Assembly: GCA_037200385.1 (NCBI GenBank)
Contig: JBBCGL010000001.1
Location: forward strand, 4,417,418 to 4,481,417
Direction of reading: 5' to 3'
From: Rhizomicrobium sp.
Lineage (GTDB): Bacteria > Pseudomonadota > Alphaproteobacteria > Micropepsales > Micropepsaceae
Length of the DNA: 64,000 nucleotides
Part shown: positions 1-64,000 of the stretch, piece by piece
Position numbering within the stretch: position 1 is the first letter of the stretch
Layout: each line of letters begins with the position of its first letter
Program-made: the position numbers and the translations under genes
Notes under the pieces: generated by a model
Database searches by the model: none
Told to the model about the DNA's origin: nothing
What the model saw: the letters and a program-made list of their open reading frames with translations, nothing else

Positions 1-736
1 CGCGGCCCTGCGCCTGCCACGGCGCCGCGATGGTGTCGCGCGTGATCCCGGCTTCCGGCCCCGTCAGCACGCGCTCCTCGCCGAGCAGCCGGTTGAACAG
101 GCTCGACTTGCCGACATTCGGACGCCCGACGATGGCGAGGCGGATGACGCGGTCGGCGGGAAGGTCTTCGAAATCGCCGTCCTCGAACGGCGTCTCGTGC
201 GGCGCCGCGCCGCCTTCCGCCTCGTCTTCGGGATAAACGATCGGCGCGATGTATTCCGCCAGCGCCTCCTCGAGCGCGCCCAGCCCCAGCGAATGCTCGG
301 CGGATACCGCGACGGGCTCGCCGAAGCCCAGCGCATAGGCCTCGCCGAAGCCCGTGTCGCCCGCACGGCTCTCGCATTTGTTGGCCACCAGGATTACCGG
401 CTTGCCGGCCTTGCGCAGCGCCGCCGCGATCACCTCGTCGCCGGTGGTGATGCCGGCGCGCGCGTCGATCACGAACAGGATGGCGCCGGCCTCGGCGATG
501 GCCGCGACGGTCTGCGCCGTCATCCGTCCGGCAAGCGTCTCGGGCGCCTCATCCTCGAAGCCCGCCGTGTCGACCACGTGGAAGGCGAGGTTGCCGAGCT
601 GCGCCTCGGCCTCGCGCCGGTCGCGCGTCACGCCCGGCGTGTCATGGACCAGCGCCAGCTTGCGGCCCACCAGCTTGTTGAACAGCGTGGACTTGCCGAC
701 ATTGGGCCGGCCGACGATGGCGAGAAGGAACGACAT
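1..736 (-). CDS. der: Ribosome-associated GTPase Der (EngA), 3' part beyond window
   Basis: Der is an essential double-GTPase that acts in the cytoplasm in late assembly of the 50S ribosomal subunit. The visible 245 residues carry the first G domain, with P-loop GRPNVGKST at 9-17, DTAG at 56-59 and NKCE near 119-122. An acidic linker follows at about 168-193. The second G domain begins with GRPNVGKSS at about 204-212. The two G domains in tandem are diagnostic. The C-terminal KH-like domain lies left of base 1, so the gene is cut only by the window edge. It follows bamB by 21 bp on the same strand, the conserved yfgM-bamB-der order. Confidence 0.96.
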
Positions 737-757
737 CGCCGACTTGTAGCGCCGTGC

Positions 758-2152
758 CTAGCGCAAAGCCACCAATTGCGCGTCGCTGGTGTAGAGATAG
801 AGCATGCCGTTGGCCACGACCGGCGAGATGAATGTTCCCGACGGAATCTCCATCTTGCCGATCAGCTCGCCCGTATAAGGCGAAATCGCGGCCGCGATGC
901 CCTTCGACGACACCACGACCAGCCGGTCCGAGACCAGCACGGGTCCCGCCCAGACGATGGCGCCGTGCTTGCCCTCGGGGTCCTCCCAGCGCTGCAGCTG
1001 GTGAATCCACTTCACCTTGCCTTCCTTGCGGGTGAGGCAGATGAGCTGCTGCTCGGTGGTGAGCACATAGACGTAGTCGCCGGCCGCCCAGGGCGTCTGG
1101 ATGCCGCCGATGTCGCGCGACCACAGCCGGTCGCCGGTGTTGAGGCTGATCGCCGCCATGATGCCCGAATGGGAGATGGCGAAGACCGTGTCGCGATCGA
1201 CCACCGGCCGCCCCGCGATGTCGTCGAGCTCCGAAAGCGCGGTGGCGACGCCCGAATGGGTCAGCATGTCGTTCCATGCCGGGCGGCCGTTCTGCACCCT
1301 GAGCGCATAGATCTCGCCGGAGGAGTAGGGCGCCATCACATATTCGCCCGCCACCGCGGCGCTGGTGCTTTCCAGGATGCCGGCGGATTCCGAGATGCCC
1401 TGATGGTCCCACAGCCGGCGCCCGTCGGTCTGCGCCAGCGCGAAGAGATGGTTGTCCTGGGTCGAGACGAACACGCGCCCGCCATTGGCGGTCGGCGCGT
1501 TCACGATGGGCACGCCGAGGTCCTGCTTCCACAGGAACTTGCCCGAGCGCGCGTCGAGCGCGACGATCTCGCCGAAGCCGCTGGTCGCGAAGACCTTGCC
1601 GTCGTCATAGGCGACGCCGCCGCCGAAGCCCTTGGTCGGATCGATGGTGTTGTCCGTGCCGAACATGCCGAACAGCCAGGTGTCGTCCTTGCCCTCGGGC
1701 GCGATGGAGCGGTCCCAGAGCGGGCTGCCGCTGCCTGCGTCGAAGGCGAAGACATGCGCCGCGGCGTCGAGCACGAAGACACGTCCCGTTCCCACCACCG
1801 GGGCCGCGGTCAGGCGCGAGGACTGGTCCGAGCCCTTGCCGGCGTCATGCTGCCACAGCACGCGCAGCGGGCCGGGCGCTTCCAGATGGTACATCGCATT
1901 GGAGGCATAGCCGCCGGGCTCGGGCCATTCGCTGTTCTTGTAGGGCGCCGGCAGCTGCACCGGGACGTTGCGCAGCGTCTCGTCGATCCGCAGCGTCTCG
2001 TCGATGGTCATCACCGAGATGCGCTCGCCGCGCAGCTTGGATTTCTTTCCGCCGGTGTCGAACCAGCCCGAGACCATGTCGGTCATGGCGCAGCCGGAGA
2101 GCATCGCGACCGCCAGGACGACGGCGAGGGAGCGGGCGTGTCTGAAGGTCAT
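758..2152 (-). CDS. bamB: Outer membrane assembly lipoprotein BamB
   Basis: BamB is the beta-propeller lipoprotein of the BAM complex, which folds outer membrane proteins; it acts on the periplasmic face of the outer membrane. The 464-residue product has a lipoprotein signal peptide with lipobox LSGC and the modified cysteine at residue 21. It also has repeated PQQ-like blades of the form 'ALDARSGKFLWKQDLG'. It is longer than the roughly 390 residues of E. coli BamB, with the extra length mostly before the propeller. Its start overlaps the stop of the upstream TPR-like gene in an ATGA arrangement, and der follows, so the three genes look translationally coupled. The family is clear; the BamB role rests on family plus gene order. 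Confidence 0.93.
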   Translation of the reverse strand: MTFRHARSLAVVLAVAMLSGCAMTDMVSGWFDTGGKKSKLRGERISVMTIDETLRIDETLRNVPVQLPAPYKNSEWPEPGGYASNAMYHLEAPGPLRVLWQHDAGKGSDQSSRLTAAPVVGTGRVFVLDAAAHVFAFDAGSGSPLWDRSIAPEGKDDTWLFGMFGTDNTIDPTKGFGGGVAYDDGKVFATSGFGEIVALDARSGKFLWKQDLGVPIVNAPTANGGRVFVSTQDNHLFALAQTDGRRLWDHQGISESAGILESTSAAVAGEYVMAPYSSGEIYALRVQNGRPAWNDMLTHSGVATALSELDDIAGRPVVDRDTVFAISHSGIMAAISLNTGDRLWSRDIGGIQTPWAAGDYVYVLTTEQQLICLTRKEGKVKWIHQLQRWEDPEGKHGAIVWAGPVLVSDRLVVVSSKGIAAAISPYTGELIGKMEIPSGTFISPVVANGMLYLYTSDAQLVALR

Positions 2153-2883
2153 TTGGGGGGCGTACCGGGCGGTGTTTCGACGGCAGGCGACGGCAGGCCG
2201 GCTGGCGCGGGCGGCGGCGGCACGGTGCCGAAATTCGCGAAGCCGCCCTGCTTGAGGAATTTCGCCATGGCGTCGGCGCGTCGGCGCATCGCGTCCGTCG
2301 CGTCCTTGTCGTCGGCGATGGCCTGGAACTCGGCCTGTGCCCGCAGGATCTGGCCGGCGTGATAGTCGGCATAGGCGATGATCTCGCCCGCCGAATGGCG
2401 CCAGGCGCTGGTCGGGGTCGTCAGCGGCGCCAGGAGGTTGGCGACGTCGTCGCGCGAGGCGTTTCCCGCCATCGCCCAGCCGGCGCGGATCAGCGCGACC
2501 GCGCCGATCGGACCGCTGTCTTTTGCGGCAATGGATTTGTAGAGCTGGATGGCTTCGGGCCGGCGCCCGGCCCGCAGCAGCGTTCCCGCCTCGGACAGGC
2601 GGGCCATCTCGGCATAGCCGCCGGGCGCGTCCTTGGCCACGGTCGCGAAAGCGGGATTGGCGCGGGTGAAATCGCCGCTGTCCGCCAGCTCCTGGGCGGC
2701 GATCAGCGTCTCCGAGGCCTTCAGGCGCTCATTGTTCTGGTACTTGTCCCACAGCAGATAGCCGGACAGGGCGATGAAGATCAGGGCGACGCCCGCGATC
2801 ACATAGTCGCCGTATTGCTTCCAGAGCTGCTCGAAGCGTTCGCGGCGGACTTCCTCCTCGACTTCCTGGAAGATGTCGCTCAA
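2149..2883 (-). CDS. YfgM-like membrane-anchored TPR protein
   Basis: This is a tetratricopeptide-like protein of the YfgM type, which in other bacteria is an inner membrane ancillary factor of the Sec translocon and periplasmic chaperone network. I chose the TTG start at 2883 because GAGGA lies seven bases upstream and because it gives the usual N-terminus beginning SDIFQEVEEE; an upstream ATG at 2931 would add 16 residues. The 244-residue product has a cytoplasmic charged helix, one membrane segment at about 27-45 and a periplasmic helical-repeat domain. The last residues are proline-rich. It overlaps bamB by four bases. Function is inferred from the family and from the yfgM-bamB-der context. 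Confidence 0.85.
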   Translation of the reverse strand: MSDIFQEVEEEVRRERFEQLWKQYGDYVIAGVALIFIALSGYLLWDKYQNNERLKASETLIAAQELADSGDFTRANPAFATVAKDAPGGYAEMARLSEAGTLLRAGRRPEAIQLYKSIAAKDSGPIGAVALIRAGWAMAGNASRDDVANLLAPLTTPTSAWRHSAGEIIAYADYHAGQILRAQAEFQAIADDKDATDAMRRRADAMAKFLKQGGFANFGTVPPPPAPAGLPSPAVETPPGTPPK

Positions 2884-3090
2884 TGCACTGTCCTCGTTTG
2901 GGTGCCGGTCCGGCGCGCCCAGTGCGCCCAAGATACTGATGCGCCCAAGATATTGACCGCGCGGATGATTTAGCCGTTGGCGGGGACGGGCGCAACTTGC
3001 CTCTTGTTCACCTCCCGGGCCCCGCGGGATGGCCTTTCCCCTGCGGGCATGACAGGTGGCATTGCTCTACCGAAGCCCGCGTCCGCCAGG

Positions 3091-3244
3091 TCCGGACTCA
3101 ATGATAAAATGAGTGTCATGGCCCGCCGGAGAGCGGGCCATCCCGTTGGTGCGCTCGTGCTTTCGACGATTGTGGCGGCGTCACCTGGATGGCCCGCTTT
3201 TGCGGGCCATGACAGTGACACTGCGAATCCCAATTGAGTCCGGA
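3091..3244. repeat. Composite palindromic repeat, family A copy 1
   Basis: A 154-bp element has outer inverted arms TCCGGACTCAAT (3091-3102) and ATTGAGTCCGGA (3233-3244). Inside are two hairpins built on the same arms, ATGGCCCGC and GCGGGCCAT, at 3118-3141 and 3189-3210. The halves remain similar between the outer arms and the hairpins (gTGTCATGGCCCGC on one side, GCGGGCCATGACA on the other). This mirrored layout resembles a BIME or a short non-autonomous inverted-repeat element. It fills most of the 363-base gap between panB and the YfgM-like gene; I see no gene in that gap. A simpler copy of the inner hairpin is at 59710-59741. Confidence 0.85.
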
Positions 3245-3246
3245 CC

Positions 3247-4071
3247 CTAAGCCGTCTTCTTCATGCTGTAGACATTCTCGCGGCCCGGGAAGCTGCGGTC
3301 GCGGACGTCGGCGGCATAGGCCTTGACCGCGGTCTCGATCGCCGGCCCGAGATTGGCGTATTGCCGGACGAATTTCGGCGGATTGGGATTGAGACCCAGC
3401 ATGTCCTCCATGACCAGGATCTGCCCGTCGCACTCGGCGGAGGCGCCGATCCCCACCGTCGGGATCGCGATCTGGTGCGTGATCTTGGCCGCCAGCGGCT
3501 CGGCCATGCCTTCGAGCACGATCGCGAAGGCGCCCGCGCCGGCGATCGCCGCCGCATCGGCCTCGATCGCGGGCCATTCCGCCTCGGTGCGGCCCTGGGT
3601 CTTGAACCCGCCCGTGACGTTGAAGGCCTGCGGCGTGAGCCCGATATGGCCCATCACCGGAATGCCGCGTTCGACGAGATAGCGCACGGTCTCCGCGAGC
3701 CGCACCCCGCCCTCCATCTTCACCGCGGTGCAGCCGGTCTCCTGGATCACCCGCGCCGCGTTGCGGAAGGCGATCTGCGGGCTCTCCTCATAGGAGCCGA
3801 ACGGCATGTCGACGACGACGAGGGCATGCCGGCTGCCGCGCATCACCGCCTTGCCGTGGGTGATCATCATGTCGAGCGTGACCCCCAGCGTGGTCTCCAT
3901 GCCATGCATCACCATGCCGAGGCTGTCGCCGACCAGCATGAGGTCGACATGCTCGTCGAGCAGCCGCGCGGTGTGCGCGTGATAGCAGGTGAGGCAGACG
4001 ACGGGCTCGGCGTTCTTGTGGGCGCGGATCTCCGGAACGGTGACGCGCTTGGCCTGTGTGACGACGGACAT
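3247..4071 (-). CDS. panB: 3-methyl-2-oxobutanoate hydroxymethyltransferase
   Basis: PanB transfers a hydroxymethyl group from 5,10-methylenetetrahydrofolate to 3-methyl-2-oxobutanoate, giving ketopantoate, the first committed step of pantothenate and CoA synthesis. The 274-residue protein is a normal-length TIM barrel. The metal-ligand region is visible: VGDSLG with Asp49, [10 protein letters not shown] with Asp88, KMEGG with Glu120, and the candidate catalytic Glu187 in VLEGMA. The ATG at 4071 has GAGGA about ten bases upstream. No panC lies beside it in this window. The stop codon is almost in contact with the family A repeat, which may serve as its 3' end structure. Confidence 0.96.
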
Positions 4072-4359
4072 GGACGCGATTCCTCGCTTGGCTCGCAGGA
4101 GATGGGGAACGAGGCCTGTCCGCGACGCTGGGCGCCAAGTGGACGGCGGGGGTCCTTGACCCGTCGCGCGAGACTATAGCGCATCCCGTGCGACGGTACG
4201 ACGGATTTCTGAATGCCAAGGGACGGGCGCGGCCGGCAAAAATCCTTGCGAAACAGCCGCCTTCCGCGAAACCTGCCTGCCCTCCGTATATGTCCTGCGC
4301 CGTTTCGAAGGTGCCGTGGATATGCGAGACATCTGGCGCCAGCAATCGGGTTTTCGCCT

Positions 4360-5637
4360 ATGCCGTCCCATCTTCAATCCGCCGCCCTCTTCGGTGTGCT
4401 CCGGGTGCGCGCCAGGACGGTCGTTCCGCTCGCCAACGCCTGGCGGCGCGTTCTTGCGGCGGCGGCGTCGGGAACCCGGCGGCAGGAGCGGCTGGCCGAC
4501 ATCGCCTGGCGCAAGGGCGACGGGCTGGCGGCCATCGCGCATTGGCGCGCCCTCGAACAGGAACAGCCGCGCAAGGCGGAATGGCCGCTCAAGATCGCCC
4601 AGGCCGTGAAGGAGCGGGGCGATATCGAGGGCGCGGAGCGCATCCTGCTCGACGCCCGCGCGCGCGGGATCGCACATGAGCGCATCGACCTCGACCTGTT
4701 GCGCTATGGCCGCCTGTGGCGGCGGTCGAATTCCGCCGTCGCAGAGGCCGAGGCCATCGTCGCCGATCCCAGATCCTCCGCCACCAAGCTTTTCTTCTCC
4801 GCCTATTACCTGATGTCCCAGAACCGGCTGGAGCCGGCGCGCGACGGCTTCGCCCGGGTGCTGGACGACAAGCACTACCGCGGCCTGGCGCAAGGCCATC
4901 TCGCCGCGATCGCGCGGCTGGCGCAAAACCGGGCGAAGGGACGGCCGGACATCCCCGGCTGGCTGTCCGCGGCGCAAAGCTCCTTCGTCGTGCGCGAGCC
5001 GTCTTCGGACACGCTGGTCGTCGGCTTCGCGCTTCCGGAAGGCACGCTCGGATCGTCGGTGAACGCCGTGCACGCGATGCTGTCGTCGAACGGGGTGAAC
5101 GGGCTCTATCTCTACGACAGTCGCCAACTCTTTCACCTGGCCGGCACCGACCGCTTCGGCCCCGGCTATCAGGCGATGATCGACGGCATCCGCGCCCTCG
5201 CAGCGGAACTGGGGACGCGGCGCCTGATCACGATCGGCGGTTCCGCGACCGGCTATACCGCGATCCGCGCGGCGATGGATCTGGGCGCCGACGGGGCGGT
5301 GGTGTTCTCACCGGCGACGATGATGATATCGACGGCCAACCCGGCCCTCACGCGCGGGGCGCATACGCTGTTCCGGCTGCGCGAGAACGTCCTGCCGATG
5401 ATGGCGCCGCTGCGCCCGCTCATCCAAGCCCGGCCCGGCGGCCTGCGGGTGGACGCCTATTACAGCGCCGCGAACCGGCGTGACGTGATGCACGCCGCCC
5501 ATCTGGCCGGCCTCGAAGGCGTGGATCTGATTCCGGTCGCGGGGCACAAGCGCCACGACTGCCTGACGGAGATGTCGCTGCGCGGCTATGAAGACTTGCT
5601 GGAGCGCTTCTGGTCGCGCAAGCCGGCGGTCAGCTGA
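4360..5637 (+). CDS. TPR-like plus alpha/beta-hydrolase-like protein of unknown function
   Basis: I do not recognise a named family. From the ATG at 4360 the product is 425 residues. Residues about 40-195 are helical and TPR-like (WRALEQEQP, ERILLDARARG, YYLMSQNRLEPARDGF). Residues about 215-420 look like an alpha/beta-hydrolase fold: strand VVGFALPEG, nucleophile elbow GGSATG with Ser295, strand VVFSPAT, then possible acid Asp375 and His396 or His399 near VAGHKRHDCL. There is no signal peptide, so a cytoplasmic place is likely. The frame stays open upstream to 4213, but that 49-residue extension is Arg/Pro-rich and unconvincing, and no strong ribosome site decides the start. Its 3' end overlaps the small convergent ORF at 5630. 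Confidence 0.7.
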   Translation: MPSHLQSAALFGVLRVRARTVVPLANAWRRVLAAAASGTRRQERLADIAWRKGDGLAAIAHWRALEQEQPRKAEWPLKIAQAVKERGDIEGAERILLDARARGIAHERIDLDLLRYGRLWRRSNSAVAEAEAIVADPRSSATKLFFSAYYLMSQNRLEPARDGFARVLDDKHYRGLAQGHLAAIARLAQNRAKGRPDIPGWLSAAQSSFVVREPSSDTLVVGFALPEGTLGSSVNAVHAMLSSNGVNGLYLYDSRQLFHLAGTDRFGPGYQAMIDGIRALAAELGTRRLITIGGSATGYTAIRAAMDLGADGAVVFSPATMMISTANPALTRGAHTLFRLRENVLPMMAPLRPLIQARPGGLRVDAYYSAANRRDVMHAAHLAGLEGVDLIPVAGHKRHDCLTEMSLRGYEDLLERFWSRKPAVS

Positions 5638-5788
5638 AGGTGGCGGTCGCGTCCGCGGTGGAGTTCACGCCGGTTTCGGCTTCGTCGGTGGACAGGGCGC
5701 GAAGCACCGGCTGCTGCCACGGCGCGCGCAGGGCGGCCTTGGCCGGATCGGGCGCGAACGCCGAGGCGCCTTCTGCTTGCTTGCTCAC
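5630..5788 (-). CDS. Small 52-residue peptide, possible RiPP-precursor-like
   Basis: A GTG codon at 5788 is preceded by a strong GGAGAGGGACGGA Shine-Dalgarno tract and opens a 52-codon frame. The peptide has a charged N-terminus (SKQAEG), a mid-peptide APWQQPVLRALS segment, an acidic TDEAETG stretch and a Ser/Thr/Ala tail of about 13 residues. A Trp/Tyr-x-x-Pro motif followed by hydrophobic residues and a G-led Ser/Thr tail resembles leader and core of some ribosomally made peptide precursors. However, no maturation enzyme (asparagine-synthetase-like, PqqD-like or radical SAM) is encoded in this window. It overlaps the convergent upstream gene by eight bases. That it is translated is inferred from the ribosome site; function is unknown. 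Confidence 0.5.
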   Translation of the reverse strand: MSKQAEGASAFAPDPAKAALRAPWQQPVLRALSTDEAETGVNSTADATATFS

Positions 5789-6153
5789 GTTCCGTCCCTC
5801 TCCATAAAAAAGCCGGACGCCGTCCATGGAATCCAATGCCGGCGCAAGGGATCAAACCTTAGCACGCAATCCTAAGGATTTCCCAAACCACCGCAATTCC
5901 TCGGTCGTGATCGGGAGACGCGCCGCGCCGTCTTTCCGCGGCGCCACTGCGGGTTGCGCGTGCGGCGCAGTGCAAGAAATCCGGGTTTCCATGTGCAGCC
6001 GCTCCGCGGGAACGACCCTGGCAAGATGGCGTTGTCAGATAGTAGACATATCGCCGATCCGCGAAGGGCGGAGAAGGATTGCCCGCCGGCTGTCGTCGGG
6101 ACTTGATCGCGCGAGACCGCTGCAGACAGTGGCGCCGAGCGCGGAGGCTGCGC
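5789..6153. other. 365-base gap upstream of PAS gene
   Basis: The gap holds the divergent start regions of the small peptide gene and the PAS gene. It contains an inverted repeat CCTTAG (5857-5862) and CTAAGG (5872-5877) with a nine-base spacer, and an AT-richer stretch around 6035-6052 (TCAGATAGTAGACATAT) that could hold a promoter. I see no convincing coding frame in it. Confidence 0.4.
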
Positions 6154-6696
6154 ATGAACCCGCCGCATCTGGAATGGAATCCCGTCTCCAAGGAGCCGCC
6201 GCTCCTTGCGGAGTTGCGGGGCTATTGGCAGCGCAAGCGCGGTTCGCGACGGCTGCCGTCGCGTCGCGACATCCAGCCGGGCGAGATCCGCAGCCTGCTT
6301 CCCTATGTCATCCTGGTCGAGCCGGTCGAGGGCGGCCGCGATTTCCGCTACCGCCTGGTCGGCTCGCGGCTGCACGACTATTTTCCGGTGCAGCCGACCG
6401 GCCAGTTGATGAGCGCGATGCTCGCGCCGTTCGGAACCGGGACGGTGGACGCCACGCTCGATGCCTATCGCGCGGTGCTGGCGGGCGACGAGCCGCTGCG
6501 CCTGAGCGGCGACGGCGCCTGGTTCGCGCAGAGCCCGAAATTCTTCGAGGCGCTGCTCACGCCGCTGTCCGACGATGGCGCGCAGGCCGATATGATCTTC
6601 GGCGCTTTCCAGTTCGAGTGGAATCACGCCCGCATGCCCGCCGACGATCCGTCGGGCACCGAGCGCGCCTTGGCCGAGGCGCTCGCGGAGCGCTGA
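6154..6696 (+). CDS. PAS domain protein (PAS_5-type)
   Basis: The 180-residue protein fits the short PAS proteins common in alphaproteobacteria. The signature is RRLPSRRDIQPGEIRSLLPY, followed by VILVEPVEGGRDFRYRLVGSRL, then a partly conserved TG motif and a C-terminal strand ending in FGAFQFEW. Such proteins are single sensory or ligand-binding PAS folds with no output domain; what they sense is generally unknown. The ATG at 6154 has GGAGG seven bases upstream, which decides it over an in-frame upstream start at 6079. It ends 13 bases before the terminator of the convergent ribosomal operon. Confidence 0.8.
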   Translation: MNPPHLEWNPVSKEPPLLAELRGYWQRKRGSRRLPSRRDIQPGEIRSLLPYVILVEPVEGGRDFRYRLVGSRLHDYFPVQPTGQLMSAMLAPFGTGTVDATLDAYRAVLAGDEPLRLSGDGAWFAQSPKFFEALLTPLSDDGAQADMIFGAFQFEWNHARMPADDPSGTERALAEALAER

Positions 6697-6700
6697 TGCC

Positions 6701-6736
6701 AAAGAAAAAGGGCGCGCCGCGATCGCGGCACGCCCC
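6701..6736 (-). terminator. Rho-independent terminator of the rpsF-rpsR-rplI operon
   Basis: Read on the minus strand, a GC-rich hairpin with 12-base arms at about 6710-6721 and 6724-6735 (one mismatch) is followed by a run of mostly T over 6701-6709. It lies just downstream of the rplI stop at 6761 and faces the end of the PAS gene. Confidence 0.85.
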
Positions 6737-6760
6737 TGTTCCTCGCCACGCGCGCGGAGC

Positions 6761-7348
6761 CTATTCGGCTTCCACCTCGTCGCCGCCTTCCGTCTTCGGG
6801 CCGGCGCCTTCTTCGAACAGTTCCTCGGCCGCGACCTTGGCCTCTTCCTGTTCGGTGCGCTCGGCGAGAACGTCCTCGCCACGGGCCTGGCGTTCCGCCT
6901 CGTCCTCGCTGCGCGCGACGTTGATCGTCACCTGGACGCGGACTTCCGGATGCAGGCGGACGCCGACCTTGAACAGGCCGATGGTCTTGATCGCCGTGTC
7001 GAGCGGCACCTGGGTGCGCTCGACGCTGACGCCGCCCTCGGAGATCGCCATCGCGATGTCGCGCGGCGAGACCGAGCCGTAGAGTTGGCCGCGGTCGCCG
7101 GCCTGGCGGATCAGCACGAAGGTCTTGCCGTCCAGCTTGCCGCCGACGGCCTCCGCTTCCTTCTTCTGTTCCAGATTGCGGGCTTCGAGCTGCGCCTTCT
7201 GGCTCAGGAAATATTCGCGGTTGGTCTTGTTGGCGCGCAGGGCCTTCTTCTTCGGCAAGAGGAAGTTGCGGGCGAACCCGTCCTTCACCTTCACCTCGTC
7301 GCCCATCTGGCCGAGCTTCTCGACGCGTTCGAGCAGAATGACTTGCAT
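6761..7348 (-). CDS. rplI: 50S ribosomal protein L9
   Basis: L9 binds 23S rRNA near the L1 stalk through its N-terminal domain; the C-terminal domain reaches out from the ribosome. The N-terminus has the classic [24 protein letters not shown] layout of conserved Gly and Lys positions, then KKKALRANK, a long connecting helix and the C-terminal domain with GSVSPRDIA. At 195 residues it is about 45 longer than the usual 148-150. The extra part, from about residue 150, is strongly acidic and rich in Glu and Ala. It follows rpsR by 13 bases and ends before a rho-independent terminator. Confidence 0.97.
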
Positions 7349-7361
7349 GGTCGTATCCCCC

Positions 7362-7673
7362 CTAGTTCAGCACGTAGGGGAGCAGCGCCATGAACCGCGC
7401 GCGCTTGATGGCGTTCGCGAGCAGGCGCTGCTTCTTGTTGGACACCGCGGTGATGCGGGAGGGCACGATCTTGCCGCGCTCGGAGATGAAGCGCTGCAGC
7501 AGCTTCACGTCCTTGTAGTCGATCTTCGGCGCATTGGCGCCGCTGAACGGACAGGTCTTCTTGCGGCGGAAGAAGGGACGGCGCTGGCCACCCTCGCCGC
7601 CACGGCCGCCTTCGCGGCCACCGCCGCCACCCTCGCGGCCGCCGCCGCCGGAACGTTCGCCACCAAAGCTCAT
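7362..7673 (-). CDS. rpsR: 30S ribosomal protein S18 with Gly/Arg-rich N-terminal tail
   Basis: S18 sits in the platform of the small subunit and pairs with S6. The conserved core starts near residue 33 ([11 protein letters not shown]) and continues [25 protein letters not shown] to the end. From the ATG at 7673 the product is 103 residues, against about 75 in E. coli. The added first 32 residues are almost wholly Gly, Arg and Glu, with arginines at 7, 13, 20, 24, 31 and 32 in glycine context, including one RGG. The start overlaps the rpsF stop as ATGA, so the two genes are translationally coupled. The frame stays open further upstream but that would read through rpsF in another frame. Confidence 0.95.
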
Positions 7674-8044
7674 TGTGCGGTCTCCTGCTGGGCGTCCTCG
7701 GGCTTGCGCTCGCCTTCGGGGCGATCGTCGCGGCGGTTCTTGTTCGAGGAGACCTCGAACGCATCCACGCTCACGGTGATGTAGCGCAGCACGTCTTCGT
7801 TGATCTTGAGCTGGCGCTCGAGCTCGACGACGGCCTTGGAGGGCGCGTTGATGTTGAGGAGCACGTAATGCCCCTTGCGGTTCTTCTTGATGCGATAGGC
7901 GAGGCCGCGCAGGCCCCAATATTCCTGCTTCTCGACCTTGCCGCCTTCGCCTTCGACGATGGTCTTGAGGTGGGTCGCCAGCGCGTCGACCTGCTGCGCG
8001 CTGATGTCCTGGCGCGCGATCAGGAGATGCTCGTAGAGAGCCAT
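7670..8044 (-). CDS. rpsF: 30S ribosomal protein S6
   Basis: S6 binds 16S rRNA together with S18 on the subunit platform. The 124-residue protein begins [15 protein letters not shown], carries the [16 protein letters not shown] core and ends in a hydrophilic, charged tail from about residue 100 ([16 protein letters not shown]). The ATG at 8044 is chosen because it gives the family N-terminus; an in-frame extension to 8305 is not supported. It is the first gene of the rpsF-rpsR-rplI operon and overlaps rpsR by four bases. Confidence 0.97.
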
Positions 8045-8283
8045 GTCCGTCCTTTCCTCGGCCTGCGGAACGGCTCGGGGCGGACACCCGTCACCATTTT
8101 GGATCGCCCTGGAACGCACCATGCGCAAACCCGCCGAACGGCAGGCCCAGGCGACCGCAGCCACTTGTGAGGCGCGGCTTATAGGCGAAGGGCCGGGGCA
8201 GGGCAAGCCGGCGGCCGGACAAAGAAAAGGCGCGGAGGGCATTGGCCTTCCGCGCCCAATTCTCAACGCTTGCGCCTGGAGGC

Positions 8284-8457
8284 CTACCAGCCCCAGCCGC
8301 GGCAATAGCGGTCATGGTGATGGTGATGCCAGCCCCAGCTCGTGCAGTGGCGATGGCCGTGATGGCCGCCCCCGATATGGATGGACAGGGCCTCGGCCGG
8401 AGCCACGGCGGCGCCGAGCAGGCCCAGCGCGAAGACGGATGCGATCAATGCTTTCAT
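8284..8457 (-). CDS. Small secreted His/Trp/Cys-rich peptide 1
   Basis: A 57-residue frame starts at ATG 8457 with GAGGG just upstream. Residues about 1-23 form a Sec signal peptide ([21 protein letters not shown]). The mature part of about 34 residues is rich in His, Gly and Trp, with [13 protein letters not shown], a second Cys in RYCRGWGW and a C-terminal Trp. It is a clear paralogue of the next peptide upstream, 32 bases away on the same strand and of equal length. The pair of cysteines and the His runs suggest binding of Zn, Cu or Ni in the periplasm or outside; that is inference. Such short His-rich exported peptides occur widely in alphaproteobacteria without known function. Confidence 0.75.
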
Positions 8458-8489
8458 GGTTCAATTCCCTCTTTCAGATGATGGTGCTT

Positions 8490-8663
8490 TTACCAGCCCC
8501 AGCCGCGGCAGAACCGCGAGTGGTGATGGTGCCAGCCCCAGGACGTGCAGTGGCGGTGATGATGCCAGCCGCCATGATGGCCATGCCAGCGGGCTTCTGC
8601 GACGCCGGTGCTGGCGCCGATCAAAGCCACCGCGATCGCGGCAGCCGAGATAATCTTTTTCAT
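8490..8663 (-). CDS. Small secreted His/Trp/Cys-rich peptide 2
   Basis: A 57-residue frame starts at ATG 8663 with GAGGG seven bases before it; an in-frame longer version to 8717 lacks a ribosome site. The signal peptide is MKKIISAAAIAVALIGAST with cleavage likely after VAEA. The mature peptide repeats the plan of its neighbour: [17 protein letters not shown], then RFCRGWGW at the end. Both cysteines and all the Trp positions of the C-terminal half are kept between the two copies while the signal peptides differ. This suggests selection on the mature parts after tandem duplication. Probably one two-gene transcript. Function unknown. Confidence 0.78.
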   Translation of the reverse strand: MKKIISAAAIAVALIGASTGVAEARWHGHHGGWHHHRHCTSWGWHHHHSRFCRGWGW

Positions 8664-8688
8664 GGGAGATCCCTCATCAGGTTGGACT

Positions 8689-8702
8689 AGTCGTCGACGA
8701 CT
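8689..8702. promoter_or_regulatory. Perfect 14-bp palindrome upstream of the His-rich peptide genes
   Basis: AGTCGTCGACGACT is a perfect palindrome 26 bases before the start codon of the His-rich peptide 2 gene. Its place in the likely 5' leader or promoter suggests an operator, or a small hairpin in the mRNA. No regulator can be assigned from the sequence. Confidence 0.4.
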
Positions 8703-8785
8703 CTCCGTTAACGACATTGTTTACGCGAAGTTCCCTGCCCCTCACAGCCCAAATCTTCGGCTTCCGCGCCTGAACGCAGCATGAA

Positions 8786-8799
8786 TGACGCTTGCGTCA
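8786..8799. promoter_or_regulatory. Palindrome TGACGCTTGCGTCA upstream of MFS gene
   Basis: The arms TGACGC and GCGTCA flank a two-base centre about 40-80 bases upstream of the possible MFS starts. An AT-rich segment (TTAGTTTAAATT) follows directly and may be the promoter core. The position fits an operator. The Crp/Fnr-type regulator encoded downstream of the MFS gene is one candidate binder, but its own likely site at 10826-10847 reads differently. Confidence 0.4.
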
Positions 8800-8836
8800 C
8801 TTAGTTTAAATTGCCGCCTTTGCCGCGGAGCGCACG

Positions 8837-10180
8837 ATGCGCATAGTTGGTCGCAACAAGGGCTTGGGGGCAAGGCGTATGGCGGATATCGGCGCGAGGG
8901 TGTTTGCGAAAGCAACATGGCGGCTGATTCCCGTGATGGTGCTGCTCTATCTCGTCGCCTTCCTCGACCGGGTGAATGTCAGCTCCGCGGCGCTGACCAT
9001 GAACAAGGACCTGGGGATGGGCGAAGCCGCCTATGGCTGGGGCGCCGGCGTGTTCTTCCTCGGCTATTTCCTGTTCGAGGTGCCGTCGAACGTGATCCTG
9101 GAAAAGGTCGGGGCGCGGCTCTGGATCGGCCGCATCATGCTGACCTGGGGCGCGGTCTCGATGGCGACCGCGTTCGTGACGGGACCGCTGAGCTTCTGCG
9201 CCGCGCGCTTCATGCTGGGGCTTGCGGAAGCCGGCTTCTTCCCCGGCATGGTGCTCTATCTGACCTATTGGTTTCCCGGTCCCATGCGGGCGCGGCTGCT
9301 CGCGCTGTTCATGGTGGCGCTGCCGCTCACCAATGTGATCGGCCAGCCGATCTCCGGGTTCATCCTGCAGATGGAGCTGGTCCACCGGCTGCATGGCTGG
9401 CAATGGCTGTTCCTGCTCGAGGGCGCGCCGTCGGTCCTCCTCGGTCTGGCCGTCCTGTGGTGGCTGCCCAGCACGCCCGCCGACGCCAAATGGCTCAGCG
9501 AGGACGAGCGCGCCACGATCGCCGCCGCCCTCGCGGAAGACCCGCCGCACGTCCATACCGGCCTGTGGCCGATGTTCCGCGATCCGCGCGTCTGGCTGCT
9601 GACGCTGCCCGATTTCTGCATCGTGCTGTCGCTCTACGGCATCAATCTGTGGCTGCCGCAGATCGTGCGCGGCATGGGCTTCTCGGTCCTCGACAGCAGC
9701 CTGATCTCGGCGCTGCCCTATTTCGTCTCGGTCTTCGCGATGGTGCTGTGGGGCCTGTCGAGCGACGCGCGGCGCGAGCGCATCTGGCATATCGCCGCCG
9801 CGGCGTTGTTCGGTGCCGCCGGGCTGGTCGGCGCGGCGCTGCTGCATGATCGCATCGCGGTGCTGGTGTCGCTCACCGTCTGCGTCTGCGGCGTCTATGC
9901 GGCGCTGTCGGTGTTCTGGACCCTGCCGCCCTCCTTCCTCGGCGGCACCGCCGCGGCGGGCGGCATCGCGCTGATCAATTCGATCAGCAATCTCGGCGGC
10001 CTCGTCGGGCCCGGCATGATGGGTTGGCTGAAGGCGCAGACCGGAAACTTTTCCGCCGGGCTCGGCGTGCTGGCGCTTGGCCTGATCGCGGCGGCGGTGC
10101 TGGTGGTCATGATCGGCCGCACGATAACCTTCGCCGGACGCGCCGCGGCGCTGGAGCGCTACACGCGGCTCAATGCCTGA
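8837..10180 (+). CDS. MFS transporter, anion:cation symporter-like
   Basis: This is a 12-helix major facilitator, 447 residues from the ATG at 8837, which has GGAG six bases upstream; a second possible ATG at 8879 would give 433 residues. The FLDRVNVSSAALTMNKDLGM start, VFFLGYFLFEVPSN and the region LAEAGFFPGMVLYLTYWFP are typical of the ACS family, which moves organic anions such as phthalate, glucarate or tartrate with protons or sodium. The substrate cannot be read from sequence. The gene ends 21 bases after the stop of the convergent Crp-type regulator gene (tail-to-tail overlap). The nearby 2-oxoglutarate dioxygenase suggests uptake of its substrate, which is inference. Confidence 0.85.
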   Translation: MRIVGRNKGLGARRMADIGARVFAKATWRLIPVMVLLYLVAFLDRVNVSSAALTMNKDLGMGEAAYGWGAGVFFLGYFLFEVPSNVILEKVGARLWIGRIMLTWGAVSMATAFVTGPLSFCAARFMLGLAEAGFFPGMVLYLTYWFPGPMRARLLALFMVALPLTNVIGQPISGFILQMELVHRLHGWQWLFLLEGAPSVLLGLAVLWWLPSTPADAKWLSEDERATIAAALAEDPPHVHTGLWPMFRDPRVWLLTLPDFCIVLSLYGINLWLPQIVRGMGFSVLDSSLISALPYFVSVFAMVLWGLSSDARRERIWHIAAAALFGAAGLVGAALLHDRIAVLVSLTVCVCGVYAALSVFWTLPPSFLGGTAAAGGIALINSISNLGGLVGPGMMGWLKAQTGNFSAGLGVLALGLIAAAVLVVMIGRTITFAGRAAALERYTRLNA

Positions 10181-10818
10181 AGCCGGTCGCGGTCGCGCAC
10201 CTGGACGTGCCGGTATTCCCGTGCGATCGCGCCGCGCCGCTCCAGCTCGCGCAGATGCCCGTTCACGGTCTTGCGCGACAGGCCGGTCATCTCGGCGAGC
10301 TGCGCCTGCGTGACTGCGACCCGGTCGGTCGAAAGCGCGAGCAGGGCAAGCCGCGCCGCGACGCGCCTGGCGGGGCGCAGATGGATCATCACCCCCGCAA
10401 GCTGCAGCGCACCGGCGAGCTGGGCATAAAGCAGGGTGGCGAAGTTGCGCCACACATCGGGCTGGCCGCGCCCGATCTGCGCCAGCACCGCGTCGGGCAC
10501 GTGCAGCAGCCGCGAATGCTCCCCCGCGATCGCGGTGACCAGGCGCGGCCCGCCGCCGAACCGCGCCGGCTGGCCGAAGAACTGCCCGCGCTGCACGATG
10601 TCGAGCAGCCGCGTCTCACCGTCCGGCAGGGTCAGCAGCAGGTGCACCGAGCCCTCCAGCACGCCGTACAATCCGTTGAGCGCGTCGCCCGTGCCGTAGA
10701 TCCATTGCCCGGCGTCGACCCGCGCCGTCCGGGCCTGGGCCAGCAGGGCCTCGCGCAGGGCGGGCGACTGGCGCGCCAGCCAGGGATTGCGCAGCAGGAT
10801 CTTGGCATCGTCGGCCAT
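10159..10818 (-). CDS. Crp/Fnr-family transcriptional regulator
   Basis: The 219-residue protein has an N-terminal cyclic-nucleotide-binding-like beta-roll (GQWIYGTGDALNGLYGVLEGSVHLLL, GQFFGQPARFGG) and a C-terminal winged helix-turn-helix with VTQAQLAEMTGLSRKTVNGHL as the recognition part. It has no Fnr-type cysteine cluster. The ATG at 10818 is preferred to a TTG at 10845, which would lie inside the palindrome 10826-10847. The gene is divergent from the TauD-type dioxygenase and convergent with the MFS transporter, so it is the likely regulator of both. The effector is unknown. Confidence 0.88.
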   Translation of the reverse strand: MADDAKILLRNPWLARQSPALREALLAQARTARVDAGQWIYGTGDALNGLYGVLEGSVHLLLTLPDGETRLLDIVQRGQFFGQPARFGGGPRLVTAIAGEHSRLLHVPDAVLAQIGRGQPDVWRNFATLLYAQLAGALQLAGVMIHLRPARRVAARLALLALSTDRVAVTQAQLAEMTGLSRKTVNGHLRELERRGAIAREYRHVQVRDRDRLQALSRV

Positions 10819-10825
10819 CGCGGAA

Positions 10826-10847
10826 GATTGTAACGAAAGTGACAATC
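10826..10847. promoter_or_regulatory. Crp-like operator between regulator and dioxygenase genes
   Basis: GATTGT and ACAATC form perfect outer arms of a 22-bp site. Its core reads TGTAA-N6-TGACA, which matches the Crp consensus spacing TGTGA-N6-TCACA at eight of ten positions. It lies 8 bases before the regulator's ATG and 50 bases before the dioxygenase ATG, so one site could serve both divergent genes. This suggests autoregulation together with control of the dioxygenase. Confidence 0.6.
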
Positions 10848-10897
10848 CTGCAAGCCGGGCGCGCTAAGCTGCGGCCGACAGGAAACCGGAGCACGGC

Positions 10898-11728
10898 ATG
10901 GGCACCATCGAGATTCGCAGACATGACGGCGGCTGCGGCGCCGAAGTGCTGGGCGTCGATCTCAGGCATCTGACGGACGCCGACCTCGAGACCATCCGCG
11001 AGGCCTATGCCGCGCATGGCGTGATCTTCTTCCGCGACCAGGCGCTCTCCGAGGACGAGCACATCGTCTTTGCCGAGCGCTGGGGCGCGATCGACATCAA
11101 CAAGTTCTTCCCGCACATCGACGGCTATCCGCAGATCGCCGCGGTGCGCAAGGAGAAGGAGCAGAAGACCAATATCGGCGGCGGCTGGCATACCGACCAT
11201 TCCTACGACCGGATTCCCGCGATGGGATCGATCCTGGTGGCGCGCGTCCTGCCTCCGGCCGGCGGCGACACGCTGTTCGCCGATATGTACGCCGCTTACG
11301 AAGCGCTCGACAGCGAGACGAAAACCGCGATCGCGGATCTCAGGGCGGTGCATTCCAACGCGCATGTCTTCGGCTCGAACGCCTATTACGACAATCCCGA
11401 GCGCAAGGAATTCGCCAACGACGCCGCGGTCGGCCAGGCGGTGCATCCGGTGGTGATCACCCATCCGCTCTCGGGCCGCAAGGCGCTCTATGTCAATCCC
11501 GGTTTCACGATCCGCTTCGACGGCCAGTCGGCGGAGGAGAGCCGCCCGCTGCTGCACAGGCTCTTCGCCCACGCGATGCAGCCGCAATTCCAGTCCCGCT
11601 TCCAATGGCGTCCGGGCTCGGTCGCCTTCTGGGACAACCGCGCCACCTGGCACTTCGCGCTCAACGACTATCACGGCGCGGAGCGCCTGATGCACCGCAT
11701 CACGGTCGCGGGCGTGGCGCTGAATTAA
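10898..11728 (+). CDS. TauD/TfdA-family 2-oxoglutarate-dependent dioxygenase
   Basis: The enzyme uses Fe(II), O2 and 2-oxoglutarate to hydroxylate a substrate, often a sulfonate, a phenoxyacetate or a similar small acid, with loss of CO2. The 276-residue length is normal. The iron triad is visible: His98 and Asp100 in GGGWHTDHSY and the distal His252 in TWHFALNDY, with the 2-oxoglutarate-binding Arg267 in MHRIT. There is no signal peptide, so it is cytoplasmic. It is transcribed away from a Crp-type regulator with an operator-like palindrome in between. Its stop overlaps that of the next convergent gene by four bases. The true substrate is open; taurine is only one possibility. Confidence 0.9.
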   Translation: MGTIEIRRHDGGCGAEVLGVDLRHLTDADLETIREAYAAHGVIFFRDQALSEDEHIVFAERWGAIDINKFFPHIDGYPQIAAVRKEKEQKTNIGGGWHTDHSYDRIPAMGSILVARVLPPAGGDTLFADMYAAYEALDSETKTAIADLRAVHSNAHVFGSNAYYDNPERKEFANDAAVGQAVHPVVITHPLSGRKALYVNPGFTIRFDGQSAEESRPLLHRLFAHAMQPQFQSRFQWRPGSVAFWDNRATWHFALNDYHGAERLMHRITVAGVALN

Positions 11729-12795
11729 GGCTCGAGCCAAACCCGCACACGATGCCGGTCGTGGGCGCCGTGGATCGTCACGGCGTCGCCGGCGCGCGTC
11801 TCGAGGGGCGCGAGGAAGGGGTGAAAGCGCATCGCCCAGCAGGAAAAGTGCGCCGAGCCCGGTGCGTTCTCGTAAGTCGTCACATCGTCCATCGTCAGGT
11901 GGATCCACTGCACGATGCCGTTGGCGCGGCCGCCGGTCGCGCGCAGCGTCGCGCTGCGCCGTTCCGCCGGTGTGTGTTCGGCGCGATCGAAGGCGAAGGT
12001 GAACAGGTCCGCCGGAGCGCTGCGCAGGGCGAACTCCGCATCGGTGTTCTTCACGGTGAGCACGGGCGCCCGCCAGTCCTCCATCGCCGAGAGATCGAAG
12101 CCGTCGACGATCCCGACAGATGCGTGCTTCGGCAGCGAATTCTCCGCCAGCGCGACACGGATGACGCCGCGCGCGGGGATCACCGGCGCGCCGGGCTTCA
12201 AGAGTTCGCGCATCGCCTGCTCCTGCGCCGGCAGCACGTCCTCGGCCAGCAGGTCGTTGCTGATGATCTCGGAGACCAGAAGGTCCATGCGCCCGCCCAG
12301 GTCGTGCTCGACGTCGAGCTTGCCCGAGTGCTTGTCGATCACCCGCACGCGATCGGCATAGCCGTTGCGCGCGATGTTGGTGCGCGCCGTCGCGGCGACG
12401 ATCGGATTGACCTCGCAGGTGATCACTTCGGCGGCGCCGGCGCGCGCCGCCATCATGGCGAGGATGCCCGAACCGGTGCCGATCTCCAGCACGCGCATGC
12501 CGGGCCGGATCGCACGGCGCAGCGCCGCGTCATAGGCGCGGTTGCGCACTTCGTCGCGCACCAGAACGAAGTGCCATTTGGGCACGCTGTCGCTGAGGAA
12601 TTCGCGGCCGAGCTGCACGATGCGCAGATCGGCGGGCGCCAGCGCCATTGCGCGGCGCACCAGGCGGTGCGCCTCGTCGCCTTGCCCATCCCCGCGCATC
12701 AGCCCGGCGAGACGAATCATCGCCTCGGGATTTCCTTCGACCTTGCGCAGCAGGGCGGCCAGCGCCGGGGCGCGAGACGGTGGGGGATTGCTCAT
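11725..12795 (-). CDS. Protein arginine N-methyltransferase-like SAM methyltransferase
   Basis: The 356-residue protein has a short helical N-terminal segment (TPR-like, about 10-60), then a class I SAM-methyltransferase fold. Motif I is VLEIGTGSG at 102-110, followed by CEVNP at 128-131. SEIISNDLLAEDVLP (about 175-189) matches the double-glutamate loop of protein arginine methyltransferases, with Glu176 and Glu185 as candidate guanidinium-binding residues. A C-terminal beta-barrel-like half follows. PRMTs are mainly eukaryotic, but bacterial PRMT7-like proteins are known. Two starts are possible, 12795 and 12813; neither has a strong ribosome site. Other methyl acceptors cannot be excluded. 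Confidence 0.75.
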   Translation of the reverse strand: MSNPPPSRAPALAALLRKVEGNPEAMIRLAGLMRGDGQGDEAHRLVRRAMALAPADLRIVQLGREFLSDSVPKWHFVLVRDEVRNRAYDAALRRAIRPGMRVLEIGTGSGILAMMAARAGAAEVITCEVNPIVAATARTNIARNGYADRVRVIDKHSGKLDVEHDLGGRMDLLVSEIISNDLLAEDVLPAQEQAMRELLKPGAPVIPARGVIRVALAENSLPKHASVGIVDGFDLSAMEDWRAPVLTVKNTDAEFALRSAPADLFTFAFDRAEHTPAERRSATLRATGGRANGIVQWIHLTMDDVTTYENAPGSAHFSCWAMRFHPFLAPLETRAGDAVTIHGAHDRHRVRVWLEP

Positions 12796-12835
12796 CGCCA
12801 AAGTGTAGCCCATCCGGCGCGCACGCGCAGCCCTG

Positions 12836-13747
12836 TCAAGCCTTCGCGGACCGCGACAGCACCGCGCTGCCGAGCTGCCGCATGCTCAGCGCGTTGAGCG
12901 GAAACTCGAGCAGCACGTGCATCAAGCTGATCAGCAGCAGCACCAGGAAGCCGATCCCATAATCGTAGAAATACAGCCCCGTCGCCGCTGCGCTCGCCAG
13001 GGCGATGCCGATCAGCCGCGGCCGCGGAATCGCCGACCAGCGGATCACGTCCGCTTTGATGAACCAGTTGAGATAGTGATAGGTGTAGACGAACGAGAGC
13101 AGCCCCGTCACGCGTCCGCCGAACCGCAGGTCCGGCGCGCCGAGCAGCGATCCCAGCGCCGGCGCGACGCCGCCGAAATAATCCTCGCCCAGACGCGCCA
13201 GCGCCGGCACCACCGAACCGCGCCAGGGCGGCACGACGACGATCAGCAGCAGCGCCGCCAGATAGGCCCCGACGATGCCGAACTGTACCTTGCTCTTCGC
13301 GCGCACCGCGCCCAGCGTCATGAACACCAGCGTGAACAGGCTGACATGGACCAGCGTCGGCAGCAGCACGCCGGCGATGCCGAACGGCACGTCGGCGAGA
13401 ACCATCGCCAGCGTCGCGGCAAACGCGATGACGCCATAGAGACCGGCGCGGCGCGGGTCCTTCACTGTCGCGGCGATCGCGCAGAGGACGAACAGGCTCC
13501 ACAGCAGCACGCCGGTCCAATAGGGATCGGCGATGAACATGGCGCCCAGCGCCGCCGCCACGAGCGCCAGTGCGATGCCGCGATGCGGCAGGAAATAGCC
13601 GCGGTCGTGCAGCCAGTTGATCTCGGTAAAATAGTGCGCCGGCCCGAGGATGGCATAGGACAGCAGCAGGAGTTCGAACGGCAGGACATAGGCCGCGCCC
13701 AGCGCCGCCAGCAGCAGGCCGATATGGATAATGTCGTTGCGGCGCAT
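12836..13747 (-). CDS. Polytopic membrane protein of unknown function
   Basis: The 303-residue protein is almost wholly hydrophobic, with about nine predicted membrane segments. A conserved-looking motif, LGPAHYFTEINWLHDRGYF at about 35-53, contains His, Glu and Asp that could bind a metal or act in catalysis; a second one is YTYHYLNWFIK near 225-235. Similar unnamed membrane proteins occur in Bacteroidetes and Proteobacteria, with some likeness to the histidine pattern of Brp/Blh carotenoid dioxygenases, but I would not assign that function. The ATG at 13747 begins the first hydrophobic stretch; the open frame upstream runs antisense to fabD and is a shadow. Confidence 0.65.
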   Translation of the reverse strand: MRRNDIIHIGLLLAALGAAYVLPFELLLLSYAILGPAHYFTEINWLHDRGYFLPHRGIALALVAAALGAMFIADPYWTGVLLWSLFVLCAIAATVKDPRRAGLYGVIAFAATLAMVLADVPFGIAGVLLPTLVHVSLFTLVFMTLGAVRAKSKVQFGIVGAYLAALLLIVVVPPWRGSVVPALARLGEDYFGGVAPALGSLLGAPDLRFGGRVTGLLSFVYTYHYLNWFIKADVIRWSAIPRPRLIGIALASAAATGLYFYDYGIGFLVLLLISLMHVLLEFPLNALSMRQLGSAVLSRSAKA

Positions 13748-13790
13748 AGTTGAAGTCCGGGATGCAGGTGCCAAACCTAACACTACAATT

Positions 13791-13926
13791 GTCATCCCGG
13801 CCAAGCGATGCGTACGCATCGCGCAGAGCCGGGACCCATCGTGCCGTCGGCTCCCTGTCTCCCGGCTCTCGCGGAGTTTATCCTCATGCGGCGCTTCGTG
13901 CCGACACGAGGGCTCGGTCGGGATGA
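13791..13926. repeat. Palindromic repeat family B, copy 1
   Basis: The element begins GTCATCCCGGCCAAGCGATG and ends with CGGGATGAC, so its ends are inverted. Near the left end is a perfect 18-bp palindrome, GCGATGCGTACGCATCGC (13805-13822), followed by AGAGCCGGGACCCAT and later CCCGGCTCTCGC. The same order of blocks is at 19236-19336. It lies upstream of fabD. Confidence 0.85.
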
Positions 13927-13996
13927 CGGGGGATTTCTTTTTGAGCTCGGTGGAGCTTCTTGCACAAGCGCCGCCCGCCCTATAAACCGCCCCGCC

Positions 13997-14944
13997 ATGA
14001 CACGCGCTTTCATTTTCCCCGGCCAGGGCTCCCAGGCCGTCGGCATGGGCAAGGTCCTTGCCGAGACCTTCGCGCCGGCCCGCGAAGTCTTCCAGGAAGT
14101 CGACGACGCGCTGAACCAGAAGCTCTCGAAGCTGATGTGGGAAGGCCCGGAAGGCGACCTCGTCCTCACCGAGAACGCCCAGCCCGCGATCATGGCGGCT
14201 TCGCTCGCCGTGCTGGCCGTGCTGCGCAAGGACGGCGGCCTGGACCTTGCCCGGCATGCGCGCCTCGTCGCCGGCCATTCGCTGGGCGAGTACACCGCGC
14301 TGTGCGCCGCCGGCGCCTTCTCGCTCGCCGACACCGCCCGTCTGCTGAAGGCGCGCGGCCGGGCGATGCAGTCCGCCGTGCCGGTCGGCATGGGCGGCAT
14401 GAGCGCCCTGCTCGGCGCCGAGATCGAACAGGCCGAAGAACTCGCGCGCGAATGCGCCGCCGCGACCGGTGGCGTCTGCGTCGTCGCCAACGACAATGCG
14501 CCCGGCCAGGTCGTGATCTCCGGCAGCAAGGCCGCGCTCGACAAGGCGCCCGAGATCGCCAAGCTCAAGGGCATCAAGCGCGCCATGGCGCTCAACGTCT
14601 CCGCCCCCTTCCATTGCCCCCTGATGCAACCCGCCGCCGACAAGATGGCGGAGGCGCTAGCGCAGGTGACGATCCGTCCGCTGGCCGTGCCGGTGGTGGC
14701 CAATGTCACGGCGGCCGAGACGGCCGAGCCGGAAACAATCCGCCGCCTGCTCGTTGAGCAGGTGACGGCTCGCGTGCGCTGGCGCGAAAGCGTGCTGGCG
14801 TTCCGCGGCTATGGCGTCACGGCGACTGTCGAAGTCGGCGGCAACAAGGTGCTCACCGGCATGGTCAAGCGCATCGACAAGGACCTCGCGACGGTCACGC
14901 TCGACAGCCCGGCGGACATCGAAGCGTTCGCGAAATCTCTCTGA
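13997..14944 (+). CDS. fabD: Malonyl-CoA:ACP transacylase
   Basis: FabD moves the malonyl group from CoA to acyl carrier protein, supplying extender units for fatty acid synthesis. The 315-residue protein starts FIFPGQGSQAVGMG, has the nucleophile elbow GHSLGEY with Ser95, and the catalytic His207 in SAPFHCP. The ATG at 13997 gives the family N-terminus; 63 upstream in-frame residues come from the repeat and are rejected. It is the first gene of fabD-fabG-acpP-fabF. Confidence 0.97.
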   Translation: MTRAFIFPGQGSQAVGMGKVLAETFAPAREVFQEVDDALNQKLSKLMWEGPEGDLVLTENAQPAIMAASLAVLAVLRKDGGLDLARHARLVAGHSLGEYTALCAAGAFSLADTARLLKARGRAMQSAVPVGMGGMSALLGAEIEQAEELARECAAATGGVCVVANDNAPGQVVISGSKAALDKAPEIAKLKGIKRAMALNVSAPFHCPLMQPAADKMAEALAQVTIRPLAVPVVANVTAAETAEPETIRRLLVEQVTARVRWRESVLAFRGYGVTATVEVGGNKVLTGMVKRIDKDLATVTLDSPADIEAFAKSL

Positions 14945-15001
14945 TGCTGCTCGACATCTCCTCTCTCCTGGTCACCTCCCCGCAAGAGGGAGATGAAAGG
15001 C

Positions 15002-15748
15002 ATGAGCATGTTTGACCTGACCGGCAAAGTCGCACTCGTCACCGGCGCTTCCGGCGGCATCGGCGGCGCCATCGCGCGCGCGCTGCACGCACAGGGTGCG
15101 ACCGTCGTTCTTTCCGGCACCCGCGCCGAAGCGCTCGAATCGCTGAAGGCCGAGCTCGGCAGCCGCGCCTTCGTCGCGCCCTGCAATCTGGGCGACAAGG
15201 ATTCGGTCGAGGCGCTGCCCAAGGCCGCCGAGACCGCCGCCGGCGCACCGATCGACATCTTGGTCAACAATGCCGGTATCACCCGCGACAACCTCTTCCT
15301 GCGCATGAAGGATGCCGAGTGGGACGAGGTCATCGCGGTGAACCTGACCGCCGCCTTCCGTCTGTCGCGCGCCGTGCTGCGCGGTATGATGAAGAAGCGC
15401 TGGGGCCGCATCATCTCCATCACCTCGGTGGTGGGCGAGACCGGCAATCCCGGTCAGGGCAATTACGCCGCCGCCAAGGCAGGCCTGGTAGGCATGAGCA
15501 AATCGCTCGCGGCCGAGGTCGCCTCGCGCAACATCACCGTCAATGCCGTGGCGCCGGGCTTCATCCAGACCGCGATGACCGACGTGCTGACCGATGCCCA
15601 GAAAGAGACGATTTCCCAGCGAATCCCGGCGGGCCGCATGGGAACGCCGGCCGAGATCGCGGCCGCCGTGGTCTATCTGGCCAGCGAGGAAGCGGCCTAT
15701 GTGACCGGCGAGAGCATCCAGGTCAATGGCGGAATGTCGATGATCTGA
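15002..15748 (+). CDS. fabG: 3-oxoacyl-ACP reductase
   Basis: FabG reduces 3-oxoacyl-ACP with NADPH in the fatty acid elongation cycle. The 248-residue short-chain dehydrogenase has the cofactor motif TGASGGIG at 14-21, NNAG at 89-92 and the catalytic Asn114, Ser142, Tyr155 and Lys159. Three nearby ATGs (14993, 15002, 15008) compete; I chose 15002, nine bases after GGGAG. The C-terminus GGMSMI is typical of the family. It lies 57 bases after fabD. Confidence 0.96.
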   Translation: MSMFDLTGKVALVTGASGGIGGAIARALHAQGATVVLSGTRAEALESLKAELGSRAFVAPCNLGDKDSVEALPKAAETAAGAPIDILVNNAGITRDNLFLRMKDAEWDEVIAVNLTAAFRLSRAVLRGMMKKRWGRIISITSVVGETGNPGQGNYAAAKAGLVGMSKSLAAEVASRNITVNAVAPGFIQTAMTDVLTDAQKETISQRIPAGRMGTPAEIAAAVVYLASEEAAYVTGESIQVNGGMSMI

Positions 15749-15898
15749 CAACCCGATCAAGGGTTTAACCCTATTGTAGCGGGCGGCGTTCCTTTGTGTT
15801 ACGAAACGCGCGCCCCATCAAAGCATTATCAGTGCGGGCCCAACCTGCGGGCCATCCAACCAACCCCGGCAGGCACTCAAGGAGAGGCTTACAAGACA

Positions 15899-16138
15899 AT
15901 GAGCGATACGGCGGAACGCGTTAAGAAGATCGTCGTCGAGCATCTGAATGTGGATGCCGACAAGGTCACGGACAACGCGTCCTTCATCGAGGATCTCGGC
16001 GCGGACAGTCTCGACACCGTCGAGCTGGTCATGGCGTTCGAGGAAGAATTCGGCATCGAAATTCCCGACGACGCGGCGGAGTCCATCGTCACCGTCGGCG
16101 ACGCCGTGAAATATATCGACAAGACCGCGGCGGCCTGA
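15899..16138 (+). CDS. acpP: Acyl carrier protein
   Basis: This is the 79-residue acyl carrier of type II fatty acid synthesis, strongly acidic. Ser37 in [10 protein letters not shown] is the 4'-phosphopantetheine site. The ATG at 15899 is preceded by an AAGGAGAGG ribosome site. Codon use is notably clean, as expected of a highly expressed gene. It is preceded by a 150-base gap that may hold its own promoter and is followed by fabF after 23 bases. Confidence 0.98.
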
Positions 16139-16161
16139 CCGGCCGTCGCCCGAACACCGCC

Positions 16162-17421
16162 ATGCGCAGAGTCGTCGTCACCGGACTTGGCCTCGTCACG
16201 CCGCTTGCTTGCGGCGTGGAAGAGACGTGGTCGCGCCTGCTCGCCGGGAAATCCGGCGCGCGGCCGATTACCAAGTTCCGGACCGACGACCTCGCGACCC
16301 GCTTCGCCTGCTCCGTGCCGCGCGGCGACGGGTCGGACGGCTCCTTCAACGCCGACCAGTGGGTCGACCCGAAGGAGCAGCGGCGGATGGACGATTTCAT
16401 CATCTTCGGGTTGGCCGCGGCCAAGCAGGCCGTGGTCGATTCCGGCTGGCTGCCGAAATCGGAGGAAGACCGCTACCGCACCGGTGTCCTGATGGGCTCG
16501 GGCATCGGCGGGCTCCCCGGCATCGAGGAAGGCGCGCTCCTGGTCGAGACCAAGGGGCCGCGCCGGCTCTCGCCCTTCTTCATCCCCGGCCGCCTGATCA
16601 ACCTGATCTCCGGCTATGCCTCGATCGAGCATGGCTACAAGGGCCCGAACCACGCCGTGGTCACGGCCTGCGCCACCGGCGCGCATGCCATCGGCGACGC
16701 GGCCCGCTTGATCGCTTATGACGACGCGGATGTGATGCTGGCCGGTGGCTCGGAAGCCGCGATCAGCCGCCTCGGCATCGCGGGCTTCAATGCCTGCCGC
16801 GCCCTCTGCACCGACTTCAACGACACTCCGGAGAAAGCCTCGCGGCCTTACGACAAGGATCGCGCCGGCTTCGTGATGGGCGAGGGCGCGGGCGCCGTGA
16901 TCCTCGAGGAGTACGAGCATGCCAAGGCGCGCGGCGCGCGCATCTACGGCGAAGTGCGCGGCTACGGCCTTTCGGGCGACGCCTTCCACATCACCGCCCC
17001 GTCGGAAGACGGCGACGGCGGCTACCGCGCGATGCAGATGGCGCTCAAGAAATCCGGCCTCTCGGTGTCCGACATCGACTACGTCAACGCCCACGGCACT
17101 TCGACCATGGCCGACTACATCGAGGCCGGCGCGGTCGAGCGCTTCCTCGGCAATGCCGCGGCCAAGACGTCGATGTCCTCGACCAAGTCGTCGATCGGCC
17201 ATCTGCTCGGCGCCGCCGGCGCGGTGGAGGCGATCTTCTGCCTCCTGGCGATGCGCGACCAGGTCGTGCCGCCCACCATCAACCTCGACAATCCCGACGG
17301 CGAGACCCAGCTCGACCTCGTCCCCAACACGCCCAAGAAGCGTGAGGTCAACGTGACGATGTCGAACTCCTTCGGCTTCGGCGGCACCAACGCCGCCCTG
17401 ATCTTCGCGCCCGCCGCGTAG
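16162..17421 (+). CDS. fabF: 3-oxoacyl-ACP synthase II
   Basis: FabF condenses malonyl-ACP with acyl-ACP, including long and unsaturated chains. The 419-residue thiolase-fold enzyme shows the full catalytic set: Cys170 in VVTACATGAH, His311 in NAHGTST and His347 in SIGHLLGA. The C-terminus SNSFGFGGTNAALIF is typical. The usual next gene, mltG, is displaced here by a toxin-antitoxin pair. Confidence 0.97.
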   Translation: MRRVVVTGLGLVTPLACGVEETWSRLLAGKSGARPITKFRTDDLATRFACSVPRGDGSDGSFNADQWVDPKEQRRMDDFIIFGLAAAKQAVVDSGWLPKSEEDRYRTGVLMGSGIGGLPGIEEGALLVETKGPRRLSPFFIPGRLINLISGYASIEHGYKGPNHAVVTACATGAHAIGDAARLIAYDDADVMLAGGSEAAISRLGIAGFNACRALCTDFNDTPEKASRPYDKDRAGFVMGEGAGAVILEEYEHAKARGARIYGEVRGYGLSGDAFHITAPSEDGDGGYRAMQMALKKSGLSVSDIDYVNAHGTSTMADYIEAGAVERFLGNAAAKTSMSSTKSSIGHLLGAAGAVEAIFCLLAMRDQVVPPTINLDNPDGETQLDLVPNTPKKREVNVTMSNSFGFGGTNAALIFAPAA

Positions 17422-17436
17422 CAGGCCGTCTTGCAA

Positions 17437-17470
17437 TCATAGTCCATAGTGCTATAGTTTATAGTTCTAG
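17437..17470 (+). promoter_or_regulatory. AT-rich ATAGT-repeat region before the toxin-antitoxin genes
   Basis: A short AT-rich island has several ATAGT units and a near-palindrome CTATAGTTTATAG (arms CTATA and TATAG, three-base centre). It differs sharply from the GC-rich surroundings. It fits a promoter with an overlapping operator for the Xre-type antitoxin, as in other higBA operons. Inference from position and symmetry. Confidence 0.5.
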
Positions 17471-17478
17471 GGTGACGC

Positions 17479-17847
17479 ATACGGGTCTTCAAGACCAAGT
17501 GGTTCGCCCGTTACGCGCGCAAGGAGCGCATCGCGGATTCCCCGCTGCGAGAGGCGGCGGCACGCGCTGAACGAGGTTTGATCGACGCGGATTTGGGCGG
17601 CGGGCTCATCAAGCAGCGCATCGGCCGTCCCGGGCAGGGGCGCTCGGGCGGGTACCGGACGCTTCTCGCATTCCGGCGCGAGGATAGAGCGATTTTCGTA
17701 TTTGCCTTTGCAAAAAGCGAGTTGGACAACATCCAGGACGATCAGTTGCGTGTGTTGAAGGAATTGGGCCAGGAGTGGTTGGACGCGAACGCACTGACTC
17801 TCGAAATGGCGATTGCTGACGGATCGCTGGTGGAGATTGGAATATGA
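17479..17847 (+). CDS. RelE/HigB-like toxin with ATA in place of the expected start
   Basis: The frame encodes a RelE-superfamily toxin of the kind paired with a downstream Xre antitoxin (RVFKTKWFARYARKERI, then KQRIGRPGQGRSGGYRTLLAFR, FVFAFAKSELDNI). Such toxins are ribosome-dependent mRNA nucleases. A normal family start would be at 17479, but the codon there is ATA, and a stop lies two codons before it. The first in-frame usual start is TTG at 17578, which would remove 33 N-terminal residues. Either initiation is at ATA, or the toxin is shortened, or it is disabled by an ATG-to-ATA change. The full frame is 122 residues. It overlaps the antitoxin gene by four bases. Confidence 0.7.
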   Translation: MRVFKTKWFARYARKERIADSPLREAAARAERGLIDADLGGGLIKQRIGRPGQGRSGGYRTLLAFRREDRAIFVFAFAKSELDNIQDDQLRVLKELGQEWLDANALTLEMAIADGSLVEIGI

Positions 17848-18164
17848 AGGCGAGATCGCGGCTGACAGAAGCACTGCTGGAGACGGCCGACGACATGCTG
17901 CGGATCGGCCTCCTGTCGAAAGAGAAGCACGAGCAGATCACCAAGCGCGATCTGGGTCGTGTGGAATCGGCCAAACCGATTTCGGCCAAAGACATCCGCG
18001 CCCTCCGCGAACGCGCCAATATGAGCCAAGCGGTTTTCGCGCGTTACCTTAACGTCACGCCGGGCTATGTTTCCCAGCTCGAACGCGGCACCAAGCATCC
18101 CACCGGCGCCGCTCTCGCGCTTCTGAACGTCATCCAGCGCAAGGGAATCGAGGCGATTCTCTAG
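17844..18164 (+). CDS. HigA-like Xre-family antitoxin
   Basis: The 106-residue protein has a C-terminal helix-turn-helix, ALRERANMSQAVFARYLNVT, followed by PGYVSQLERGTKHPTGAALALL, as in Xre/HigA antitoxins. These bind the toxin and repress their own promoter. The ATG overlaps the toxin stop (ATGA), which supports coupled translation and the toxin-first gene order of higBA. The pair sits between fabF and mltG, genes that are normally adjacent. Confidence 0.88.
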   Translation: MKARSRLTEALLETADDMLRIGLLSKEKHEQITKRDLGRVESAKPISAKDIRALRERANMSQAVFARYLNVTPGYVSQLERGTKHPTGAALALLNVIQRKGIEAIL

Positions 18165-18193
18165 CGTCCTCCACCCGCAAGGCTGATTCCACC

Positions 18194-19210
18194 ATGGGCC
18201 GTATCCTCGCCGTCCTCGTCCTGCTGGCCGTCATTGTCGCGGGCGCCTTCGAGTGGGAGACCTTCAATTTCTCCGCCCCGGAGCCCGCCGCCCGGAACGG
18301 CAAGGAGACCGTGCTCCTGATCAAGCCCGGGGACGGCATCAAGGCGATCTCGGAGAAGCTCGAAGCCGCCGGGGTCGTCAAGCACGCACTGCTGTTCCAG
18401 ATCGGCGTGCGCTGGCGCCAGGCGACCGGCAAGCTGAAGGCCGGCGAATACGCCATCCCGTCGCGCGCCTCGATGCGCGACATCATGGCGATCTTCATCG
18501 CCGGCAAGGCGATCGAGCATAAGCTCACCGCCGCCGAAGGCCTGACCTCCGACATGATCGCCAGGCTGATCAATGCCGATCCGGTGCTGCAGGGCCCGCC
18601 GGTCGCGGTGCCGGAAGAGGGCACGCTGCTGCCCGAGACCTATCTCTTCATGCGCGGCGATACCCGCCAGCAGATCGTCGCGCGGATGCGCAAGGCGCAG
18701 AAGCAGGTGATCGCCCGGCTGTGGCCGAAGCGCGACGCCGATCTGCCCTACACCACGGTGCGCGAGGCGATCATCCTCGCCTCCATCGTCGAGAAGGAGA
18801 CCTCGCTGCCGGCCGAGCGCCGCCACATCGCCGCGATCTTCGTCAACCGCCTGCGCACCGGCATGAAGCTGCAATCCGATCCGACGATCATCTATTCCAT
18901 CACCGGCGGCTATCCGCTCGGCCGCGGCATCCGCGCCAGCGAGCTGGCGCGTGTCACGCCGTACAATTCCTATGCCGTCGCCGGCCTGCCGCCAACGCCG
19001 ATCTGCAACCCGGGCAAGGATTCGATCGACGCCGTGCTCAATCCCGGCACCAGCAAGGATCTCTATTTCGTCGCAAGCGGCAGCGGCGGGCATTATTTCT
19101 CCGCCACCATCGCGGACCAGACCCGGCATGTCGCCGAACTGCGCGCCCGCGAGCGCCTGCAGAAGACGGCCAAGCCCGCGATCCCCGTTCCCGCCACCCC
19201 GCATCTGTAG
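18194..19210 (+). CDS. mltG: Endolytic peptidoglycan transglycosylase
   Basis: MltG cuts nascent glycan strands within the chain and helps set their length. The 338-residue protein has one N-terminal membrane segment (residues 3-20), a LysM-like region and the YceG domain. The catalytic Glu200 lies in LASIVEKET, followed by FVNRLRTGMKLQSDPTIIY. The C-terminus IPVPATPHL is likely disordered. It begins 29 bases after the antitoxin gene; in most alphaproteobacteria it follows fabF directly. Confidence 0.95.
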   Translation: MGRILAVLVLLAVIVAGAFEWETFNFSAPEPAARNGKETVLLIKPGDGIKAISEKLEAAGVVKHALLFQIGVRWRQATGKLKAGEYAIPSRASMRDIMAIFIAGKAIEHKLTAAEGLTSDMIARLINADPVLQGPPVAVPEEGTLLPETYLFMRGDTRQQIVARMRKAQKQVIARLWPKRDADLPYTTVREAIILASIVEKETSLPAERRHIAAIFVNRLRTGMKLQSDPTIIYSITGGYPLGRGIRASELARVTPYNSYAVAGLPPTPICNPGKDSIDAVLNPGTSKDLYFVASGSGGHYFSATIADQTRHVAELRARERLQKTAKPAIPVPATPHL

Positions 19211-19235
19211 ACGTGCGCGCCCGCGACCACATCCT

Positions 19236-19336
19236 GTCATCCCGGCCAAGCGATGCGAAAGCATCGCGCAGAGCCGGGACCCATTCGGACGCCTGCGCGA
19301 TGGCTCCCGGCTCTCGCTCCGCCCGGCTGGGATGAC
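19236..19336. repeat. Palindromic repeat family B, copy 2
   Basis: The element starts GTCATCCCGGCCAAGCGATG and ends GGGATGAC. It contains GCGATGCGAAAGCATCGC (hairpin with GCGATGC and GCATCGC arms), AGAGCCGGGACCCAT and CCCGGCTCTCGC in the same order as copy 1 at 13791-13926. It lies between mltG and the yicC-like gene. Confidence 0.85.
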
Positions 19337-19416
19337 AAGCCGGCGTAACGGGGGGGAAAGAACGTCGTGGGAACTCAAGCCTTTGCCTCTGTCCCTCCCA
19401 GGTCTATCTTCGCGCC

Positions 19417-20304
19417 ATGACCATCGTCAGCATGACCGGATTCGCCGAGGCGCATGGCAGCCGCGAGGGCACGCGCTGGCGCTGGGAGGTGAAGTCCGTC
19501 AATGGACGCGGCCTCGACCTGCGCCTGCGCACCCCGCCCGGCTTCGACGGCATCGAGCCGCCCGCCCGCACCCTGGCCAATGAGCGCTTCAGGCGCGGCT
19601 CGCTCCAGGCGGCGCTGACGCTGGAGGCGAATGGCGACGCCAAGGGCCTGCGCGTCGATCCCGCCGCGCTCGCCGCCGCGATCCGCATCGCGCGCGAAGT
19701 CGCGGCCGAGACCGGCCTCGCCCCGGCGCGCATCGACGGGCTCCTCGCCCTCAAGGGCGTCATCGTCCAGGACGAGGCCGTGGCGCTGGATGAGCGCGAG
19801 CGCGCCGTGCGCGATGCGGCGATCCTCGAAACCCTCGCCACCGCCTTCGACGCCTTGGCGCGCGCCCGTGCCGGCGAGGGCCGCAAGCTCCACGCCGTCC
19901 TTGCCGCGCAGATCGACGAGATCGACCGCCTGACGCAGCAGGCCGCTACGCTCGCCGCCGCCCAGCCCGCGGCGCTGCGCGACAAGCTGGCGGCGCAGGT
20001 CAAGGACATGCTCGCCGGCGGCACCCTGGCGGAAGACCGCCTGGCGCAGGAGGTGGCGCTGCTCGCCGTGAAGGCCGACATCCGGGAGGAGCTCGACCGC
20101 CTGCGTGCCCATGTCCAGGAAGCGCGCGCGCTGATGGCGTCCGGCGACGCGGTCGGCCGCAAGCTCGATTTCCTGTCGCAGGAGTTCAACCGCGAAGCCA
20201 ACACGCTGTGCAGCAAGTCGTCCGACATCGCGCTGACGCGCACGGGCCTCGCGCTCAAGGCCGTCATCGACCAGTTCCGCGAGCAGGCCCAAAATGTCGA
20301 GTAA
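19417..20304 (+). CDS. YicC/YloC-family endoribonuclease
   Basis: The 295-residue protein begins MTIVSMTGFAEA and continues WRWEVKSVNGRGLDLRLR, the family hallmark, and ends with LSQEFNREANTLCSKSSD, also strongly conserved. YicC proteins are metal-dependent endoribonucleases that promote decay of small RNAs in E. coli. The gene precedes gmk by nine bases, a linkage common to this family. Confidence 0.93.
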   Translation: MTIVSMTGFAEAHGSREGTRWRWEVKSVNGRGLDLRLRTPPGFDGIEPPARTLANERFRRGSLQAALTLEANGDAKGLRVDPAALAAAIRIAREVAAETGLAPARIDGLLALKGVIVQDEAVALDERERAVRDAAILETLATAFDALARARAGEGRKLHAVLAAQIDEIDRLTQQAATLAAAQPAALRDKLAAQVKDMLAGGTLAEDRLAQEVALLAVKADIREELDRLRAHVQEARALMASGDAVGRKLDFLSQEFNREANTLCSKSSDIALTRTGLALKAVIDQFREQAQNVE

Positions 20305-20313
20305 GCCCGTCGA

Positions 20314-20943
20314 ATGAGTCACGAGATCAAGCGGCGCGGTCTGATGCTCGTCCTGTCGTCGCCGTCCGGTGCGGGCAAGAGCACGCTGGCGAAGGGCCTT
20401 CTGGCGAGCGATGCCGGCATCTTCATGTCGGTCTCCGCCACGACCCGCGCGCCGCGCCCCACCGAGACCGAGGGCCGCGACTATTTCTTCGTCTCGCCCA
20501 CGAAATTCGAGGCGATGGCGAGCGCCGGCGCGCTGCTCGAGCACGCACATGTCTTCGACCACCGCTACGGCACGCCGCGCCGGCCGGTGGTCGATGCGCT
20601 GGACGCCGGCCGCGACGTGCTGTTCGACATCGACTGGCAGGGCACCCAGCAGCTCAAGGAGGGCGCCCGCGAGGATCTCGTCAGCGTCTTCATCCTGCCG
20701 CCCAGCCATGACGAGCTGGAGCGCCGCCTCAAGACCCGCGCCCAGGACTCCGACGAGGTGGTGGCCCGGCGGATGGCCAAGGCGGCCGCCGAGATCAGCC
20801 ATTGGCCGGAATACGACTATGTCGTGCTCAACCGCGACGTGACGCGCGCCCTGGGCCAGATCCAATCGATCCTCGAAGCCGAGCGCGCCCGCCGCACCCG
20901 CCTGGTCGGCGTCGGCGAATTCGTGGCGGAGCTGACGCGCTGA
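20314..20943 (+). CDS. gmk: Guanylate kinase
   Basis: Gmk phosphorylates GMP or dGMP with ATP. The 209-residue protein has the P-loop SSPSGAGKST at 15-24, the GMP-binding region SVSATTRAPRPTE and RDYFFVS, and the lid SDEVVARRMAKA. The length is normal. It closes the fabD-to-gmk run of plus-strand genes and is followed by a family D repeat. Confidence 0.97.
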   Translation: MSHEIKRRGLMLVLSSPSGAGKSTLAKGLLASDAGIFMSVSATTRAPRPTETEGRDYFFVSPTKFEAMASAGALLEHAHVFDHRYGTPRRPVVDALDAGRDVLFDIDWQGTQQLKEGAREDLVSVFILPPSHDELERRLKTRAQDSDEVVARRMAKAAAEISHWPEYDYVVLNRDVTRALGQIQSILEAERARRTRLVGVGEFVAELTR

Positions 20944-20950
20944 AAAATTA

Positions 20951-21003
20951 CCTCCCCCATTGTGGGGAGGTCGAAAATCGCAAAGCGATTTTCGGGTGGG
21001 GGG
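20951..21003. repeat. Palindromic repeat family D, copy 1
   Basis: Two hairpins follow each other. The first is CCTCCCC...GGGGAGG (20951-20970). The second is a perfect GAAAATCGC-AAA-GCGATTTTC (20973-20993), followed by GGGTGGGGG. It lies directly after the gmk stop and may also act as a 3' structure. Confidence 0.8.
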
Positions 21004-21063
21004 CGGTCTCCGGATGCCCCACAAAGTGACGGAACGCACACGCCGTCCCACAGTTACCACCCC

Positions 21064-21360
21064 ATGTCCCTCATCGCCATCATCGGCACCCTTGCCGCGT
21101 TGTGTTCGACGATCAGCTTCGTGCCGCAGGCGTGGAAGATCATTCGCACCCGCGAGACCAAGGACATCTCGACCGGCATGTATCTGCTCACCGTCACCGG
21201 CTTCGCCGCCTGGACGACCTATGGCCTGCTGCTGATGCAGTGGCCGCTGATCGCGGCGAACGGCATCTGCCTGGTGCTCTCCGCTTTCATCCTGACGATG
21301 AAACTGCTGCCCCAGCGGGAGAAGAATGCGGTGGCGGACAAGATCGTGGAGAAAGTATAG
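21064..21360 (+). CDS. SemiSWEET-type transporter
   Basis: The 98-residue protein has three membrane helices and the PQ motif at residues 21-22 (STISFVPQAWKIIRT), the plan of bacterial SemiSWEET proteins. These work as dimers that let sugars move down their gradient. The second and third helices are YLLTVTGFAAWTTYGLLL and LIAANGICLVLSAFILTM. The ATG at 21064 gives this standard N-terminus. It is flanked by family D repeats on both sides and has no sugar enzyme beside it, so the cargo is open. Confidence 0.88.
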   Translation: MSLIAIIGTLAALCSTISFVPQAWKIIRTRETKDISTGMYLLTVTGFAAWTTYGLLLMQWPLIAANGICLVLSAFILTMKLLPQREKNAVADKIVEKV

Positions 21361-21367
21361 CGCCCAT

Positions 21368-21513
21368 CACCTCCCCCTCGTGGGGAGGTCGACGCGCGGA
21401 CCCCGGACTTGGTCCGGGGGAGCACGTCGGGTGGGGGACCGCTCCATCCGGATGGACCCGCCCCCACCCGAAAATCGCTCTGCGATTTTCGATTTCCCCA
21501 CAAGGGGGGAGGT
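21368..21513. repeat. Palindromic repeat family D, copy 2 (long form)
   Basis: The element begins CCTCCCCCTCGTGGGGAGG and ends with GGGGGGAGGT, with CCCCCACCCGAAAATCGC, CTCTGC and GATTTTCG in the right half. The left half has CCCCGGACTTGGTCCGGGG, another hairpin. It separates the SemiSWEET gene from the convergent amidohydrolase gene. Confidence 0.8.
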
Positions 21514-21517
21514 CATC

Positions 21518-22564
21518 TCAATCCAGCTTCACCCGGTACACCCGCTTCGCGGTGCCGCTGAACAGCGCGGCCTTTTCATCGGCGGAATAATCCTTGGCGA
21601 CGCGCTTGAACGCGTTCCACAGCGAGACGTAGTCGCAGCCGAAGCGGTCGACCGGGAAATTGCTTTCGAACATGCAGCGCCCGGCGCCGAACGCCGCGAT
21701 GCAGGTCTCGATATAGGGCTTCCATTGCGCCGCCAGCGTCTCCGATGGCGGGTCGGCCTCGTGCATGCGCAGCTTGAAGCCGGCGAAGGGCATCGGCAGG
21801 CCGCCGACCTTCACCACCACGTTCGGGCAGGCTGCCAAGGTCTCGATGTTCGCCTTCCACGCCGCGAAGCGCGCCTCGCGCTGGCCGGCATAGGCGCCGA
21901 TGCCGAGCGGCGTGCCGACATGGTCGAGCACGATGGTCGTCTCCGGGAAGGCGCGTGCCAGGTCGATCAGGTCGGGAAGCTGCGGCTCCAGCAGCCAGGC
22001 ATCGAACGACAGCCCCAGCTTGTGCAGCACCGCGAAGCCCTCGCGGAATTGCCGGTCGAGATAAAGCCCCGCCGTGTTGCGTCCCGCCAGTGGCCCCAGC
22101 ACGCCGGCGTCCGCGTCATGCGAGGCGCTGTGGCGGATGCCGCGGAAGCGGCCATGCCCTGCCGCGATATGCGAGCGCAGCGTGTCTTCCACCACCTCGG
22201 CGCCGATCCGCAGATCGACATGCCCGACGATCCCCGCGCAGGCGCGCACCTCGCCATAGAGGCCGCTGGCCGTCATCGCCGCGATGCCGTTCACGAACTC
22301 CGTCTCGCCGACGCATTTGAGCGCGTCCGGCCCGTCGGCGCGGTACATCGCGCCGCACTCCATGTAGATCGTGCCGCGCACATTGTGCCCGGACCGGAGA
22401 TCCGCCAGCAGTTCGTCGAGCAGGTAGCGCGGGATGTTCCGGATGATGTCCATGAAGCCGTGCTCGGACGGCGGCAGGTTCTTCAGGATCTCGGTCGGGC
22501 GGTCCCACAGGTGATGATGCGGATCGACGATCGGCAGATCGGGTTCGAGAATGGTCTCGGGCAT
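21518..22564 (-). CDS. Amidohydrolase-family metal-dependent hydrolase
   Basis: The 348-residue TIM-barrel protein has the metal-binding start IVDPHHHLWD (residues 12-21), which defines the amidohydrolase-2 branch that includes 2-pyrone-4,6-dicarboxylate lactonase and L-fuconolactonase-like enzymes. Later signatures are RGIRHSASHD, LDHVGTPLG and MFESNFPVD, where the Asp is a likely catalytic residue. I chose ATG 22564, nine bases after GGAGG, over the TTG at 22570. The substrate is probably a lactone of an aromatic or sugar acid; no pathway neighbours settle it. Confidence 0.87.
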   Translation of the reverse strand: MPETILEPDLPIVDPHHHLWDRPTEILKNLPPSEHGFMDIIRNIPRYLLDELLADLRSGHNVRGTIYMECGAMYRADGPDALKCVGETEFVNGIAAMTASGLYGEVRACAGIVGHVDLRIGAEVVEDTLRSHIAAGHGRFRGIRHSASHDADAGVLGPLAGRNTAGLYLDRQFREGFAVLHKLGLSFDAWLLEPQLPDLIDLARAFPETTIVLDHVGTPLGIGAYAGQREARFAAWKANIETLAACPNVVVKVGGLPMPFAGFKLRMHEADPPSETLAAQWKPYIETCIAAFGAGRCMFESNFPVDRFGCDYVSLWNAFKRVAKDYSADEKAALFSGTAKRVYRVKLD

Positions 22565-22584
22565 GTGCAACGTCCTCCCAGCTT

Positions 22585-22755
22585 GTCATCCCCGGCGAGC
22601 TGCGCGGCAGCGCAGCGAGGGAAGGGGACCCAGGTAGCGACACGGCTCCGGTCCCACGGAAATTATGCGGTCTTCTGTCGAGACCTTTCCCAACCCTACC
22701 ACCTGGGTCCCCTTCCCAGCCATCGCGCTCAGGCGCGATGGCTGCCGGGGATGAC
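22585..22755. repeat. Palindromic repeat family C, copy 1
   Basis: Outer ends are GTCATCCCCGGCGAGC and GCCGGGGATGAC. Inside are perfect 16-bp inverted arms, GGAAGGGGACCCAGGT (22620-22635) and ACCTGGGTCCCCTTCC (22701-22716), around a roughly 65-base less ordered centre. It fills the gap between the alcohol dehydrogenase and amidohydrolase genes. Related copies are at 25910-26075 and 46560-46730. Confidence 0.88.
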
Positions 22756-22765
22756 AGGCGAGCTG

Positions 22766-23821
22766 TTACGGCGTCAGGACCACGCGGCCCGTGATCTTGC
22801 CTTCGCGCAGGTCGTCCAGCGTTTGGCTCGCCTGGTTCATCGGGCGCCTGGTATAGGGAATCGGGTCGACCTTGCCGGCGCGCACCAGCGCCATCATCTC
22901 GTGCGTCTCGGGCAGCGAGCCGGTCATCGAGCCGCCGATCGAGATCGTGCGGAACGGGAACATCGGCAGCGGCATCGACATCGCGCCGCCGAACAGGCCG
23001 ACGATGATCACCTTGCCGCCGCGCCGCACCGACTGGCTGGCGAAGGCGAAGCTCTTCTCCGAGCCCACGAAGTCGATCACCGCATAGGCGCCGCCCTTGG
23101 TGTCGGCGACCAGTTTCTTGGCCGCGTCCGGCTCCTTGGTGTTGTAGACCGCCGAGGCGCCGGCCTTCTTCGCCGCTTCGAGACGGCCTTCGTCGATGTC
23201 CGCCGCGATAGGTCCCTTGCCGAACAGGGCGCGCGCGAACTGCACGCCCATCATGCCGACGCCGCCCACCCCCACCACCAGCACCTGGTCGTCGGGGCCG
23301 AGCGTGCCGACCTTCTTCATCGCCGCATAGCCGGTGAGGCCCGAGCACATGTAAGCCGCGCCCAGCGCCGGGTCGGTCTTGCCGTAGTCGATCAGGTATT
23401 TCTGGTCGGGCACGATCACATGGGTCGCGTAGCCGCCCGGGCAGCCATTGGAGCAGCCGAGCTGGCGCGGCCCGCCGATGCACAGATTCTCCTCGCCGCG
23501 CAGGCAGGACGGGCACTTGCCGCAGCCGATCCAGGGGAACGCCGCGAAGCGCTGGCCGACCGCGACGCCCGTCACGTCCGGCCCCACGGCGACGACCTCG
23601 CCTTCGATCTCATGGCCCAGCGTGTGCGGCAGCTTCATGTTCGCCATCGGCAGCTTGGCGCCGCCGCCCAGGTCGAAATAGCCGTCATGGATATGCACGT
23701 CGGAGTGGCAGACGCCGGCGTTGAGGACCTTGAGCAGGACCTCCTTGCCCGTGGGCACGGGCGTCGGAGTCTCGATTTCCTCGAGCGGCTTGCCGAATTC
23801 GGTGATGGCTTGGCTGCGCAT
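22766..23821 (-). CDS. Zinc-dependent alcohol dehydrogenase (MDR family)
   Basis: The 351-residue medium-chain dehydrogenase oxidises alcohols or reduces aldehydes with NAD. Catalytic zinc ligands are Cys38 (GVCHSD), His70 with Glu71 (LGHE) and probably Cys159. The structural zinc site is formed by Cys100, 103, 106 and 114 (GCGKCPSCLRGEENLC). The Rossmann motif is VGVGGVGMMG near 183-192, with an acidic ADIDE end that favours NAD over NADP. It has a full length and no signal peptide. It lies between the amidohydrolase and phospholipase genes on the same strand, but repeats separate them from a clear operon. Confidence 0.92.
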   Translation of the reverse strand: MRSQAITEFGKPLEEIETPTPVPTGKEVLLKVLNAGVCHSDVHIHDGYFDLGGGAKLPMANMKLPHTLGHEIEGEVVAVGPDVTGVAVGQRFAAFPWIGCGKCPSCLRGEENLCIGGPRQLGCSNGCPGGYATHVIVPDQKYLIDYGKTDPALGAAYMCSGLTGYAAMKKVGTLGPDDQVLVVGVGGVGMMGVQFARALFGKGPIAADIDEGRLEAAKKAGASAVYNTKEPDAAKKLVADTKGGAYAVIDFVGSEKSFAFASQSVRRGGKVIIVGLFGGAMSMPLPMFPFRTISIGGSMTGSLPETHEMMALVRAGKVDPIPYTRRPMNQASQTLDDLREGKITGRVVLTP

Positions 23822-23887
23822 GGCGCGTCTCCCTTGGACAGTTCTTGTTCTGACTTGTTGTCAGTGTGGCAGGCCGGGCGGGCAGCT

Positions 23888-25897
23888 TCAACCGCGGACT
23901 GGCGCACCGATCGCCGGATCGCTGCGGCTTGGCCGCCCGGTTTCGATATGGCCCGCGAAGTGCCGCAGGAATCCGCCGGGGACCTTCAGGGTCGCGACCA
24001 GGTCGTACCAGTGATCCGTCGCGGCGAGCGGCTGGCGGTGCTCGGCCGCCGCCCCTGCCGGCACGGAATAGGTGTGCGTCGCTCCGGCATGGCCGTCGCG
24101 CACCTCGAAGGCTGCCGCGACCTTGCCCGCATTGTGCAGGGTCAGGACCAGCGCCTGCTGCGCCGCGTCATAGCGCAGGTCGATCCGCGGCCCGCGGCCG
24201 CGGAAGCGGCGATAGAAGCCATTCGATCCGTGTACGGAAATATCGGGCTCGCCGCTCAGCGCCAGCGTCTGGCTCGCGGTCTTGCCGGCCTCCACCGAAT
24301 AGAACCACGGCCCTTCGCCGGCCCGCGCCGAATAGGCGATGAAGCCGGCGCCTGCCGCGCCGCGGTTCTCGAAGCCGAGCGTCGCGCCGTCGAACGTCGC
24401 GTCGAAATCATAGGGCAGGGGTCGGGCCGGCCGCTGTCCCGGCTCCTGCCGCGGCAGCACGGCGCCCTGCGGCCGTTTCGCCGCCGGCAGCGCCGCCTGC
24501 GCGTCGGCCCGCGCCAGCGCCGCGTCGCCGCCGGCCACCGCCGGCCAGGCGCTCTGCTGCGTGAAATCGAACATCGAGGTGAGGTCGCCCGCCATGGCGC
24601 GCCGCCACGGGCTGATGTTCGGCTCCATCACGCCGAAGCGCGTTTCGAGGAAGCGGATGACCGAGGTGTGGTCGCTGAGCTGCGAATTGACGAAGCCGCC
24701 GCGGGTCCAGGGCGAGACCACGATCAGCGGCACGCGCGGCCCGAAGCCGACCGGCTCCCACAGATAGTTCTCGGCCTTGGTGTCCACCGTGCTGAGGCCG
24801 ATCGACTCGTGGATCGCCGGCACCAGCGGCGGCACGTGATCGAAGAACCCGTCATTCTCGTCATAGTTCAGGATGAAGGCGGTCTTGGCCCAGACCTCGG
24901 GATTGGCCGCCAGCGCCTCCAGCAGCCGCGCGGTCAGCGACTCGCCATAGCCCGGCGTCGCCGTCGGATGCTCGCACAGGATATAGGGCGCGACGATCCA
25001 CGACACCTGCGGCAGGCGGTCGGCCTGCACGTCGGCCGCGAAGGCCGCGACCAGATGCTCGCCGCGCGAGGTCTTGGCGTTCTGCGCATTCGAGCCCGCG
25101 GCCCAGCTCCGCCCCTTGCGCTGCAGCGCCGACGGCGCGCCGCGGAACGCGGTGAAATAGGCGAGCCCGTTGTCGCCGTAATTGTCGAACTCCTGGTAGA
25201 CCCGCCAGTCGATCCCCGCCGCCTCGAGGCGCTCGGCATAGGTCGTCCAGCCATAGCTCTTGAAGCCCTTGGAGTCGTTGGCCGGATCGGCCGTCTCGTT
25301 CGCCTCGTCCGGCGGATTGACGATGACCTGGTTGCCGCTGTCGCCGACGCTCAGGCCGCTGGTGCCGCTGAACAGGAACAGCCGGTTGGGATTGGTCGGC
25401 CCGAAGATCGAGCAGTGATAGGCGTCGCAGATCGTGAAGGCGTCGGCGAGCGCGTGATAGAAGGGCAGGTCGGCGCGGGTGAAATGGCCCATCGTCATCT
25501 CGCCCTTCACCGGGATCCAGGCGTCGTGGTGCTGCCACAGCCGGTGCGCCTTCTTCCAGGAATGGTCGAGGCTCTGCAGGCCCTGCGCGAAGCTCGTCCT
25601 TGTGTCGAGATGGAACGGCGTCACCGTCTCGGCATCGCCTGGCGTCCGCGGCTGGAACCATACCGGCCTGCCGCCGGGCAAGGTGATGGCGCGCGGATCG
25701 GAGAATCCGCGCACCCCGCGCAGCGTCCCGAAATAGTGATCGAAGGAGCGGTTCTCCTGCATCAGGATGACGACATGCTCGACATCGCGGATCGTGCCGG
25801 TGCGCGGCGCGGCCGGCGCGGCGAGGACGCGCTGCAGCGCGGGCGGAAGGAGTGCCGCGGCGGCGGAGAGTTTGAGAAACGTGCGGCGGTCGGTCAT
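23888..25897 (-). CDS. Tat-exported phospholipase C / acid phosphatase-like enzyme
   Basis: The 669-residue protein belongs to the bacterial phosphoesterase family of non-haemolytic phospholipase C and AcpA. It starts with a twin-arginine signal, MTDRRTFLKLSAAAALLPPA. The active-site region HVVILMQENRSFDHYFG (Glu48, Asn49, with the following Asp53 and His54) and SWIVAPY and NYDENDGFFDHVPPL are typical of the family. A C-terminal beta-sandwich region of about 170 residues follows, as in phosphocholine-specific enzymes. Export needs the TatABC encoded at 54928-56387. Phosphate or lipid scavenging outside the cytoplasm is a fair inference. Confidence 0.88.
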   Translation of the reverse strand: MTDRRTFLKLSAAAALLPPALQRVLAAPAAPRTGTIRDVEHVVILMQENRSFDHYFGTLRGVRGFSDPRAITLPGGRPVWFQPRTPGDAETVTPFHLDTRTSFAQGLQSLDHSWKKAHRLWQHHDAWIPVKGEMTMGHFTRADLPFYHALADAFTICDAYHCSIFGPTNPNRLFLFSGTSGLSVGDSGNQVIVNPPDEANETADPANDSKGFKSYGWTTYAERLEAAGIDWRVYQEFDNYGDNGLAYFTAFRGAPSALQRKGRSWAAGSNAQNAKTSRGEHLVAAFAADVQADRLPQVSWIVAPYILCEHPTATPGYGESLTARLLEALAANPEVWAKTAFILNYDENDGFFDHVPPLVPAIHESIGLSTVDTKAENYLWEPVGFGPRVPLIVVSPWTRGGFVNSQLSDHTSVIRFLETRFGVMEPNISPWRRAMAGDLTSMFDFTQQSAWPAVAGGDAALARADAQAALPAAKRPQGAVLPRQEPGQRPARPLPYDFDATFDGATLGFENRGAAGAGFIAYSARAGEGPWFYSVEAGKTASQTLALSGEPDISVHGSNGFYRRFRGRGPRIDLRYDAAQQALVLTLHNAGKVAAAFEVRDGHAGATHTYSVPAGAAAEHRQPLAATDHWYDLVATLKVPGGFLRHFAGHIETGRPSRSDPAIGAPVRG

Positions 25898-25909
25898 TCA
25901 AACTCCACT

Positions 25910-26075
25910 GTCATCCCCGGCGAGCACCGCGCGCAAGCGCGGCGCGAGGGAAGGGGACCCAGGTATCTACACAAGTCGTATCTGGAAAATATGTCACTGA
26001 ATCGCGAGAGCGGTCTTGGCCCAACCACCTGGGTCCCTTCCCTCGCACCGCTCCGCGGTGCTCGCCGGGGATGAC
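25910..26075. repeat. Palindromic repeat family C, copy 2
   Basis: Outer ends are GTCATCCCCGGCGAGCACCG and CGCCGGGGATGAC. Inner arms GGAAGGGGACCCAGGT and ACCTGGGTCCCTTCC differ by one G. The centre is AT-richer. It separates the phospholipase gene from rsmA. Confidence 0.88.
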
Positions 26076-26083
26076 AGCGAGCG

Positions 26084-26932
26084 TTAAACCGCAGCGGCTT
26101 GCGAAAACGCCCGCGCCAGCGCCGCGAACTCCGGTATCGACAGCTCCTCCGGCCGCGTGGTCGGCGCGATGCCGCAGGCCGCGATGCGTGCCTCGGCGTC
26201 GGGCGCCAGGGTCCTCAGGCTTTGCCGCAGCATCTTGCGCCGCTGGCCGAACGACGCCGCGGTGACGCGCTCGAGATCGCCCAGCCGCGCCGGTGCCACC
26301 GGCTCGGCCAAAGGCTCCAGCCTGACGATGCTGGACGTGACATTGGGCGGCGGCACGAAGGCGCTGCGCGAGACGTCGAACAGGATCTTCGCCGTGCTGC
26401 GCCACTGCGCCAGCACCGACAGGCGGCCGTAATGCTCGGTCGCCGGCCTGGCGACGATGCGCTCGGCGACTTCGCGCTGGAACATCAGCGTCAGGCTCGA
26501 CCAGAAGGGCGGCCAGGTCTTCGCGGTCAGCCACTTCACCAGCAGCGCGGTGCCGATATTGTAGGGCAGGTTGGCCGCGATGCGGACCGGTTCGCCCGCG
26601 AACAGGCCCGCTTCGTCGATCTCCAGCGCATCGGCGGAGACGATCTCGAGCCGGCCGGGATAGGCCGCCGCGATCTGCGCCAGCGCCGGCAGGCAGCGCG
26701 TATCGCGCTCGACCGCGACCACCCGTGCCGCGCCCTCCGCGAGCAGGGCCCGGGTCAGCCCGCCGGGCCCCGGCCCCACCTCGTAGAACGTCCCGCCGGC
26801 AGCAGCGCCCGCCGCGCGCGCGATGCGGCCCGTGAGATTGAGATCGAGCAGGAAATTCTGCCCCAGCGATTTCTTCGCCTGCAGATCGTGCGCCGCGATC
26901 ACCTCGCGCAGCGGCGGCAGCGCGTCAGCCAC
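26084..26932 (-). CDS. rsmA: 16S rRNA dimethyladenosine transferase
   Basis: RsmA (KsgA) dimethylates two adjacent adenosines near the 3' end of 16S rRNA during 30S assembly. The 282-residue protein has [11 protein letters not shown] at 20-30, motif [15 protein letters not shown] and motif IV NLPYNIG, all diagnostic. Its start overlaps the end of pdxA by eight bases. It is the last gene of the lptF-lptG-lptD-surA-pdxA-rsmA run. Confidence 0.97.
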
Positions 26933-27875
26933 GGGCGCGCGCGTCCGCCATTGCCGCCGCCATCTTGATCGCCGCGATCATGCTGCGCGTGTCCGCCTTG
27001 CCGGTGCCGGCGATGTCGAACGCCGTGCCGTGATCCGGCGAGGTCCGTACGATGGGCAGTCCCAGCGTCACGTTCACCCCGTCCCAGAAGGACAGGGTCT
27101 TGATCGGGATCAGCGCCTGGTCGTGATACATGCACAGCGCCGCGTCGTAGCGCGCCCGGGCTTCGGCGTGGAACAGCGTGTCGGCCGGCAGCGGTCCGCG
27201 CACGTCGTGCCCGCGCGCCAGAAGCGCCGCGACCGCCGGCGCGATCGCCGCGCCGTCCTCGCCGCCCAGCACGCCGTCCTCGCCCGCATGCGGATTGAGC
27301 CCGGCCACGGCGAGCCGCGGCGCCGCGATGCCGAAATCGCGCTTGAGCGCCGCCAGCACGATCTCACCCGTCTCGACGATGGCCGCCGCGGTGATCGCGC
27401 CGGGCACCTGCGCCAGCGGCATGTGCACCGTCAGCGGCACGACGCGCAGCACGTCGCTCGCCAGCATCATCACCGCGCGCGGACTGCCGGTGAGCGCGGC
27501 GAGGAATTCGGTATGACCGGGGTGCGGGAAGCCGGCCTGCGCCAGCACCGCCTTGTTGATCGGCGCCGTCACGACCGCGGCCGCTTCGCCGCGCTGTGCC
27601 TGTGCGACGGCGAGCTCGATCGCCGCGATCACCGCGGCGGCGTTGGCGCCGTCCGGCTTGCCCGGCACGCGCGACGCCTTCGCGGTCGTGGCGAGGACGT
27701 CGCCGGCGAAGCCCACGCTGCGGAAGACTTCCGGATCGCCGGTCAGGCGCAGCGCATGCCCGCCGATCCGGCCGCCCAGCGCCGCGAAGGCCGCGACCGC
27801 AACCTCCGGCCCGATGCCGGCCGGTTCGCCCATCGTGATGAGGATCGGTGCGTCCGCGTTACTTGACTTCGACAT
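26925..27875 (-). CDS. pdxA: 4-hydroxythreonine-4-phosphate dehydrogenase
   Basis: PdxA oxidises 4-phosphohydroxy-L-threonine in the DXP-dependent route to pyridoxal phosphate. The 316-residue protein has [12 protein letters not shown] near the start and the histidines that bind the metal, in [18 protein letters not shown] and [10 protein letters not shown]. It overlaps surA by 17 bases at its start and rsmA by eight at its end, so the three genes share one transcript. Confidence 0.96.
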
Positions 27876-29292
27876 TGGCGTTGCGCCGCAGGTCGCGCAG
27901 ATAGCGCCGCGACAGCATGGTGATCTGCTGGTCGAACAGGCTCTCTTCGACCTGCTGGCGGTTCGGCGCCGGCCACACGGTGCGGGTCGGCGCCCGCTTG
28001 TCGCAGCGGACCATCATCTCGACGCCGGCCGGCGAGGTGAAGGGCGGCGTCGCCTCGCCCGGGCCCGCCTTGTTGATCGCGGCCTGGATGTCGGGGCTGA
28101 GGTCGCTGATCTTCAGGCCCATCTTGGCGAGGTCCTGGTAGACGAGGCCGTGCACCTGCTCGGCGATCTTCGGCAGCATGTCGCAGCCATTGACGTGCTC
28201 GCGGATCTGGGTCGCGATCTTCATCACGTTCTCCATCAGCGCCTTGGGCGGATTGGCCCCCACCGGCAGCAGCAGGCGCGCCACGGTCAAGGGGCCGGTC
28301 GGCTTGAGCGAGGCCGGATCGGGCAGCTTGGTGCCGAGGCCTTCCTGCCGCTCGCGCAGGCCGAGGATGTAATAGCCGCCGGTCGAGCGGATCGGATCGG
28401 AGACCTGTCCGGGCTCCATCTTCATCAGCGCGGCGTCGAGCTCGGCCGGAAGCTGGCCCTGGTGCACCCAGCCCATGTCGCCGCCGGAGGCCGCGGTCGG
28501 GCTCTGGCTGAACTGGCGCGCCACGGTCTGGAACTGCGCCCCCGAGTTGAGCTGCGCGCGGACGTCCTGCGCGTCCTTCAGCACCTTGGCGTCGACGTCG
28601 GGATTGTCGACGCCGAGGAAGATGACGGAGACGAGGAAATGCGGCTTGTCGGCGCCCTCGTTCTGGCGCGCCATCTCGGCGTCGATGTCGGCCGGCGTGA
28701 TGTTGATGCGATCCTGGAATTCGTCCTGCACCGCCTTCTGCCAGGCGATCTGCACCGCGATCTGCGCCCGCAGCGTCGCCATGTCGACGCCCGTCTTCTT
28801 GAGCAGGTCGGCGAGCTGGTCCTTGGTCATGTGGTTGTCGCCGGTGATGCGCTCGATCGACTTGTCCACGTCGGTCGGCGACACGGTGATGTTCTTGCGC
28901 CGCGCTTCCTGGATCTGAAGCTGCTCGGTCTCGAGCTGCTTGAGCACCTGGTCGCGCAGGCGGCTCATCACGTCCGGCGTGGCCTGGATGCCGGAGGTCG
29001 AGACGAACAGCAGGATGCGCTGGTGCAGGTCGTATTCGGTGATGATCGCGTCGTTGACGATCGCGGCGACGCCGTCGGCCCGCCCGGTGTCGGATTGCAG
29101 GACCGCGCCCGGCGGCGGGTTGGCCGCGGGCGTCGTGCCGTCGGGAGGCGTCGTGGCCGCCGGCGTGGTGGCCGGTTGCGTCCCGGGCGGCGGTCCGGAG
29201 GGTCCCGACAGCGCCTGGCCGAGCGACGGTGCCGCCGCGGCGAGCGCCATCAGGCCTCCAAGAATTGCGAATTGCAGATGTCTTTTGGACAA
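27859..29292 (-). CDS. surA: Periplasmic chaperone and peptidyl-prolyl isomerase SurA
   Basis: SurA escorts outer membrane proteins, LptD among them, across the periplasm. I chose the TTG at 29292: AAGG lies upstream and the result is a proper signal peptide (SKRHLQFAILGGLMALAAAA). No ATG fits; the frame runs open to 29433 but gives an Arg-rich extension. The 477-residue protein has a Pro/Thr-rich linker at about 30-65, the N-terminal chaperone domain, one clear parvulin domain (SQSPTAASGGDMGWV, GGYYILGLRERQ) and a second degenerate one. It lies 145 bases downstream of lptD. Confidence 0.93.
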   Translation of the reverse strand: MSKRHLQFAILGGLMALAAAAPSLGQALSGPSGPPPGTQPATTPAATTPPDGTTPAANPPPGAVLQSDTGRADGVAAIVNDAIITEYDLHQRILLFVSTSGIQATPDVMSRLRDQVLKQLETEQLQIQEARRKNITVSPTDVDKSIERITGDNHMTKDQLADLLKKTGVDMATLRAQIAVQIAWQKAVQDEFQDRINITPADIDAEMARQNEGADKPHFLVSVIFLGVDNPDVDAKVLKDAQDVRAQLNSGAQFQTVARQFSQSPTAASGGDMGWVHQGQLPAELDAALMKMEPGQVSDPIRSTGGYYILGLRERQEGLGTKLPDPASLKPTGPLTVARLLLPVGANPPKALMENVMKIATQIREHVNGCDMLPKIAEQVHGLVYQDLAKMGLKISDLSPDIQAAINKAGPGEATPPFTSPAGVEMMVRCDKRAPTRTVWPAPNRQQVEESLFDQQITMLSRRYLRDLRRNANVEVK

Positions 29293-29437
29293 CGGTCGGA
29301 CCTTCGGCAGCAATCTCAATGGTTTACGCGCTCGCCCCCGAACCGGCGGGGAGAATACGGAAAAATTCCCCAAGCGCAATCCGCCAAGCCGAACGGACGA
29401 CCGGTTTGGCGGCAGGACGGCGGAACCTCGCAAAAAG

Positions 29438-31606
29438 TCACGGCCGCGAAAAGACGTCTTGTGGGAACAAGCTAAACGGCGCGATCGGCTGATCCCCGGT
29501 TTTCAGCTGGAAGCGCAAGATGAACGAGGTCGAGGGCGGCACGTCGCGGTCGGTGGTGAATTTGCGGCGATAGGCGATGGAGACGCCCAGGCACTCGTCC
29601 TCATAGCCCAGGCCCAGCTCCGTATCGAGCATCTGGCCCGCCAGCAGGTCGCGCCTTATGGCGCCGAAGGCCTGCCAGTTCTGGTAGAAATTGACGTCCG
29701 CCTGGGCATTGATTTCCTCGCGCTCGCCGAGGCCCAGGGTCTGGAGTTCCGCCGGCAGCTGCACATAGCTGATCTGGAGCGAGGTGCGCCCGAATTCTCC
29801 GGTCAGGTAAACCTCGTGGCGCCGGACCGTGCCGTTGTCGCGGTCGATATCGATCCGGTCGGTCAGGTCGATATAGGGCAGGAATTTGATGCTCACCCGC
29901 CCCACGATGTCCGATGCAGTGCCGTGCTCGCCGGAATCGGGTCCGAAGATCGGATCGGGCTTGAGGCGATAAGTCTGGCCCAGCACCGCATCGACGGAGC
30001 CCGAGGGGAACACCGCGCGGGCATGGATTCCGATATTGGCGCGCGGTCCGCTCTCCACGAGATCGTAGCCGGGCATCTGGTCGAAGCTCAGCACGTTGTT
30101 GTCGTCGAGTTCGAACGCAGCGCTGTCCTCGTTGGGGATGCCGGCCGGATTGCCGCCATAGGGCTGCAGGATGGCCTGCACGATGGGCTCGACGATGAAG
30201 GCGCGGCCCTGGCCGGTGGAGGAAATGAACGGCCAGCGCCAGTCGAGCGCGGCGTAGGGCACGCCCCGGCTGATGAACTGGTCGCCGGTGCCGGGCGTGA
30301 GCGAGTCGCTCACATGATAGACGTCGCCGCGCGCATCCAGCTGCAGGGTCAGGAGCTGGCCGCCGGGCAGGACGGTCGGCCAGCGCATCCGCATCTCGGC
30401 CGTCGCGCGCTGATCGTCCTCGCCGATGTCGCGGTTGAGCGCGACGGTGTCGAGGTCGAAGCGGAACTGTCCGCCCAGCAGCTTGTCGGTCGGGATGTAG
30501 TTGTACTCGATCAGCGGCAGCGCAAAGGGGATGACGCCGGCGCTGTCCGTCGCGCGTAGGCCCTGGAAGAAGTAGCCGGTCACCGCGAAACGCGAGCGCC
30601 CGCCGGTGTCCTCGACGAACAGGTCGCTCACCAGCCGGTCGAGCTGCGAGACGTCGTAACGCTTCAGATAGGTGTCGTTGCTGGTGAGCTGCAGGTCGTA
30701 GCCGGTGCGCCAGCCGTCCGAGATCGGGATGCGGCCCGAGCCGAACAGGCTCGAATAGAACTGGCCCTGCTGCCCGCTGAGGCCGCCGTCCGGATTGTAG
30801 GCGATCGAGCCCTGCAGCCACATGCCGCCGTCGTTCCAGCGCTGGCGGTATTCGCCGGCCAGCACCTCGCCGCCGCGCGTCGACACCGTCGGCGTGATCG
30901 TCGCGTCGCTCGACGGCGTCAACGCGATATAGACCGGGACCTTCGCGAAATAGCCGATATTGGTCGAGTTGCCCACGTCGGGCGTGAGGATGCCGCTGGC
31001 ATAGCGCACCGTCGGATCGGGCTCGCGCAGATAAGGCGAGTAGAACACCGGCACGTCGAAGAACTCGATCGCCGCGTCGTGGAACACGATGAGATGCTTG
31101 ATCTGGTCGTAGACGACATGCGCCGCGCGCACCTTCCACACCGGCGTGCGCTGGCCGGGCTGGTTGCAGATCTTGCAAGGGGTATAGGCGGCGTCGAACG
31201 CCTCGACGAAACGGCCCTGGCTGCGCGTCGCGTTCGTCGCGACCATCCGGCCGTTCTTGCCGATCAGCGCCGCAAAGCCCTTGAGCGCGCCGTCGCGCAT
31301 CTTGTCGGTCAGGGTGACGTACTGGCCGAAGGCGACGTTGCCGCGTTCGTCGGTCAGGCTCACATGGCCGCTCGCGACCATCTTGTCGTGCACTTCGTCA
31401 TAGGCCACCTGGTCGGCCAGCAGCACGCGGCCGTCGCTGTCGATCTCGACATGGCCGCGCGCCGTGACGATATGGGCGTCGACGTCGTAGTCGAGCTCGT
31501 CGGCCTGCAGCAGCACGTCGCCCCTGATGGCGAGCGGCGCTGCGGCCTGCGCCGCCAGCGGCAGCCCGAAGGCGGTGGCGAGGGCGAGGACGCGGAACGC
31601 TCTCAT
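29438..31606 (-). CDS. lptD: LPS-assembly protein LptD
   Basis: LptD is the outer membrane beta-barrel that, with LptE, places lipopolysaccharide in the outer leaflet. The 722-residue precursor has a signal peptide (MRAFRVLALATAFGLPLAAQA), an N-terminal OstA jelly-roll of about residues 30-150 (ARGHVEIDSDGRVLLADQV) and a long barrel domain ending in an aromatic residue-rich strand. Two cysteines lie close together in YTPCKICNQPG after the jelly-roll, which suggests a short disulphide different from the E. coli pattern. The start overlaps lptG by four bases. No lptE is seen in the window. Confidence 0.95.
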   Translation of the reverse strand: MRAFRVLALATAFGLPLAAQAAAPLAIRGDVLLQADELDYDVDAHIVTARGHVEIDSDGRVLLADQVAYDEVHDKMVASGHVSLTDERGNVAFGQYVTLTDKMRDGALKGFAALIGKNGRMVATNATRSQGRFVEAFDAAYTPCKICNQPGQRTPVWKVRAAHVVYDQIKHLIVFHDAAIEFFDVPVFYSPYLREPDPTVRYASGILTPDVGNSTNIGYFAKVPVYIALTPSSDATITPTVSTRGGEVLAGEYRQRWNDGGMWLQGSIAYNPDGGLSGQQGQFYSSLFGSGRIPISDGWRTGYDLQLTSNDTYLKRYDVSQLDRLVSDLFVEDTGGRSRFAVTGYFFQGLRATDSAGVIPFALPLIEYNYIPTDKLLGGQFRFDLDTVALNRDIGEDDQRATAEMRMRWPTVLPGGQLLTLQLDARGDVYHVSDSLTPGTGDQFISRGVPYAALDWRWPFISSTGQGRAFIVEPIVQAILQPYGGNPAGIPNEDSAAFELDDNNVLSFDQMPGYDLVESGPRANIGIHARAVFPSGSVDAVLGQTYRLKPDPIFGPDSGEHGTASDIVGRVSIKFLPYIDLTDRIDIDRDNGTVRRHEVYLTGEFGRTSLQISYVQLPAELQTLGLGEREEINAQADVNFYQNWQAFGAIRRDLLAGQMLDTELGLGYEDECLGVSIAYRRKFTTDRDVPPSTSFILRFQLKTGDQPIAPFSLFPQDVFSRP

Positions 31607-32694
31607 CCGTCCTCCTGGTTGAAGACGAGGGTCATGCCGATCAGGATCGCGGCCGAGGCCGGCGCCGTCGCCGCCAGCGCGATGGGCAGGATGCCGCTCT
31701 GCCCCAGGGCGCGGGCGAACTCGCTGAAGAAATAGATTCCGAAGCCCGCCAGGGCGCTGATCAACACCACGCGCATCAGCCCGCCGCTGCGTCCGACGCG
31801 CACCGAGAAGCTCGCGGCCATGAACACCATGGCCGCGAACAGCGCGGGCAGGGCGAGCAGGGTGTAGAAATAGAGCTCATAGCGCACCGCGGAGAAGCCG
31901 GCGGTCTGCGCCGCATGGATGAAGCTCGGCAACTGCCAGAACGACAGCGTGTAGGGCGGCGCGAAGCTCTCCTGGATCTGCACCGGGGTCAGCGTCGTGG
32001 GCAGGTCGTAGCTGCGGTGATAGACCGGACTGCCCTCCGCCCCGCTCACCCAGGCGTCGCTGAGCTTCCACACGCCCGATTGCAGCTCGGCCGATTTCGC
32101 GTCGACCCGTCCCTTGAAATGGTCCTGCCCGCGATAGACGAACACCAGGACGTTCTCGAGATGGACGCCTTGGTTGGTCACGCGCAGCGCGTGGATCACC
32201 GATTGCTGGTTCTCGTCGCCCTGGCGCATGTAGAGGCCGTTGGGCGAGATGGAGAGCTGCGACGCCTCGCCCTTGATGTACTTCGCCTCCAGCGCCGCGA
32301 ACTGCGCCAGCATGCGCGAGGACAGCGGCGTGACCAGCAGCACCACGATGAAGCCCAGACCCGCCGCCACCGCCAGCGGCGGCGCCAGGAAATCCCAGGC
32401 CGACATGCCGGCGGCGCGGATCGCGACCAGCTCCTGGTTGCGCGACAGCCGCGCGAAGGCGAACACCCCGCCCAGCAGGACCGCGAAGGGCATCATCTTC
32501 TGTCCGAGGTCGGGAAGCTGCAGCACCGCCATCGCGATCACCACCAGCGTGGGCACGCCGCGTCCGCCCGTGCGGTTGGTGAGGTCCACGATGTCGATCG
32601 AGAAGGCGAGGATCAGCAAGGTGCCGTAGACGATCCCGATCCCGATCAGGAACTGGATGGCGAGATAGCGGTAGAGCGTCCAGGACCAGCTCAT
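31603..32694 (-). CDS. lptG: LPS export permease LptG
   Basis: LptG is one of two permease subunits that, with LptB, extract LPS from the inner membrane. The 363-residue protein has three membrane helices, a periplasmic jelly-roll (about 130-260) and three more helices. The ATG at 32694 overlaps the lptF stop (ATGA). Typical features are LYRYLAIQFLIGIG at the start and RLSRNQELVAIRAAGMSAW. Confidence 0.95.
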   Translation of the reverse strand: MSWSWTLYRYLAIQFLIGIGIVYGTLLILAFSIDIVDLTNRTGGRGVPTLVVIAMAVLQLPDLGQKMMPFAVLLGGVFAFARLSRNQELVAIRAAGMSAWDFLAPPLAVAAGLGFIVVLLVTPLSSRMLAQFAALEAKYIKGEASQLSISPNGLYMRQGDENQQSVIHALRVTNQGVHLENVLVFVYRGQDHFKGRVDAKSAELQSGVWKLSDAWVSGAEGSPVYHRSYDLPTTLTPVQIQESFAPPYTLSFWQLPSFIHAAQTAGFSAVRYELYFYTLLALPALFAAMVFMAASFSVRVGRSGGLMRVVLISALAGFGIYFFSEFARALGQSGILPIALAATAPASAAILIGMTLVFNQEDG

Positions 32695-33818
32695 GTCGCC
32701 GCTTCCAGCGGCGCCGGGCGGCGCAGCCACGCCATCGGGTCGGCGCCCATGAGATTGGCGAGCGCCAGCGCGCTGCCGAGCAGCGGGATCGCATAGAACA
32801 GCACGTTCAGCGACGGATCGCGCGCCGCCAGGCCCTGCACGCCATAGCCTGCGATGCGCACCGCCGCGACCGCGACGATGGCGAAGGTGAGGCGCAGCGC
32901 ATTGGCGCCGCGCGCGCGGCTGCCGCGCAGGATCGCGGCCAGCGCGATCAGCGCGAAGGCGATGCAGTAGAGCGGCTGCGACAGCCGGTTGTGCCCCTCG
33001 GCGATATAGGCGTTGCGCACCTTGGGCGACAGGCCGGGATCGGGATGGAAGAGCTCGGAGAGATAACGCTCCGAGGTGGCGCGGTCGGTGGCCCGCGCCG
33101 GTCCCGCGAACTGGTCGAGGTCGAAGACGTAGCGCTGGAATTTCAGGACCGAGAGCTGCGCCCCGCCATTGCTGCTCGCCTCGATCGTGCCGTCGACCAT
33201 GATGAGTCGCGCGCCGCCCGCGGTCTGCACCAGCTGGCCGCTCTCGGCGAGATAGGTGATGGCGTGCATCGGGTTGCGGTTGTCGTGCACGAACACGCCG
33301 CGGATCGTGCCGTCGGAATTGAGCTCGCGGATGAACACCGTGAGCCCGGTCGCCGGGGTGTTGAACTCGCCCTCGTTGAGCAGCGCGGTGCCGATGTCGG
33401 CGCGGATGTCGACCACCTTGTCCTTCATCGCCCGCTGTCCCGCCGGCATGAGATAGAGGCCGCAGGCATAGGTCAGCGCCATGACGATCGCGGCCGAGAT
33501 GAACACCGGCACCGCGATCTGCGCCCGGCTGAAGCCCGCCGCCGCCATCACCACCAGCTCGCTGTCGGTGTTGAGCTTGGAGAGCGCGAACAGCGTGCCG
33601 GCGAAGAACGCGATCGGCAGGATGATGACCAGCAGGCTCGGCAGCACCAGCAAGGTGAGATAGAGGAACGTCGGCGCCGACTGGCCGCGGTTAATCACCA
33701 GGTCGAGCAGGCGCAACGACTGCGACAGCCAGATCACGGCCGTCAGCAGGAAGGCGAACAATGCCGTCGGCCCGACAAGCTGGCCCAGCAGGTAGAGCGA
33801 CAGTCGCGGCAGTTTCAC
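32691..33818 (-). CDS. lptF: LPS export permease LptF
   Basis: LptF pairs with LptG in the LptB2FG transporter. The 375-residue protein has the same 3-plus-3 helix layout and the family motif LSKLNTDSELVVMAAAGFSR after the third helix. It is the first gene of the envelope operon and is divergent from pepA; the 202-base gap between them should hold both promoters. An AT-rich CCCTAAACTAGC near 33886-33897 is a possible -10 region. Confidence 0.95.
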   Translation of the reverse strand: MKLPRLSLYLLGQLVGPTALFAFLLTAVIWLSQSLRLLDLVINRGQSAPTFLYLTLLVLPSLLVIILPIAFFAGTLFALSKLNTDSELVVMAAAGFSRAQIAVPVFISAAIVMALTYACGLYLMPAGQRAMKDKVVDIRADIGTALLNEGEFNTPATGLTVFIRELNSDGTIRGVFVHDNRNPMHAITYLAESGQLVQTAGGARLIMVDGTIEASSNGGAQLSVLKFQRYVFDLDQFAGPARATDRATSERYLSELFHPDPGLSPKVRNAYIAEGHNRLSQPLYCIAFALIALAAILRGSRARGANALRLTFAIVAVAAVRIAGYGVQGLAARDPSLNVLFYAIPLLGSALALANLMGADPMAWLRRPAPLEAAT

Positions 33819-34020
33819 GCTTCCAGCCGTTCCAAGCGCCGGGCCGGCACGATCGCGTGCAAGCCCTTTCGCCCCTTCCTAGATTCGCCCTAAACTAGCA
33901 TTCTCGCATGGCGGTCCGGCAACCCGGCCCAGGCCAGCGCCTGCCTCGCATACGGGCTGAATACCCCTTAAAGACACGTCAGCGCCAGACCGAATCCCCG
34001 AAGAATCCAGGAGAAATTTC

Positions 34021-35520
34021 ATGCAGTTGTCTTTTGCCGCGCCCCAAAACGTCGCGTCGGGCGCCTGGGTTGTCGGCGCGTCCGATGGCAGCGTCCTGAC
34101 GCCGGCCGCCCAGAAGGCCGACAAGGCGTCCGGCGGCGCCCTGACGCGCGGCCTCAAATTCAGCAAATTCACCGGCAAATCCGGCCAGGTGCTCGAAATC
34201 CTCGCGCCCGCCGGCCTGTCGGTCTCGCGCATCGTCCTCGCGGGCCTCGGCAAGCCGGGCGATTTCGACGGCAATGCCGCCGAAGTGCTCAGCGCCACGA
34301 TCAACGGCCGCCTGAACGGCTCCGGCGACACCGCCGTGACCTATGAGATCGACGTGCCCAAGGGCGGCAAGCTCAAGCCCGGCGAGCTCGCGGCGCATCT
34401 GGCGCTCGGCGCCCGCCTCAAGAGCTACACCTTCAACCATTACCGCACCAAGAACCTCGACGAATACGAGCAGCGTCTGCGGCGGGTGACCATCGCGACG
34501 CCGGACGCGGCGGGCGCCAGGAAGACGTGGGCCGGGCTCGAAGCCATTGCCGACGGCATGTTCTTCGCCCGCGATCTCGTGAACGAGCCGCCGAACGTCC
34601 TCTACCCCGCCGAATTCGCGCGCCGCGTGAAGGCGACGCTGGGCAAGCTCGGCGTCAAGGTCGAGATCCTCGGCGAAGCCCAGATGGCCAAGCTCGGCAT
34701 GGGCTCCCTGCTGGGCGTCGGCCAGGGCAGCGAGCGCGAAAGCCAGATCGTCGTCCTGCAGTGGAACGGCGGCCGGAAGAAGGACGCGCCGGTCGCGTTC
34801 GTCGGCAAGGGCGTGTGCTTCGACTCCGGCGGGCTCTCGCTCAAATCGGGCGCCGGGATGATGGGCATGAAGGGCGACATGGGCGGCGCCGCCGCCGTGG
34901 TCGGCACGCTGCAGGCGCTGGCGACGCGCAAGGCGCGGGTCAACGCGGTCGGCGTGATCGGCCTGGTCGAGAACATGCCGGACGGCAAGGCACAGCGTCC
35001 CGACGACGTGGTCAAGTCGATGTCGGGCCAGACCATCGAGGTGCTCAACACCGATGCCGAAGGCCGCCTCGTGCTGGCCGATGCGCTGACCTACACCCAG
35101 CGCACCTTCAAGCCGCGCTTCGTCGTCGACCTCGCCACCCTGACCGGCGCGATCATCATGGCGCTGGGGCCGGAACATGCCGGCCTGTTCTCCAACGACG
35201 ACAAGCTCGCCGACCGCATCGTCGCCGCCGGCAAGGCGGTGGGCGAGCCGGTGTGGCGCCTGCCGATGGGTCCGGCCTATGACAAGCTGCTGCGCTCCAA
35301 GATCGCCGACATGAAGAACATCGGCGGCCCCAATGCGGGCGCGATCACCGCGGCGCAATTCCTCCAGCGCTTCGTCGAGGACAAGCGTCCCTGGGCGCAT
35401 CTCGACATGGCCGGCGTCGCCTTCCAGGACGGCGAATCCCGCTCGCTGGCGCCGGGCTGGGGCACCGGCTGGGGCGTGCGGATCCTCAATGCGCTGGTCG
35501 CGGAGAATTATGAGGACTAG
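34021..35520 (+). CDS. pepA: Leucyl aminopeptidase (M17)
   Basis: PepA removes N-terminal amino acids, mainly Leu, using two metal ions; in some bacteria it also binds DNA. The 499-residue protein has the C-terminal catalytic domain with GKGVCFDSGGLSLK, KGDMGGAA and the signature NTDAEGRLVLADAL. The ATG at 34021 has a CAGGAGAAA site just before it. Its divergence from lptF and linkage to holC downstream are conserved among Proteobacteria. Confidence 0.96.
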   Translation: MQLSFAAPQNVASGAWVVGASDGSVLTPAAQKADKASGGALTRGLKFSKFTGKSGQVLEILAPAGLSVSRIVLAGLGKPGDFDGNAAEVLSATINGRLNGSGDTAVTYEIDVPKGGKLKPGELAAHLALGARLKSYTFNHYRTKNLDEYEQRLRRVTIATPDAAGARKTWAGLEAIADGMFFARDLVNEPPNVLYPAEFARRVKATLGKLGVKVEILGEAQMAKLGMGSLLGVGQGSERESQIVVLQWNGGRKKDAPVAFVGKGVCFDSGGLSLKSGAGMMGMKGDMGGAAAVVGTLQALATRKARVNAVGVIGLVENMPDGKAQRPDDVVKSMSGQTIEVLNTDAEGRLVLADALTYTQRTFKPRFVVDLATLTGAIIMALGPEHAGLFSNDDKLADRIVAAGKAVGEPVWRLPMGPAYDKLLRSKIADMKNIGGPNAGAITAAQFLQRFVEDKRPWAHLDMAGVAFQDGESRSLAPGWGTGWGVRILNALVAENYED

Positions 35521-35525
35521 AGCTG

Positions 35526-35631
35526 CCGAAAAATCGCGAAGCGATTTTCCGGGTGATGGGCTCTTTCCGTCTGCACCAGCCCCCACCCGGAAATGCGCCG
35601 CATTTCCGACCTTCCCGCGAGGGGGAGGTGA
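35526..35631. repeat. Palindromic repeat family D, copy 3
   Basis: The element has AAAATCGC-GAA-GCGATTTT (about 35530-35548), then CCCCCACCCGGAAATGC, GCATTTCC and GAGGGGGAGG. It is a mirrored arrangement of the same blocks as copy 2. It lies between pepA and holC. Confidence 0.8.
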
Positions 35632-35641
35632 ATAGAACGCG

Positions 35642-36100
35642 ATGACCGAGACCCTCTTCTACCATCTCGAGCGCCGTGCTCTCGACGACGTGCTGCCCGG
35701 CCTGATCGAGAAGACGCTGGAGCGCGGCTGGCGCGCGGTGATCCGCGCCGAATCCTCCGAACGCGCCGACGCGATCGACACCCTGCTGTGGACCTACAAC
35801 GACCAGACCTTCCTCGCGCACGCGCAGTCGGGTGACGGCGATCCCCGCCGCCAGCCCGTCCTGATCACGGTCGAGGACGAGAACCCGTCCGGCGCGAACG
35901 TGCTCTTCCTCGTCGGAGGCGCCACGCCGGATTCATGGGACGCGGTGAACGATCTCACCCGGATCGTGATGATGTTCGACGGCCGCGACGCCCAGGCCCT
36001 CGGCAAGGCCCGCACCGCCTGGAAGGACGCGAAGGCGGCGGGCCATGCGGTGACCTACTGGAAGGAATCCGAAAGCGGAAAGTTCGAGAAGCAGGAATGA
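35642..36100 (+). CDS. holC: DNA polymerase III chi subunit
   Basis: HolC links the clamp loader to single-strand binding protein. The 152-residue protein has the family layout: FYHLERRALDDVLPGLIEKTLERGWRA, DTLLWTYNDQTFLAHA and PVLITVEDENPSGANVLFLV. The length is normal. It follows pepA with a repeat in between, a usual alphaproteobacterial pairing. Confidence 0.92.
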   Translation: MTETLFYHLERRALDDVLPGLIEKTLERGWRAVIRAESSERADAIDTLLWTYNDQTFLAHAQSGDGDPRRQPVLITVEDENPSGANVLFLVGGATPDSWDAVNDLTRIVMMFDGRDAQALGKARTAWKDAKAAGHAVTYWKESESGKFEKQE

Positions 36101-36177
36101 ATGGCTGCCATCCTCGGGAAAACTCAGGACGAAAGCCGAGAGCTTTGTCCTAGGGTGAAAACCAAAATTCCGGTCTC

Positions 36178-36198
36178 GTCCTGAGCTTGTCGAAGGAT
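36178..36198. repeat. Short family E-like repeat unit
   Basis: GTCCTGAGCTTGTCGAAGGA is a short unit related to the TCCTGAG...CTTCGAGGA repeats at 42173-42219 and 61148-61243. It lies after holC, near the end of the small convergent ORF. Confidence 0.5.
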
Positions 36199-36202
36199 CC
36201 TG

Positions 36203-36385
36203 TCAGTGGCGGGACGCTCCATCGGGCCCCAGAGCGAGCAGCATGCTCGCATGGCGCTCCAGATCCTCCGCGCCGCGCAGGAGCTTTTCCACGAAACCCG
36301 GCATGGTGGTGCGCGTCGCATCCACCCGCATATGCGCCGCGAGGCTGCGGCACTTGTCTGCCTCGTCTGTGGCTGAGTGTTCCAT
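36203..36385 (-). CDS. Small 60-residue hypothetical protein
   Basis: A frame from ATG 36385 encodes 60 residues, mostly helical and charged (EADKCRSLAAHMRVDATRTT, FVEKLLRGAEDLERHASML). I do not recognise it. The amino acid make-up is protein-like and not the Arg/Pro-rich kind of shadow frames, but there is no good ribosome site. Kept as a possible gene. Confidence 0.4.
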   Translation of the reverse strand: MEHSATDEADKCRSLAAHMRVDATRTTMPGFVEKLLRGAEDLERHASMLLALGPDGASRH

Positions 36386-36475
36386 GGATTGACAACGGGC
36401 CGGTCGCACCGCGCGTTCCACTAACGCGCGTTAACGCTTGGGGTCATACCGCGGCACCGGCGCGAAACGGCGCGG

Positions 36476-37501
36476 TTACTCGTCCTTTTTGTGCTCTGCC
36501 AGTTTCTTGAGCACGTTTACCTGGCGGTGCCATTGGCGCACCGGCACCGCCGGATAGCCACCCACCGTCTCGCCCGGCGCCACGTCGCGCGTGACGCCCG
36601 AGCCCGCGGCCAGCCGCGCCCCCGCGCCGATGTTCAGGTGATCCGAGATGCCGACCTGGCCGCCGATCATCACGCCGGGACCGATCGTGGTCGAGCCGGC
36701 GATGCCGACCTGCGCCACCACGATGCAGTGATGCCCGACGCGCACATTGTGCCCGACATGGATCAGCGCGTCGAAGCGGGCGCCGCGCTCGATCACCGTG
36801 TCGCCGATCGCGCCGCGGTCGACCGTACAGTTGGAGCCGAACTCCACGTCGTCCTCGATCAGCACGCGGCCGAGCTGCGGCACCCGCAGCAGGCCTTTGC
36901 TGCTCGGCACGAAGCTGAACCCGGCATTGCCGATCGAGCAGTTCGGCCCGAAGGTCACGCGGCTGCCGACGATCGCATGGCTGATCACGGTGTTGGGGCC
37001 GATGACGCAATGGTCGCCGAGCGTGACGCCCGCGCCGATCACGACATTGCGGCCGATGGCGCAATGGGCACCGACCTTGGCATGCGCCCCGATCTCGCCC
37101 CCCGGCCCGATCTGCGTGCCGGCGCCCACCCGCGCGGTCTCGTGCACCGGCAGATCGGCGCGCAGCCCTTCGGCCAGCGGCGGCGGCGGATAGAACAGGT
37201 GCCCGACCTGCGCGAAGGCGAGGCGCGGATTGTGCGACAGCAGCAGCCAGGTGCCGTTGTGCTCATGGGCGCTGAGCTTGTGGTTGGTGATCACCACCCG
37301 CGCCCGCGTCGCCGCGAAGGCGGCGGCGAACTTGGCGTCGCTGAAGATGGAGATGTCGCTGTCGTTCGCGCCGTCGAGCGCCGCGACGTCGTGGATCGGA
37401 AAGGCGGCATCCGCCTCATTGCCCAGTTCGGCGCCGACATGGGCTGCAATCTCGCCGAGCGGAAAGGGTCCGGCACGCTGGAAAAATCGATCGTCCGTCA
37501 T
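36476..37501 (-). CDS. lpxD: UDP-3-O-acylglucosamine N-acyltransferase, paralogue 1
   Basis: LpxD adds the N-linked hydroxyacyl chain to UDP-3-O-acyl-glucosamine in lipid A synthesis. The 341-residue protein has the N-terminal uridine-binding domain (ISIFSDAKF, VVITNHKL) and a left-handed beta-helix of hexapeptide repeats. The candidate catalytic His251 lies in HVGHNVRVG. It is complete. A second, clearly related copy lies 126 bases upstream on the same strand. The usual neighbours bamA, fabZ and lpxA are absent here. Confidence 0.93.
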   Translation of the reverse strand: MTDDRFFQRAGPFPLGEIAAHVGAELGNEADAAFPIHDVAALDGANDSDISIFSDAKFAAAFAATRARVVITNHKLSAHEHNGTWLLLSHNPRLAFAQVGHLFYPPPPLAEGLRADLPVHETARVGAGTQIGPGGEIGAHAKVGAHCAIGRNVVIGAGVTLGDHCVIGPNTVISHAIVGSRVTFGPNCSIGNAGFSFVPSSKGLLRVPQLGRVLIEDDVEFGSNCTVDRGAIGDTVIERGARFDALIHVGHNVRVGHHCIVVAQVGIAGSTTIGPGVMIGGQVGISDHLNIGAGARLAAGSGVTRDVAPGETVGGYPAVPVRQWHRQVNVLKKLAEHKKDE

Positions 37502-37627
37502 GCTCGTTCCGGGTTCGCCTGTCCTTGCTGGGCGGAATCCCCCCTATGGTCCGCCGACAGGCGGACAAAGCCATGATTTTCCCCGCGCCGCAAGAACGGG
37601 CGGCGGCAACCGTACCAAGAGATCGCG

Positions 37628-38650
37628 TTAAGGTTTTTTCCGGCTCGCGAGGTTCTTGAGCGCGATCGTCTGGCGGTGCCATTCGCGCACCGGCATGGCG
37701 GGATAGCCGCCCACCGTCTCGCCCGCCGCCACGTCCTTGGTGACGCCGGCCTTCGCCGCGAGCCGCGCCCCGGCGCCGATGGTGAGATGGTCGCTGACCC
37801 CGACCTGGCCGCCCATCATCACGAACGGCCCGATGACGCTCGACCCCGCGATGCCGACCTGGCCGGCGATCAGGCAGTGATGCCCGATCTTCACGTTGTG
37901 GGCGATGTGCACCAGGTTGTCGAACATCGTGCCGGTGCCGATCACCGTGTCGCCGATGGCGCCCCGGTCGATCGCGCAATTGGCGCCGAACTCGACGTCG
38001 TCCTCGATCACCACGCGGCCGAGCTGCGGCACGCGCAAGAGGCCCTTGCCGCTGGGCACGAAGCTGAAGCCGGCGCTGCCGATGGTGACGTTGGGCGCGA
38101 AGGTGACGCGGTTGCCGATCACGGCATAGTTGATGACGCAGTTCGCGCCGACCACGCAATCGTCGCCCAGCGTCACGCCATGGCCGATCACCGCATTGGG
38201 CCCGATCAGGCAGCGCGCCCCGATCCGCGCCTGCGCGCCGATCACGGCACCGGCGCTGATCTGGGTTCCGGTGCCGACCGTGGCGGTGTGGTGGACAGGG
38301 GTGAGCGGCTGCACGCCCGCGACCAGCGTATCCGGCGGATAGAACATGTGCCCGACCTGGGCGAAGGCGAGGCGCGGATTGGGCGCGAACAGCAGCCAGG
38401 TGCCGTTGTGCTCGTGGACGCCCAGCTTGTGGTCGGTGATCACCACACTTGCGCCGGTATGGGCGAAGGCGGTCGAGAATTTCGCGTCGCTGAAGACGCT
38501 GATGTCGCCGGGTGCGCCGGTCTCCAGCGAAGCGACGTCGCGGACCGCAAAATCCGAACTGGATCGATTGCACAGCTCGGCGCCGATATGGGCCGCGATC
38601 TCGCCAAGCGCGAACGGCCCCGCGCGGCGGAAAAATCGGTCGTCTGTCAT
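37628..38650 (-). CDS. lpxD: UDP-3-O-acylglucosamine N-acyltransferase, paralogue 2
   Basis: The 340-residue protein has the same domains as the neighbouring LpxD and aligns without large gaps, sharing about two thirds of positions by eye. The catalytic motif here is HIAHNVKIG, the more usual form, against HVGHN in the other copy. The uridine-binding N-terminus differs most, the beta-helix least. Both copies look intact, so either could act in lipid A synthesis, perhaps with different acyl chains; which is the ancestral one cannot be told from this window. Confidence 0.93.
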   Translation of the reverse strand: MTDDRFFRRAGPFALGEIAAHIGAELCNRSSSDFAVRDVASLETGAPGDISVFSDAKFSTAFAHTGASVVITDHKLGVHEHNGTWLLFAPNPRLAFAQVGHMFYPPDTLVAGVQPLTPVHHTATVGTGTQISAGAVIGAQARIGARCLIGPNAVIGHGVTLGDDCVVGANCVINYAVIGNRVTFAPNVTIGSAGFSFVPSGKGLLRVPQLGRVVIEDDVEFGANCAIDRGAIGDTVIGTGTMFDNLVHIAHNVKIGHHCLIAGQVGIAGSSVIGPFVMMGGQVGVSDHLTIGAGARLAAKAGVTKDVAAGETVGGYPAMPVREWHRQTIALKNLASRKKP

Positions 38651-38783
38651 AACCGCCTTCTATAGGGATTGCGGGGGCTTAGCAAAAAGCGATCGGCCAC
38701 ATCCTTACCGCCGCGGGGCGGTGGGCTTGAGATCGCGCGACTCTTGGGCCATCTGATGGTTCCATCGCAGCCCGGAGCCGCTT

Positions 38784-39545
38784 TTGCTGAACCCGCTCGC
38801 CTATCTCGAAAGCCCCGCGGGGCTGGTCTACCTCCTGATCATCGGCGGTTGCATCGTGCATGCTGTGCGCACCGGCAACGTCTTCCCATGGGTCTACATC
38901 ATCATTTTCCTGCCCGCGATCGGCAGCCTGATCTACCTGGCGGCCGTCATCGGGCCGTCGCTTTTTCGCAGCCGTGCCGCCGCCCAGCTCGGCGCAAACA
39001 TGCGGCAGATGGCCGATCCGAACCGCAACTTCCGCGAGGCGCATCGTGCCGTGGAGATGGTGGGGTCCGTCGACGCCAAGCGCGCCCTGGCCGAGGAATA
39101 TGTGTCCCGCGGCAACTATGCCGGCGCGGTCGAGATCTATCGCGAGGCGGCGCAGGGCCAGTTCGCGGACGATCCGGCCCTGCTGCTCGGCCTGGCGCGG
39201 GCGCAATTCCTGAACGGCGATCCCGCCGGGGCGCAGCACAGCCTCGACCGGTTGCAGGCCGCCGATCCCAAATTCGCCTCGGCCGAGGCGCACCTGCTCT
39301 ATGCCCGCGCGCTCGAGGCGCAGGGCAAGACCGACGAAGCGCTCGCCGAATATCGCCGCCTGGTGACTTACTATCCGGGCGAGGAGGCGCGTGCGCGTTT
39401 CGCCCTGCTGCTGGAGAAGACCGGCGCCCGGGACGAGGCCGTGACGGTTTATCGCCAGATCCTCAAGCTCCTCGACGGCGCCCCCGCGCGCTACCGCAAG
39501 GCGCAGAAGGAATGGGGCGACATCGCCCGCCGCGGCGCGCGGTGA
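38784..39545 (+). CDS. Membrane-anchored TPR protein
   Basis: The 253-residue protein begins with two hydrophobic segments (about 13-28 and 34-58), then TPR-like helical repeats over about 85-235 (ALAEEYVSRGNYAGAVEIYREAA, AEAHLLYARALEAQGKTDEALAEYRRL). The start is TTG at 38784 with GGAG six bases upstream. TPR proteins of this shape often scaffold envelope complexes; no specific role can be assigned. It is divergent from lpxD. Confidence 0.75.
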   Translation: MLNPLAYLESPAGLVYLLIIGGCIVHAVRTGNVFPWVYIIIFLPAIGSLIYLAAVIGPSLFRSRAAAQLGANMRQMADPNRNFREAHRAVEMVGSVDAKRALAEEYVSRGNYAGAVEIYREAAQGQFADDPALLLGLARAQFLNGDPAGAQHSLDRLQAADPKFASAEAHLLYARALEAQGKTDEALAEYRRLVTYYPGEEARARFALLLEKTGARDEAVTVYRQILKLLDGAPARYRKAQKEWGDIARRGAR

Positions 39546-39558
39546 GCCCACCGCTTCA

Positions 39559-39613
39559 CCTCCCCCTTGCGAGGGTCGCTAGCGACAGCGTGGCGACGCT
39601 CTCAAGGGGGAGG
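39559..39613. repeat. Palindromic repeat family D, copy 4
   Basis: Perfect 11-bp outer arms CCTCCCCCTTG (39559-39569) and CAAGGGGGAGG (39603-39613) enclose an inner sequence with GGTCGCTAGCGACAGCG. The TAGCGACAGCG block recurs in the family C copy at 46598-46698 and in the region 56880-56940. Confidence 0.8.
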
Positions 39614-39698
39614 CGAAACGCCGACGCGATCGCGGTTTCGTCCTCTACGGCCGGCAAGAAATCTCGCACACCGAGCCCGCGCACGCGCCGCGCGTGGC

Positions 39699-40121
39699 TT
39701 ACCAGGCTTGCGGGTTGCGCGGGTCCTTCGCGACGTTGATGGGACACATGAACGGTCCCTCGTCGCCGTTCGCGCGCAGCATGCGGAACGACCAATCCGA
39801 CACCTTGTGGTAGCGGATACCGGCATAGGGTCCGTCCACCATGCTCAGCGTATGCCCATCGAAGCGGAAATGGCCGGTCTTTCCGCCGCGACTGAGATAC
39901 AGGTCCGGACCCAGGACCGAGAATTTCCCGCCCGCGTCGAGCTGCGTTCCGACGCTGCGGATGCCTTCCCAGCTGTCCGGGCTGCGGCCGCCCGCCTTGG
40001 AGGGGCCGAAACAGTCATAGACGCCGTGCGGAACGCTCCGTCCCGCCGCTTGCGCCAGAGCGCCGGCACTCGGAAAAATGACGCTCGTCAAAAAAGCCAG
40101 TGCCAGCATCGCGCGCGTCAT
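39699..40121 (-). CDS. Secreted hypothetical protein
   Basis: I do not recognise the family. From ATG 40121, with AAGGA seven bases upstream, the 140-residue product has a signal peptide (MTRAMLALAFLTSVIFPSAG, cleavage likely after ALA). The mature domain is beta-rich and compact, with two cysteines (YDCFG, FMCPI) and motifs SVPHGVYDCFG, HFRFDGHTLSMVDGP and YHKVSDWSFRML. Periplasmic location is likely. The two cysteines could form a disulphide. Confidence 0.7.
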   Translation of the reverse strand: MTRAMLALAFLTSVIFPSAGALAQAAGRSVPHGVYDCFGPSKAGGRSPDSWEGIRSVGTQLDAGGKFSVLGPDLYLSRGGKTGHFRFDGHTLSMVDGPYAGIRYHKVSDWSFRMLRANGDEGPFMCPINVAKDPRNPQAW

Positions 40122-40217
40122 GAAGGTTCCTTTTGAGGATGTCTCGATCAGACAGAGTTCGCACCGCTTTTGCAATCGCCGCCACGGCCGTTCCCTCAGC
40201 GCCGGTGATCCAGACCG

Positions 40218-42104
40218 TTACTCCACCGCCATCGCTGCTTCGTACTCCTCGTTCATCGACAGCCAGCGCACTTCGGCCGCCTCGAGCTTGCGCGCCGCGT
40301 CGGCGCGCTTCTTCGACACCGCGCTGCCCTTTGCGGGATCCTTGGTGAACAGGAGCGGATCGCTCAGCGCCTTGTCGAGCTTGGCGAGCTCCGCGGTGAG
40401 CTCCGCGATCTGGTGCTCCGCCGCATCGACCTTGTCCTTGAGCGGCTTGAGGAGGCGCCGCCGCTCCGCTGCGTCGCGCCGCGCCTCTTCCTTCGATTTC
40501 GGCGGCGGGGCTTCCTCCTTCGCCGCCACCGGCAGCGGTGCATCGTCCGCCAGCAGGAAGCGGCGATAGTCGTCGAGGTCGCCCTCGAACGGGTTCACCT
40601 CGCCATTGGCGACCAGCAGCAGCCGGTCCGCGGTCGCCTCGATCAGCCGCCGGTCGTGGCTGACCAGCACCACCGCGCCGTCGAAATCGTTGAGCGCGCT
40701 GAGCAGCTCGCCGCGCGCGTCGATGTCGAGATGGTTGGTCGGCTCGTCGAGGATCAGCAGGTTCGGCTTGTCCAGCGTCGCGAGCGCCAGCATCAGCCGG
40801 GCCCGCTCGCCGCCCGAGAGGTTGCCCACCAGGGTGAGCTGCTTGTCCGCCGCGAAGCCGAAGCCGCCGAGCTGGGTGCGCGCCTCCTGCACCGTCAGGC
40901 GCGGCCGCATGTTCTGCAGCGTCTGCACCGGCGTGATCGCGCCCTGCAGCTCTTCGAGCTGGTGCTGCGCGAAATAGCCCGGGATCATCTTGCGCGAGAA
41001 CACGACCTCGCCGCCCATCGGCAGAAGCTTGCCGGCCAGCAGCTTGGCCAGCGTCGACTTGCCGTTGCCGTTCTTGCCCAGCAGCGCGATGCGGTCGTCG
41101 GGATCGAAGCGCAGCGAGACGTTGCTCAGGATCGGCTTGCCGGGCTCATAGCCGACCGCCATGCGGTCCATGGTGACCAGCGGCGGCGCCGCCTCCACCG
41201 CCTTGGGCAGGCGGATCGGCGCGACGTGCTCGTCGAGCGGAATCTCGATGCGCCCCAGCTTGGCGATCATCTTCATGCGGCTCTGCGCCTGACGCGCCTT
41301 CGAGGCCTTGGCCTTGAAGCGGTCGACGAAGCTCTGCAGATGCTTGCGCTGCAGGTCCTGCTTCTTCTGCTGCGCCGCGTCGAGCGCCCGGCGCATCGCG
41401 CGGGTGTCGACGAAGGTATCGTAATTGCCGCTGTAGAGCGTCAGCTTGCCGTGCTCGAGATGCAGGATGAACTCGGCGGCGGTGTTCAGCAGGTCGCGGT
41501 CGTGGCTGACGATCAGCACCGTGCCGCGATAGCGCAGCAGGAAGTTCTCCAGCCACATCACGCCTTCGAGGTCGAGATAGTTGGTCGGCTCGTCGAGCAG
41601 CAAAAGGTCCGGCGCGGAGAACAGGATCGCCGCCAGCGCCACCCGCATGCGCCAGCCGCCGGAGAATTCGGCGCAGGGTCTGAGCTGGTCCTCCGCCGAG
41701 AAGCCGAGGCCGGCGAGGATCTCCGCCGCCCGGGCCGGCGCGGTATAGGCGTCGATCGCGTCCAGCCGGTGATAGATGTCGCCCAGCTTCTGCCCGTCCG
41801 TCTCGTGCTCGGCGGCGGCCAGCAGCGTCGTGCGCTCCGGATCGGCTTCGAGCACGGTGTCGAGCAGGCTGACCTGCGTCCCCGGCGCTTCCTGCGCCAC
41901 CGCGCCCAGGCGCCAGGCGTTGGGCCAGGAGACCTCGCCGTCGTCCGGATGGAGCTGGCCGAGGATGACCTTCAGCAGCGTCGATTTGCCGGCGCCGTTG
42001 CGTCCCACAAGGCCCACGCGCCGCCCCGCGGGCAGGCTCGCGCTTGCGCCTTTGAGGATTTCGCGGCCCGCGATGCGGACGAGGACGTTGTCGATGACGA
42101 GCAT
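40218..42104 (-). CDS. ABC-F family ATPase (Uup/YheS-like)
   Basis: ABC-F proteins are soluble twin ATPases that act on the ribosome and translation. The 628-residue protein has two ABC domains: Walker A GRNGAGKST and GKNGNGKST, signatures FSGGWRMRVAL and LSGGERARLML, and LLDEPTNYLDLE and LILDEPTNHLDI. A charged linker lies between them (KHLQSFVDRFKAKASKARQA). A C-terminal coiled coil (about 555-628) follows. The ATG at 42104 gives MLVIDNVLVRIAGREIL; the upstream extension is rejected. It is not an antibiotic-resistance type that I can recognise. Confidence 0.92.
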   Translation of the reverse strand: MLVIDNVLVRIAGREILKGASASLPAGRRVGLVGRNGAGKSTLLKVILGQLHPDDGEVSWPNAWRLGAVAQEAPGTQVSLLDTVLEADPERTTLLAAAEHETDGQKLGDIYHRLDAIDAYTAPARAAEILAGLGFSAEDQLRPCAEFSGGWRMRVALAAILFSAPDLLLLDEPTNYLDLEGVMWLENFLLRYRGTVLIVSHDRDLLNTAAEFILHLEHGKLTLYSGNYDTFVDTRAMRRALDAAQQKKQDLQRKHLQSFVDRFKAKASKARQAQSRMKMIAKLGRIEIPLDEHVAPIRLPKAVEAAPPLVTMDRMAVGYEPGKPILSNVSLRFDPDDRIALLGKNGNGKSTLAKLLAGKLLPMGGEVVFSRKMIPGYFAQHQLEELQGAITPVQTLQNMRPRLTVQEARTQLGGFGFAADKQLTLVGNLSGGERARLMLALATLDKPNLLILDEPTNHLDIDARGELLSALNDFDGAVVLVSHDRRLIEATADRLLLVANGEVNPFEGDLDDYRRFLLADDAPLPVAAKEEAPPPKSKEEARRDAAERRRLLKPLKDKVDAAEHQIAELTAELAKLDKALSDPLLFTKDPAKGSAVSKKRADAARKLEAAEVRWLSMNEEYEAAMAVE

Positions 42105-42172
42105 GGCGGCGGCGTATAGCATGCTTCGAGGCGCCGCTGCGCGGCGCACCTCCGCATGACGCTTGAGCTAAA

Positions 42173-42219
42173 TCGTCACCCTGAGGCGCGAGCGAAGCGA
42201 GCCTCGAAGGGTGCTTGCG
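42173..42219. repeat. Palindromic repeat family E, copy 1
   Basis: CGTCACCCTGAGGCGCGAGC, then GAAGCGAGCCTCGAAGGGTG, forms an imperfect hairpin (CCTGAGGC / GCCTCGAAGG ends). It lies between the ABC-F and ndk genes, which are divergent. Related units at 61148-61243. Confidence 0.7.
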
Positions 42220-42273
42220 CCGGGCCCGCGGCCACGGCATAAGGCCCGCGCTTTCCGCAATCTGGAGTGACTG

Positions 42274-42696
42274 ATGCCCGTCGAGCGCACCCTTTCCATC
42301 ATCAAGCCGGACGCGACGCGCCGGAACCTCACGGGCGCCATCGTCGACCGCTTCGAGAAGGCCGGCCTGCGCGTGATCGCCTCGCGCCGCATCCGCCTCT
42401 CCCAGGCCCAGGCGGAAGCCTTCTACGGCGTCCACCGCGAGCGTCCCTTCTTCGCCAGCCTCGTCGCGTTCATGACCTCGGGCCCGGTCGTGGTGCAGTG
42501 CCTGGAGGGCGAGAGCGCGATCGCCAAGAATCGCGAAGTGATGGGCGCCACCAACCCGGCCAACGCCGCCGCCGGCACCATCCGCAAGGATTTCGCCGAG
42601 AGCATCGAGGCCAATTCGGTGCACGGCTCGGACGCCCCGGAGACCGCGGCGCAGGAGATCGCGTTCTTCTTCTCCGGCCTCGATATCGTCCCTTAG
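42274..42696 (+). CDS. ndk: Nucleoside diphosphate kinase
   Basis: Ndk transfers the terminal phosphate among nucleoside triphosphates through a phosphohistidine. The 140-residue protein starts [15 protein letters not shown] and has the active His117 in NSVHGSD. The length is exact for the family. The ATG at 42274 lies just after the family E repeat. Confidence 0.97.
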
Positions 42697-42715
42697 AAAA
42701 ATAATCCCGCCGGCC

Positions 42716-42743
42716 TGAAAGAAGTCCGCCGCCCGCTCGTCTA
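42716..42743 (+). promoter_or_regulatory. Putative autoregulatory ECF-type promoter
   Basis: TGAAAG (42716-42721) and CGTCTA (42738-42743) are separated by exactly 16 bases, the layout of many ECF sigma promoters (-35 TGAAAC-like, -10 CGTC-type). The site is 32 bases upstream of the sigma factor ATG. The -10 part overlaps a perfect hairpin CCGCTCGTC...GACGAGCGG (about 42733-42757). Autoregulation is inference. Confidence 0.65.
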
Positions 42744-42774
42744 CCTTGGACGAGCGGTTGCGGGTTGACGGCGG

Positions 42775-43299
42775 ATGGACGGCGCAAGCCAGGATGAGCG
42801 GTATGTGAGCGCGGCGGCCGCCTTCGGCCCGGCGCTGGGCCGGCTGGCGCGCGCCTATGAAGCCGATCCGGACCAGCGGCGCGATCTGCTGCAAGACCTT
42901 CACCTCGCCCTGTGGCGCAGCCTGGCCACGTTCGACGGACGCTGTTCGCTGCGCACCTGGGTCTACCGCGTCGCCCACAACGCCGCGGCGTCCTACGTGC
43001 TGCAGCGCCGCCGGGCCAAGACCGCGGCGCTGACCAGTCTCGAAGACCTCGACCTGCCGGATGCAGCCGCCAGTCCCGAAGAGGCGATGGGCGAGCACCA
43101 GGCCCTCCAGCGCCTGATGGCGATCATCCGCGCCCTCAAGCCGCCCGACGCGCAGGTGATGCTGCTGTATCTCGAAGATCTCGATGCCGCCGCCATCGGG
43201 GAGATCACCGGCCTGTCGGCCGGCGCGGTGGCCAACAAGATCCACCGGATCAAGGCGGTGCTGGCGAAACGCTTTCACGACCGAGGAGCGAGCCGATGA
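42775..43299 (+). CDS. ECF-type RNA polymerase sigma factor
   Basis: The 174-residue protein has sigma region 2 (RRDLLQDLHLALWRSLATFD, LRTWVYRVAHNAAASYV) and region 4 with a helix-turn-helix (LEDLDAAAIGEITGLSAGAVANKIHR). It lacks regions 1 and 3, as ECF factors do. Its promoter region carries a TGAAA-N16-CGTCTA site. The stop overlaps the start of a membrane protein gene (ATGA), typical of a sigma factor co-transcribed with its membrane-bound partner. The signal it responds to is unknown. Confidence 0.9.
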   Translation: MDGASQDERYVSAAAAFGPALGRLARAYEADPDQRRDLLQDLHLALWRSLATFDGRCSLRTWVYRVAHNAAASYVLQRRRAKTAALTSLEDLDLPDAAASPEEAMGEHQALQRLMAIIRALKPPDAQVMLLYLEDLDAAAIGEITGLSAGAVANKIHRIKAVLAKRFHDRGASR

Positions 43300-43889
43300 G
43301 CGATTCTGCTTCTCAGGACGCAAAGACCCTCTGGCAGAACCAGGAGACGGAGTCCACCACCGTGACGCTCGACGACATCCGCAAGCGCGCCGGCCAATTC
43401 CAGCGGCGTGTCCGCAACCGCAACAGGCGCGAATATATCGCCAGCGCTGTCGTGATCGCCGCGTTCGGCGTCCTCGCCTGGCAGATGCCGGGCTGGATGA
43501 TGAAGCTCGGCAGCGTCCTGATCGTGACCGCCACGCTCTTCGTGGTGTGGCAGCTCCACCGGCGCGGCCGGGCGCAAACGGTACCGGACGGTGCCGCCGC
43601 GGGGCTGCTCGCGTTCCATCGCGAGGAATTGGTGCGCCAGCGGGAGATGCTCCGCACCGTGTGGCTCTGGTACCTGGCGCCGTTCGTGCCGGGCATGGCT
43701 CTGATCTTGCTCGCCCGCTATTTCCAGCTCCACACGCCGGGCCGCTCGCTGGCCGTGGATCACCTGATCATCGTCTTTGGTGCTATGATCATGGCGCTGG
43801 TCTTCGTCATCATCCTGCTCCTGAATCTGTGGGTCGCGGCCAGGCTGCAGAACCGTATCCACGAGTTGGACAGGCTGAAGGCCGAGTAG
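43296..43889 (+). CDS. Membrane protein partnered with the ECF sigma factor
   Basis: The 197-residue protein has a hydrophilic N-terminus of about 45 residues (with TLDDIRKRAGQFQRRVRNRN), two membrane helices at about 48-88, a charged stretch and two more helices at about 125-180. It overlaps the sigma gene by four bases. It has no recognisable zinc anti-sigma motif, yet its place and an N-terminal cytosolic segment fit a membrane anti-sigma factor or sensor. That role is inferred from context only. Confidence 0.75.
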   Translation: MSDSASQDAKTLWQNQETESTTVTLDDIRKRAGQFQRRVRNRNRREYIASAVVIAAFGVLAWQMPGWMMKLGSVLIVTATLFVVWQLHRRGRAQTVPDGAAAGLLAFHREELVRQREMLRTVWLWYLAPFVPGMALILLARYFQLHTPGRSLAVDHLIIVFGAMIMALVFVIILLLNLWVAARLQNRIHELDRLKAE

Positions 43890-43917
43890 TTTGAGCCGCG
43901 ACAGAGGAGGAATGCCC

Positions 43918-45546
43918 ATGCCGAAAATCCTTGCCGGTCTTGTGTTGTCGGGCCTCACGCTGTTTGCCGCCGGCGCGGCCGCGGCGGGTGTGCTGCCGGC
44001 GCGGGTCGACGACGCCGTCAAGGCGCGGATCGCGGCCGGACAATATCCGGCGCTGGTCATCGCCTATGTCGATCACGGCCGGACGCAGGTCGCGGCCTAT
44101 GGCACGCTGGGCGGCGGCAAGGCGCCCGATGGCGACACGGTGTTCGAGATCGGCTCGATCACCAAGACCTTCACCGCGACCATCCTCGCCGACGCGGTGA
44201 CACGCGGCACGCTCGGCCTCGATGCCAAGGTCGCGACGCTGCTGCCGGATTTCACGATCCCGACGCGCGGCGGCAAGGCCATCACCCTGGCCGACATCGC
44301 CACGCAGCATTCCGGCCTGCCGCGCCTGCCGGACAATTTCAATCCAGCCGATCCGAAAAATCCCTATGCCGATTACGGCGCCGCGCAGCTCAAGGCTTTT
44401 CTTGCGAGCTATGCGCTGCCGCGCGATCCCGGCGCGTCCTACGAATATTCCAATCTCGCTTTTGGCCTTCTCGGCTACGCCCTGGCGCAGAACGCCCACG
44501 CCGATTACCGCACGCTGCTCCGTCAGGTAGTGCTGGGGCCGCTCGGCATGCGCGATACCGACACTGAGACCTCTGCGGCGCAGGCCGCCCGCATGGCGCC
44601 GGGGCACGACATGCGGGGCGAGCCGCAACCGAACTGGGATTTGAGCGCGCTGGCCGGCGCCGGCGCCATCCGCAGCACGGGCAACGACATGCTGCGCTAT
44701 CTGCGCGCCAATATGGGCGAGGCTTCGCCGCTGTCGGCCGCGATGACGCTGGCCCACGCCGCGCGCACCGACGGCCCGCCCGGCGAGCGCATCGGCCTCG
44801 CCTGGATGACCCGCACGACCGGCGCCGGCCCGGTTGTCTGGCACAATGGCATGACCGGCGGCTATGCCGGCGTCATCGCCTTCACCGCCGACGGCACGCG
44901 CGGCATCGTGGTGCTGACCAATATGGCCGTCGAAGTCGAGGATCTGGCGTTCGCCGCGCTCGATCCTTCGGCGCCGCTCGCGCCGGCGCAAAAGTCCATC
45001 ACGCTCGCGCCCGCCGAACTGGAGCAATACACCGGCCGCTATCAGCTCGAGCCCAACTTCGTCCTGAATGTCGCGCCGCGCGACGGCCAGCTCTTCGCCC
45101 AGGCGACGGGGCAGGGGCCGTTCCCGCTCTATCCGACCGCGCGCAACGAGTTCGTCGCGCGCGTCGGCGGCATCTCCGTCAGCTTCACCCGTGACGCCCA
45201 GGGCCGCGTCGCCGGCCTGGTGCTGCACCAGAACGGCGACCGCATCGCGCCGCGCCTCCCCGACCCGCCGGTCGTGACCCTCGATGCGGCGACCCTCGCC
45301 GGCTATGTCGGCCGCTACCAGTTCGCCCCCGGGCGCGTGTTCGACGTGACGGTGCGGGACGGCGGCCTCTTCGTGCAGCTCACCGGCCAGCCGGCCCTGC
45401 CGGTTTTTCCCGCCGCCCGCGACAAGTTCTTCTATAAGGTGGTCGACGCGACCATCGATTTCGAGCGCGACGCATCGGGCGCGGTGGTCGCGCAGATACT
45501 GCATCAGAACGGCCGGGACGTGCGGGCGCCGCGCCTCGCGCCGTAA
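43918..45546 (+). CDS. Serine hydrolase of the beta-lactamase/PBP class C type
   Basis: The 542-residue exported protein has a signal peptide and a class C beta-lactamase/D-alanyl-D-alanine peptidase-like domain. SITK gives the nucleophile Ser and Lys, YSN the second motif and HNGMTGG the third. Two C-terminal beta-domains of about 90 residues each follow (ELEQYTGRYQLEPNFVLNV and TLAGYVGRYQFAPGRVFDV), a duplicated DUF3471-like lipocalin-type unit. I chose ATG 43918, seven bases after GGAGG. It may cut peptides, esters or cell wall; it is not a proven beta-lactamase. It follows the sigma operon by 28 bases. Confidence 0.88.
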   Translation: MPKILAGLVLSGLTLFAAGAAAAGVLPARVDDAVKARIAAGQYPALVIAYVDHGRTQVAAYGTLGGGKAPDGDTVFEIGSITKTFTATILADAVTRGTLGLDAKVATLLPDFTIPTRGGKAITLADIATQHSGLPRLPDNFNPADPKNPYADYGAAQLKAFLASYALPRDPGASYEYSNLAFGLLGYALAQNAHADYRTLLRQVVLGPLGMRDTDTETSAAQAARMAPGHDMRGEPQPNWDLSALAGAGAIRSTGNDMLRYLRANMGEASPLSAAMTLAHAARTDGPPGERIGLAWMTRTTGAGPVVWHNGMTGGYAGVIAFTADGTRGIVVLTNMAVEVEDLAFAALDPSAPLAPAQKSITLAPAELEQYTGRYQLEPNFVLNVAPRDGQLFAQATGQGPFPLYPTARNEFVARVGGISVSFTRDAQGRVAGLVLHQNGDRIAPRLPDPPVVTLDAATLAGYVGRYQFAPGRVFDVTVRDGGLFVQLTGQPALPVFPAARDKFFYKVVDATIDFERDASGAVVAQILHQNGRDVRAPRLAP

Positions 45547-45560
45547 CGGGAGAGCACCGC

Positions 45561-46406
45561 ATGCAAGGCAAGACGGTCGTCGTCACCGGCGGCACTTCGG
45601 GCATCGGCGAAGTCGCCGCCATCCGCTTGGCGGAGAAGGGCGCCCGCATCGTCCTGATCGCGCGCGACCGCGCCCGCACCGACGCGACGCTGGCGAAGCT
45701 GCGCGCCGCCAACCCGTCGGCGCAGCACGCGTCGCACCTCGCCGATCTCTCGGTGATCGCCGAGATGAAGCGGGTCGCGGGCGAGGTCGCGGCCGCCGAG
45801 CCGCGCATCGACGTGCTGGTCAACAATGCCGGCGCGGTGTTCCTGTCGCGCAAGCTCAGCGCCGACGGCCTGGAGATGACCTTCGCCACCAACCACATGG
45901 CCTATTTCGTGGTGACCAACATCCTGCTGCCCAATCTCAAGGCGACGCCGGGCGCCCGCATCGTCTCGACCGCGTCCGACGCGCACAAGGCCGGCAAGCT
46001 CGACTTCGACGATCTGCAGCTGGAAAAGGGCTTCGGCGTCGGGCGCGCCTATGGTACGTCGAAGCTCTGCAACATCCTCTTTACGCGGGAGTTGGCGAAG
46101 CGCCTCGACGGCAGCGGCGTCACGGCGAACTGCCTGCATCCCGGCTTCGTCGGCACCCGCTTCGGCCTCAACAACGCCAACAACGTTTTCATGAAGGGCC
46201 TGCAGCGCGTCATCATGCTTTTCGGCATCTCGCCGGAGGAGGGCGCCAAGACCATCATCCATCTCGCGTCGTCGCCCGACGTCGCGACGATCAGCGGCAA
46301 GTATTTCTACAAGTGCAAGATCGACGAGCCGACCGCCGCGGCGCAGGACGACGCGACGGCCGCGCGCCTGTGGGAGGTCTCGCGCCAACTGTCGGGCGTG
46401 GGGTGA
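45561..46406 (+). CDS. Short-chain dehydrogenase/reductase
   Basis: The 281-residue SDR has the cofactor motif TGGTSGIGEVAA, NNAG near 90 and the catalytic YGTSK. The pattern, with FATNHMAYFVVTNILLPNL and RIVSTASDAHKAG, is that of retinol-dehydrogenase-like SDRs. The substrate is unknown. It lies 14 bases after the serine hydrolase gene and probably shares its transcript. Its stop overlaps the start of a broken gene. Confidence 0.88.
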   Translation: MQGKTVVVTGGTSGIGEVAAIRLAEKGARIVLIARDRARTDATLAKLRAANPSAQHASHLADLSVIAEMKRVAGEVAAAEPRIDVLVNNAGAVFLSRKLSADGLEMTFATNHMAYFVVTNILLPNLKATPGARIVSTASDAHKAGKLDFDDLQLEKGFGVGRAYGTSKLCNILFTRELAKRLDGSGVTANCLHPGFVGTRFGLNNANNVFMKGLQRVIMLFGISPEEGAKTIIHLASSPDVATISGKYFYKCKIDEPTAAAQDDATAARLWEVSRQLSGVG

Positions 46407-46559
46407 TGGACAAGTCCGCCGCAAGGAACTGGTGCGCGCCTATGCCGAGCGCAAGCAGGTGCCCGGCGTCTTCGCCGTGCGCGCGCCGGGCGCGGCGTGG
46501 ACCGGCACCACGCGCAACCTCGCTACGGCGCAGAAGCTGCAGGGGCAGAACACACCCTT
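46406..46559 (+). pseudogene. Truncated, frameshifted GIY-YIG-like gene remnant
   Basis: The remnant starts at ATG 46406, overlapping the SDR stop. After codon 4 one base appears to be missing (AAGTCCGCCGCAAG where AAGTCCCGCCGCAAG is expected). In the shifted frame the sequence reads RRKELVRAYAERKQVPGVFAVRAPGAAW, then TGTTRNLATAQ. This resembles the start of the small GIY-YIG nuclease-like proteins of alphaproteobacteria, which run to about 110 residues. It stops after about 45 codons where a family C repeat begins at 46560; the rest of the gene is missing. The family call is from memory. Confidence 0.6.
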
Positions 46560-46730
46560 GTCATCCCCGGCGAACATCGCGCGCTTGCGCGCGATGTGAG
46601 GGGACTGCGTAGCGACAGCGTACGCAGACCCAGGCGGCAAACACCGTCACGGTCTTTCCCGCCTGGGTCTGCGTACGCTGTCGCTACGCAGTCCCCTCAC
46701 GCCGCTGCGCATCGCTCAGCCGGGGATGAC
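46560..46730. repeat. Palindromic repeat family C, copy 3, with 40-bp perfect arms
   Basis: Outer ends are GTCATCCCCGGCGAACATCG and CAGCCGGGGATGAC. Inside are perfect 40-bp inverted arms, 46598-46637 and 46659-46698, around a 21-base loop; they contain ACTGCGTAGCGACAGCGTAC. The right end is followed by a 22-bp tandem repeat (46719-46740 and 46741-46762, one mismatch). It separates the GIY-YIG remnant from the convergent purN gene. Confidence 0.9.
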
Positions 46731-46762
46731 AACGGAGTTTGCCGGGGATGACAGCGGAGTTT

Positions 46763-47374
46763 TCAAAGCGTGACCGCCCGCCCATCGCGCAGCACCACCC
46801 GCCCCGCCGCCACGTCGCGCAGCGCCTGCGGATAGATCCGGTGCTCTTCGACCTGCACCCGCGCGCCGAGCGTCTCCACCGTGTCGCCCGGCAGCACCGG
46901 CACGCGCGCCTGCGCGACGATCGGGCCGCTGTCGAGCTCCGCCACCACGAAATGCACGGTGCAGCCGCTTTCCGGAACGCCGGCCGCCAGCACCTGCTGA
47001 TGCACTCTTATCCCCTTGAACGCCGGCAGCAGCGAGGGATGGATGTTGAGCAACCGCCCTTCCCATTTGCGCGTGAAGCCGTCCGAATGGATGCGCATGA
47101 AGCCGGCCTCGCAGACCAGCGCGATGCCCGCCGCCGTCAGCGCCTCGTCGATCGCCATGTCGAACGCTTCGCGGCCGGCGAACCCCTTGTGCGAGAGGAT
47201 CGTCACCGGCACGCCCGCCGCGCGCGCCTTCTCGACGCCCGCGGCGCTCTCGACATTCGAGATCACCAGCGCGACCTGCGCCGGAAAACCCGGGGCGCGC
47301 GCCGCCTCGATCAACGCCATCATGTTCGAGCCGTTGCCGGAGATCAGGATGGCGGTGGGTTTCTTCGGCGTCAC
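46763..47374 (-). CDS. purN: Phosphoribosylglycinamide formyltransferase
   Basis: PurN transfers formyl from 10-formyltetrahydrofolate to GAR in purine synthesis. The 203-residue protein has ILISGNGSNMMALIEAA near the start, and the catalytic HPSLLPAFKG and VHFVVAELDSGPI. The start is GTG at 47374; the longer open frame to 47680 runs antisense into purM and is rejected. The order purM-purN is normal, with a family D repeat in the gap. Confidence 0.95.
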   Translation of the reverse strand: MTPKKPTAILISGNGSNMMALIEAARAPGFPAQVALVISNVESAAGVEKARAAGVPVTILSHKGFAGREAFDMAIDEALTAAGIALVCEAGFMRIHSDGFTRKWEGRLLNIHPSLLPAFKGIRVHQQVLAAGVPESGCTVHFVVAELDSGPIVAQARVPVLPGDTVETLGARVQVEEHRIYPQALRDVAAGRVVLRDGRAVTL

Positions 47375-47382
47375 GAGCGGCT

Positions 47383-47433
47383 TCCCCCCACCCGAAAGGC
47401 GCCTTTCACCTTCCTCTTGCGGGGAGGCCGCGC
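47383..47433. repeat. Palindromic repeat family D, copy 5
   Basis: CCCCCCACCC, then the perfect palindrome GAAAGGCGCCTTTC (47394-47407), then CTCTTGCGGGGAGG. It occupies most of the 68-base gap between purM and purN. Confidence 0.7.
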
Positions 47434-47442
47434 GCACGACAC

Positions 47443-48516
47443 TCACAGCTTCAGCGCACCCGAATAAACCACCTTCGCCTCGCCGTCGCCGCGCACCAGG
47501 GCGCCGATGCGCCAGGCCTGCTCGCCGGCTTCCTGGAACGCGTCGATCACATGCCCCGACTGCTCCGCCGCGACGATCGCGATGAAGCCGAGCCCGCAAT
47601 TGAAGGTGCGCAGCATCTCGCGCTCCGCGATCCCCGCCTGCTTCGCCAGCCAGCCGAACACCGGCGGCGGCGTCCAGCACGACAGGTCGATCTGCGCGTC
47701 CAGCCCCTCGGGCAGGGCGCGCGGCAGATTCTCGGTGATCCCGCCGCCCGTGATGTGCGCGAAACCCTTCACGCCGCCGGTGCGGATCGCGGCCAGCCCG
47801 CTCTTGATATAGAGCCGCGTCGGCCCCAGCAGCGCCTCGCCCAGGCTGTGCGCGGCGTCGAACGGCGCCGGCGCATCATAGGAGAGCCCCGCATCGCCCA
47901 CGACGCGCCGCACCAGCGAATAGCCGTTCGAATGCACCCCGCTCGACGCGATGCCGATCACCACGTCGCCTTCTTTCATCGCCTTGAGGTTGGGCAGCAC
48001 ATGGCCGCGCTCCACCGCGCCGACGGAAAATCCCGCGAGGTCGAAATCGCCCTTGGCATAGAGCCCGGGCATCTCCGCCGTCTCGCCGCCGATCAGCGCG
48101 CAGCCCGATTCCGTGCAGGCCCGCGCGATCCCCTCGATCACCACCGCCGCGTCGTCGACATTGAGCTTGCCGGTCGCGTAATAGTCGAGGAAGAACAGCG
48201 GTTCGGCGCCCTGCACCACGAGGTCGTTGACGCACATCGCGACCAGGTCCTGGCCGATCCCCGCGAACAGGCCGGTGTCGATCGCGATCTTCAGCTTGGT
48301 TCCCACCCCGTCGGTCGCCGCGACCAGCACCGGATCCTTGAATCCGGCCGCCTTCAGGTCGAACAGCCCGCCGAACCCGCCGAGATCCGCATCCGCGCCC
48401 GGCCGCCGCGTCGCTTTCGCCGCTGGAGCGATTCGCGCCACCAGCGCCTCGCCGGCATCGATATCGACGCCCGCGTCCCGGTAGGTCAGACCGTTGCGGC
48501 CGGGTTTGTCGCTCAT
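47443..48516 (-). CDS. purM: Phosphoribosylformylglycinamidine cyclo-ligase
   Basis: PurM closes FGAM to AIR with ATP in purine synthesis. The 357-residue protein starts [17 protein letters not shown] and has [43 protein letters not shown] and [15 protein letters not shown], all conserved. The ATG at 48516 gives the family N-terminus. It is divergent from the DUF2066 gene, with a 162-base gap that should hold both promoters. Confidence 0.97.
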
Positions 48517-48678
48517 CTTGAATCGCCGCCGGAAATCTGCCGCCCCGTTTACGGCAAGCGCTCCGCTTCTCGCAAGGCACGGCCAGGGCGCCGTGCCTTT
48601 GCCGCTTTTATGCGCTAGTGAGCGCTTCCGTGGGCAGGGCCCGCGCTTTATACTCTGGACGGGCAATCAAGGTTCCAA

Positions 48679-49800
48679 ATGTCACAGGGTTTCACCCGGC
48701 TCGCTTCCGCCTTGGCGCTGGCCGTCCTTTTCGTCGTGCCCGCGGCTGCCGGAGCCGCCGATCCGACCTATACGGTCAGCGGCATCCATGTCGACGCGAC
48801 CGGCGCCTCCGCGACGGTGGCCCAGACCACCGCCATCGCCCAAGGCCGCCCGCGCGCCTGGGACGTCCTCTTCAAGCGGATCGCCAAGCAGTCCGATTGG
48901 GCCAAGCAGCCCAGGCTCGATGCCGATGCGCTTGCCCGTCTCGCGCGCGGCTTCACCGTCACGCATGAGAAGCGCTCGACCACCCGCTACGTCGCCGACG
49001 TGACCTATATCTTCAGCCCGGAGGCCGTGGCCCGGGTCATGGCGACCGTCTCGCCGTCCTATCGTCTCGCCGTCGGCGGCCGCCGCATCCTGCTGATCCC
49101 GATGTCGCCGAATTTCGACCGCGCCTCGCCCTGGTCGAGCGCCTTCTCCAGCCCGCGCTTCACCGGCACGGCGGTGCCGTTCGCGGTGCCGACGGGCGAT
49201 GCGCCCGACGTGAAGGCGCTGGGCCGGCTGCAATTCGACGCGACCAACTGGGCCGACGTCCAGATCGTCGCCGCCCGCATCCACGCGACGGAAGCGGTGC
49301 TGGTGCTGGCGATCCCGCTGACCAGGGGCGGGACCTCGATCACCGACAAGATGACCGGCAAGGTGCAGGTCTGGCTCAAGCGCATCGGCGTGGCCGAGAC
49401 CCCGATGAAGACCTCGGTCGACGTGCCGCTGGTCAAGAACCCGGCGCAGACCTATCCGCTCGCCGCCGATGCCGCGGTGCATGCGATCGAGGAGATGTAC
49501 CGCCAGAAGCCCGCGATCGATTTCGGGCCGCGCGGCGTGCTCACCGCCGATGTCCATATCGACTCGCTGCAGCAATGGACCGCCATCCAGGCGTCCTTCG
49601 CGCCGGTCGCCAACGTCCTGGGCGTGCAGGTCCAGGCAATGGACATCGGCCTGGTCCACATCACGCTGACCTATCAGGGCTCGACCGACCAGCTCGCCGC
49701 CGCGCTGGCGCCGGTCGGCGTCGCGCTGACGAAGACCGGCGATAGCTGGGAGATGGCGTATGCGCCGCCGCCCCGGCCGACCGCCTCGGCCTCGCCGTGA
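48679..49800 (+). CDS. DUF2066 exported protein
   Basis: The 373-residue protein has a signal peptide (SRLASALALAVLFVVPAAAG type, cleavage near residue 26) and the DUF2066 layout: GRPRAWDVLFKRIAKQSDW, YVADVTYIFSPEAV, RILLIPMSPN. The function is unknown in the family, though it is widely linked to purM, pgsA and hda. It overlaps the next gene by four bases. A periplasmic place is likely. Confidence 0.87.
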   Translation: MSQGFTRLASALALAVLFVVPAAAGAADPTYTVSGIHVDATGASATVAQTTAIAQGRPRAWDVLFKRIAKQSDWAKQPRLDADALARLARGFTVTHEKRSTTRYVADVTYIFSPEAVARVMATVSPSYRLAVGGRRILLIPMSPNFDRASPWSSAFSSPRFTGTAVPFAVPTGDAPDVKALGRLQFDATNWADVQIVAARIHATEAVLVLAIPLTRGGTSITDKMTGKVQVWLKRIGVAETPMKTSVDVPLVKNPAQTYPLAADAAVHAIEEMYRQKPAIDFGPRGVLTADVHIDSLQQWTAIQASFAPVANVLGVQVQAMDIGLVHITLTYQGSTDQLAAALAPVGVALTKTGDSWEMAYAPPPRPTASASP

Positions 49801-50357
49801 CCGGCCTGCTGCGTCACTTCCCCAATTTCCTGACGGCGGTCCGCATCGTTCTGGCGCCGCTCACCGCTTGGCTGGTGCTGCACGATTACGATCTCGCCGC
49901 GCTGTTCGTCTTCGCCTTCGCGGGCGGCAGCGACGCGCTGGACGGCTTCCTCGCGCGCCGCTACGGCCTGGTCTCGCGCTTCGGCGAATATCTCGATCCC
50001 GCCGCCGACAAGCTGCTGATGCTCGCCTGCTTCGTCACCCTCACCATGATCGGCGCCACGCCGCTCTGGCTGACCGCGATGGTGATCGGCCGGGACATCG
50101 CGATCGTGCTGGGTGTCGGTATCGCCCGGCTGCTCTCCCTGCCCGTGAAGATGGAGCCCCTCGCCGTCGGCAAGGCGAGCACCATCGTGCAGGTCGGCTA
50201 TATCGGCCTGGTGCTGCTGCTGCTGACGGTGAAGTCGGACATGCGCGTGCTGGTCGAGGCGGCCGGCATCATCGCCGCCGGCTTCACCCTGATGTCGTGG
50301 TTCTCCTACGGCCAGCTCCTGCTGAAGGCCTTCCTCCTCGGCCGCCGCCCGGCCTGA
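49797..50357 (+). CDS. CDP-alcohol phosphatidyltransferase (PgsA-like)
   Basis: The 186-residue membrane enzyme has the family motif DALDGFLARRYGLVSRFGEYLDPAADK, split here as DALDGFLARR and GEYLDPAADK, with four Asp that bind metal. It moves a CDP-linked phosphatidyl group to an alcohol such as glycerol-3-phosphate. The GTG at 49797 overlaps the DUF2066 stop (GTGA). The close linkage to hda is typical in alphaproteobacteria. The exact alcohol is inferred, not shown. Confidence 0.88.
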   Translation: MTGLLRHFPNFLTAVRIVLAPLTAWLVLHDYDLAALFVFAFAGGSDALDGFLARRYGLVSRFGEYLDPAADKLLMLACFVTLTMIGATPLWLTAMVIGRDIAIVLGVGIARLLSLPVKMEPLAVGKASTIVQVGYIGLVLLLLTVKSDMRVLVEAAGIIAAGFTLMSWFSYGQLLLKAFLLGRRPA

Positions 50358-50363
50358 CCGTCC

Positions 50364-51017
50364 TTGGCGTCCCAGCTTCCCCTTCCGCTCGCGACGCCGC
50401 CGGCCCTCGGCCGTGCCGATTTCATCGTCGCGCCGGCCAATGCGGAGGCGGTCGCCTTCATCGACTCCTTCCCGCGCTGGACCGCCCCGGCCGCGGCGCT
50501 CTATGGCCCCCCCGGCTCGGGCAAGTCGCATCTGGCCGGCATCTGGGCCAAGGCGGCCGGCGCCCTGGTCCTCGCCGCGCCAGGCCTGACCAAGACCGCG
50601 GCGGCCGCGCTGGAACCCGGCCGCGCCGTGCTGGCCGAGGACGTGGCGCCCGGCCTGGACGAGGACGCCCTGTTCGCCCTGTTCCAGCACCCCGGCCCGC
50701 TGCTCCTCACCGCCAAGGAGCCGCCCGCCGCCTGGCCGGCCGCGCTGCCGGACCTCAAATCCCGCTTCGCCGCCCTGCTGGCCTTCCCGCTCTGGGCTCC
50801 TGACGACGCGCTCTTGACCGCCCTGACCCGCAAATTGTTCACGGACCGGCAACTCGCCGTGCCCGATCCTGTGATCGTGAGAATCCTGAACTCCGTCGAG
50901 CGGTCGCCCGCCGCCGTCCGCGACTTCGTCGCCCGGGCCGATGCCCGCGCCCTGGCGGAAAAGCGCCCGGTCACGGTTTCGCTGGTCGGCGACCTCTTGG
51001 CCGAGGGCCTGTCATGA
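50364..51017 (+). CDS. hda: DnaA-like regulatory inactivation protein Hda
   Basis: Hda works with the loaded DNA clamp to make DnaA hydrolyse ATP, so that replication starts once per cycle. The 217-residue protein is a DnaA-type AAA+ domain without the DNA-binding domain: LYGPPGSGKSHLAG (Walker A), then LLLTAKEPPAAW and FAALLAFPLWAPDD. The start is TTG at 50364, six bases after the previous stop. A clamp-binding motif near the N-terminus (SQLPLPL) fits the QLPL clamp motif. Confidence 0.93.
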   Translation: MASQLPLPLATPPALGRADFIVAPANAEAVAFIDSFPRWTAPAAALYGPPGSGKSHLAGIWAKAAGALVLAAPGLTKTAAAALEPGRAVLAEDVAPGLDEDALFALFQHPGPLLLTAKEPPAAWPAALPDLKSRFAALLAFPLWAPDDALLTALTRKLFTDRQLAVPDPVIVRILNSVERSPAAVRDFVARADARALAEKRPVTVSLVGDLLAEGLS

Positions 51018-51071
51018 TAAGGTTGCGCGGCAGCATTAGGCTGCAGCCCGGCGGGAAGCGGTAACCATCTG

Positions 51072-53273
51072 ATGTCAAACCCTAAAGTCAGCCCCGAGGC
51101 GGAGAATCCGGTCCCCGAACCGATCGAGGTCGCGGCGCCCGAGCCCGCGATCGACCCGGCCTCGCCCGACCGCTTCGTCAACCGCGAGCTCTCCTGGCTG
51201 GCCTTCAACCGCCGCGTCCTGGAGGAGGCCCGCAACCGCCGCCACCCTTTGCTCGAGCGGGTGCGCTTCCTCGCGATCTCCGCCTCGAACCTCGACGAGT
51301 TCTTCATGGTCCGCGTCGCGGGCCTCAAGGGCATGGTCGCCGAGAACGTCGCCACCGTGTCGGCCGACGGCCTCACCCCGGCGCAGCAGCTCGCCCAGGT
51401 CGACGCCATGGCCAAGACCCTGATCGACGACCAGCAATCGGTCTGGACTCCGATGTGCAAGGAATTGCGCGAGGCCGGCATCGCCGTCATCGAGCAGGAC
51501 GAGGTGGGCGCGGCCGACCGCCCGCATCTGGAGACCTATTTCCGCGAGCAGGTCTTTCCCGTCCTCACCCCGCTCGCCGTCGATCCCGCGCATCCCTTCC
51601 CCTTCATCCCCAATCTGGGCTTCACGCTCGCGCTGCAGCTCACCCGGGTCCGCGACGGCAAGCAGGTCAATGCGCTGCTCCCGATCCCGCCCCAGCTCCA
51701 GCGCTTCATCCGCCTGCCCGATGCCGGCGGCACGGTGCGCTTCCTGCCGCTCGAGAGCCTGATCGGGCTGCATCTCGACAAGCTCTTCCCCGGCCATGTC
51801 GCCACCGCCTCGGGCCTCTTCCGCATCCTGCGCGACAGCGACGTGGAGATCGAGGAAGAGGCCGAAGACCTCATGCTGCTGTTCGAGACGTTGCTCAAGC
51901 GCCGCCGCCGCGGCAACGTCATCCACATGAAATGCGCCGCCTCGATGCCGGACGATCTGCGCGTCTTCATCGCCGACCATCTCGACCTCGATCCGCCCGA
52001 CATGGTCATCATCGACCACATGCTGGGGCTCTCCGACCTCACCAAGCTGATCCTCGACGAGCGCCGCGACCTGCAGTTCAAGCCTTACGTCGCGCGCTTC
52101 CCCGAGCGCTTCCGCGATCACGGCGGCGACAGCTTCGCGGCGATCCGCGAGAAGGACATGATCGTCCATCATCCCTTCGAGAGCTTCGATGCGGTGGTGC
52201 AGTTCGTCCGCCAGGCCGCCGCCGATCCCAACGTCGTGGCGATCAAGCAGACGCTCTACCGCACCTCCTCCGACAGCCCGATCGTCTCGGCGCTGATCGA
52301 GGCGGCGGAGGCCGGCAAGTCCGTCACCGCGCTGGTCGAGCTGAAGGCCCGCTTCGACGAGGCCGCGAACATCAAATGGGCCCGCGACCTCGAGCGCGCC
52401 GGCGTCCAGGTGGTCTACGGCTTCATCGAGCTCAAGACCCACGCCAAGGTCAGCCTGGTGATCCGCCGCGAGAGCGGCTCGCTCCACACCTATGTGCATT
52501 TCGGCACCGGCAACTACCATCCCAACACCGCGAAGATCTACACCGACCTGTCGCTGTTCAGCGCCGATCCGGCGCTCGGGCGCGACGCGGCGCAGCTCTT
52601 CAACTTCATCACCGGCTATGCCGAGCCGGTGTCGCTGGAGAAGATCGCGATCTCGCCGGTCAACCTGCGCGGCCGCCTGATCGACGCGATCCAGCAGGAG
52701 ATGGTGCACGCCCAGGCCGGCCGTCCGGCCGCGATCTGGGTCAAGCTCAACAGCCTGGTCGATCCGCACATGATCGACGCGCTCTACCGCGCCAGCCAGG
52801 CGGGGGTGAAGATCGACCTGGTGGTGCGCGGCATCTGCTGCCTGCGTCCCGGCGTGCCGGGCCTCTCGGACAACATCCGGGTCAAGAGCATCATCGGCCG
52901 CTTCCTCGAGCACGGCCGCATCGTCTGCTTCGGCGCCGGCCATGGGCTGCCGTCGCCCCAGGCCAAGGTTTACATTTCTTCAGCAGACTGGATGCCGCGC
53001 AACCTCGACCGCCGCGTCGAGGCGCTGGTTCCCATCGAGAATCCCACGGTGCATCAACAGGTTCTCGACCAGATCATGGTCGCCCTGCTGAAGGACCAGG
53101 CGCAGTCCTGGCATATGCATGCCGACGGAACCTATATCCGCGACGCAGAATCCTCGTCGCCGGACGCCTTTTCGGCGCATACTTACTTCATGACGAATCC
53201 GTCCCTCTCCGGCCGCGGCCGCGCCCTCAAGATGCAGCAGCGTCCCATCGCCGTCGTCGTGCGGCGGAGCTGA
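51072..53273 (+). CDS. ppk: Polyphosphate kinase 1
   Basis: Ppk makes polyphosphate from ATP reversibly. The 733-residue protein has the four-domain family layout: [19 protein letters not shown] at the start, ANLDEFF-like [28 protein letters not shown], and the catalytic phosphohistidine region [20 protein letters not shown]. It has a 30-residue Pro/Glu-rich N-terminal extension. ppx follows two bases after its stop, so synthesis and breakdown of polyphosphate are encoded together. Confidence 0.97.
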
Positions 53274-53275
53274 GC

Positions 53276-54826
53276 ATGAGCGGCACCTCGACCCCGTCCG
53301 CGGAGACCCGGGCTCCGCAAGGCGTCCGGCCGCGCCCGAAGCTGTCGGGCCGCCGCCCGCTCGCCGTGGTCGATATCGGCTCCAACTCCGTCCGTCTCGT
53401 GGTCTACGAGAACGAGACCCGCGCCGCCGCGACGCTGCACAACGAGAAATCGATCTGCGGCATCGGCCGCGACATGGTCTCGACCGGCCGCCTGCATGCC
53501 GAGGGCTGCAGCCAGGCGCTGCAGGCGCTGGCGCGCTTCCGCATGCTGGCCGACGGCCTGGGCACGGTGACGCGCGAGGCGGTCGCCACCGCCGCGGCGC
53601 GCGACGCCTCCAACGGCCAGGATTTCGTGCGCCGTGCCGAGGCCGCCTGGGGCGCGCCGGTGCGCGTCCTCTCGGGCCAGGAAGAAGCCCGCCTCGCGGC
53701 GCATGGCGTCGTCGCGGGAATCCCGCATGCCGACGGCCTGGTCGCCGATCTCGGCGGCGGCAGCCTCGACATGGTGAGCGTCCGCCACGGCCAGACCGGC
53801 GACGCCTTCACCCTGCCCATCGGCCCCTTGCGCCTGATGGACGCCGCCAAGGGCGATCCCGACAAGGCGCGCAAGCTGGTCGACGAGGATCTCGCGCGGC
53901 TGCATCTCATCGGCCTCAAGGACAGCGCGCTCTATGCCGTCGGCGGCATCTGGCGCAGCTTCGCCCGCGTCGACATGGAGGAGACGCATTATCCGCTGAA
54001 GGTGCTGCAGGAATACGAGATCCCGCGCCGCCGCGCCCTGCGCCTGTGCGACCTGCTCGCGCACCAGTCGCGCAAATCCATCGAGAAGATGAAGAGCGTC
54101 TCCAAGCGCCGCGCCGAGGCGCTGCCCTATGGCGCCATCGTGCTCGAGCGCCTGCTGCTCGCCTGCGACCTGAAATCGGTCGTGATCTCCGCCTATGGCC
54201 TGCGCGAAGGCCTGCTCTATGCCCGGCTGACGCCGGAGGAGCGCGCGCTCGATCCGCTCATCGCTTTCGCCGAGGGGATCAACGCCCGCCTCGCGCGCAA
54301 CGAGGACCATGCGCTCGAGATGTTCGAGTGGATGTCGGTGCTGTTCGCCGGCGAGACGCCGGAGCTGCGCCGCGTGCGCCTCGCCGCCTGCCTGTTCTCC
54401 GACATCGCCTGGCGCCGCCACCCCGACGACCGCGCCGAGGGCGCCCTCAAGCAGGTGCTGACCGCGCCCTTCGCGGGCGCCAGCCACCGCATCCGCGCCA
54501 TGATCGCCTCGGCGGTGTTCCACCGCTATTCCGGCGACGAGGATTTCCCGCCCGACATCGTGAACCCGGAACTCCTCAACGCCGAGGACGAGGCACGCGC
54601 CCTGGTCATCGGCCTGGCCTGCCGGCTGGGTTTCGCGCTCTCGGCCTCCTCGCCCGGGGCGCTGCCGCAATACCGCCTGCGCCTGACGCCGGCCAAGATC
54701 GTGCTCAACCTGTCGCGGCGCAACGAGGACATCGGCGGCGATCCCGTCCACAAGCGCCTCACCGAGCTTGCCGCCGCTTTCGGCCGCAAGGGCGAGATTT
54801 GGTCGTCCGATCCGGCCGCGATATGA
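53276..54826 (+). CDS. ppx: Exopolyphosphatase (Ppx/GppA family)
   Basis: Ppx removes terminal phosphate from polyphosphate; some relatives also cut pppGpp. The 516-residue protein has VVDIGSNSVRLVVYE near 30-44, ATAAARDASN, SGQEEARLAAHG and the phosphate-binding DLGGGSLDMV, the ASKHA fold marks. A C-terminal HD-like helical domain follows. A 27-residue Ser/Pro/Arg-rich N-terminal extension precedes the fold. The ATG at 53276 lies two bases after the ppk stop. Confidence 0.95.
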   Translation: MSGTSTPSAETRAPQGVRPRPKLSGRRPLAVVDIGSNSVRLVVYENETRAAATLHNEKSICGIGRDMVSTGRLHAEGCSQALQALARFRMLADGLGTVTREAVATAAARDASNGQDFVRRAEAAWGAPVRVLSGQEEARLAAHGVVAGIPHADGLVADLGGGSLDMVSVRHGQTGDAFTLPIGPLRLMDAAKGDPDKARKLVDEDLARLHLIGLKDSALYAVGGIWRSFARVDMEETHYPLKVLQEYEIPRRRALRLCDLLAHQSRKSIEKMKSVSKRRAEALPYGAIVLERLLLACDLKSVVISAYGLREGLLYARLTPEERALDPLIAFAEGINARLARNEDHALEMFEWMSVLFAGETPELRRVRLAACLFSDIAWRRHPDDRAEGALKQVLTAPFAGASHRIRAMIASAVFHRYSGDEDFPPDIVNPELLNAEDEARALVIGLACRLGFALSASSPGALPQYRLRLTPAKIVLNLSRRNEDIGGDPVHKRLTELAAAFGRKGEIWSSDPAAI

Positions 54827-54927
54827 TGTGCCGCCTTGCCTTTGCGCCCCGCCCGGGTCTTTAAGAGGCAGGAATTCGCGCCGGACCGCATCCGGCCACC
54901 CGTTCGGACGGGGAGAAGGAGCATCTC

Positions 54928-55152
54928 ATGGGTAGTTTCGGACCGCTGCACTGGATCATCCTGATCGCGGTCGTCGTCCTGCTGTTCGGCGGGCGCGGCA
55001 AGATCTCCGACCTGATGGGCGACGTCGCCAAGGGCATCAAGAGCTTCCGCAGCGGGCTCAACGATCCGGAGGACGCCAAGACCATCCAGGGCTCCGCCAG
55101 CGATCCCGTCGCGCCCACGCCGAACAAGGACCAGACCACCGTCGGGCGGTAG
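54928..55152 (+). CDS. tatA: Twin-arginine translocase subunit TatA
   Basis: TatA assembles the pore that passes folded proteins through the inner membrane. The 74-residue protein has one membrane helix ([13 protein letters not shown]), the conserved FGGRGKI hinge and an amphipathic helix ([16 protein letters not shown]). GAAGGAG precedes the ATG at 54928. It is the first of tatA-tatB-tatC. The phospholipase-like enzyme at 23888-25897 is one likely cargo. Confidence 0.96.
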
Positions 55153-55155
55153 GGC

Positions 55156-55590
55156 ATGCTCGACTTCTTCTCCTGGAGCCACATCCTCGTCCTTTTGATC
55201 GTCGCCCTCGTCGTGGTGGGCCCGAAGGACCTGCCGCGCCTGATGCGCATCGTCGGGCAATGGACCGGCAAGGCGCGCGCCATGGCCGACCAGTTCCGCC
55301 GGAGCTTCGACGACATGGCGCGCCAGTCCGAGCTCGACGAGCTGCGCAAGGAGATCGAGAGCCTGCGGGTCGGCAATCCGCTCTCCGACATCGAGCGCGA
55401 CCTGCACCGCTCCATCGTGCCCGACGACATGAAGTCTCCGGCCTCGAACGTCCCGCCGCCCGGCGGCGTCACGCTCGATCCGCTGCCCGATGGCGGGCCC
55501 GAGCCGCGCGCCGGCGAGTTCGAGGTGACGACGGCCGCGACGGCGCCGGAGCCGCTGGCGGTCACGGGCTATGAGCCGCCCGCGCCATGA
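55156..55590 (+). CDS. tatB: Twin-arginine translocase subunit TatB
   Basis: TatB forms the receptor with TatC that binds twin-arginine signals. The 144-residue protein has one membrane helix (SHILVLLIVALVVVGP), the conserved VGPKDLPRLMR hinge, a long amphipathic helix and a Pro-rich tail. It lies three bases after tatA and overlaps tatC by four. Confidence 0.95.
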   Translation: MLDFFSWSHILVLLIVALVVVGPKDLPRLMRIVGQWTGKARAMADQFRRSFDDMARQSELDELRKEIESLRVGNPLSDIERDLHRSIVPDDMKSPASNVPPPGGVTLDPLPDGGPEPRAGEFEVTTAATAPEPLAVTGYEPPAP

Positions 55591-56387
55591 ACAAGCCGTC
55601 GGCGGATGACGAAGCGGCCATCGAGGCGACCAAGGCGCCGCTGATGGAGCACCTGGTCGAGCTGCGCAAGCGGCTGATCTGGTCGATCCTCGCCTTTCTC
55701 GTCTGCTTCGGCATCTGCTTCTATTTCGCCAAGCCGATCTTCGCCTTCCTGACCGAGCCGCTCTACGCCACGATCAAGGAGCCGGCCAACCGCCATATGA
55801 TCGCGACCGGCCTGACCGAGACCTTCTTCACCTATGTGCGGGTCGGCATGTTCGCGGGCATCTGCCTGGCCTTCCCGGTCGTCGCGGCGCAGGTCTGGCT
55901 GTTCATCGCGCCGGGCCTCTACCGGCACGAGCGCAACGCCTTCTGGCCGTTCCTGCTGGCGACGCCGTTCCTCTTCGTCGCGGGCGCGGCGTTCGTCTTC
56001 TACGTGATGCTGCCCAACGCCATCGGCTTCTTCCACAGTTTCGAGACCACCGGCACGGGCGCGACGATGGGGATCGAGCTGCAGGCGCGGGTCAGCGAAT
56101 ATCTCGACTTCGTGACGACGCTGATCTTCGCCTTCGGCCTGTGCTTCCAGTTGCCGGTCCTGCTGTCGCTGCTGGGCCGGGTCGGGATCGTCACCTCGGC
56201 GCAGCTGCGTTCGATGCGGCGCTATGCGATCGTCGGGATGACCGCGGTGGCCGCCGTCCTGACCCCGCCGGACGCCTTCTCGATGCTGAGCCTGCTGGTG
56301 CCGCTGGTGGCGCTCTACGAAATCTCGGTGATCCTGGTCCGCCTGATCGAACGCGACAAGGCCAGGAAGGACGCGGCGGCGGCGTGA
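55587..56387 (+). CDS. tatC: Twin-arginine translocase subunit TatC
   Basis: TatC is the six-helix receptor for Tat signals. The 266-residue protein has the N-terminal MEHLVELRKRLIWSILAF with the key Glu, then FFTYVRVGMFAGICLAFPV and the final helices. It ends just before a family D repeat. Normal length. Confidence 0.97.
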   Translation: MNKPSADDEAAIEATKAPLMEHLVELRKRLIWSILAFLVCFGICFYFAKPIFAFLTEPLYATIKEPANRHMIATGLTETFFTYVRVGMFAGICLAFPVVAAQVWLFIAPGLYRHERNAFWPFLLATPFLFVAGAAFVFYVMLPNAIGFFHSFETTGTGATMGIELQARVSEYLDFVTTLIFAFGLCFQLPVLLSLLGRVGIVTSAQLRSMRRYAIVGMTAVAAVLTPPDAFSMLSLLVPLVALYEISVILVRLIERDKARKDAAAA

Positions 56388-56390
56388 GTT

Positions 56391-56450
56391 TCCTCCCCCG
56401 TGGTTACGGGGGAGGGGGACCATCGCGAAGCGATGGTGGAGGGGGGAGCC
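56391..56450. repeat. Palindromic repeat family D, copy 6
   Basis: CCTCCCCCGT-GGTT-ACGGGGGAGG (56392-56415), then GGGACCATCGCGAAGCGATGGT (split: ACCATCGC, GAA, GCGATGGT) and GGAGGGGGGAG. It lies after tatC and overlaps the end of the frameshifted DUF559 frame. Confidence 0.8.
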
Positions 56451-56788
56451 GCAGAGCACCGAATATCCCGCCCAACACATCCTCCAGCCGCAGATAGACG
56501 TCCTGGTTGGAAATTCGCAGAACCCGCCAGCCGCGGGACATCATGAACGCATCGCGCTTGCGGTCATGGGCGATCCTCCTCCGACGCGTGCGTATCGCCA
56601 TCGAGTTCGACCATCAGCCAGCGCGGCACGCAGGCGAAATCCGCGATATAGGGTCCGATCGGATGCTGCCGCCGGAAGCGCAGCTCGGGCGACTGCCGCA
56701 GCCGCGACCACAGGATCACTTCCGCATCGGTCATCCGCCGGCGCAAGTCTTTCGCGAATGGCCGCGATCTGCGCTCGCCTCGCCGCAT
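56404..56788 (-). pseudogene. Frameshifted DUF559 (endonuclease-like) gene
   Basis: The first frame, from ATG 56788, encodes RPFAKDLRRRMTDAEVILWSRL, RFRRQHPIGPYIADFACV and LMVELDGDTHASEED, the DUF559 domain start, a Vsr/restriction-endonuclease-like fold. It then hits TGA at about 56575. A shifted frame continues AHDRKRDAFMMSRGWRVLRI, SNQDVYLRLEDVLGGI, the normal end of the domain. Two missing bases (GATCGCCCATGAC for GATCGCGCCCATGAC) would explain it. The rejoined domain would be about 115 residues. The frame ends inside a family D repeat; another repeat lies upstream. An assembly error is possible, but the sequence as given is broken. Confidence 0.75.
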
Positions 56789-56819
56789 GGCGCTTGCCCC
56801 CTCCGTCTCGCCGCTGCCG

Positions 56820-57043
56820 CGGCGAGCCACCTCCCCCGTAACCACGGGGGAGGAAACCAGAACGCGCCGCCCTTTTCCTCCCCCGTGTTTGCGGGGGCTT
56901 CGTAGCGACAGCGTGCGAAGGCCGATTGCGCGGCGGCGAAATCGGCGGGGGGACCACATCGCGCAGCGATGTGGTGGAGCGGTGTATCGCCCGCCTGGAT
57001 ACCCTTCCCTCGGCGTGCTGGCGCACGCCTCGCCGGGGATGAC
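56820..57043. repeat. Compound repeat region: family D copy 7 plus truncated family C
   Basis: 56829-56853 has CCTCCCCCGTAACCACGGGGGAGG as a hairpin; 56877-56993 has CCTCCCCCGTG, TTTGCGGGGG, the TAGCGACAGCG block and GACCACATCGCGCAGCGATGTGG as a second unit. From about 57003 the right half of a family C element (CCCTTCCCTCGG, then CGCCGGGGATGAC) follows without its left half. Several elements thus appear stacked before serS. I see no gene in this stretch beyond the DUF559 remnant. Confidence 0.7.
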
Positions 57044-57102
57044 AAGGCAGGTTTTTGACCCGTCGCGCGCCCCATGCCATTACGCGCCCTCAGGAGCCCG
57101 CC

Positions 57103-58539
57103 ATGCACGACATCAAGTCCATCCGCGACAACCCCGACGCCTTCGTCGCCGGGCTCGACCGGCGTGGCGGCGGCGAGGGCGGGGCGATTGCCGGCCAGCT
57201 CCTCAAGCTCGACGCGGAGCTGCGCGCGCTCCTCACCGAGTTGCAGCAGAAGCAGGCGCGGCGCAACGAAGCCTCCAAGCTGATCGGCCAGGCGAAAGCC
57301 AAGAAGGACGAGGCCGGCGCCGCCGCCCTGATGGCCGAGGTCGCAGGCCTGAAAGACGCGATCCAGCAGGGCGAGCAGCGCCAGCGCGATCTCGAAGCCG
57401 AGCTCAAGACCGCCCTCGCCGTGATCCCGAACATCCCGGCCGACGACGTGCCGCAGGGCGACGGCGAGGACGACAACGTCCCGGTCGCGGCGCGCCACTA
57501 CAAAGCCACGCGGATCGCCGCGAGCGGCATCAACGCGCCGAAGGAGCATTTCGCGCTCGGCGAGGCGCTCGGCCTGATGGATTTCGAGCGCGCCGCGAAG
57601 GTCTCCGGCGCCCGCTTCGTCTATCTCAAAGGCGCCTTCGCCCGCCTCAATCGCGCACTGGCGAGCTTCATGCTCGACCTGCACACGACGAAGTACGGTT
57701 ATGAAGAGGTCGTACCCCCGTTGTTGGTGAACGACACTGCGATGTTTGGAACAGGGCAACTTCCGAAGTTCAAGGACGATTTGTTCCCTACATACCGAAG
57801 TGTTGAGTATTGGGAGCGTCTGAGCCGTGCTGCTGCGAAGCTCCTTGAAGAAGAAAGAGTCAAAGGCTATGGCGCTGCGCTCATGACAGCCAAGGCCGAG
57901 ATGGTTAGCGATCAGGATATTTTTTGGCTCATTCCTACCGCCGAAGTCCCGCTCACCAACTACGTCAACGGCGAAATCCTCTCCGAGACCGAACTCCCCC
58001 TGCGTTTCACCGCATACACACCGTGCTTCCGTTCGGAAGCCGGCGCCGCGGGCAAAGACACGCGCGGGATGATCCGCATGCACCAGTTCGACAAGGTCGA
58101 GCTCGTCTCCATCACGACGCCGGAGAAATCGAACGAAGAGCATGAGCGCATGACCGACGCGGCGCAGGAGGTCCTCAAGCGTCTCGACCTCAGCCATCGC
58201 GTCGTCACGCTGTGCACCGGCGACATGGGGTTCAGCGCGCGCAAGACCTACGACATCGAGGTCTGGCTGCCCGGGCAGAACCGCTTCCGCGAGATCTCCT
58301 CCTGCTCGAATTGCGGGGATTTCCAGGCGCGGCGGATGAACACGCGCTACCGCGGTGCCGGTCGCGAAGGCGGGGACAAGGTGAAGGGCCCGGTGCACAC
58401 GCTGAACGGCTCCGGCCTCGCCATCGGCCGCACGCTCATCGCGGTGGTCGAGAACTACCAGCAGGCCGACGGCAGCATCGCGATCCCCGACGCGCTCAAG
58501 CCCTATATGGGCGGCCTCGAGAAGATCGAGACGAAATAG
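57103..58539 (+). CDS. serS: Seryl-tRNA synthetase with an extra internal segment
   Basis: SerRS charges tRNA-Ser and tRNA-Sec with serine. The 478-residue protein has the N-terminal coiled coil (about 25-110), class II motif 2 in [20 protein letters not shown] and motif 3 in [17 protein letters not shown], and HTLNGSGLA. It is some 45-50 residues longer than usual. The extra part, about residues 231-274 (from [15 protein letters not shown] to SDQDIFW), sits between [13 protein letters not shown] and [11 protein letters not shown], which are normally almost adjacent. That stretch lies in a low-GC patch. All catalytic motifs are intact, so it should work. The ATG at 57103 is the family start. 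Confidence 0.93.
57690..57943 (+). other. Low-GC patch with insertion inside serS
   Basis: Bases 57721-57940 have 111 G+C of 220 (about 50 percent, counted by hand), against 65 percent in the line 58261-58320 and similar values elsewhere in the gene. Codon use changes at both borders (TTG, GTT, GAA, AGT, ATT, CCT become common). The patch covers the extra segment of the synthetase. It looks like a recombined piece from a lower-GC source. Confidence 0.75.
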
Positions 58540-58894
58540 CTCACTTTCCTCCCCCGTAAACACGGGGGAGGAAAGTGACGGCACGCGCCTTGAACCCGTC
58601 CGCGCCGCGCCCATCTCTCTCGTCCACGCCACGACCGGCGAAAGACGGAGGATAGACGGGGGTACCCCCTCGAGATTTTGGTGGAACAATTATATTGCCG
58701 AAGCGGCGCGCCCCGGCCGTAAAACTTATCCTCCAGGATTTGCGTTTCCACTCAATCGCTTGCGCCGGAATCGGGCGAATTGAACCGCGGATTTTGAAAT
58801 CGCCCGGCCCTGTCGTAGACACAGCCCGGTGGCCGAGCCGGCAAACAAAGATCAAGCGGCTGCGTTTTCCGCGATCGAAGGACCAGATGTTGTG
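58540..58894. repeat. Gap before surE with family D copy 8
   Basis: The 355-base gap begins with TTTCCTCCCCCGT-AAAC-ACGGGGGAGGAAA (about 58547-58573), a good terminator-like hairpin but without a T run. An AT-rich segment around 58672-58692 (ATTTTGGTGGAACAATTATA) and another at 58730-58745 stand out. I see no convincing gene; a minus-strand open frame of 82 codons reads through the hairpin and is rejected. Confidence 0.6.
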
Positions 58895-59677
58895 ATGCCC
58901 CTGCGAATCCTGGTCACCAATGACGACGGCATCCACGCCCCCGGCCTGGTCGCCGCCGAGAAGATCGCCCGCGCCCTCACCGACGACGTCTGGATCGTCG
59001 CGCCCGAGACCGAGCAGTCCGGCGCCTCGCACTCGCTCACTCTCACCATGCCGCTGCGCCTGCGCGAGGTCGACCCGCGCCGCTTCGCGGTCACCGGCAC
59101 GCCGACCGACTGCGTGATGATGGCCTGCGCCCATGTGATGAAGGACAAGCCGCCGACCCTGATCCTCTCCGGCGTCAATCGCGGCTCCAACATCGCCGAC
59201 GACGTGACCTATTCGGGCACCATCGCGGGCGCGATGGAAGGCTGCGCGCTCGGCATCCCGTCCATCGCGCTCAGCCAGTCCTATGGCTGGACCGAAGGCG
59301 ACGCGGTGCGCTGGGAGTGCGGCGAGGTCCAGGGCCCGCCGCTGATCCGGAAGCTGGTGGAAGCCGGCTGGCCCGACGACGTGCTGATGAACATCAACTT
59401 CCCGGACGCCGCGCCGAGCGAGGTCAAGGGCATCGACATCGCCGCCCAGGGCAAGCGCGACCTGCAGACCGCGGCGCTCGAGCGCCGCGTCGACGCGCGG
59501 GGCAATCCTTATTTCTGGATCGGTTTCAAGCGCGTCCGCTCGAACCCGCCGCGGGGCACCGACCTGCACGCGGTCTACAACAAGCGGATCGCGGTGACGC
59601 CGCTGCACCTCAACCTCACCGAGTTCAAGGTGGTCGAGACCCTGCGCGAGAAGCTCGGCGACATCGCGCTGGCGTAG
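58895..59677 (+). CDS. surE: 5'/3'-nucleotidase SurE
   Basis: SurE removes phosphate from nucleotides and is linked to survival in stationary phase. The 260-residue protein starts LRILVTNDDGIHAPG, with the metal-binding Asp10 and Asp11, then PETEQSGASHSLT and LSGVNRGSNIADDVTYSGT with further ligands. ATG 58895 gives the family start. It is followed by pcm, a classic pairing. Confidence 0.97.
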   Translation: MPLRILVTNDDGIHAPGLVAAEKIARALTDDVWIVAPETEQSGASHSLTLTMPLRLREVDPRRFAVTGTPTDCVMMACAHVMKDKPPTLILSGVNRGSNIADDVTYSGTIAGAMEGCALGIPSIALSQSYGWTEGDAVRWECGEVQGPPLIRKLVEAGWPDDVLMNINFPDAAPSEVKGIDIAAQGKRDLQTAALERRVDARGNPYFWIGFKRVRSNPPRGTDLHAVYNKRIAVTPLHLNLTEFKVVETLREKLGDIALA

Positions 59678-59709
59678 ACAGATGGGCACTGTCGTCATAA
59701 CCCCCTCGG

Positions 59710-59741
59710 TGTCATGGCCCGCACTCCGGCGGGCCATGACA
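59710..59741. repeat. Palindromic repeat family A, copy 2
   Basis: TGTCATGGCCCGC (59710-59722) and GCGGGCCATGACA (59729-59741) are perfect 13-bp arms around a six-base loop. The same arms occur in the larger element at 3091-3244. It lies between surE and pcm. Confidence 0.85.
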
Positions 59742-59763
59742 ACGGTGGTGGTGGCCTGAACCG

Positions 59764-60426
59764 ATGACCGTCGACCCGCGCCGGATCCAGCTCATCATGG
59801 AATTGCGCGGCCAGGGTATTTTCGACCCGCGCGTGCTGGACGCGATCGAGCGCACGCCGCGCGACGCCTTCGTCGACGAGCCGCTGCAATACGCGGCCTT
59901 CAACAACACGGCGCTGCCCATCGCCTGCGGCCAGACCATCAGCCAGCCCTTCGTCGTCGCCTATATGACGCAGCAGCTCGACGTGCAGCCGGGCCACCGC
60001 GTGCTCGAGATCGGCACCGGCTCCGGCTACCAGGCCGCGGTGCTCGCGCCGCTGTGCCGCCGCGTCTACACGGTCGAACGGCACAAGCCTTTGCTGGCGC
60101 AGGCGCAGAGCCGCTTCAAGGCGCTCGGCCTGCACAACATCGCGACAAGGCATGGCGACGGCTTCGCAGGCTGGGCCGAACAGGCGCCGTTCGACCGCAT
60201 CATCCTGTCGGCGGCGGCCGAACGCGTGCCGTTAATCCTTATCGAACAGTTAAAGCCGGGCGGAATCCTCGTTGCGCCTGTAGGGGGTGTCCCGGATTCG
60301 GACAGTTCCGCGCCGTTGGAAAGGTTTTCGCAACGTTTGACGAAGATGATCCGCACCGGGACAGGCATGACGGAAGAAGTCCTCATCCCTGTCGTCTTCG
60401 TCCCGATGCTGTCGGGCCTACCGTGA
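59764..60426 (+). CDS. pcm: Protein-L-isoaspartate O-methyltransferase
   Basis: Pcm methylates isoaspartyl residues in damaged proteins so they can be repaired. The 220-residue protein has the family region IACGQTISQPFVVAYMTQ, SAM motif I LEIGTGSGYQAAVLA and RHGDGFAGW. It is a normal Pcm. It follows surE with only a family A repeat between them, and the NlpD-like gene comes next. Confidence 0.95.
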   Translation: MTVDPRRIQLIMELRGQGIFDPRVLDAIERTPRDAFVDEPLQYAAFNNTALPIACGQTISQPFVVAYMTQQLDVQPGHRVLEIGTGSGYQAAVLAPLCRRVYTVERHKPLLAQAQSRFKALGLHNIATRHGDGFAGWAEQAPFDRIILSAAAERVPLILIEQLKPGGILVAPVGGVPDSDSSAPLERFSQRLTKMIRTGTGMTEEVLIPVVFVPMLSGLP

Positions 60427-60442
60427 GGTTGCGAGAACGCAT

Positions 60443-61147
60443 ATGGATCGGATTTCCTGCAAGGGCGCCTTGGCCGCCGCCGTTCTTCTCTCTGCCGGCC
60501 TGCTGAGCGGCTGCGTCGCCGACAGTCCGCGCACCCAGCTCGACTGGTACCCGGCGTCCGATCACCACGCGCCGCGCAGCCGCATCGCCACCGCCGCGCC
60601 GCCGGCCCCGCGCCGCGTCCATCGTGCGCCGGTGCAGCGCGTCGCGCTCGATTGCCCGGTACCGAAGGCCAAACCCAATTCGACGCCCGCCTGGTACAAC
60701 GCCGCGAACAATCCGGCGCCGGCGGTCCAGCCCGTGACCTACGCGCCGCCGGCCGGCGCGCTGGCCTTCGGCTGGCCGCTCGCCGGCACGGTCGTTGCCG
60801 ACTACGGCAGCAATGTCAGCGGCGAGCGCAATGCCGGCATCGACATCGCCGCGCCGGTCGGCACACCGATCCATGCCGCCGCCTCCGGCCAGATCAGCTA
60901 TGCCGGCAACGAGCTGCGCGGCTACGGCAATCTCGTGCTGATCAAGCATGACGACGGCTATGTCACCGCCTACGCCCATGCCGACCGCATCACGGTCAAC
61001 CGCGGCGACCATGTGGAGAAGGGCCAGGTCATCGGCTATTCCGGCCAGACCGGCGACGTGACGAGCCCGCAGCTCCATTTCGAGATCCGCAAGGGCGTGC
61101 AGCCGGTCAACCCGCGCAGCCTGCTGGCTGCGTCGCGCGCGAGCTAA
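60443..61147 (+). CDS. NlpD-like LytM (M23) lipoprotein
   Basis: The 234-residue protein has a lipoprotein signal with lipobox LLSGC (Cys24), a Pro/Ala-rich linker and a C-terminal LytM domain at about 105-230 (GWPLAGTVVADYG, GIDIAAPVGTPIHAAASGQISYAG, HFEIRKG). In active M23 peptidases the first zinc ligand is a His four residues before the Asp of GIDI; here that position is Asn (RNAGIDI). The HxH pair is incomplete too (QLHFEIR). It therefore resembles the degenerate NlpD type that activates amidases instead of cutting itself. No LysM domain is evident. The pcm-nlpD order supports this. Confidence 0.88.
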   Translation: MDRISCKGALAAAVLLSAGLLSGCVADSPRTQLDWYPASDHHAPRSRIATAAPPAPRRVHRAPVQRVALDCPVPKAKPNSTPAWYNAANNPAPAVQPVTYAPPAGALAFGWPLAGTVVADYGSNVSGERNAGIDIAAPVGTPIHAAASGQISYAGNELRGYGNLVLIKHDDGYVTAYAHADRITVNRGDHVEKGQVIGYSGQTGDVTSPQLHFEIRKGVQPVNPRSLLAASRAS

Positions 61148-61243
61148 CATCCTTCGAGGCCCGCCTGCGGCGGGCGTCTCAGGATGACGTTTGGATGAAA
61201 TCGTCATCCTGAGGCGCTCCGCGAAGCGGAGCCTCGAAGGATG
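61148..61243. repeat. Palindromic repeat family E, paired copies
   Basis: Two units face each other: CATCCTTCGAGGCCCGCC, ending TCTCAGGATGACG, and CGTCATCCTGAGGCGCTCCG, ending GCCTCGAAGGATG. Each is an imperfect hairpin and the pair is an inverted repeat as well, in the manner of a BIME. It lies between the convergent nlpD-like and DUF815 genes. Confidence 0.85.
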
Positions 61244-61254
61244 GCAACTCGATC

Positions 61255-62136
61255 CTAAAGCGTCTTCCCCAGCTCGCCGCCCAGGTCCTGGATGAACTGC
61301 CAGGCGACGCGGCCCGAGCGGGCGCCGCGTCCCGCCGCCCAGGCGAGGGCGCGCCGGTAGAGCTCGTTCTTCTCCAGCATCAATCCGTAATGCGCGGCAT
61401 AGCCGTCGATCATCGCGAGATACTCGTCCTGCCCGCAATTGTGGAAGCCGAGCCACAGGCCGAAACGGTCCGAGAGCGACACCTTCTCTTCGACCGCTTC
61501 CGAGGGATTGATCGCGGTGGAACGCTCATTGTCCATCATGTCGCGCGGCATCAGATGGCGCCGGTTGGAGGTCGCGTAGAACAGCACGTTCTCCGGCCGC
61601 CCCTCGAGCCCGCCTTCCAGCGCCGCCTTCAGCGATTTGTAGCTGGTGTCGTCGCGGTCGAAGGACAGGTCGTCGCAATAGAGCAGATAGCGCCGGCCGT
61701 CGCCGCGCAGCAGGCGCAGGAGCTGCGGCAGGCTGCCGATCTCCTCGCGGTGGATTTCGACCAGCACGAGCCGCGCCTTGCCTTTCAGTCCGCGATTGAC
61801 CTCGGCATGCGCCGCCTTCACCAGCGAGCTCTTGCCCATGCCGCGCGCGCCCCACAGAAGCGCGTTGTTGGCGGGCAGGCCGTGCGCGAAGCGCCGCGTG
61901 TTCTCCAGAAGGGTGTCGCGCGACGCCTCGATGCCCTTCAGCAGCGACAGCGGCATGGCGGCGACATGCGCCACCGCCATCAGCCCGCCATGGCCCGGCT
62001 CCCAGACGAAGGCGTCGCCGCCGGCGGGCGCCGCGGCCGCGAGCGCGCCCGGTGCCAGCCGCTCCAGCGCCGCGGCGATCCGCTTCAGCGTCGCGCCGTC
62101 ACCGGCGCCGGAAACAGGTTTTCGAGGCTTGGGCAT
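61255..62136 (-). CDS. DUF815 family AAA+ ATPase
   Basis: The 293-residue protein has Walker A GARGMGKSSLVKA, a Walker B-like YLLYCDDLSFD and the DUF815 features RRHLMPRDMMDNE and EEKVSLSDRFGLWLGF. This family is uncharacterised; it is widespread in Proteobacteria near the tat-serS-surE-yajC region. It is cytoplasmic by sequence. It is divergent from yajC with 117 bases in between. Confidence 0.88.
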   Translation of the reverse strand: MPKPRKPVSGAGDGATLKRIAAALERLAPGALAAAAPAGGDAFVWEPGHGGLMAVAHVAAMPLSLLKGIEASRDTLLENTRRFAHGLPANNALLWGARGMGKSSLVKAAHAEVNRGLKGKARLVLVEIHREEIGSLPQLLRLLRGDGRRYLLYCDDLSFDRDDTSYKSLKAALEGGLEGRPENVLFYATSNRRHLMPRDMMDNERSTAINPSEAVEEKVSLSDRFGLWLGFHNCGQDEYLAMIDGYAAHYGLMLEKNELYRRALAWAAGRGARSGRVAWQFIQDLGGELGKTL

Positions 62137-62253
62137 CCGCTAAGGCCTTGTTTTCTCATGGTTGCAAAGGAGGGCCGCACCGCTATATTCGCGCCCGAAA
62201 AACCGCGCAAGCGTGAGCCCGGCTCGCGCGGGCCAAACTCCTTCGGACACCTG

Positions 62254-62562
62254 ATGCAAGATTTCCTCGCCAATCCGCTCAGCATGCTCATTCTGATCGC
62301 GCCGGTCATCTATTTCCTGGTCCTGCGCCCTCAGCAGCAGCAGGCCAAGCAGCATCGCGCGGCGATCGACAATCTGCGCCGCGGCGACACGGTGGTGACC
62401 GCGGGCGGTGTGATCGGCCGCGTCGTGAAGGCCCCGGTCAAGGAAGACGCCGAAGTGACGGTCGAGATCGCCGACAATGTGCAGATCAAGGTGGTCAAGA
62501 CGACGCTCGCCGAGATCCGTGCCAAGTCGCAGCCGGTCGACACCAAGTCGGACAAGAGCTGA
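62254..62562 (+). CDS. yajC: Preprotein translocase subunit YajC
   Basis: YajC is the small membrane partner of SecDF. The 102-residue protein has one membrane helix (MLILIAPVIYFLVL), the RPQQQQAKQH motif just after it and a compact domain (LRRGDTVVTAGGVIGRVVK). ATG 62254 is the likely start. secD begins six bases after its stop. Confidence 0.95.
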   Translation: MQDFLANPLSMLILIAPVIYFLVLRPQQQQAKQHRAAIDNLRRGDTVVTAGGVIGRVVKAPVKEDAEVTVEIADNVQIKVVKTTLAEIRAKSQPVDTKSDKS

Positions 62563-62568
62563 CGCGCG

Positions 62569-64000
62569 ATGCTGCAGGTCTCCAACTGGGTCCGCATTCT
62601 CGTATCCGTCATCGTGCTGGCGGGCATCGCCATCGCGCTGCCGAACGCGCTGCCCGCCTCCGTGCGCGCCCATATCCCGTCCTGGCTGCCCAAGCAGACC
62701 GTGGCGCTCGGCCTCGACCTGCAGGGCGGCTCCTACCTCCTGCTGGAGGTCCAGACAGACGTCGTCATCAAGGACAAGCTGGAATCGCTGACCGGCGACA
62801 TCCGCCGCGCCATGCGCAAGGCGCACCCGCAGATCGCCTATGTCTTCACGCCCGTGACCGGCGATTCCATCGCCGTGCGGATCACCGATCCCAAGCGCCG
62901 CGACGAGGCCAAGACGCTGATCCAGGCGCTCAATCCCTATGCCAGCGGCGGCCTGCTGTCGGTCGGCGCCCGGGCCTATGATTTCTCCGACGACGGACAG
63001 GGTCTCTACACCCTGCACATGACCGACACCTACAAGGCGCAGACCGAGCGGGACGTCGTGGCCCAGTCGATCGAGATCGTGCGCAAGCGCGTCGACCCGA
63101 CCGGCACGCGCGAGATGACGCTGGAGCGCGAAGGCGACAACCGCATCGTTCTGCAGGTGCCCGGTCTCAGCGATCCGCAAGGCCTGATCCGGCTGCTCGG
63201 CAAGACCGCCAAGATGAGCTTCCAGCTGGTCGACGAAGCTGCCGACCGCAACGAGGCGTCGCACCGGTCGCCGCCGCTGGGCGACGAGGTCCTGCCGCTG
63301 GCGGCGGACAAGAACGGCGTCCGCTCCGGCCTCACGATCGTGGTCGAGAAGCGCGTCATCGTCGCGGGCGACCGCCTGACCTCCGCCAAGCAGGGCTTCG
63401 ACCAGAACAACGAGCCGGTGGTGGAATTCCGCTTCGACAGCGTCGGCGCCAAGGAGTTCGGCGACGTCACCAAGGCCTATCCGGGCGGCACGCAGCGCTT
63501 CGCGATCGTGCTCGACAAGGAGATCATCTCGGCGCCGTCCATCCGGGAGCCGATCCTGGGCGGCTCGGGCCAGATCAGCGGCTCCTTCAGCATCCAGAGC
63601 GCCAGCGACCTGTCGCAGCTGCTGAGCGCCGGCGCGCTGCCCGCGCCGCTCAAGGTCGTCGCGCAAAGCACCGTCGGTCCCGAGCTCGGCGGCGACCAGA
63701 TCAAGGCGGGCCGGCTGTCCGCGTTGGCCGGCCTGCTCCTGGTCGCGCTGTTCATGGTGCTGCGCTACGGCCTGTTCGGCCTGTTCGCCAATGTCGCGCT
63801 GGTCCTCAACATCGTGCTGCTGCTGGCGATGCTCACATTGATGGGCGCCACCCTGACCCTGCCGGGAATCGCCGGCATCGTGCTCACCATGGGCATGGCG
63901 GTCGACGCCAACGTGCTGATCTTCGAGCGCATCCGCGAAGAACAGCGCAACGGCCGCAGCATGCTGGCCTCGATCGACCAGGGCTTCCAGCGGGCGCGGA
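62569..64000 (+). CDS. secD: Protein translocase subunit SecD, 3' end beyond window
   Basis: SecD, with SecF, uses the proton gradient to help pull secreted proteins out of the Sec channel. The visible 477 residues have the first membrane helix (VRILVSVIVLAGIAIALPN), the LGLDLQGGSYLLL motif, the periplasmic P1 domain and the start of the membrane domain with GIVLTMGMAVDANVLIFERI, which includes the proton-path Asp. It is cut only by the window end. Confidence 0.97.
   Translation, partial: MLQVSNWVRILVSVIVLAGIAIALPNALPASVRAHIPSWLPKQTVALGLDLQGGSYLLLEVQTDVVIKDKLESLTGDIRRAMRKAHPQIAYVFTPVTGDSIAVRITDPKRRDEAKTLIQALNPYASGGLLSVGARAYDFSDDGQGLYTLHMTDTYKAQTERDVVAQSIEIVRKRVDPTGTREMTLEREGDNRIVLQVPGLSDPQGLIRLLGKTAKMSFQLVDEAADRNEASHRSPPLGDEVLPLAADKNGVRSGLTIVVEKRVIVAGDRLTSAKQGFDQNNEPVVEFRFDSVGAKEFGDVTKAYPGGTQRFAIVLDKEIISAPSIREPILGGSGQISGSFSIQSASDLSQLLSAGALPAPLKVVAQSTVGPELGGDQIKAGRLSALAGLLLVALFMVLRYGLFGLFANVALVLNIVLLLAMLTLMGATLTLPGIAGIVLTMGMAVDANVLIFERIREEQRNGRSMLASIDQGFQRAR

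What the first reader, a model, noticed from the sequence alone, without database searches (positions are those of the whole stretch)
8284..8663. Tandem pair of exported 57-residue His/Trp/Cys peptides
Two equal-length peptides in tandem share [13 protein letters not shown] and CRGWGW while their signal peptides and linkers differ. The mature parts carry two fixed cysteines, four conserved Trp in the C-terminal half and several His runs. This suggests a metal-binding or surface-active extracellular peptide family kept after duplication. One of the two is below the usual length cut-off and would be missed in annotation. A palindrome sits upstream of the first gene of the pair.
Basis: partly seen in the sequence, partly recalled or inferred. 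Interest (0 to 1): 0.7.

Follow-up and report, generated by a model that had tools for sequence, protein, structure and literature searches.

The report
Stress-controlled exported histidine-tryptophan-cysteine peptide pair
Two tiny exported peptides rich in histidine, tryptophan and cysteine form a real, conserved mini-operon that appears to be switched on by the bacterium's general stress system, probably to protect the cell envelope by catching metal ions; the protein family has no name yet.

Summary
Window 8284-8457 (A) and 8490-8663 (B), minus strand, are 57-residue ORFs, 61% identical, with signal peptides ending AEA and ~33-residue mature parts. Homologues exist in the genus; the tandem recurs in two other species. 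Over codons 25-57, A differs from one of these by 0 nonsynonymous and 4 synonymous changes: genes under purifying selection. (1) The mature part is an internal duplication, R-x-C-x2-W-x-W twice around a His-rich turn. (2) The pair looks like a closed transcription unit: GGAAC-N16-CGTT, the published promoter motif of the alphaproteobacterial general-stress sigma factor EcfG, lies 71 bp before B, and a terminator hairpin follows A. The motif is kept in 4 of 5 syntenic species and precedes nepR in 8 of 8 genomes. (3) A third paralogue follows a UrcA-family gene with the same motif. The exact motif is not enriched genome-wide, so position and conservation carry the argument. Best reading: a general-stress-induced exported peptide pair that buffers metal or protects the envelope. 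Regulation is well supported by sequence; metal binding is plausible, untested. No curated family is matched above cut-off.

The parts
8284..8457 (-). peptide A gene, 57 aa, exported (signal peptide [23 protein letters not shown], mature [34 protein letters not shown])
   Evidence: ORF; mature part identical in G066; cleavage site inferred from the AxA pattern, no signal-peptide program run
8490..8663 (-). peptide B gene, 57 aa, exported (mature [33 protein letters not shown])
   Evidence: ORF; conserved start, ribosome-binding site and homologues; cleavage site inferred
8466..8471 (-). GAGGGA, likely ribosome-binding site of A
   Evidence: read; inference
8670..8675 (-). GAGGGA, likely ribosome-binding site of B
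   Evidence: invariant in 4 of 4 aligned loci
8710..8734 (-). EcfG-type promoter motif GGAAC-N16-CGTT, 71 bp before B
   Evidence: same motif (N16 or N17) before nepR in 8 of 8 genomes
8769..8785 (-). conserved block TTCATGCTGCGTTCAGG (TTCA-N7-TTCA direct repeat), possible activator site
   Evidence: kept in the 4 motif-bearing loci; the pattern TTCANNCTGNGTTCAG occurs once in the genome
8222..8257 (-). hairpin plus T run after A, likely rho-independent terminator
   Evidence: 51-nt stretch folds at -26.8 kcal/mol, z -3.65; equivalents in 4 other loci. The simple consensus scan did not flag it; its stem has an internal mismatch
8689..8702 (.).
8837..10180 (+). divergent MFS transporter (neighbour, not part of the unit)
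   Evidence: PF07690, E 1.9e-43
7670..8044 (-). rpsF (neighbour, downstream of the terminator hairpin)
   Evidence: named by recognition, kept in syntenic loci

Best explanation
B and A form a two-gene unit of the alphaproteobacterial general stress response. Stress activates PhyR, PhyR removes the anti-sigma factor NepR, and freed EcfG transcribes B-A from GGAAC-N16-CGTT; a terminator ends the transcript before rpsF. Both products are exported and cut after AEA, releasing two ~33-residue peptides. Each is a duplicated R-x-C-x2-W-x-W unit folding as a Cys/Trp hairpin with a His-rich turn. In the periplasm or outside, the His/Cys cluster buffers transition metal ions (Cu, Zn or Ni) and so limits metal and redox damage to the stressed envelope. 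Shown by sequence: genes, selection, promoter motif, terminator hairpin, internal repeat. Inferred: transcription by EcfG (pathway from established knowledge), export. Weakly modelled: hairpin. Inferred and untested: metal buffering.
For: Motif at -65 to -72 before the first peptide gene in 4 of 5 syntenic loci; between window and G035 the boxes stay while only 3 of 16 spacer bases agree (sequences, my count; alignment). Same motif before nepR in 8 of 8 genomes (7, G031 by position). Own genome has phyR, nepR, ecfG and a kinase-like ORF together. Published consensus GGAAC-N16-CGTT in Rhizobium etli (PMC3892343, passages). Of 26 rpsF loci in which a regular expression found no peptide within 1.5 kb, 0 carry the motif on that strand. 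Terminator-like hairpins after the last peptide in 5 of 5 loci. Purifying selection. Paralogue C behind a UrcA-family gene with the motif in front; in Caulobacter urcA, of unknown function, is induced by U, Zn and Cu through UzcRS (PMC8963506, passage). Mature parts hold 8-11 His and 2 Cys. Predicted hairpin, strands 36-44 and 49-56, block pLDDT 70-80.
Against: The exact N16 motif is not enriched genome-wide: 50 matches against 58 for the reversed control; by a crude frame test 32 of the 50 sites lie inside a long high-GC3 frame on one strand or the other. In the window there are 3 matches where shuffles give 0.85. The 4 loci are not fully independent, G066 and G067 being similar upstream. G053 lacks the motif, as do 12 of 15 further family genes or loci (G053 among the 12). 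No metal gene recognised beside the pair. Trp and Arg are as conserved as His, which a pure metal buffer would not need. [quoted passage not shown] AlphaFold mean pLDDT is 64 and pTM 0.28. No expression or binding data.
Confidence: 0.45

Rival explanations
1. Same regulation and export, but the peptides act on the envelope: Trp/Arg/His hairpins bind outer membrane, peptidoglycan or other envelope proteins and stabilise them under stress. Metal binding is incidental.
For: Trp and Arg of the R-x-C-x2-W-x-W units are kept in all 8 mature parts compared, one W being F in G035. Several other motif-preceded ORFs in this genome look like small exported or membrane proteins (L235, L262, L263, L269; chosen by eye).
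Against: His number is high in all 8 mature parts, and the core [23 protein letters not shown] is identical in the three A-type copies.
Confidence: 0.3
2. Secreted antimicrobial or competition peptide, made as a two-peptide pair under stress.
For: Tandem pair, signal peptides, cationic Trp-rich mature parts.
Against: No immunity or dedicated export gene recognised in the unit, which is closed by a terminator hairpin. A is kept nearly unchanged rather than diversified. At this locus G053 and G035 have a single peptide gene.
Confidence: 0.08
3. Precursor of a modified peptide, for example of the methanobactin/bufferin type made by MNIO enzymes, with Cys or Trp as the modified residues.
For: Conserved Cys and Trp at fixed places near the C-terminus.
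Against: No MNIO enzyme (PF05114) found in the genome, while the control finds it in Caulobacter. No modifying enzyme recognised by eye among the adjoining ORFs; other enzyme classes were not searched.
Confidence: 0.05
4. Small regulatory peptide acting on a sensor kinase or transporter in the membrane.
For: Paralogue D in G066 and G067 lies ~0.75 kb before a HisKA_2 kinase gene, the kinase type of this stress system.
Against: That is a distant paralogue; no kinase was recognised next to the pair in the window. The divergent MFS gene also stands beside rpsF in 18 loci without peptides.
Confidence: 0.08
5. Not a gene: a chance His-rich ORF pair from repeated DNA.
For: Short ORFs; long ORFs also exist on the other strand.
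Against: dN well below dS, same tandem in three species, conserved ribosome-binding site, promoter motif and terminator hairpin.
Confidence: 0.01

Closest known systems
NCBIfam NF040554 mini_HHHH (HHHH-motif protein)
   Same: A 45-position model of a tiny protein; 1 of 12 members of A2 (G035) matches it from residue 1 to 40, E 1.4e-4.
   Different: 22 bits against a cut-off of 40; the other 11 members, both window peptides included, do not match it at E up to 1. The match ends before the second Cys/Trp unit.
EcfG general-stress regulon of alphaproteobacteria (Rhizobium etli, Sphingomonas melonis)
   Same: Promoter motif GGAAC-N16/17-CGTT at a short distance; phyR, nepR and ecfG in the genome. 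The S. melonis target list holds many hypothetical proteins and one 'predicted small secreted protein' (PMC6599016, passages).
   Different: No such His/Trp/Cys peptide described in the passages read; EcfG dependence not measured here.
UrcA family (TIGR04433)
   Same: A member (55.1 bits, cut-off 25) sits in front of paralogue C in G000, with the same type of motif ahead; a similar ORF, not scanned, does so in G067. Linked in Caulobacter to U, Zn and Cu.
   Different: Different sequence; not beside the pair in the window.
Hpn/Hpn-2 of Helicobacter (nickel-binding, His-rich paralogues)
   Same: Small His-rich paralogous pair (PMC4671568, abstract and outline); a functional parallel only.
   Different: Described there as acting on intracellular nickel; no sequence relation tested.

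Membership tests
EcfG (general stress response) regulon | GGAAC-N16/17-CGTT promoter a short distance before the start codon | tested here: met
   at -71 in the window; 4 of 5 syntenic loci. Caveat: string not enriched genome-wide
EcfG (general stress response) regulon | organism has PhyR, NepR and EcfG | tested here: met
   all three in one locus (EcfG named from sigma-70 domains and its place behind nepR); NepR in 8 of 8 genomes
EcfG (general stress response) regulon | expression lost without ecfG or phyR | not testable with these tools
   needs a deletion strain
NCBIfam NF040554 mini_HHHH | score above the curated cut-off of 40 bits | tested here: not met
   best 22 bits (G035); window peptides no match
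MNIO-modified metallophores / bufferins | MNIO (PF05114) partner enzyme | tested here: not met
   0 matches in the genome, control positive in 2 of 14
metal-buffering peptides | binds transition metals at useful affinity | not testable with these tools
   composition only
PF13801 Metal_resist | score above gathering cut-off 29.2 bits | tested here: not met
   15.1 bits for B; 3 of 12 members match weakly, best E 0.0042

The most novel reading that the evidence does not exclude
An undescribed family of exported mini-proteins built from two R-x-C-x2-W-x-W units around a His turn serves as an effector arm of the alphaproteobacterial general stress response, a secreted metal-chelating and redox-active hairpin pair deployed together with UrcA-type proteins. 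This would give part of the regulon's unnamed small exported proteins a common job, extracytoplasmic metal control.
Probability: 0.3. Interest if true: 0.7.

Novelty: new variant of a known kind. Interest (0 to 1): 0.45.

Why it matters
Alphaproteobacterial general-stress target lists hold many hypothetical proteins (for example the S. melonis list, passages). This is a clean case: a closed two-gene unit with an identifiable promoter motif, strong selection on a ~33-residue product and a testable chemistry. It also shows how small exported peptides can be mis-started by mechanical annotation (the 75-aa version of B starts inside the promoter motif).

Tried and rejected
A profile scan of genome contigs gave 143 pattern stretches, none confirmed by tblastn. 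Absence elsewhere is therefore not proven by these scans.

No match in plasmids at E <= 1e-3; only weak matches among solved structures, best E 0.045; no Rfam match in the window at gathering scores. CtrA and UzcR sites were considered for the upstream blocks: the UzcR half sites CATTAC-N6-TTAA do not resemble TTCATSCTGCGTTCAGG; a second paper was searched for the UzcR consensus without letters found (PMC12864828, passages); CtrA was judged from memory only. The sigma-70 scan found 0 sites, and the same scan's terminator test flagged only a + strand hairpin at 8786-8799, not the one after A. The palindrome was rejected as a feature. No fold search was run, since a low-confidence hairpin would match anything.

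Literature: nine searches of open PMC text; in their listings (capped at 10 to 20 rows; held more papers than shown) I saw no title or abstract on this family. Subscription papers are mostly not held.

Full report
What is there. Two 57-codon ORFs lie head to tail on the minus strand, B (8490-8663) first and A (8284-8457) after 32 bp. They are 61% identical. Each has a signal-peptide-like start ending in AEA (judged by eye), leaving mature parts of 34 (A) and 33 (B) residues with 10-11 His, 2 Cys, 4-6 Trp and no Lys. The window lies in a single-contig 5.0-Mb genome.

Genes, not chance. The B protein searched against 96 genomes of the family matched in 17 at E <= 0.01, part of them chance frames or signal peptides only, but clear homologues stand out in the same genus, and G066 and G067 keep the tandem pair in the same order. 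With a 12-member profile (A2), 20 matches in 11 of the 96 genomes span at least positions 1-58 of 60; all are in the window's genus, and 2 of the 20 contain a stop. The other matches of that call (30 of 96 genomes have one at E <= 0.001) reach position 55 at most and I do not count them. In a class-wide draw of 385 genomes, with at most 15 candidates scored per genome, 2 matched at E <= 1e-4: the window's own genome and G031 of the same genus. Codon comparison of A with its orthologues gives dN 0.10 and dS 0.59 (G066), dN 0.14 and dS 0.84 (G067). Over codons 25-57, A against G066 shows 0 nonsynonymous and 4 synonymous differences; B against G066 gives dN 0.28 and dS 1.59 overall. The synonymous rate of A against G066 is also lower in the mature part than in the signal peptide, on few sites.

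Internal repeat. All 8 mature parts compared contain two copies of R-x-C-x2-[WF]-x-W (RHCTSWGW and RYCRGWGW in A), joined by a His-containing stretch. AlphaFold with a 10-sequence alignment predicts a hairpin (strands 36-44 and 49-56) at block pLDDT 70-80, but overall pLDDT is 64 and pTM 0.28, so this is a hint only.

A closed transcription unit. Upstream of B lies GGAACTTCGCGTAAACAATGTCGTT (8710-8734, minus strand). GGAAC-N16-CGTT is the published EcfG1 motif in Rhizobium etli (PMC3892343, passages); Sphingomonas melonis has GGAAC-N17-20-GTT (PMC6599016, passages). In the five species where the peptides sit beside the MFS gene, four (window, G066, G067, G035) have the exact motif at -65 to -72; G053 does not. 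The alignment of these four shows the boxes, the GAGGGA ribosome-binding site and a 17-bp block TTCATSCTGCGTTCAGG as invariant islands. The 16-bp spacers of the window and G035 agree at 3 of 16 places (my count on the sequences); G066 and G067 are similar to each other upstream, so the four are not fully independent. The motif (N16 or N17) stands before nepR in 8 of 8 genomes: 7, and G031, where my expression had failed, by position. The window's genome has PhyR, NepR and EcfG in one locus, with a kinase-like ORF after them (the kinase was named by eye). After the last peptide gene a GC-rich hairpin followed by T residues stands in 5 of 5 loci, z from -2.7 to -5.8, with 0 shuffles folding as well in each; in G053 and G035 the T run starts a few bases after the stem. 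The simple terminator scan did not flag the window's hairpin.

Controls on the motif. The exact N16 string is not enriched in the whole genome: 50 matches against 58 for the reversed pattern; the window has 3 where shuffles give 0.85. I fetched all 50 sites (47 stretches). By a crude frame test 18 are intergenic and 32 lie inside a long high-GC3 frame on one strand or the other; in such GC-rich DNA that test over-calls, since 5 of the 6 Pfam-named ORFs below except CsbD and the dehydrogenase stand at sites it calls 'inside' (4 of 6). The motif is therefore only meaningful by position and conservation. I picked by eye 20 downstream ORFs to read and gave 10 proteins to Pfam; 6 of 10 had hits: CsbD, PRC-barrel, DUF1328, DUF6894, 6PGD and an alcohol dehydrogenase. 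CsbD, PRC-barrel and similar small proteins are, from memory, typical of this regulon. RpsF was found in 64 of 69 genomes of the genus and 30 loci were handed out. Of these 30, a regular expression finds a peptide within 1.5 kb upstream in 4, and 3 of the 4 carry the motif on that strand. The other 26 carry none; G028 offered only 114 bp, and G067's peptides lie about 4 kb from rpsF. In 22 of the 30 both rpsF and the MFS gene are seen, on opposite strands, with about 188-493 bp between them in the 18 without peptides and 559-853 bp in the 4 with. The peptide unit thus looks like a module that comes and goes between two older neighbours.

Other members. A third paralogue (C) in the same genome (G000:C1:3882965-3883156) follows a UrcA-family gene (TIGR04433, 55.1 bits, cut-off 25) about 80 bp behind GGAACGGGTTTTCGCGATAGCCGTT. 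G067 has a similar ORF, not scanned, before its copy, with an N17 motif; that copy has an early stop. In G066 and G031 the peptide follows the dienelactone hydrolase gene with neither the extra ORF nor the motif. Of the 15 genes scanned over 900 bp (G000 C, G067 C, G049) have the motif and 12 do not, G053 included. In Caulobacter urcA, of unknown function, is induced by U, Zn and Cu through UzcRS (PMC8963506, passage). Paralogue D (G066, G067) lies ~0.75 kb before a HisKA_2 kinase.

Function. I commit to a stress-induced exported peptide pair with metal buffering as the likeliest job (0.45), an envelope-binding role second (0.30). Regulation by EcfG I hold at about 0.85 and export at about 0.9, both my judgement. 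A modified peptide of the MNIO type is unlikely: PF05114 was not found in the genome while the control finds it in 2 of 14 reference genomes.

Against known families. Neither window peptide reaches a Pfam or NCBIfam cut-off; the best sub-threshold labels for B are rodlin (17.2 of 75 bits), VPA0510 (16.4 of 95) and Metal_resist (15.1 of 29.2). NF040554 (HHHH-motif protein) is hit by 1 of 12 members, G035, at 22 bits against 40. The pair is thus not filed in a named family; it behaves, by its DNA signals, like a small exported protein unit of the EcfG regulon.

Noticed in passing
8769-8785 (-): Block TTCATSCTGCGTTCAGG, a TTCA-N7-TTCA direct repeat, is present in the 4 loci that have the EcfG-type motif and absent from G053 and the 18 rpsF-MFS loci without peptides (23 loci scanned). 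It may be an activator site; its owner is unknown.
   Followed up: partly
L064:2965-3772 (G000:C1:3882965-3883771): UrcA-family gene followed by a third family peptide, with an EcfG-type motif in front; a similar arrangement in G067.
   Followed up: partly
L235:740-1012 (+): A 91-aa exported-looking protein (VCNRFGDCWH...HHRNGYHWRDRH) starting 67 bp after the first base of an EcfG-type motif, no Pfam or NCBIfam match at E 0.001; a similar-looking ORF stands near the family peptide of G049 (L030).
   Followed up: no
L269 (G000:C1:4071400-4074000): Three EcfG-type motifs in 1.2 kb, each ~50 bp before a small exported-looking ORF.
   Followed up: no
L026 (G067:C1:130000-141000): In G067 about 4 kb separates rpsF from the peptide pair, although the pair still sits beside the MFS gene.
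   Followed up: no
L031:2410-5505 (-): A 1031-aa ORF that looks by eye like an RND efflux pump is the nearest large gene to the family peptide of G027; not tested against any family.
   Followed up: no
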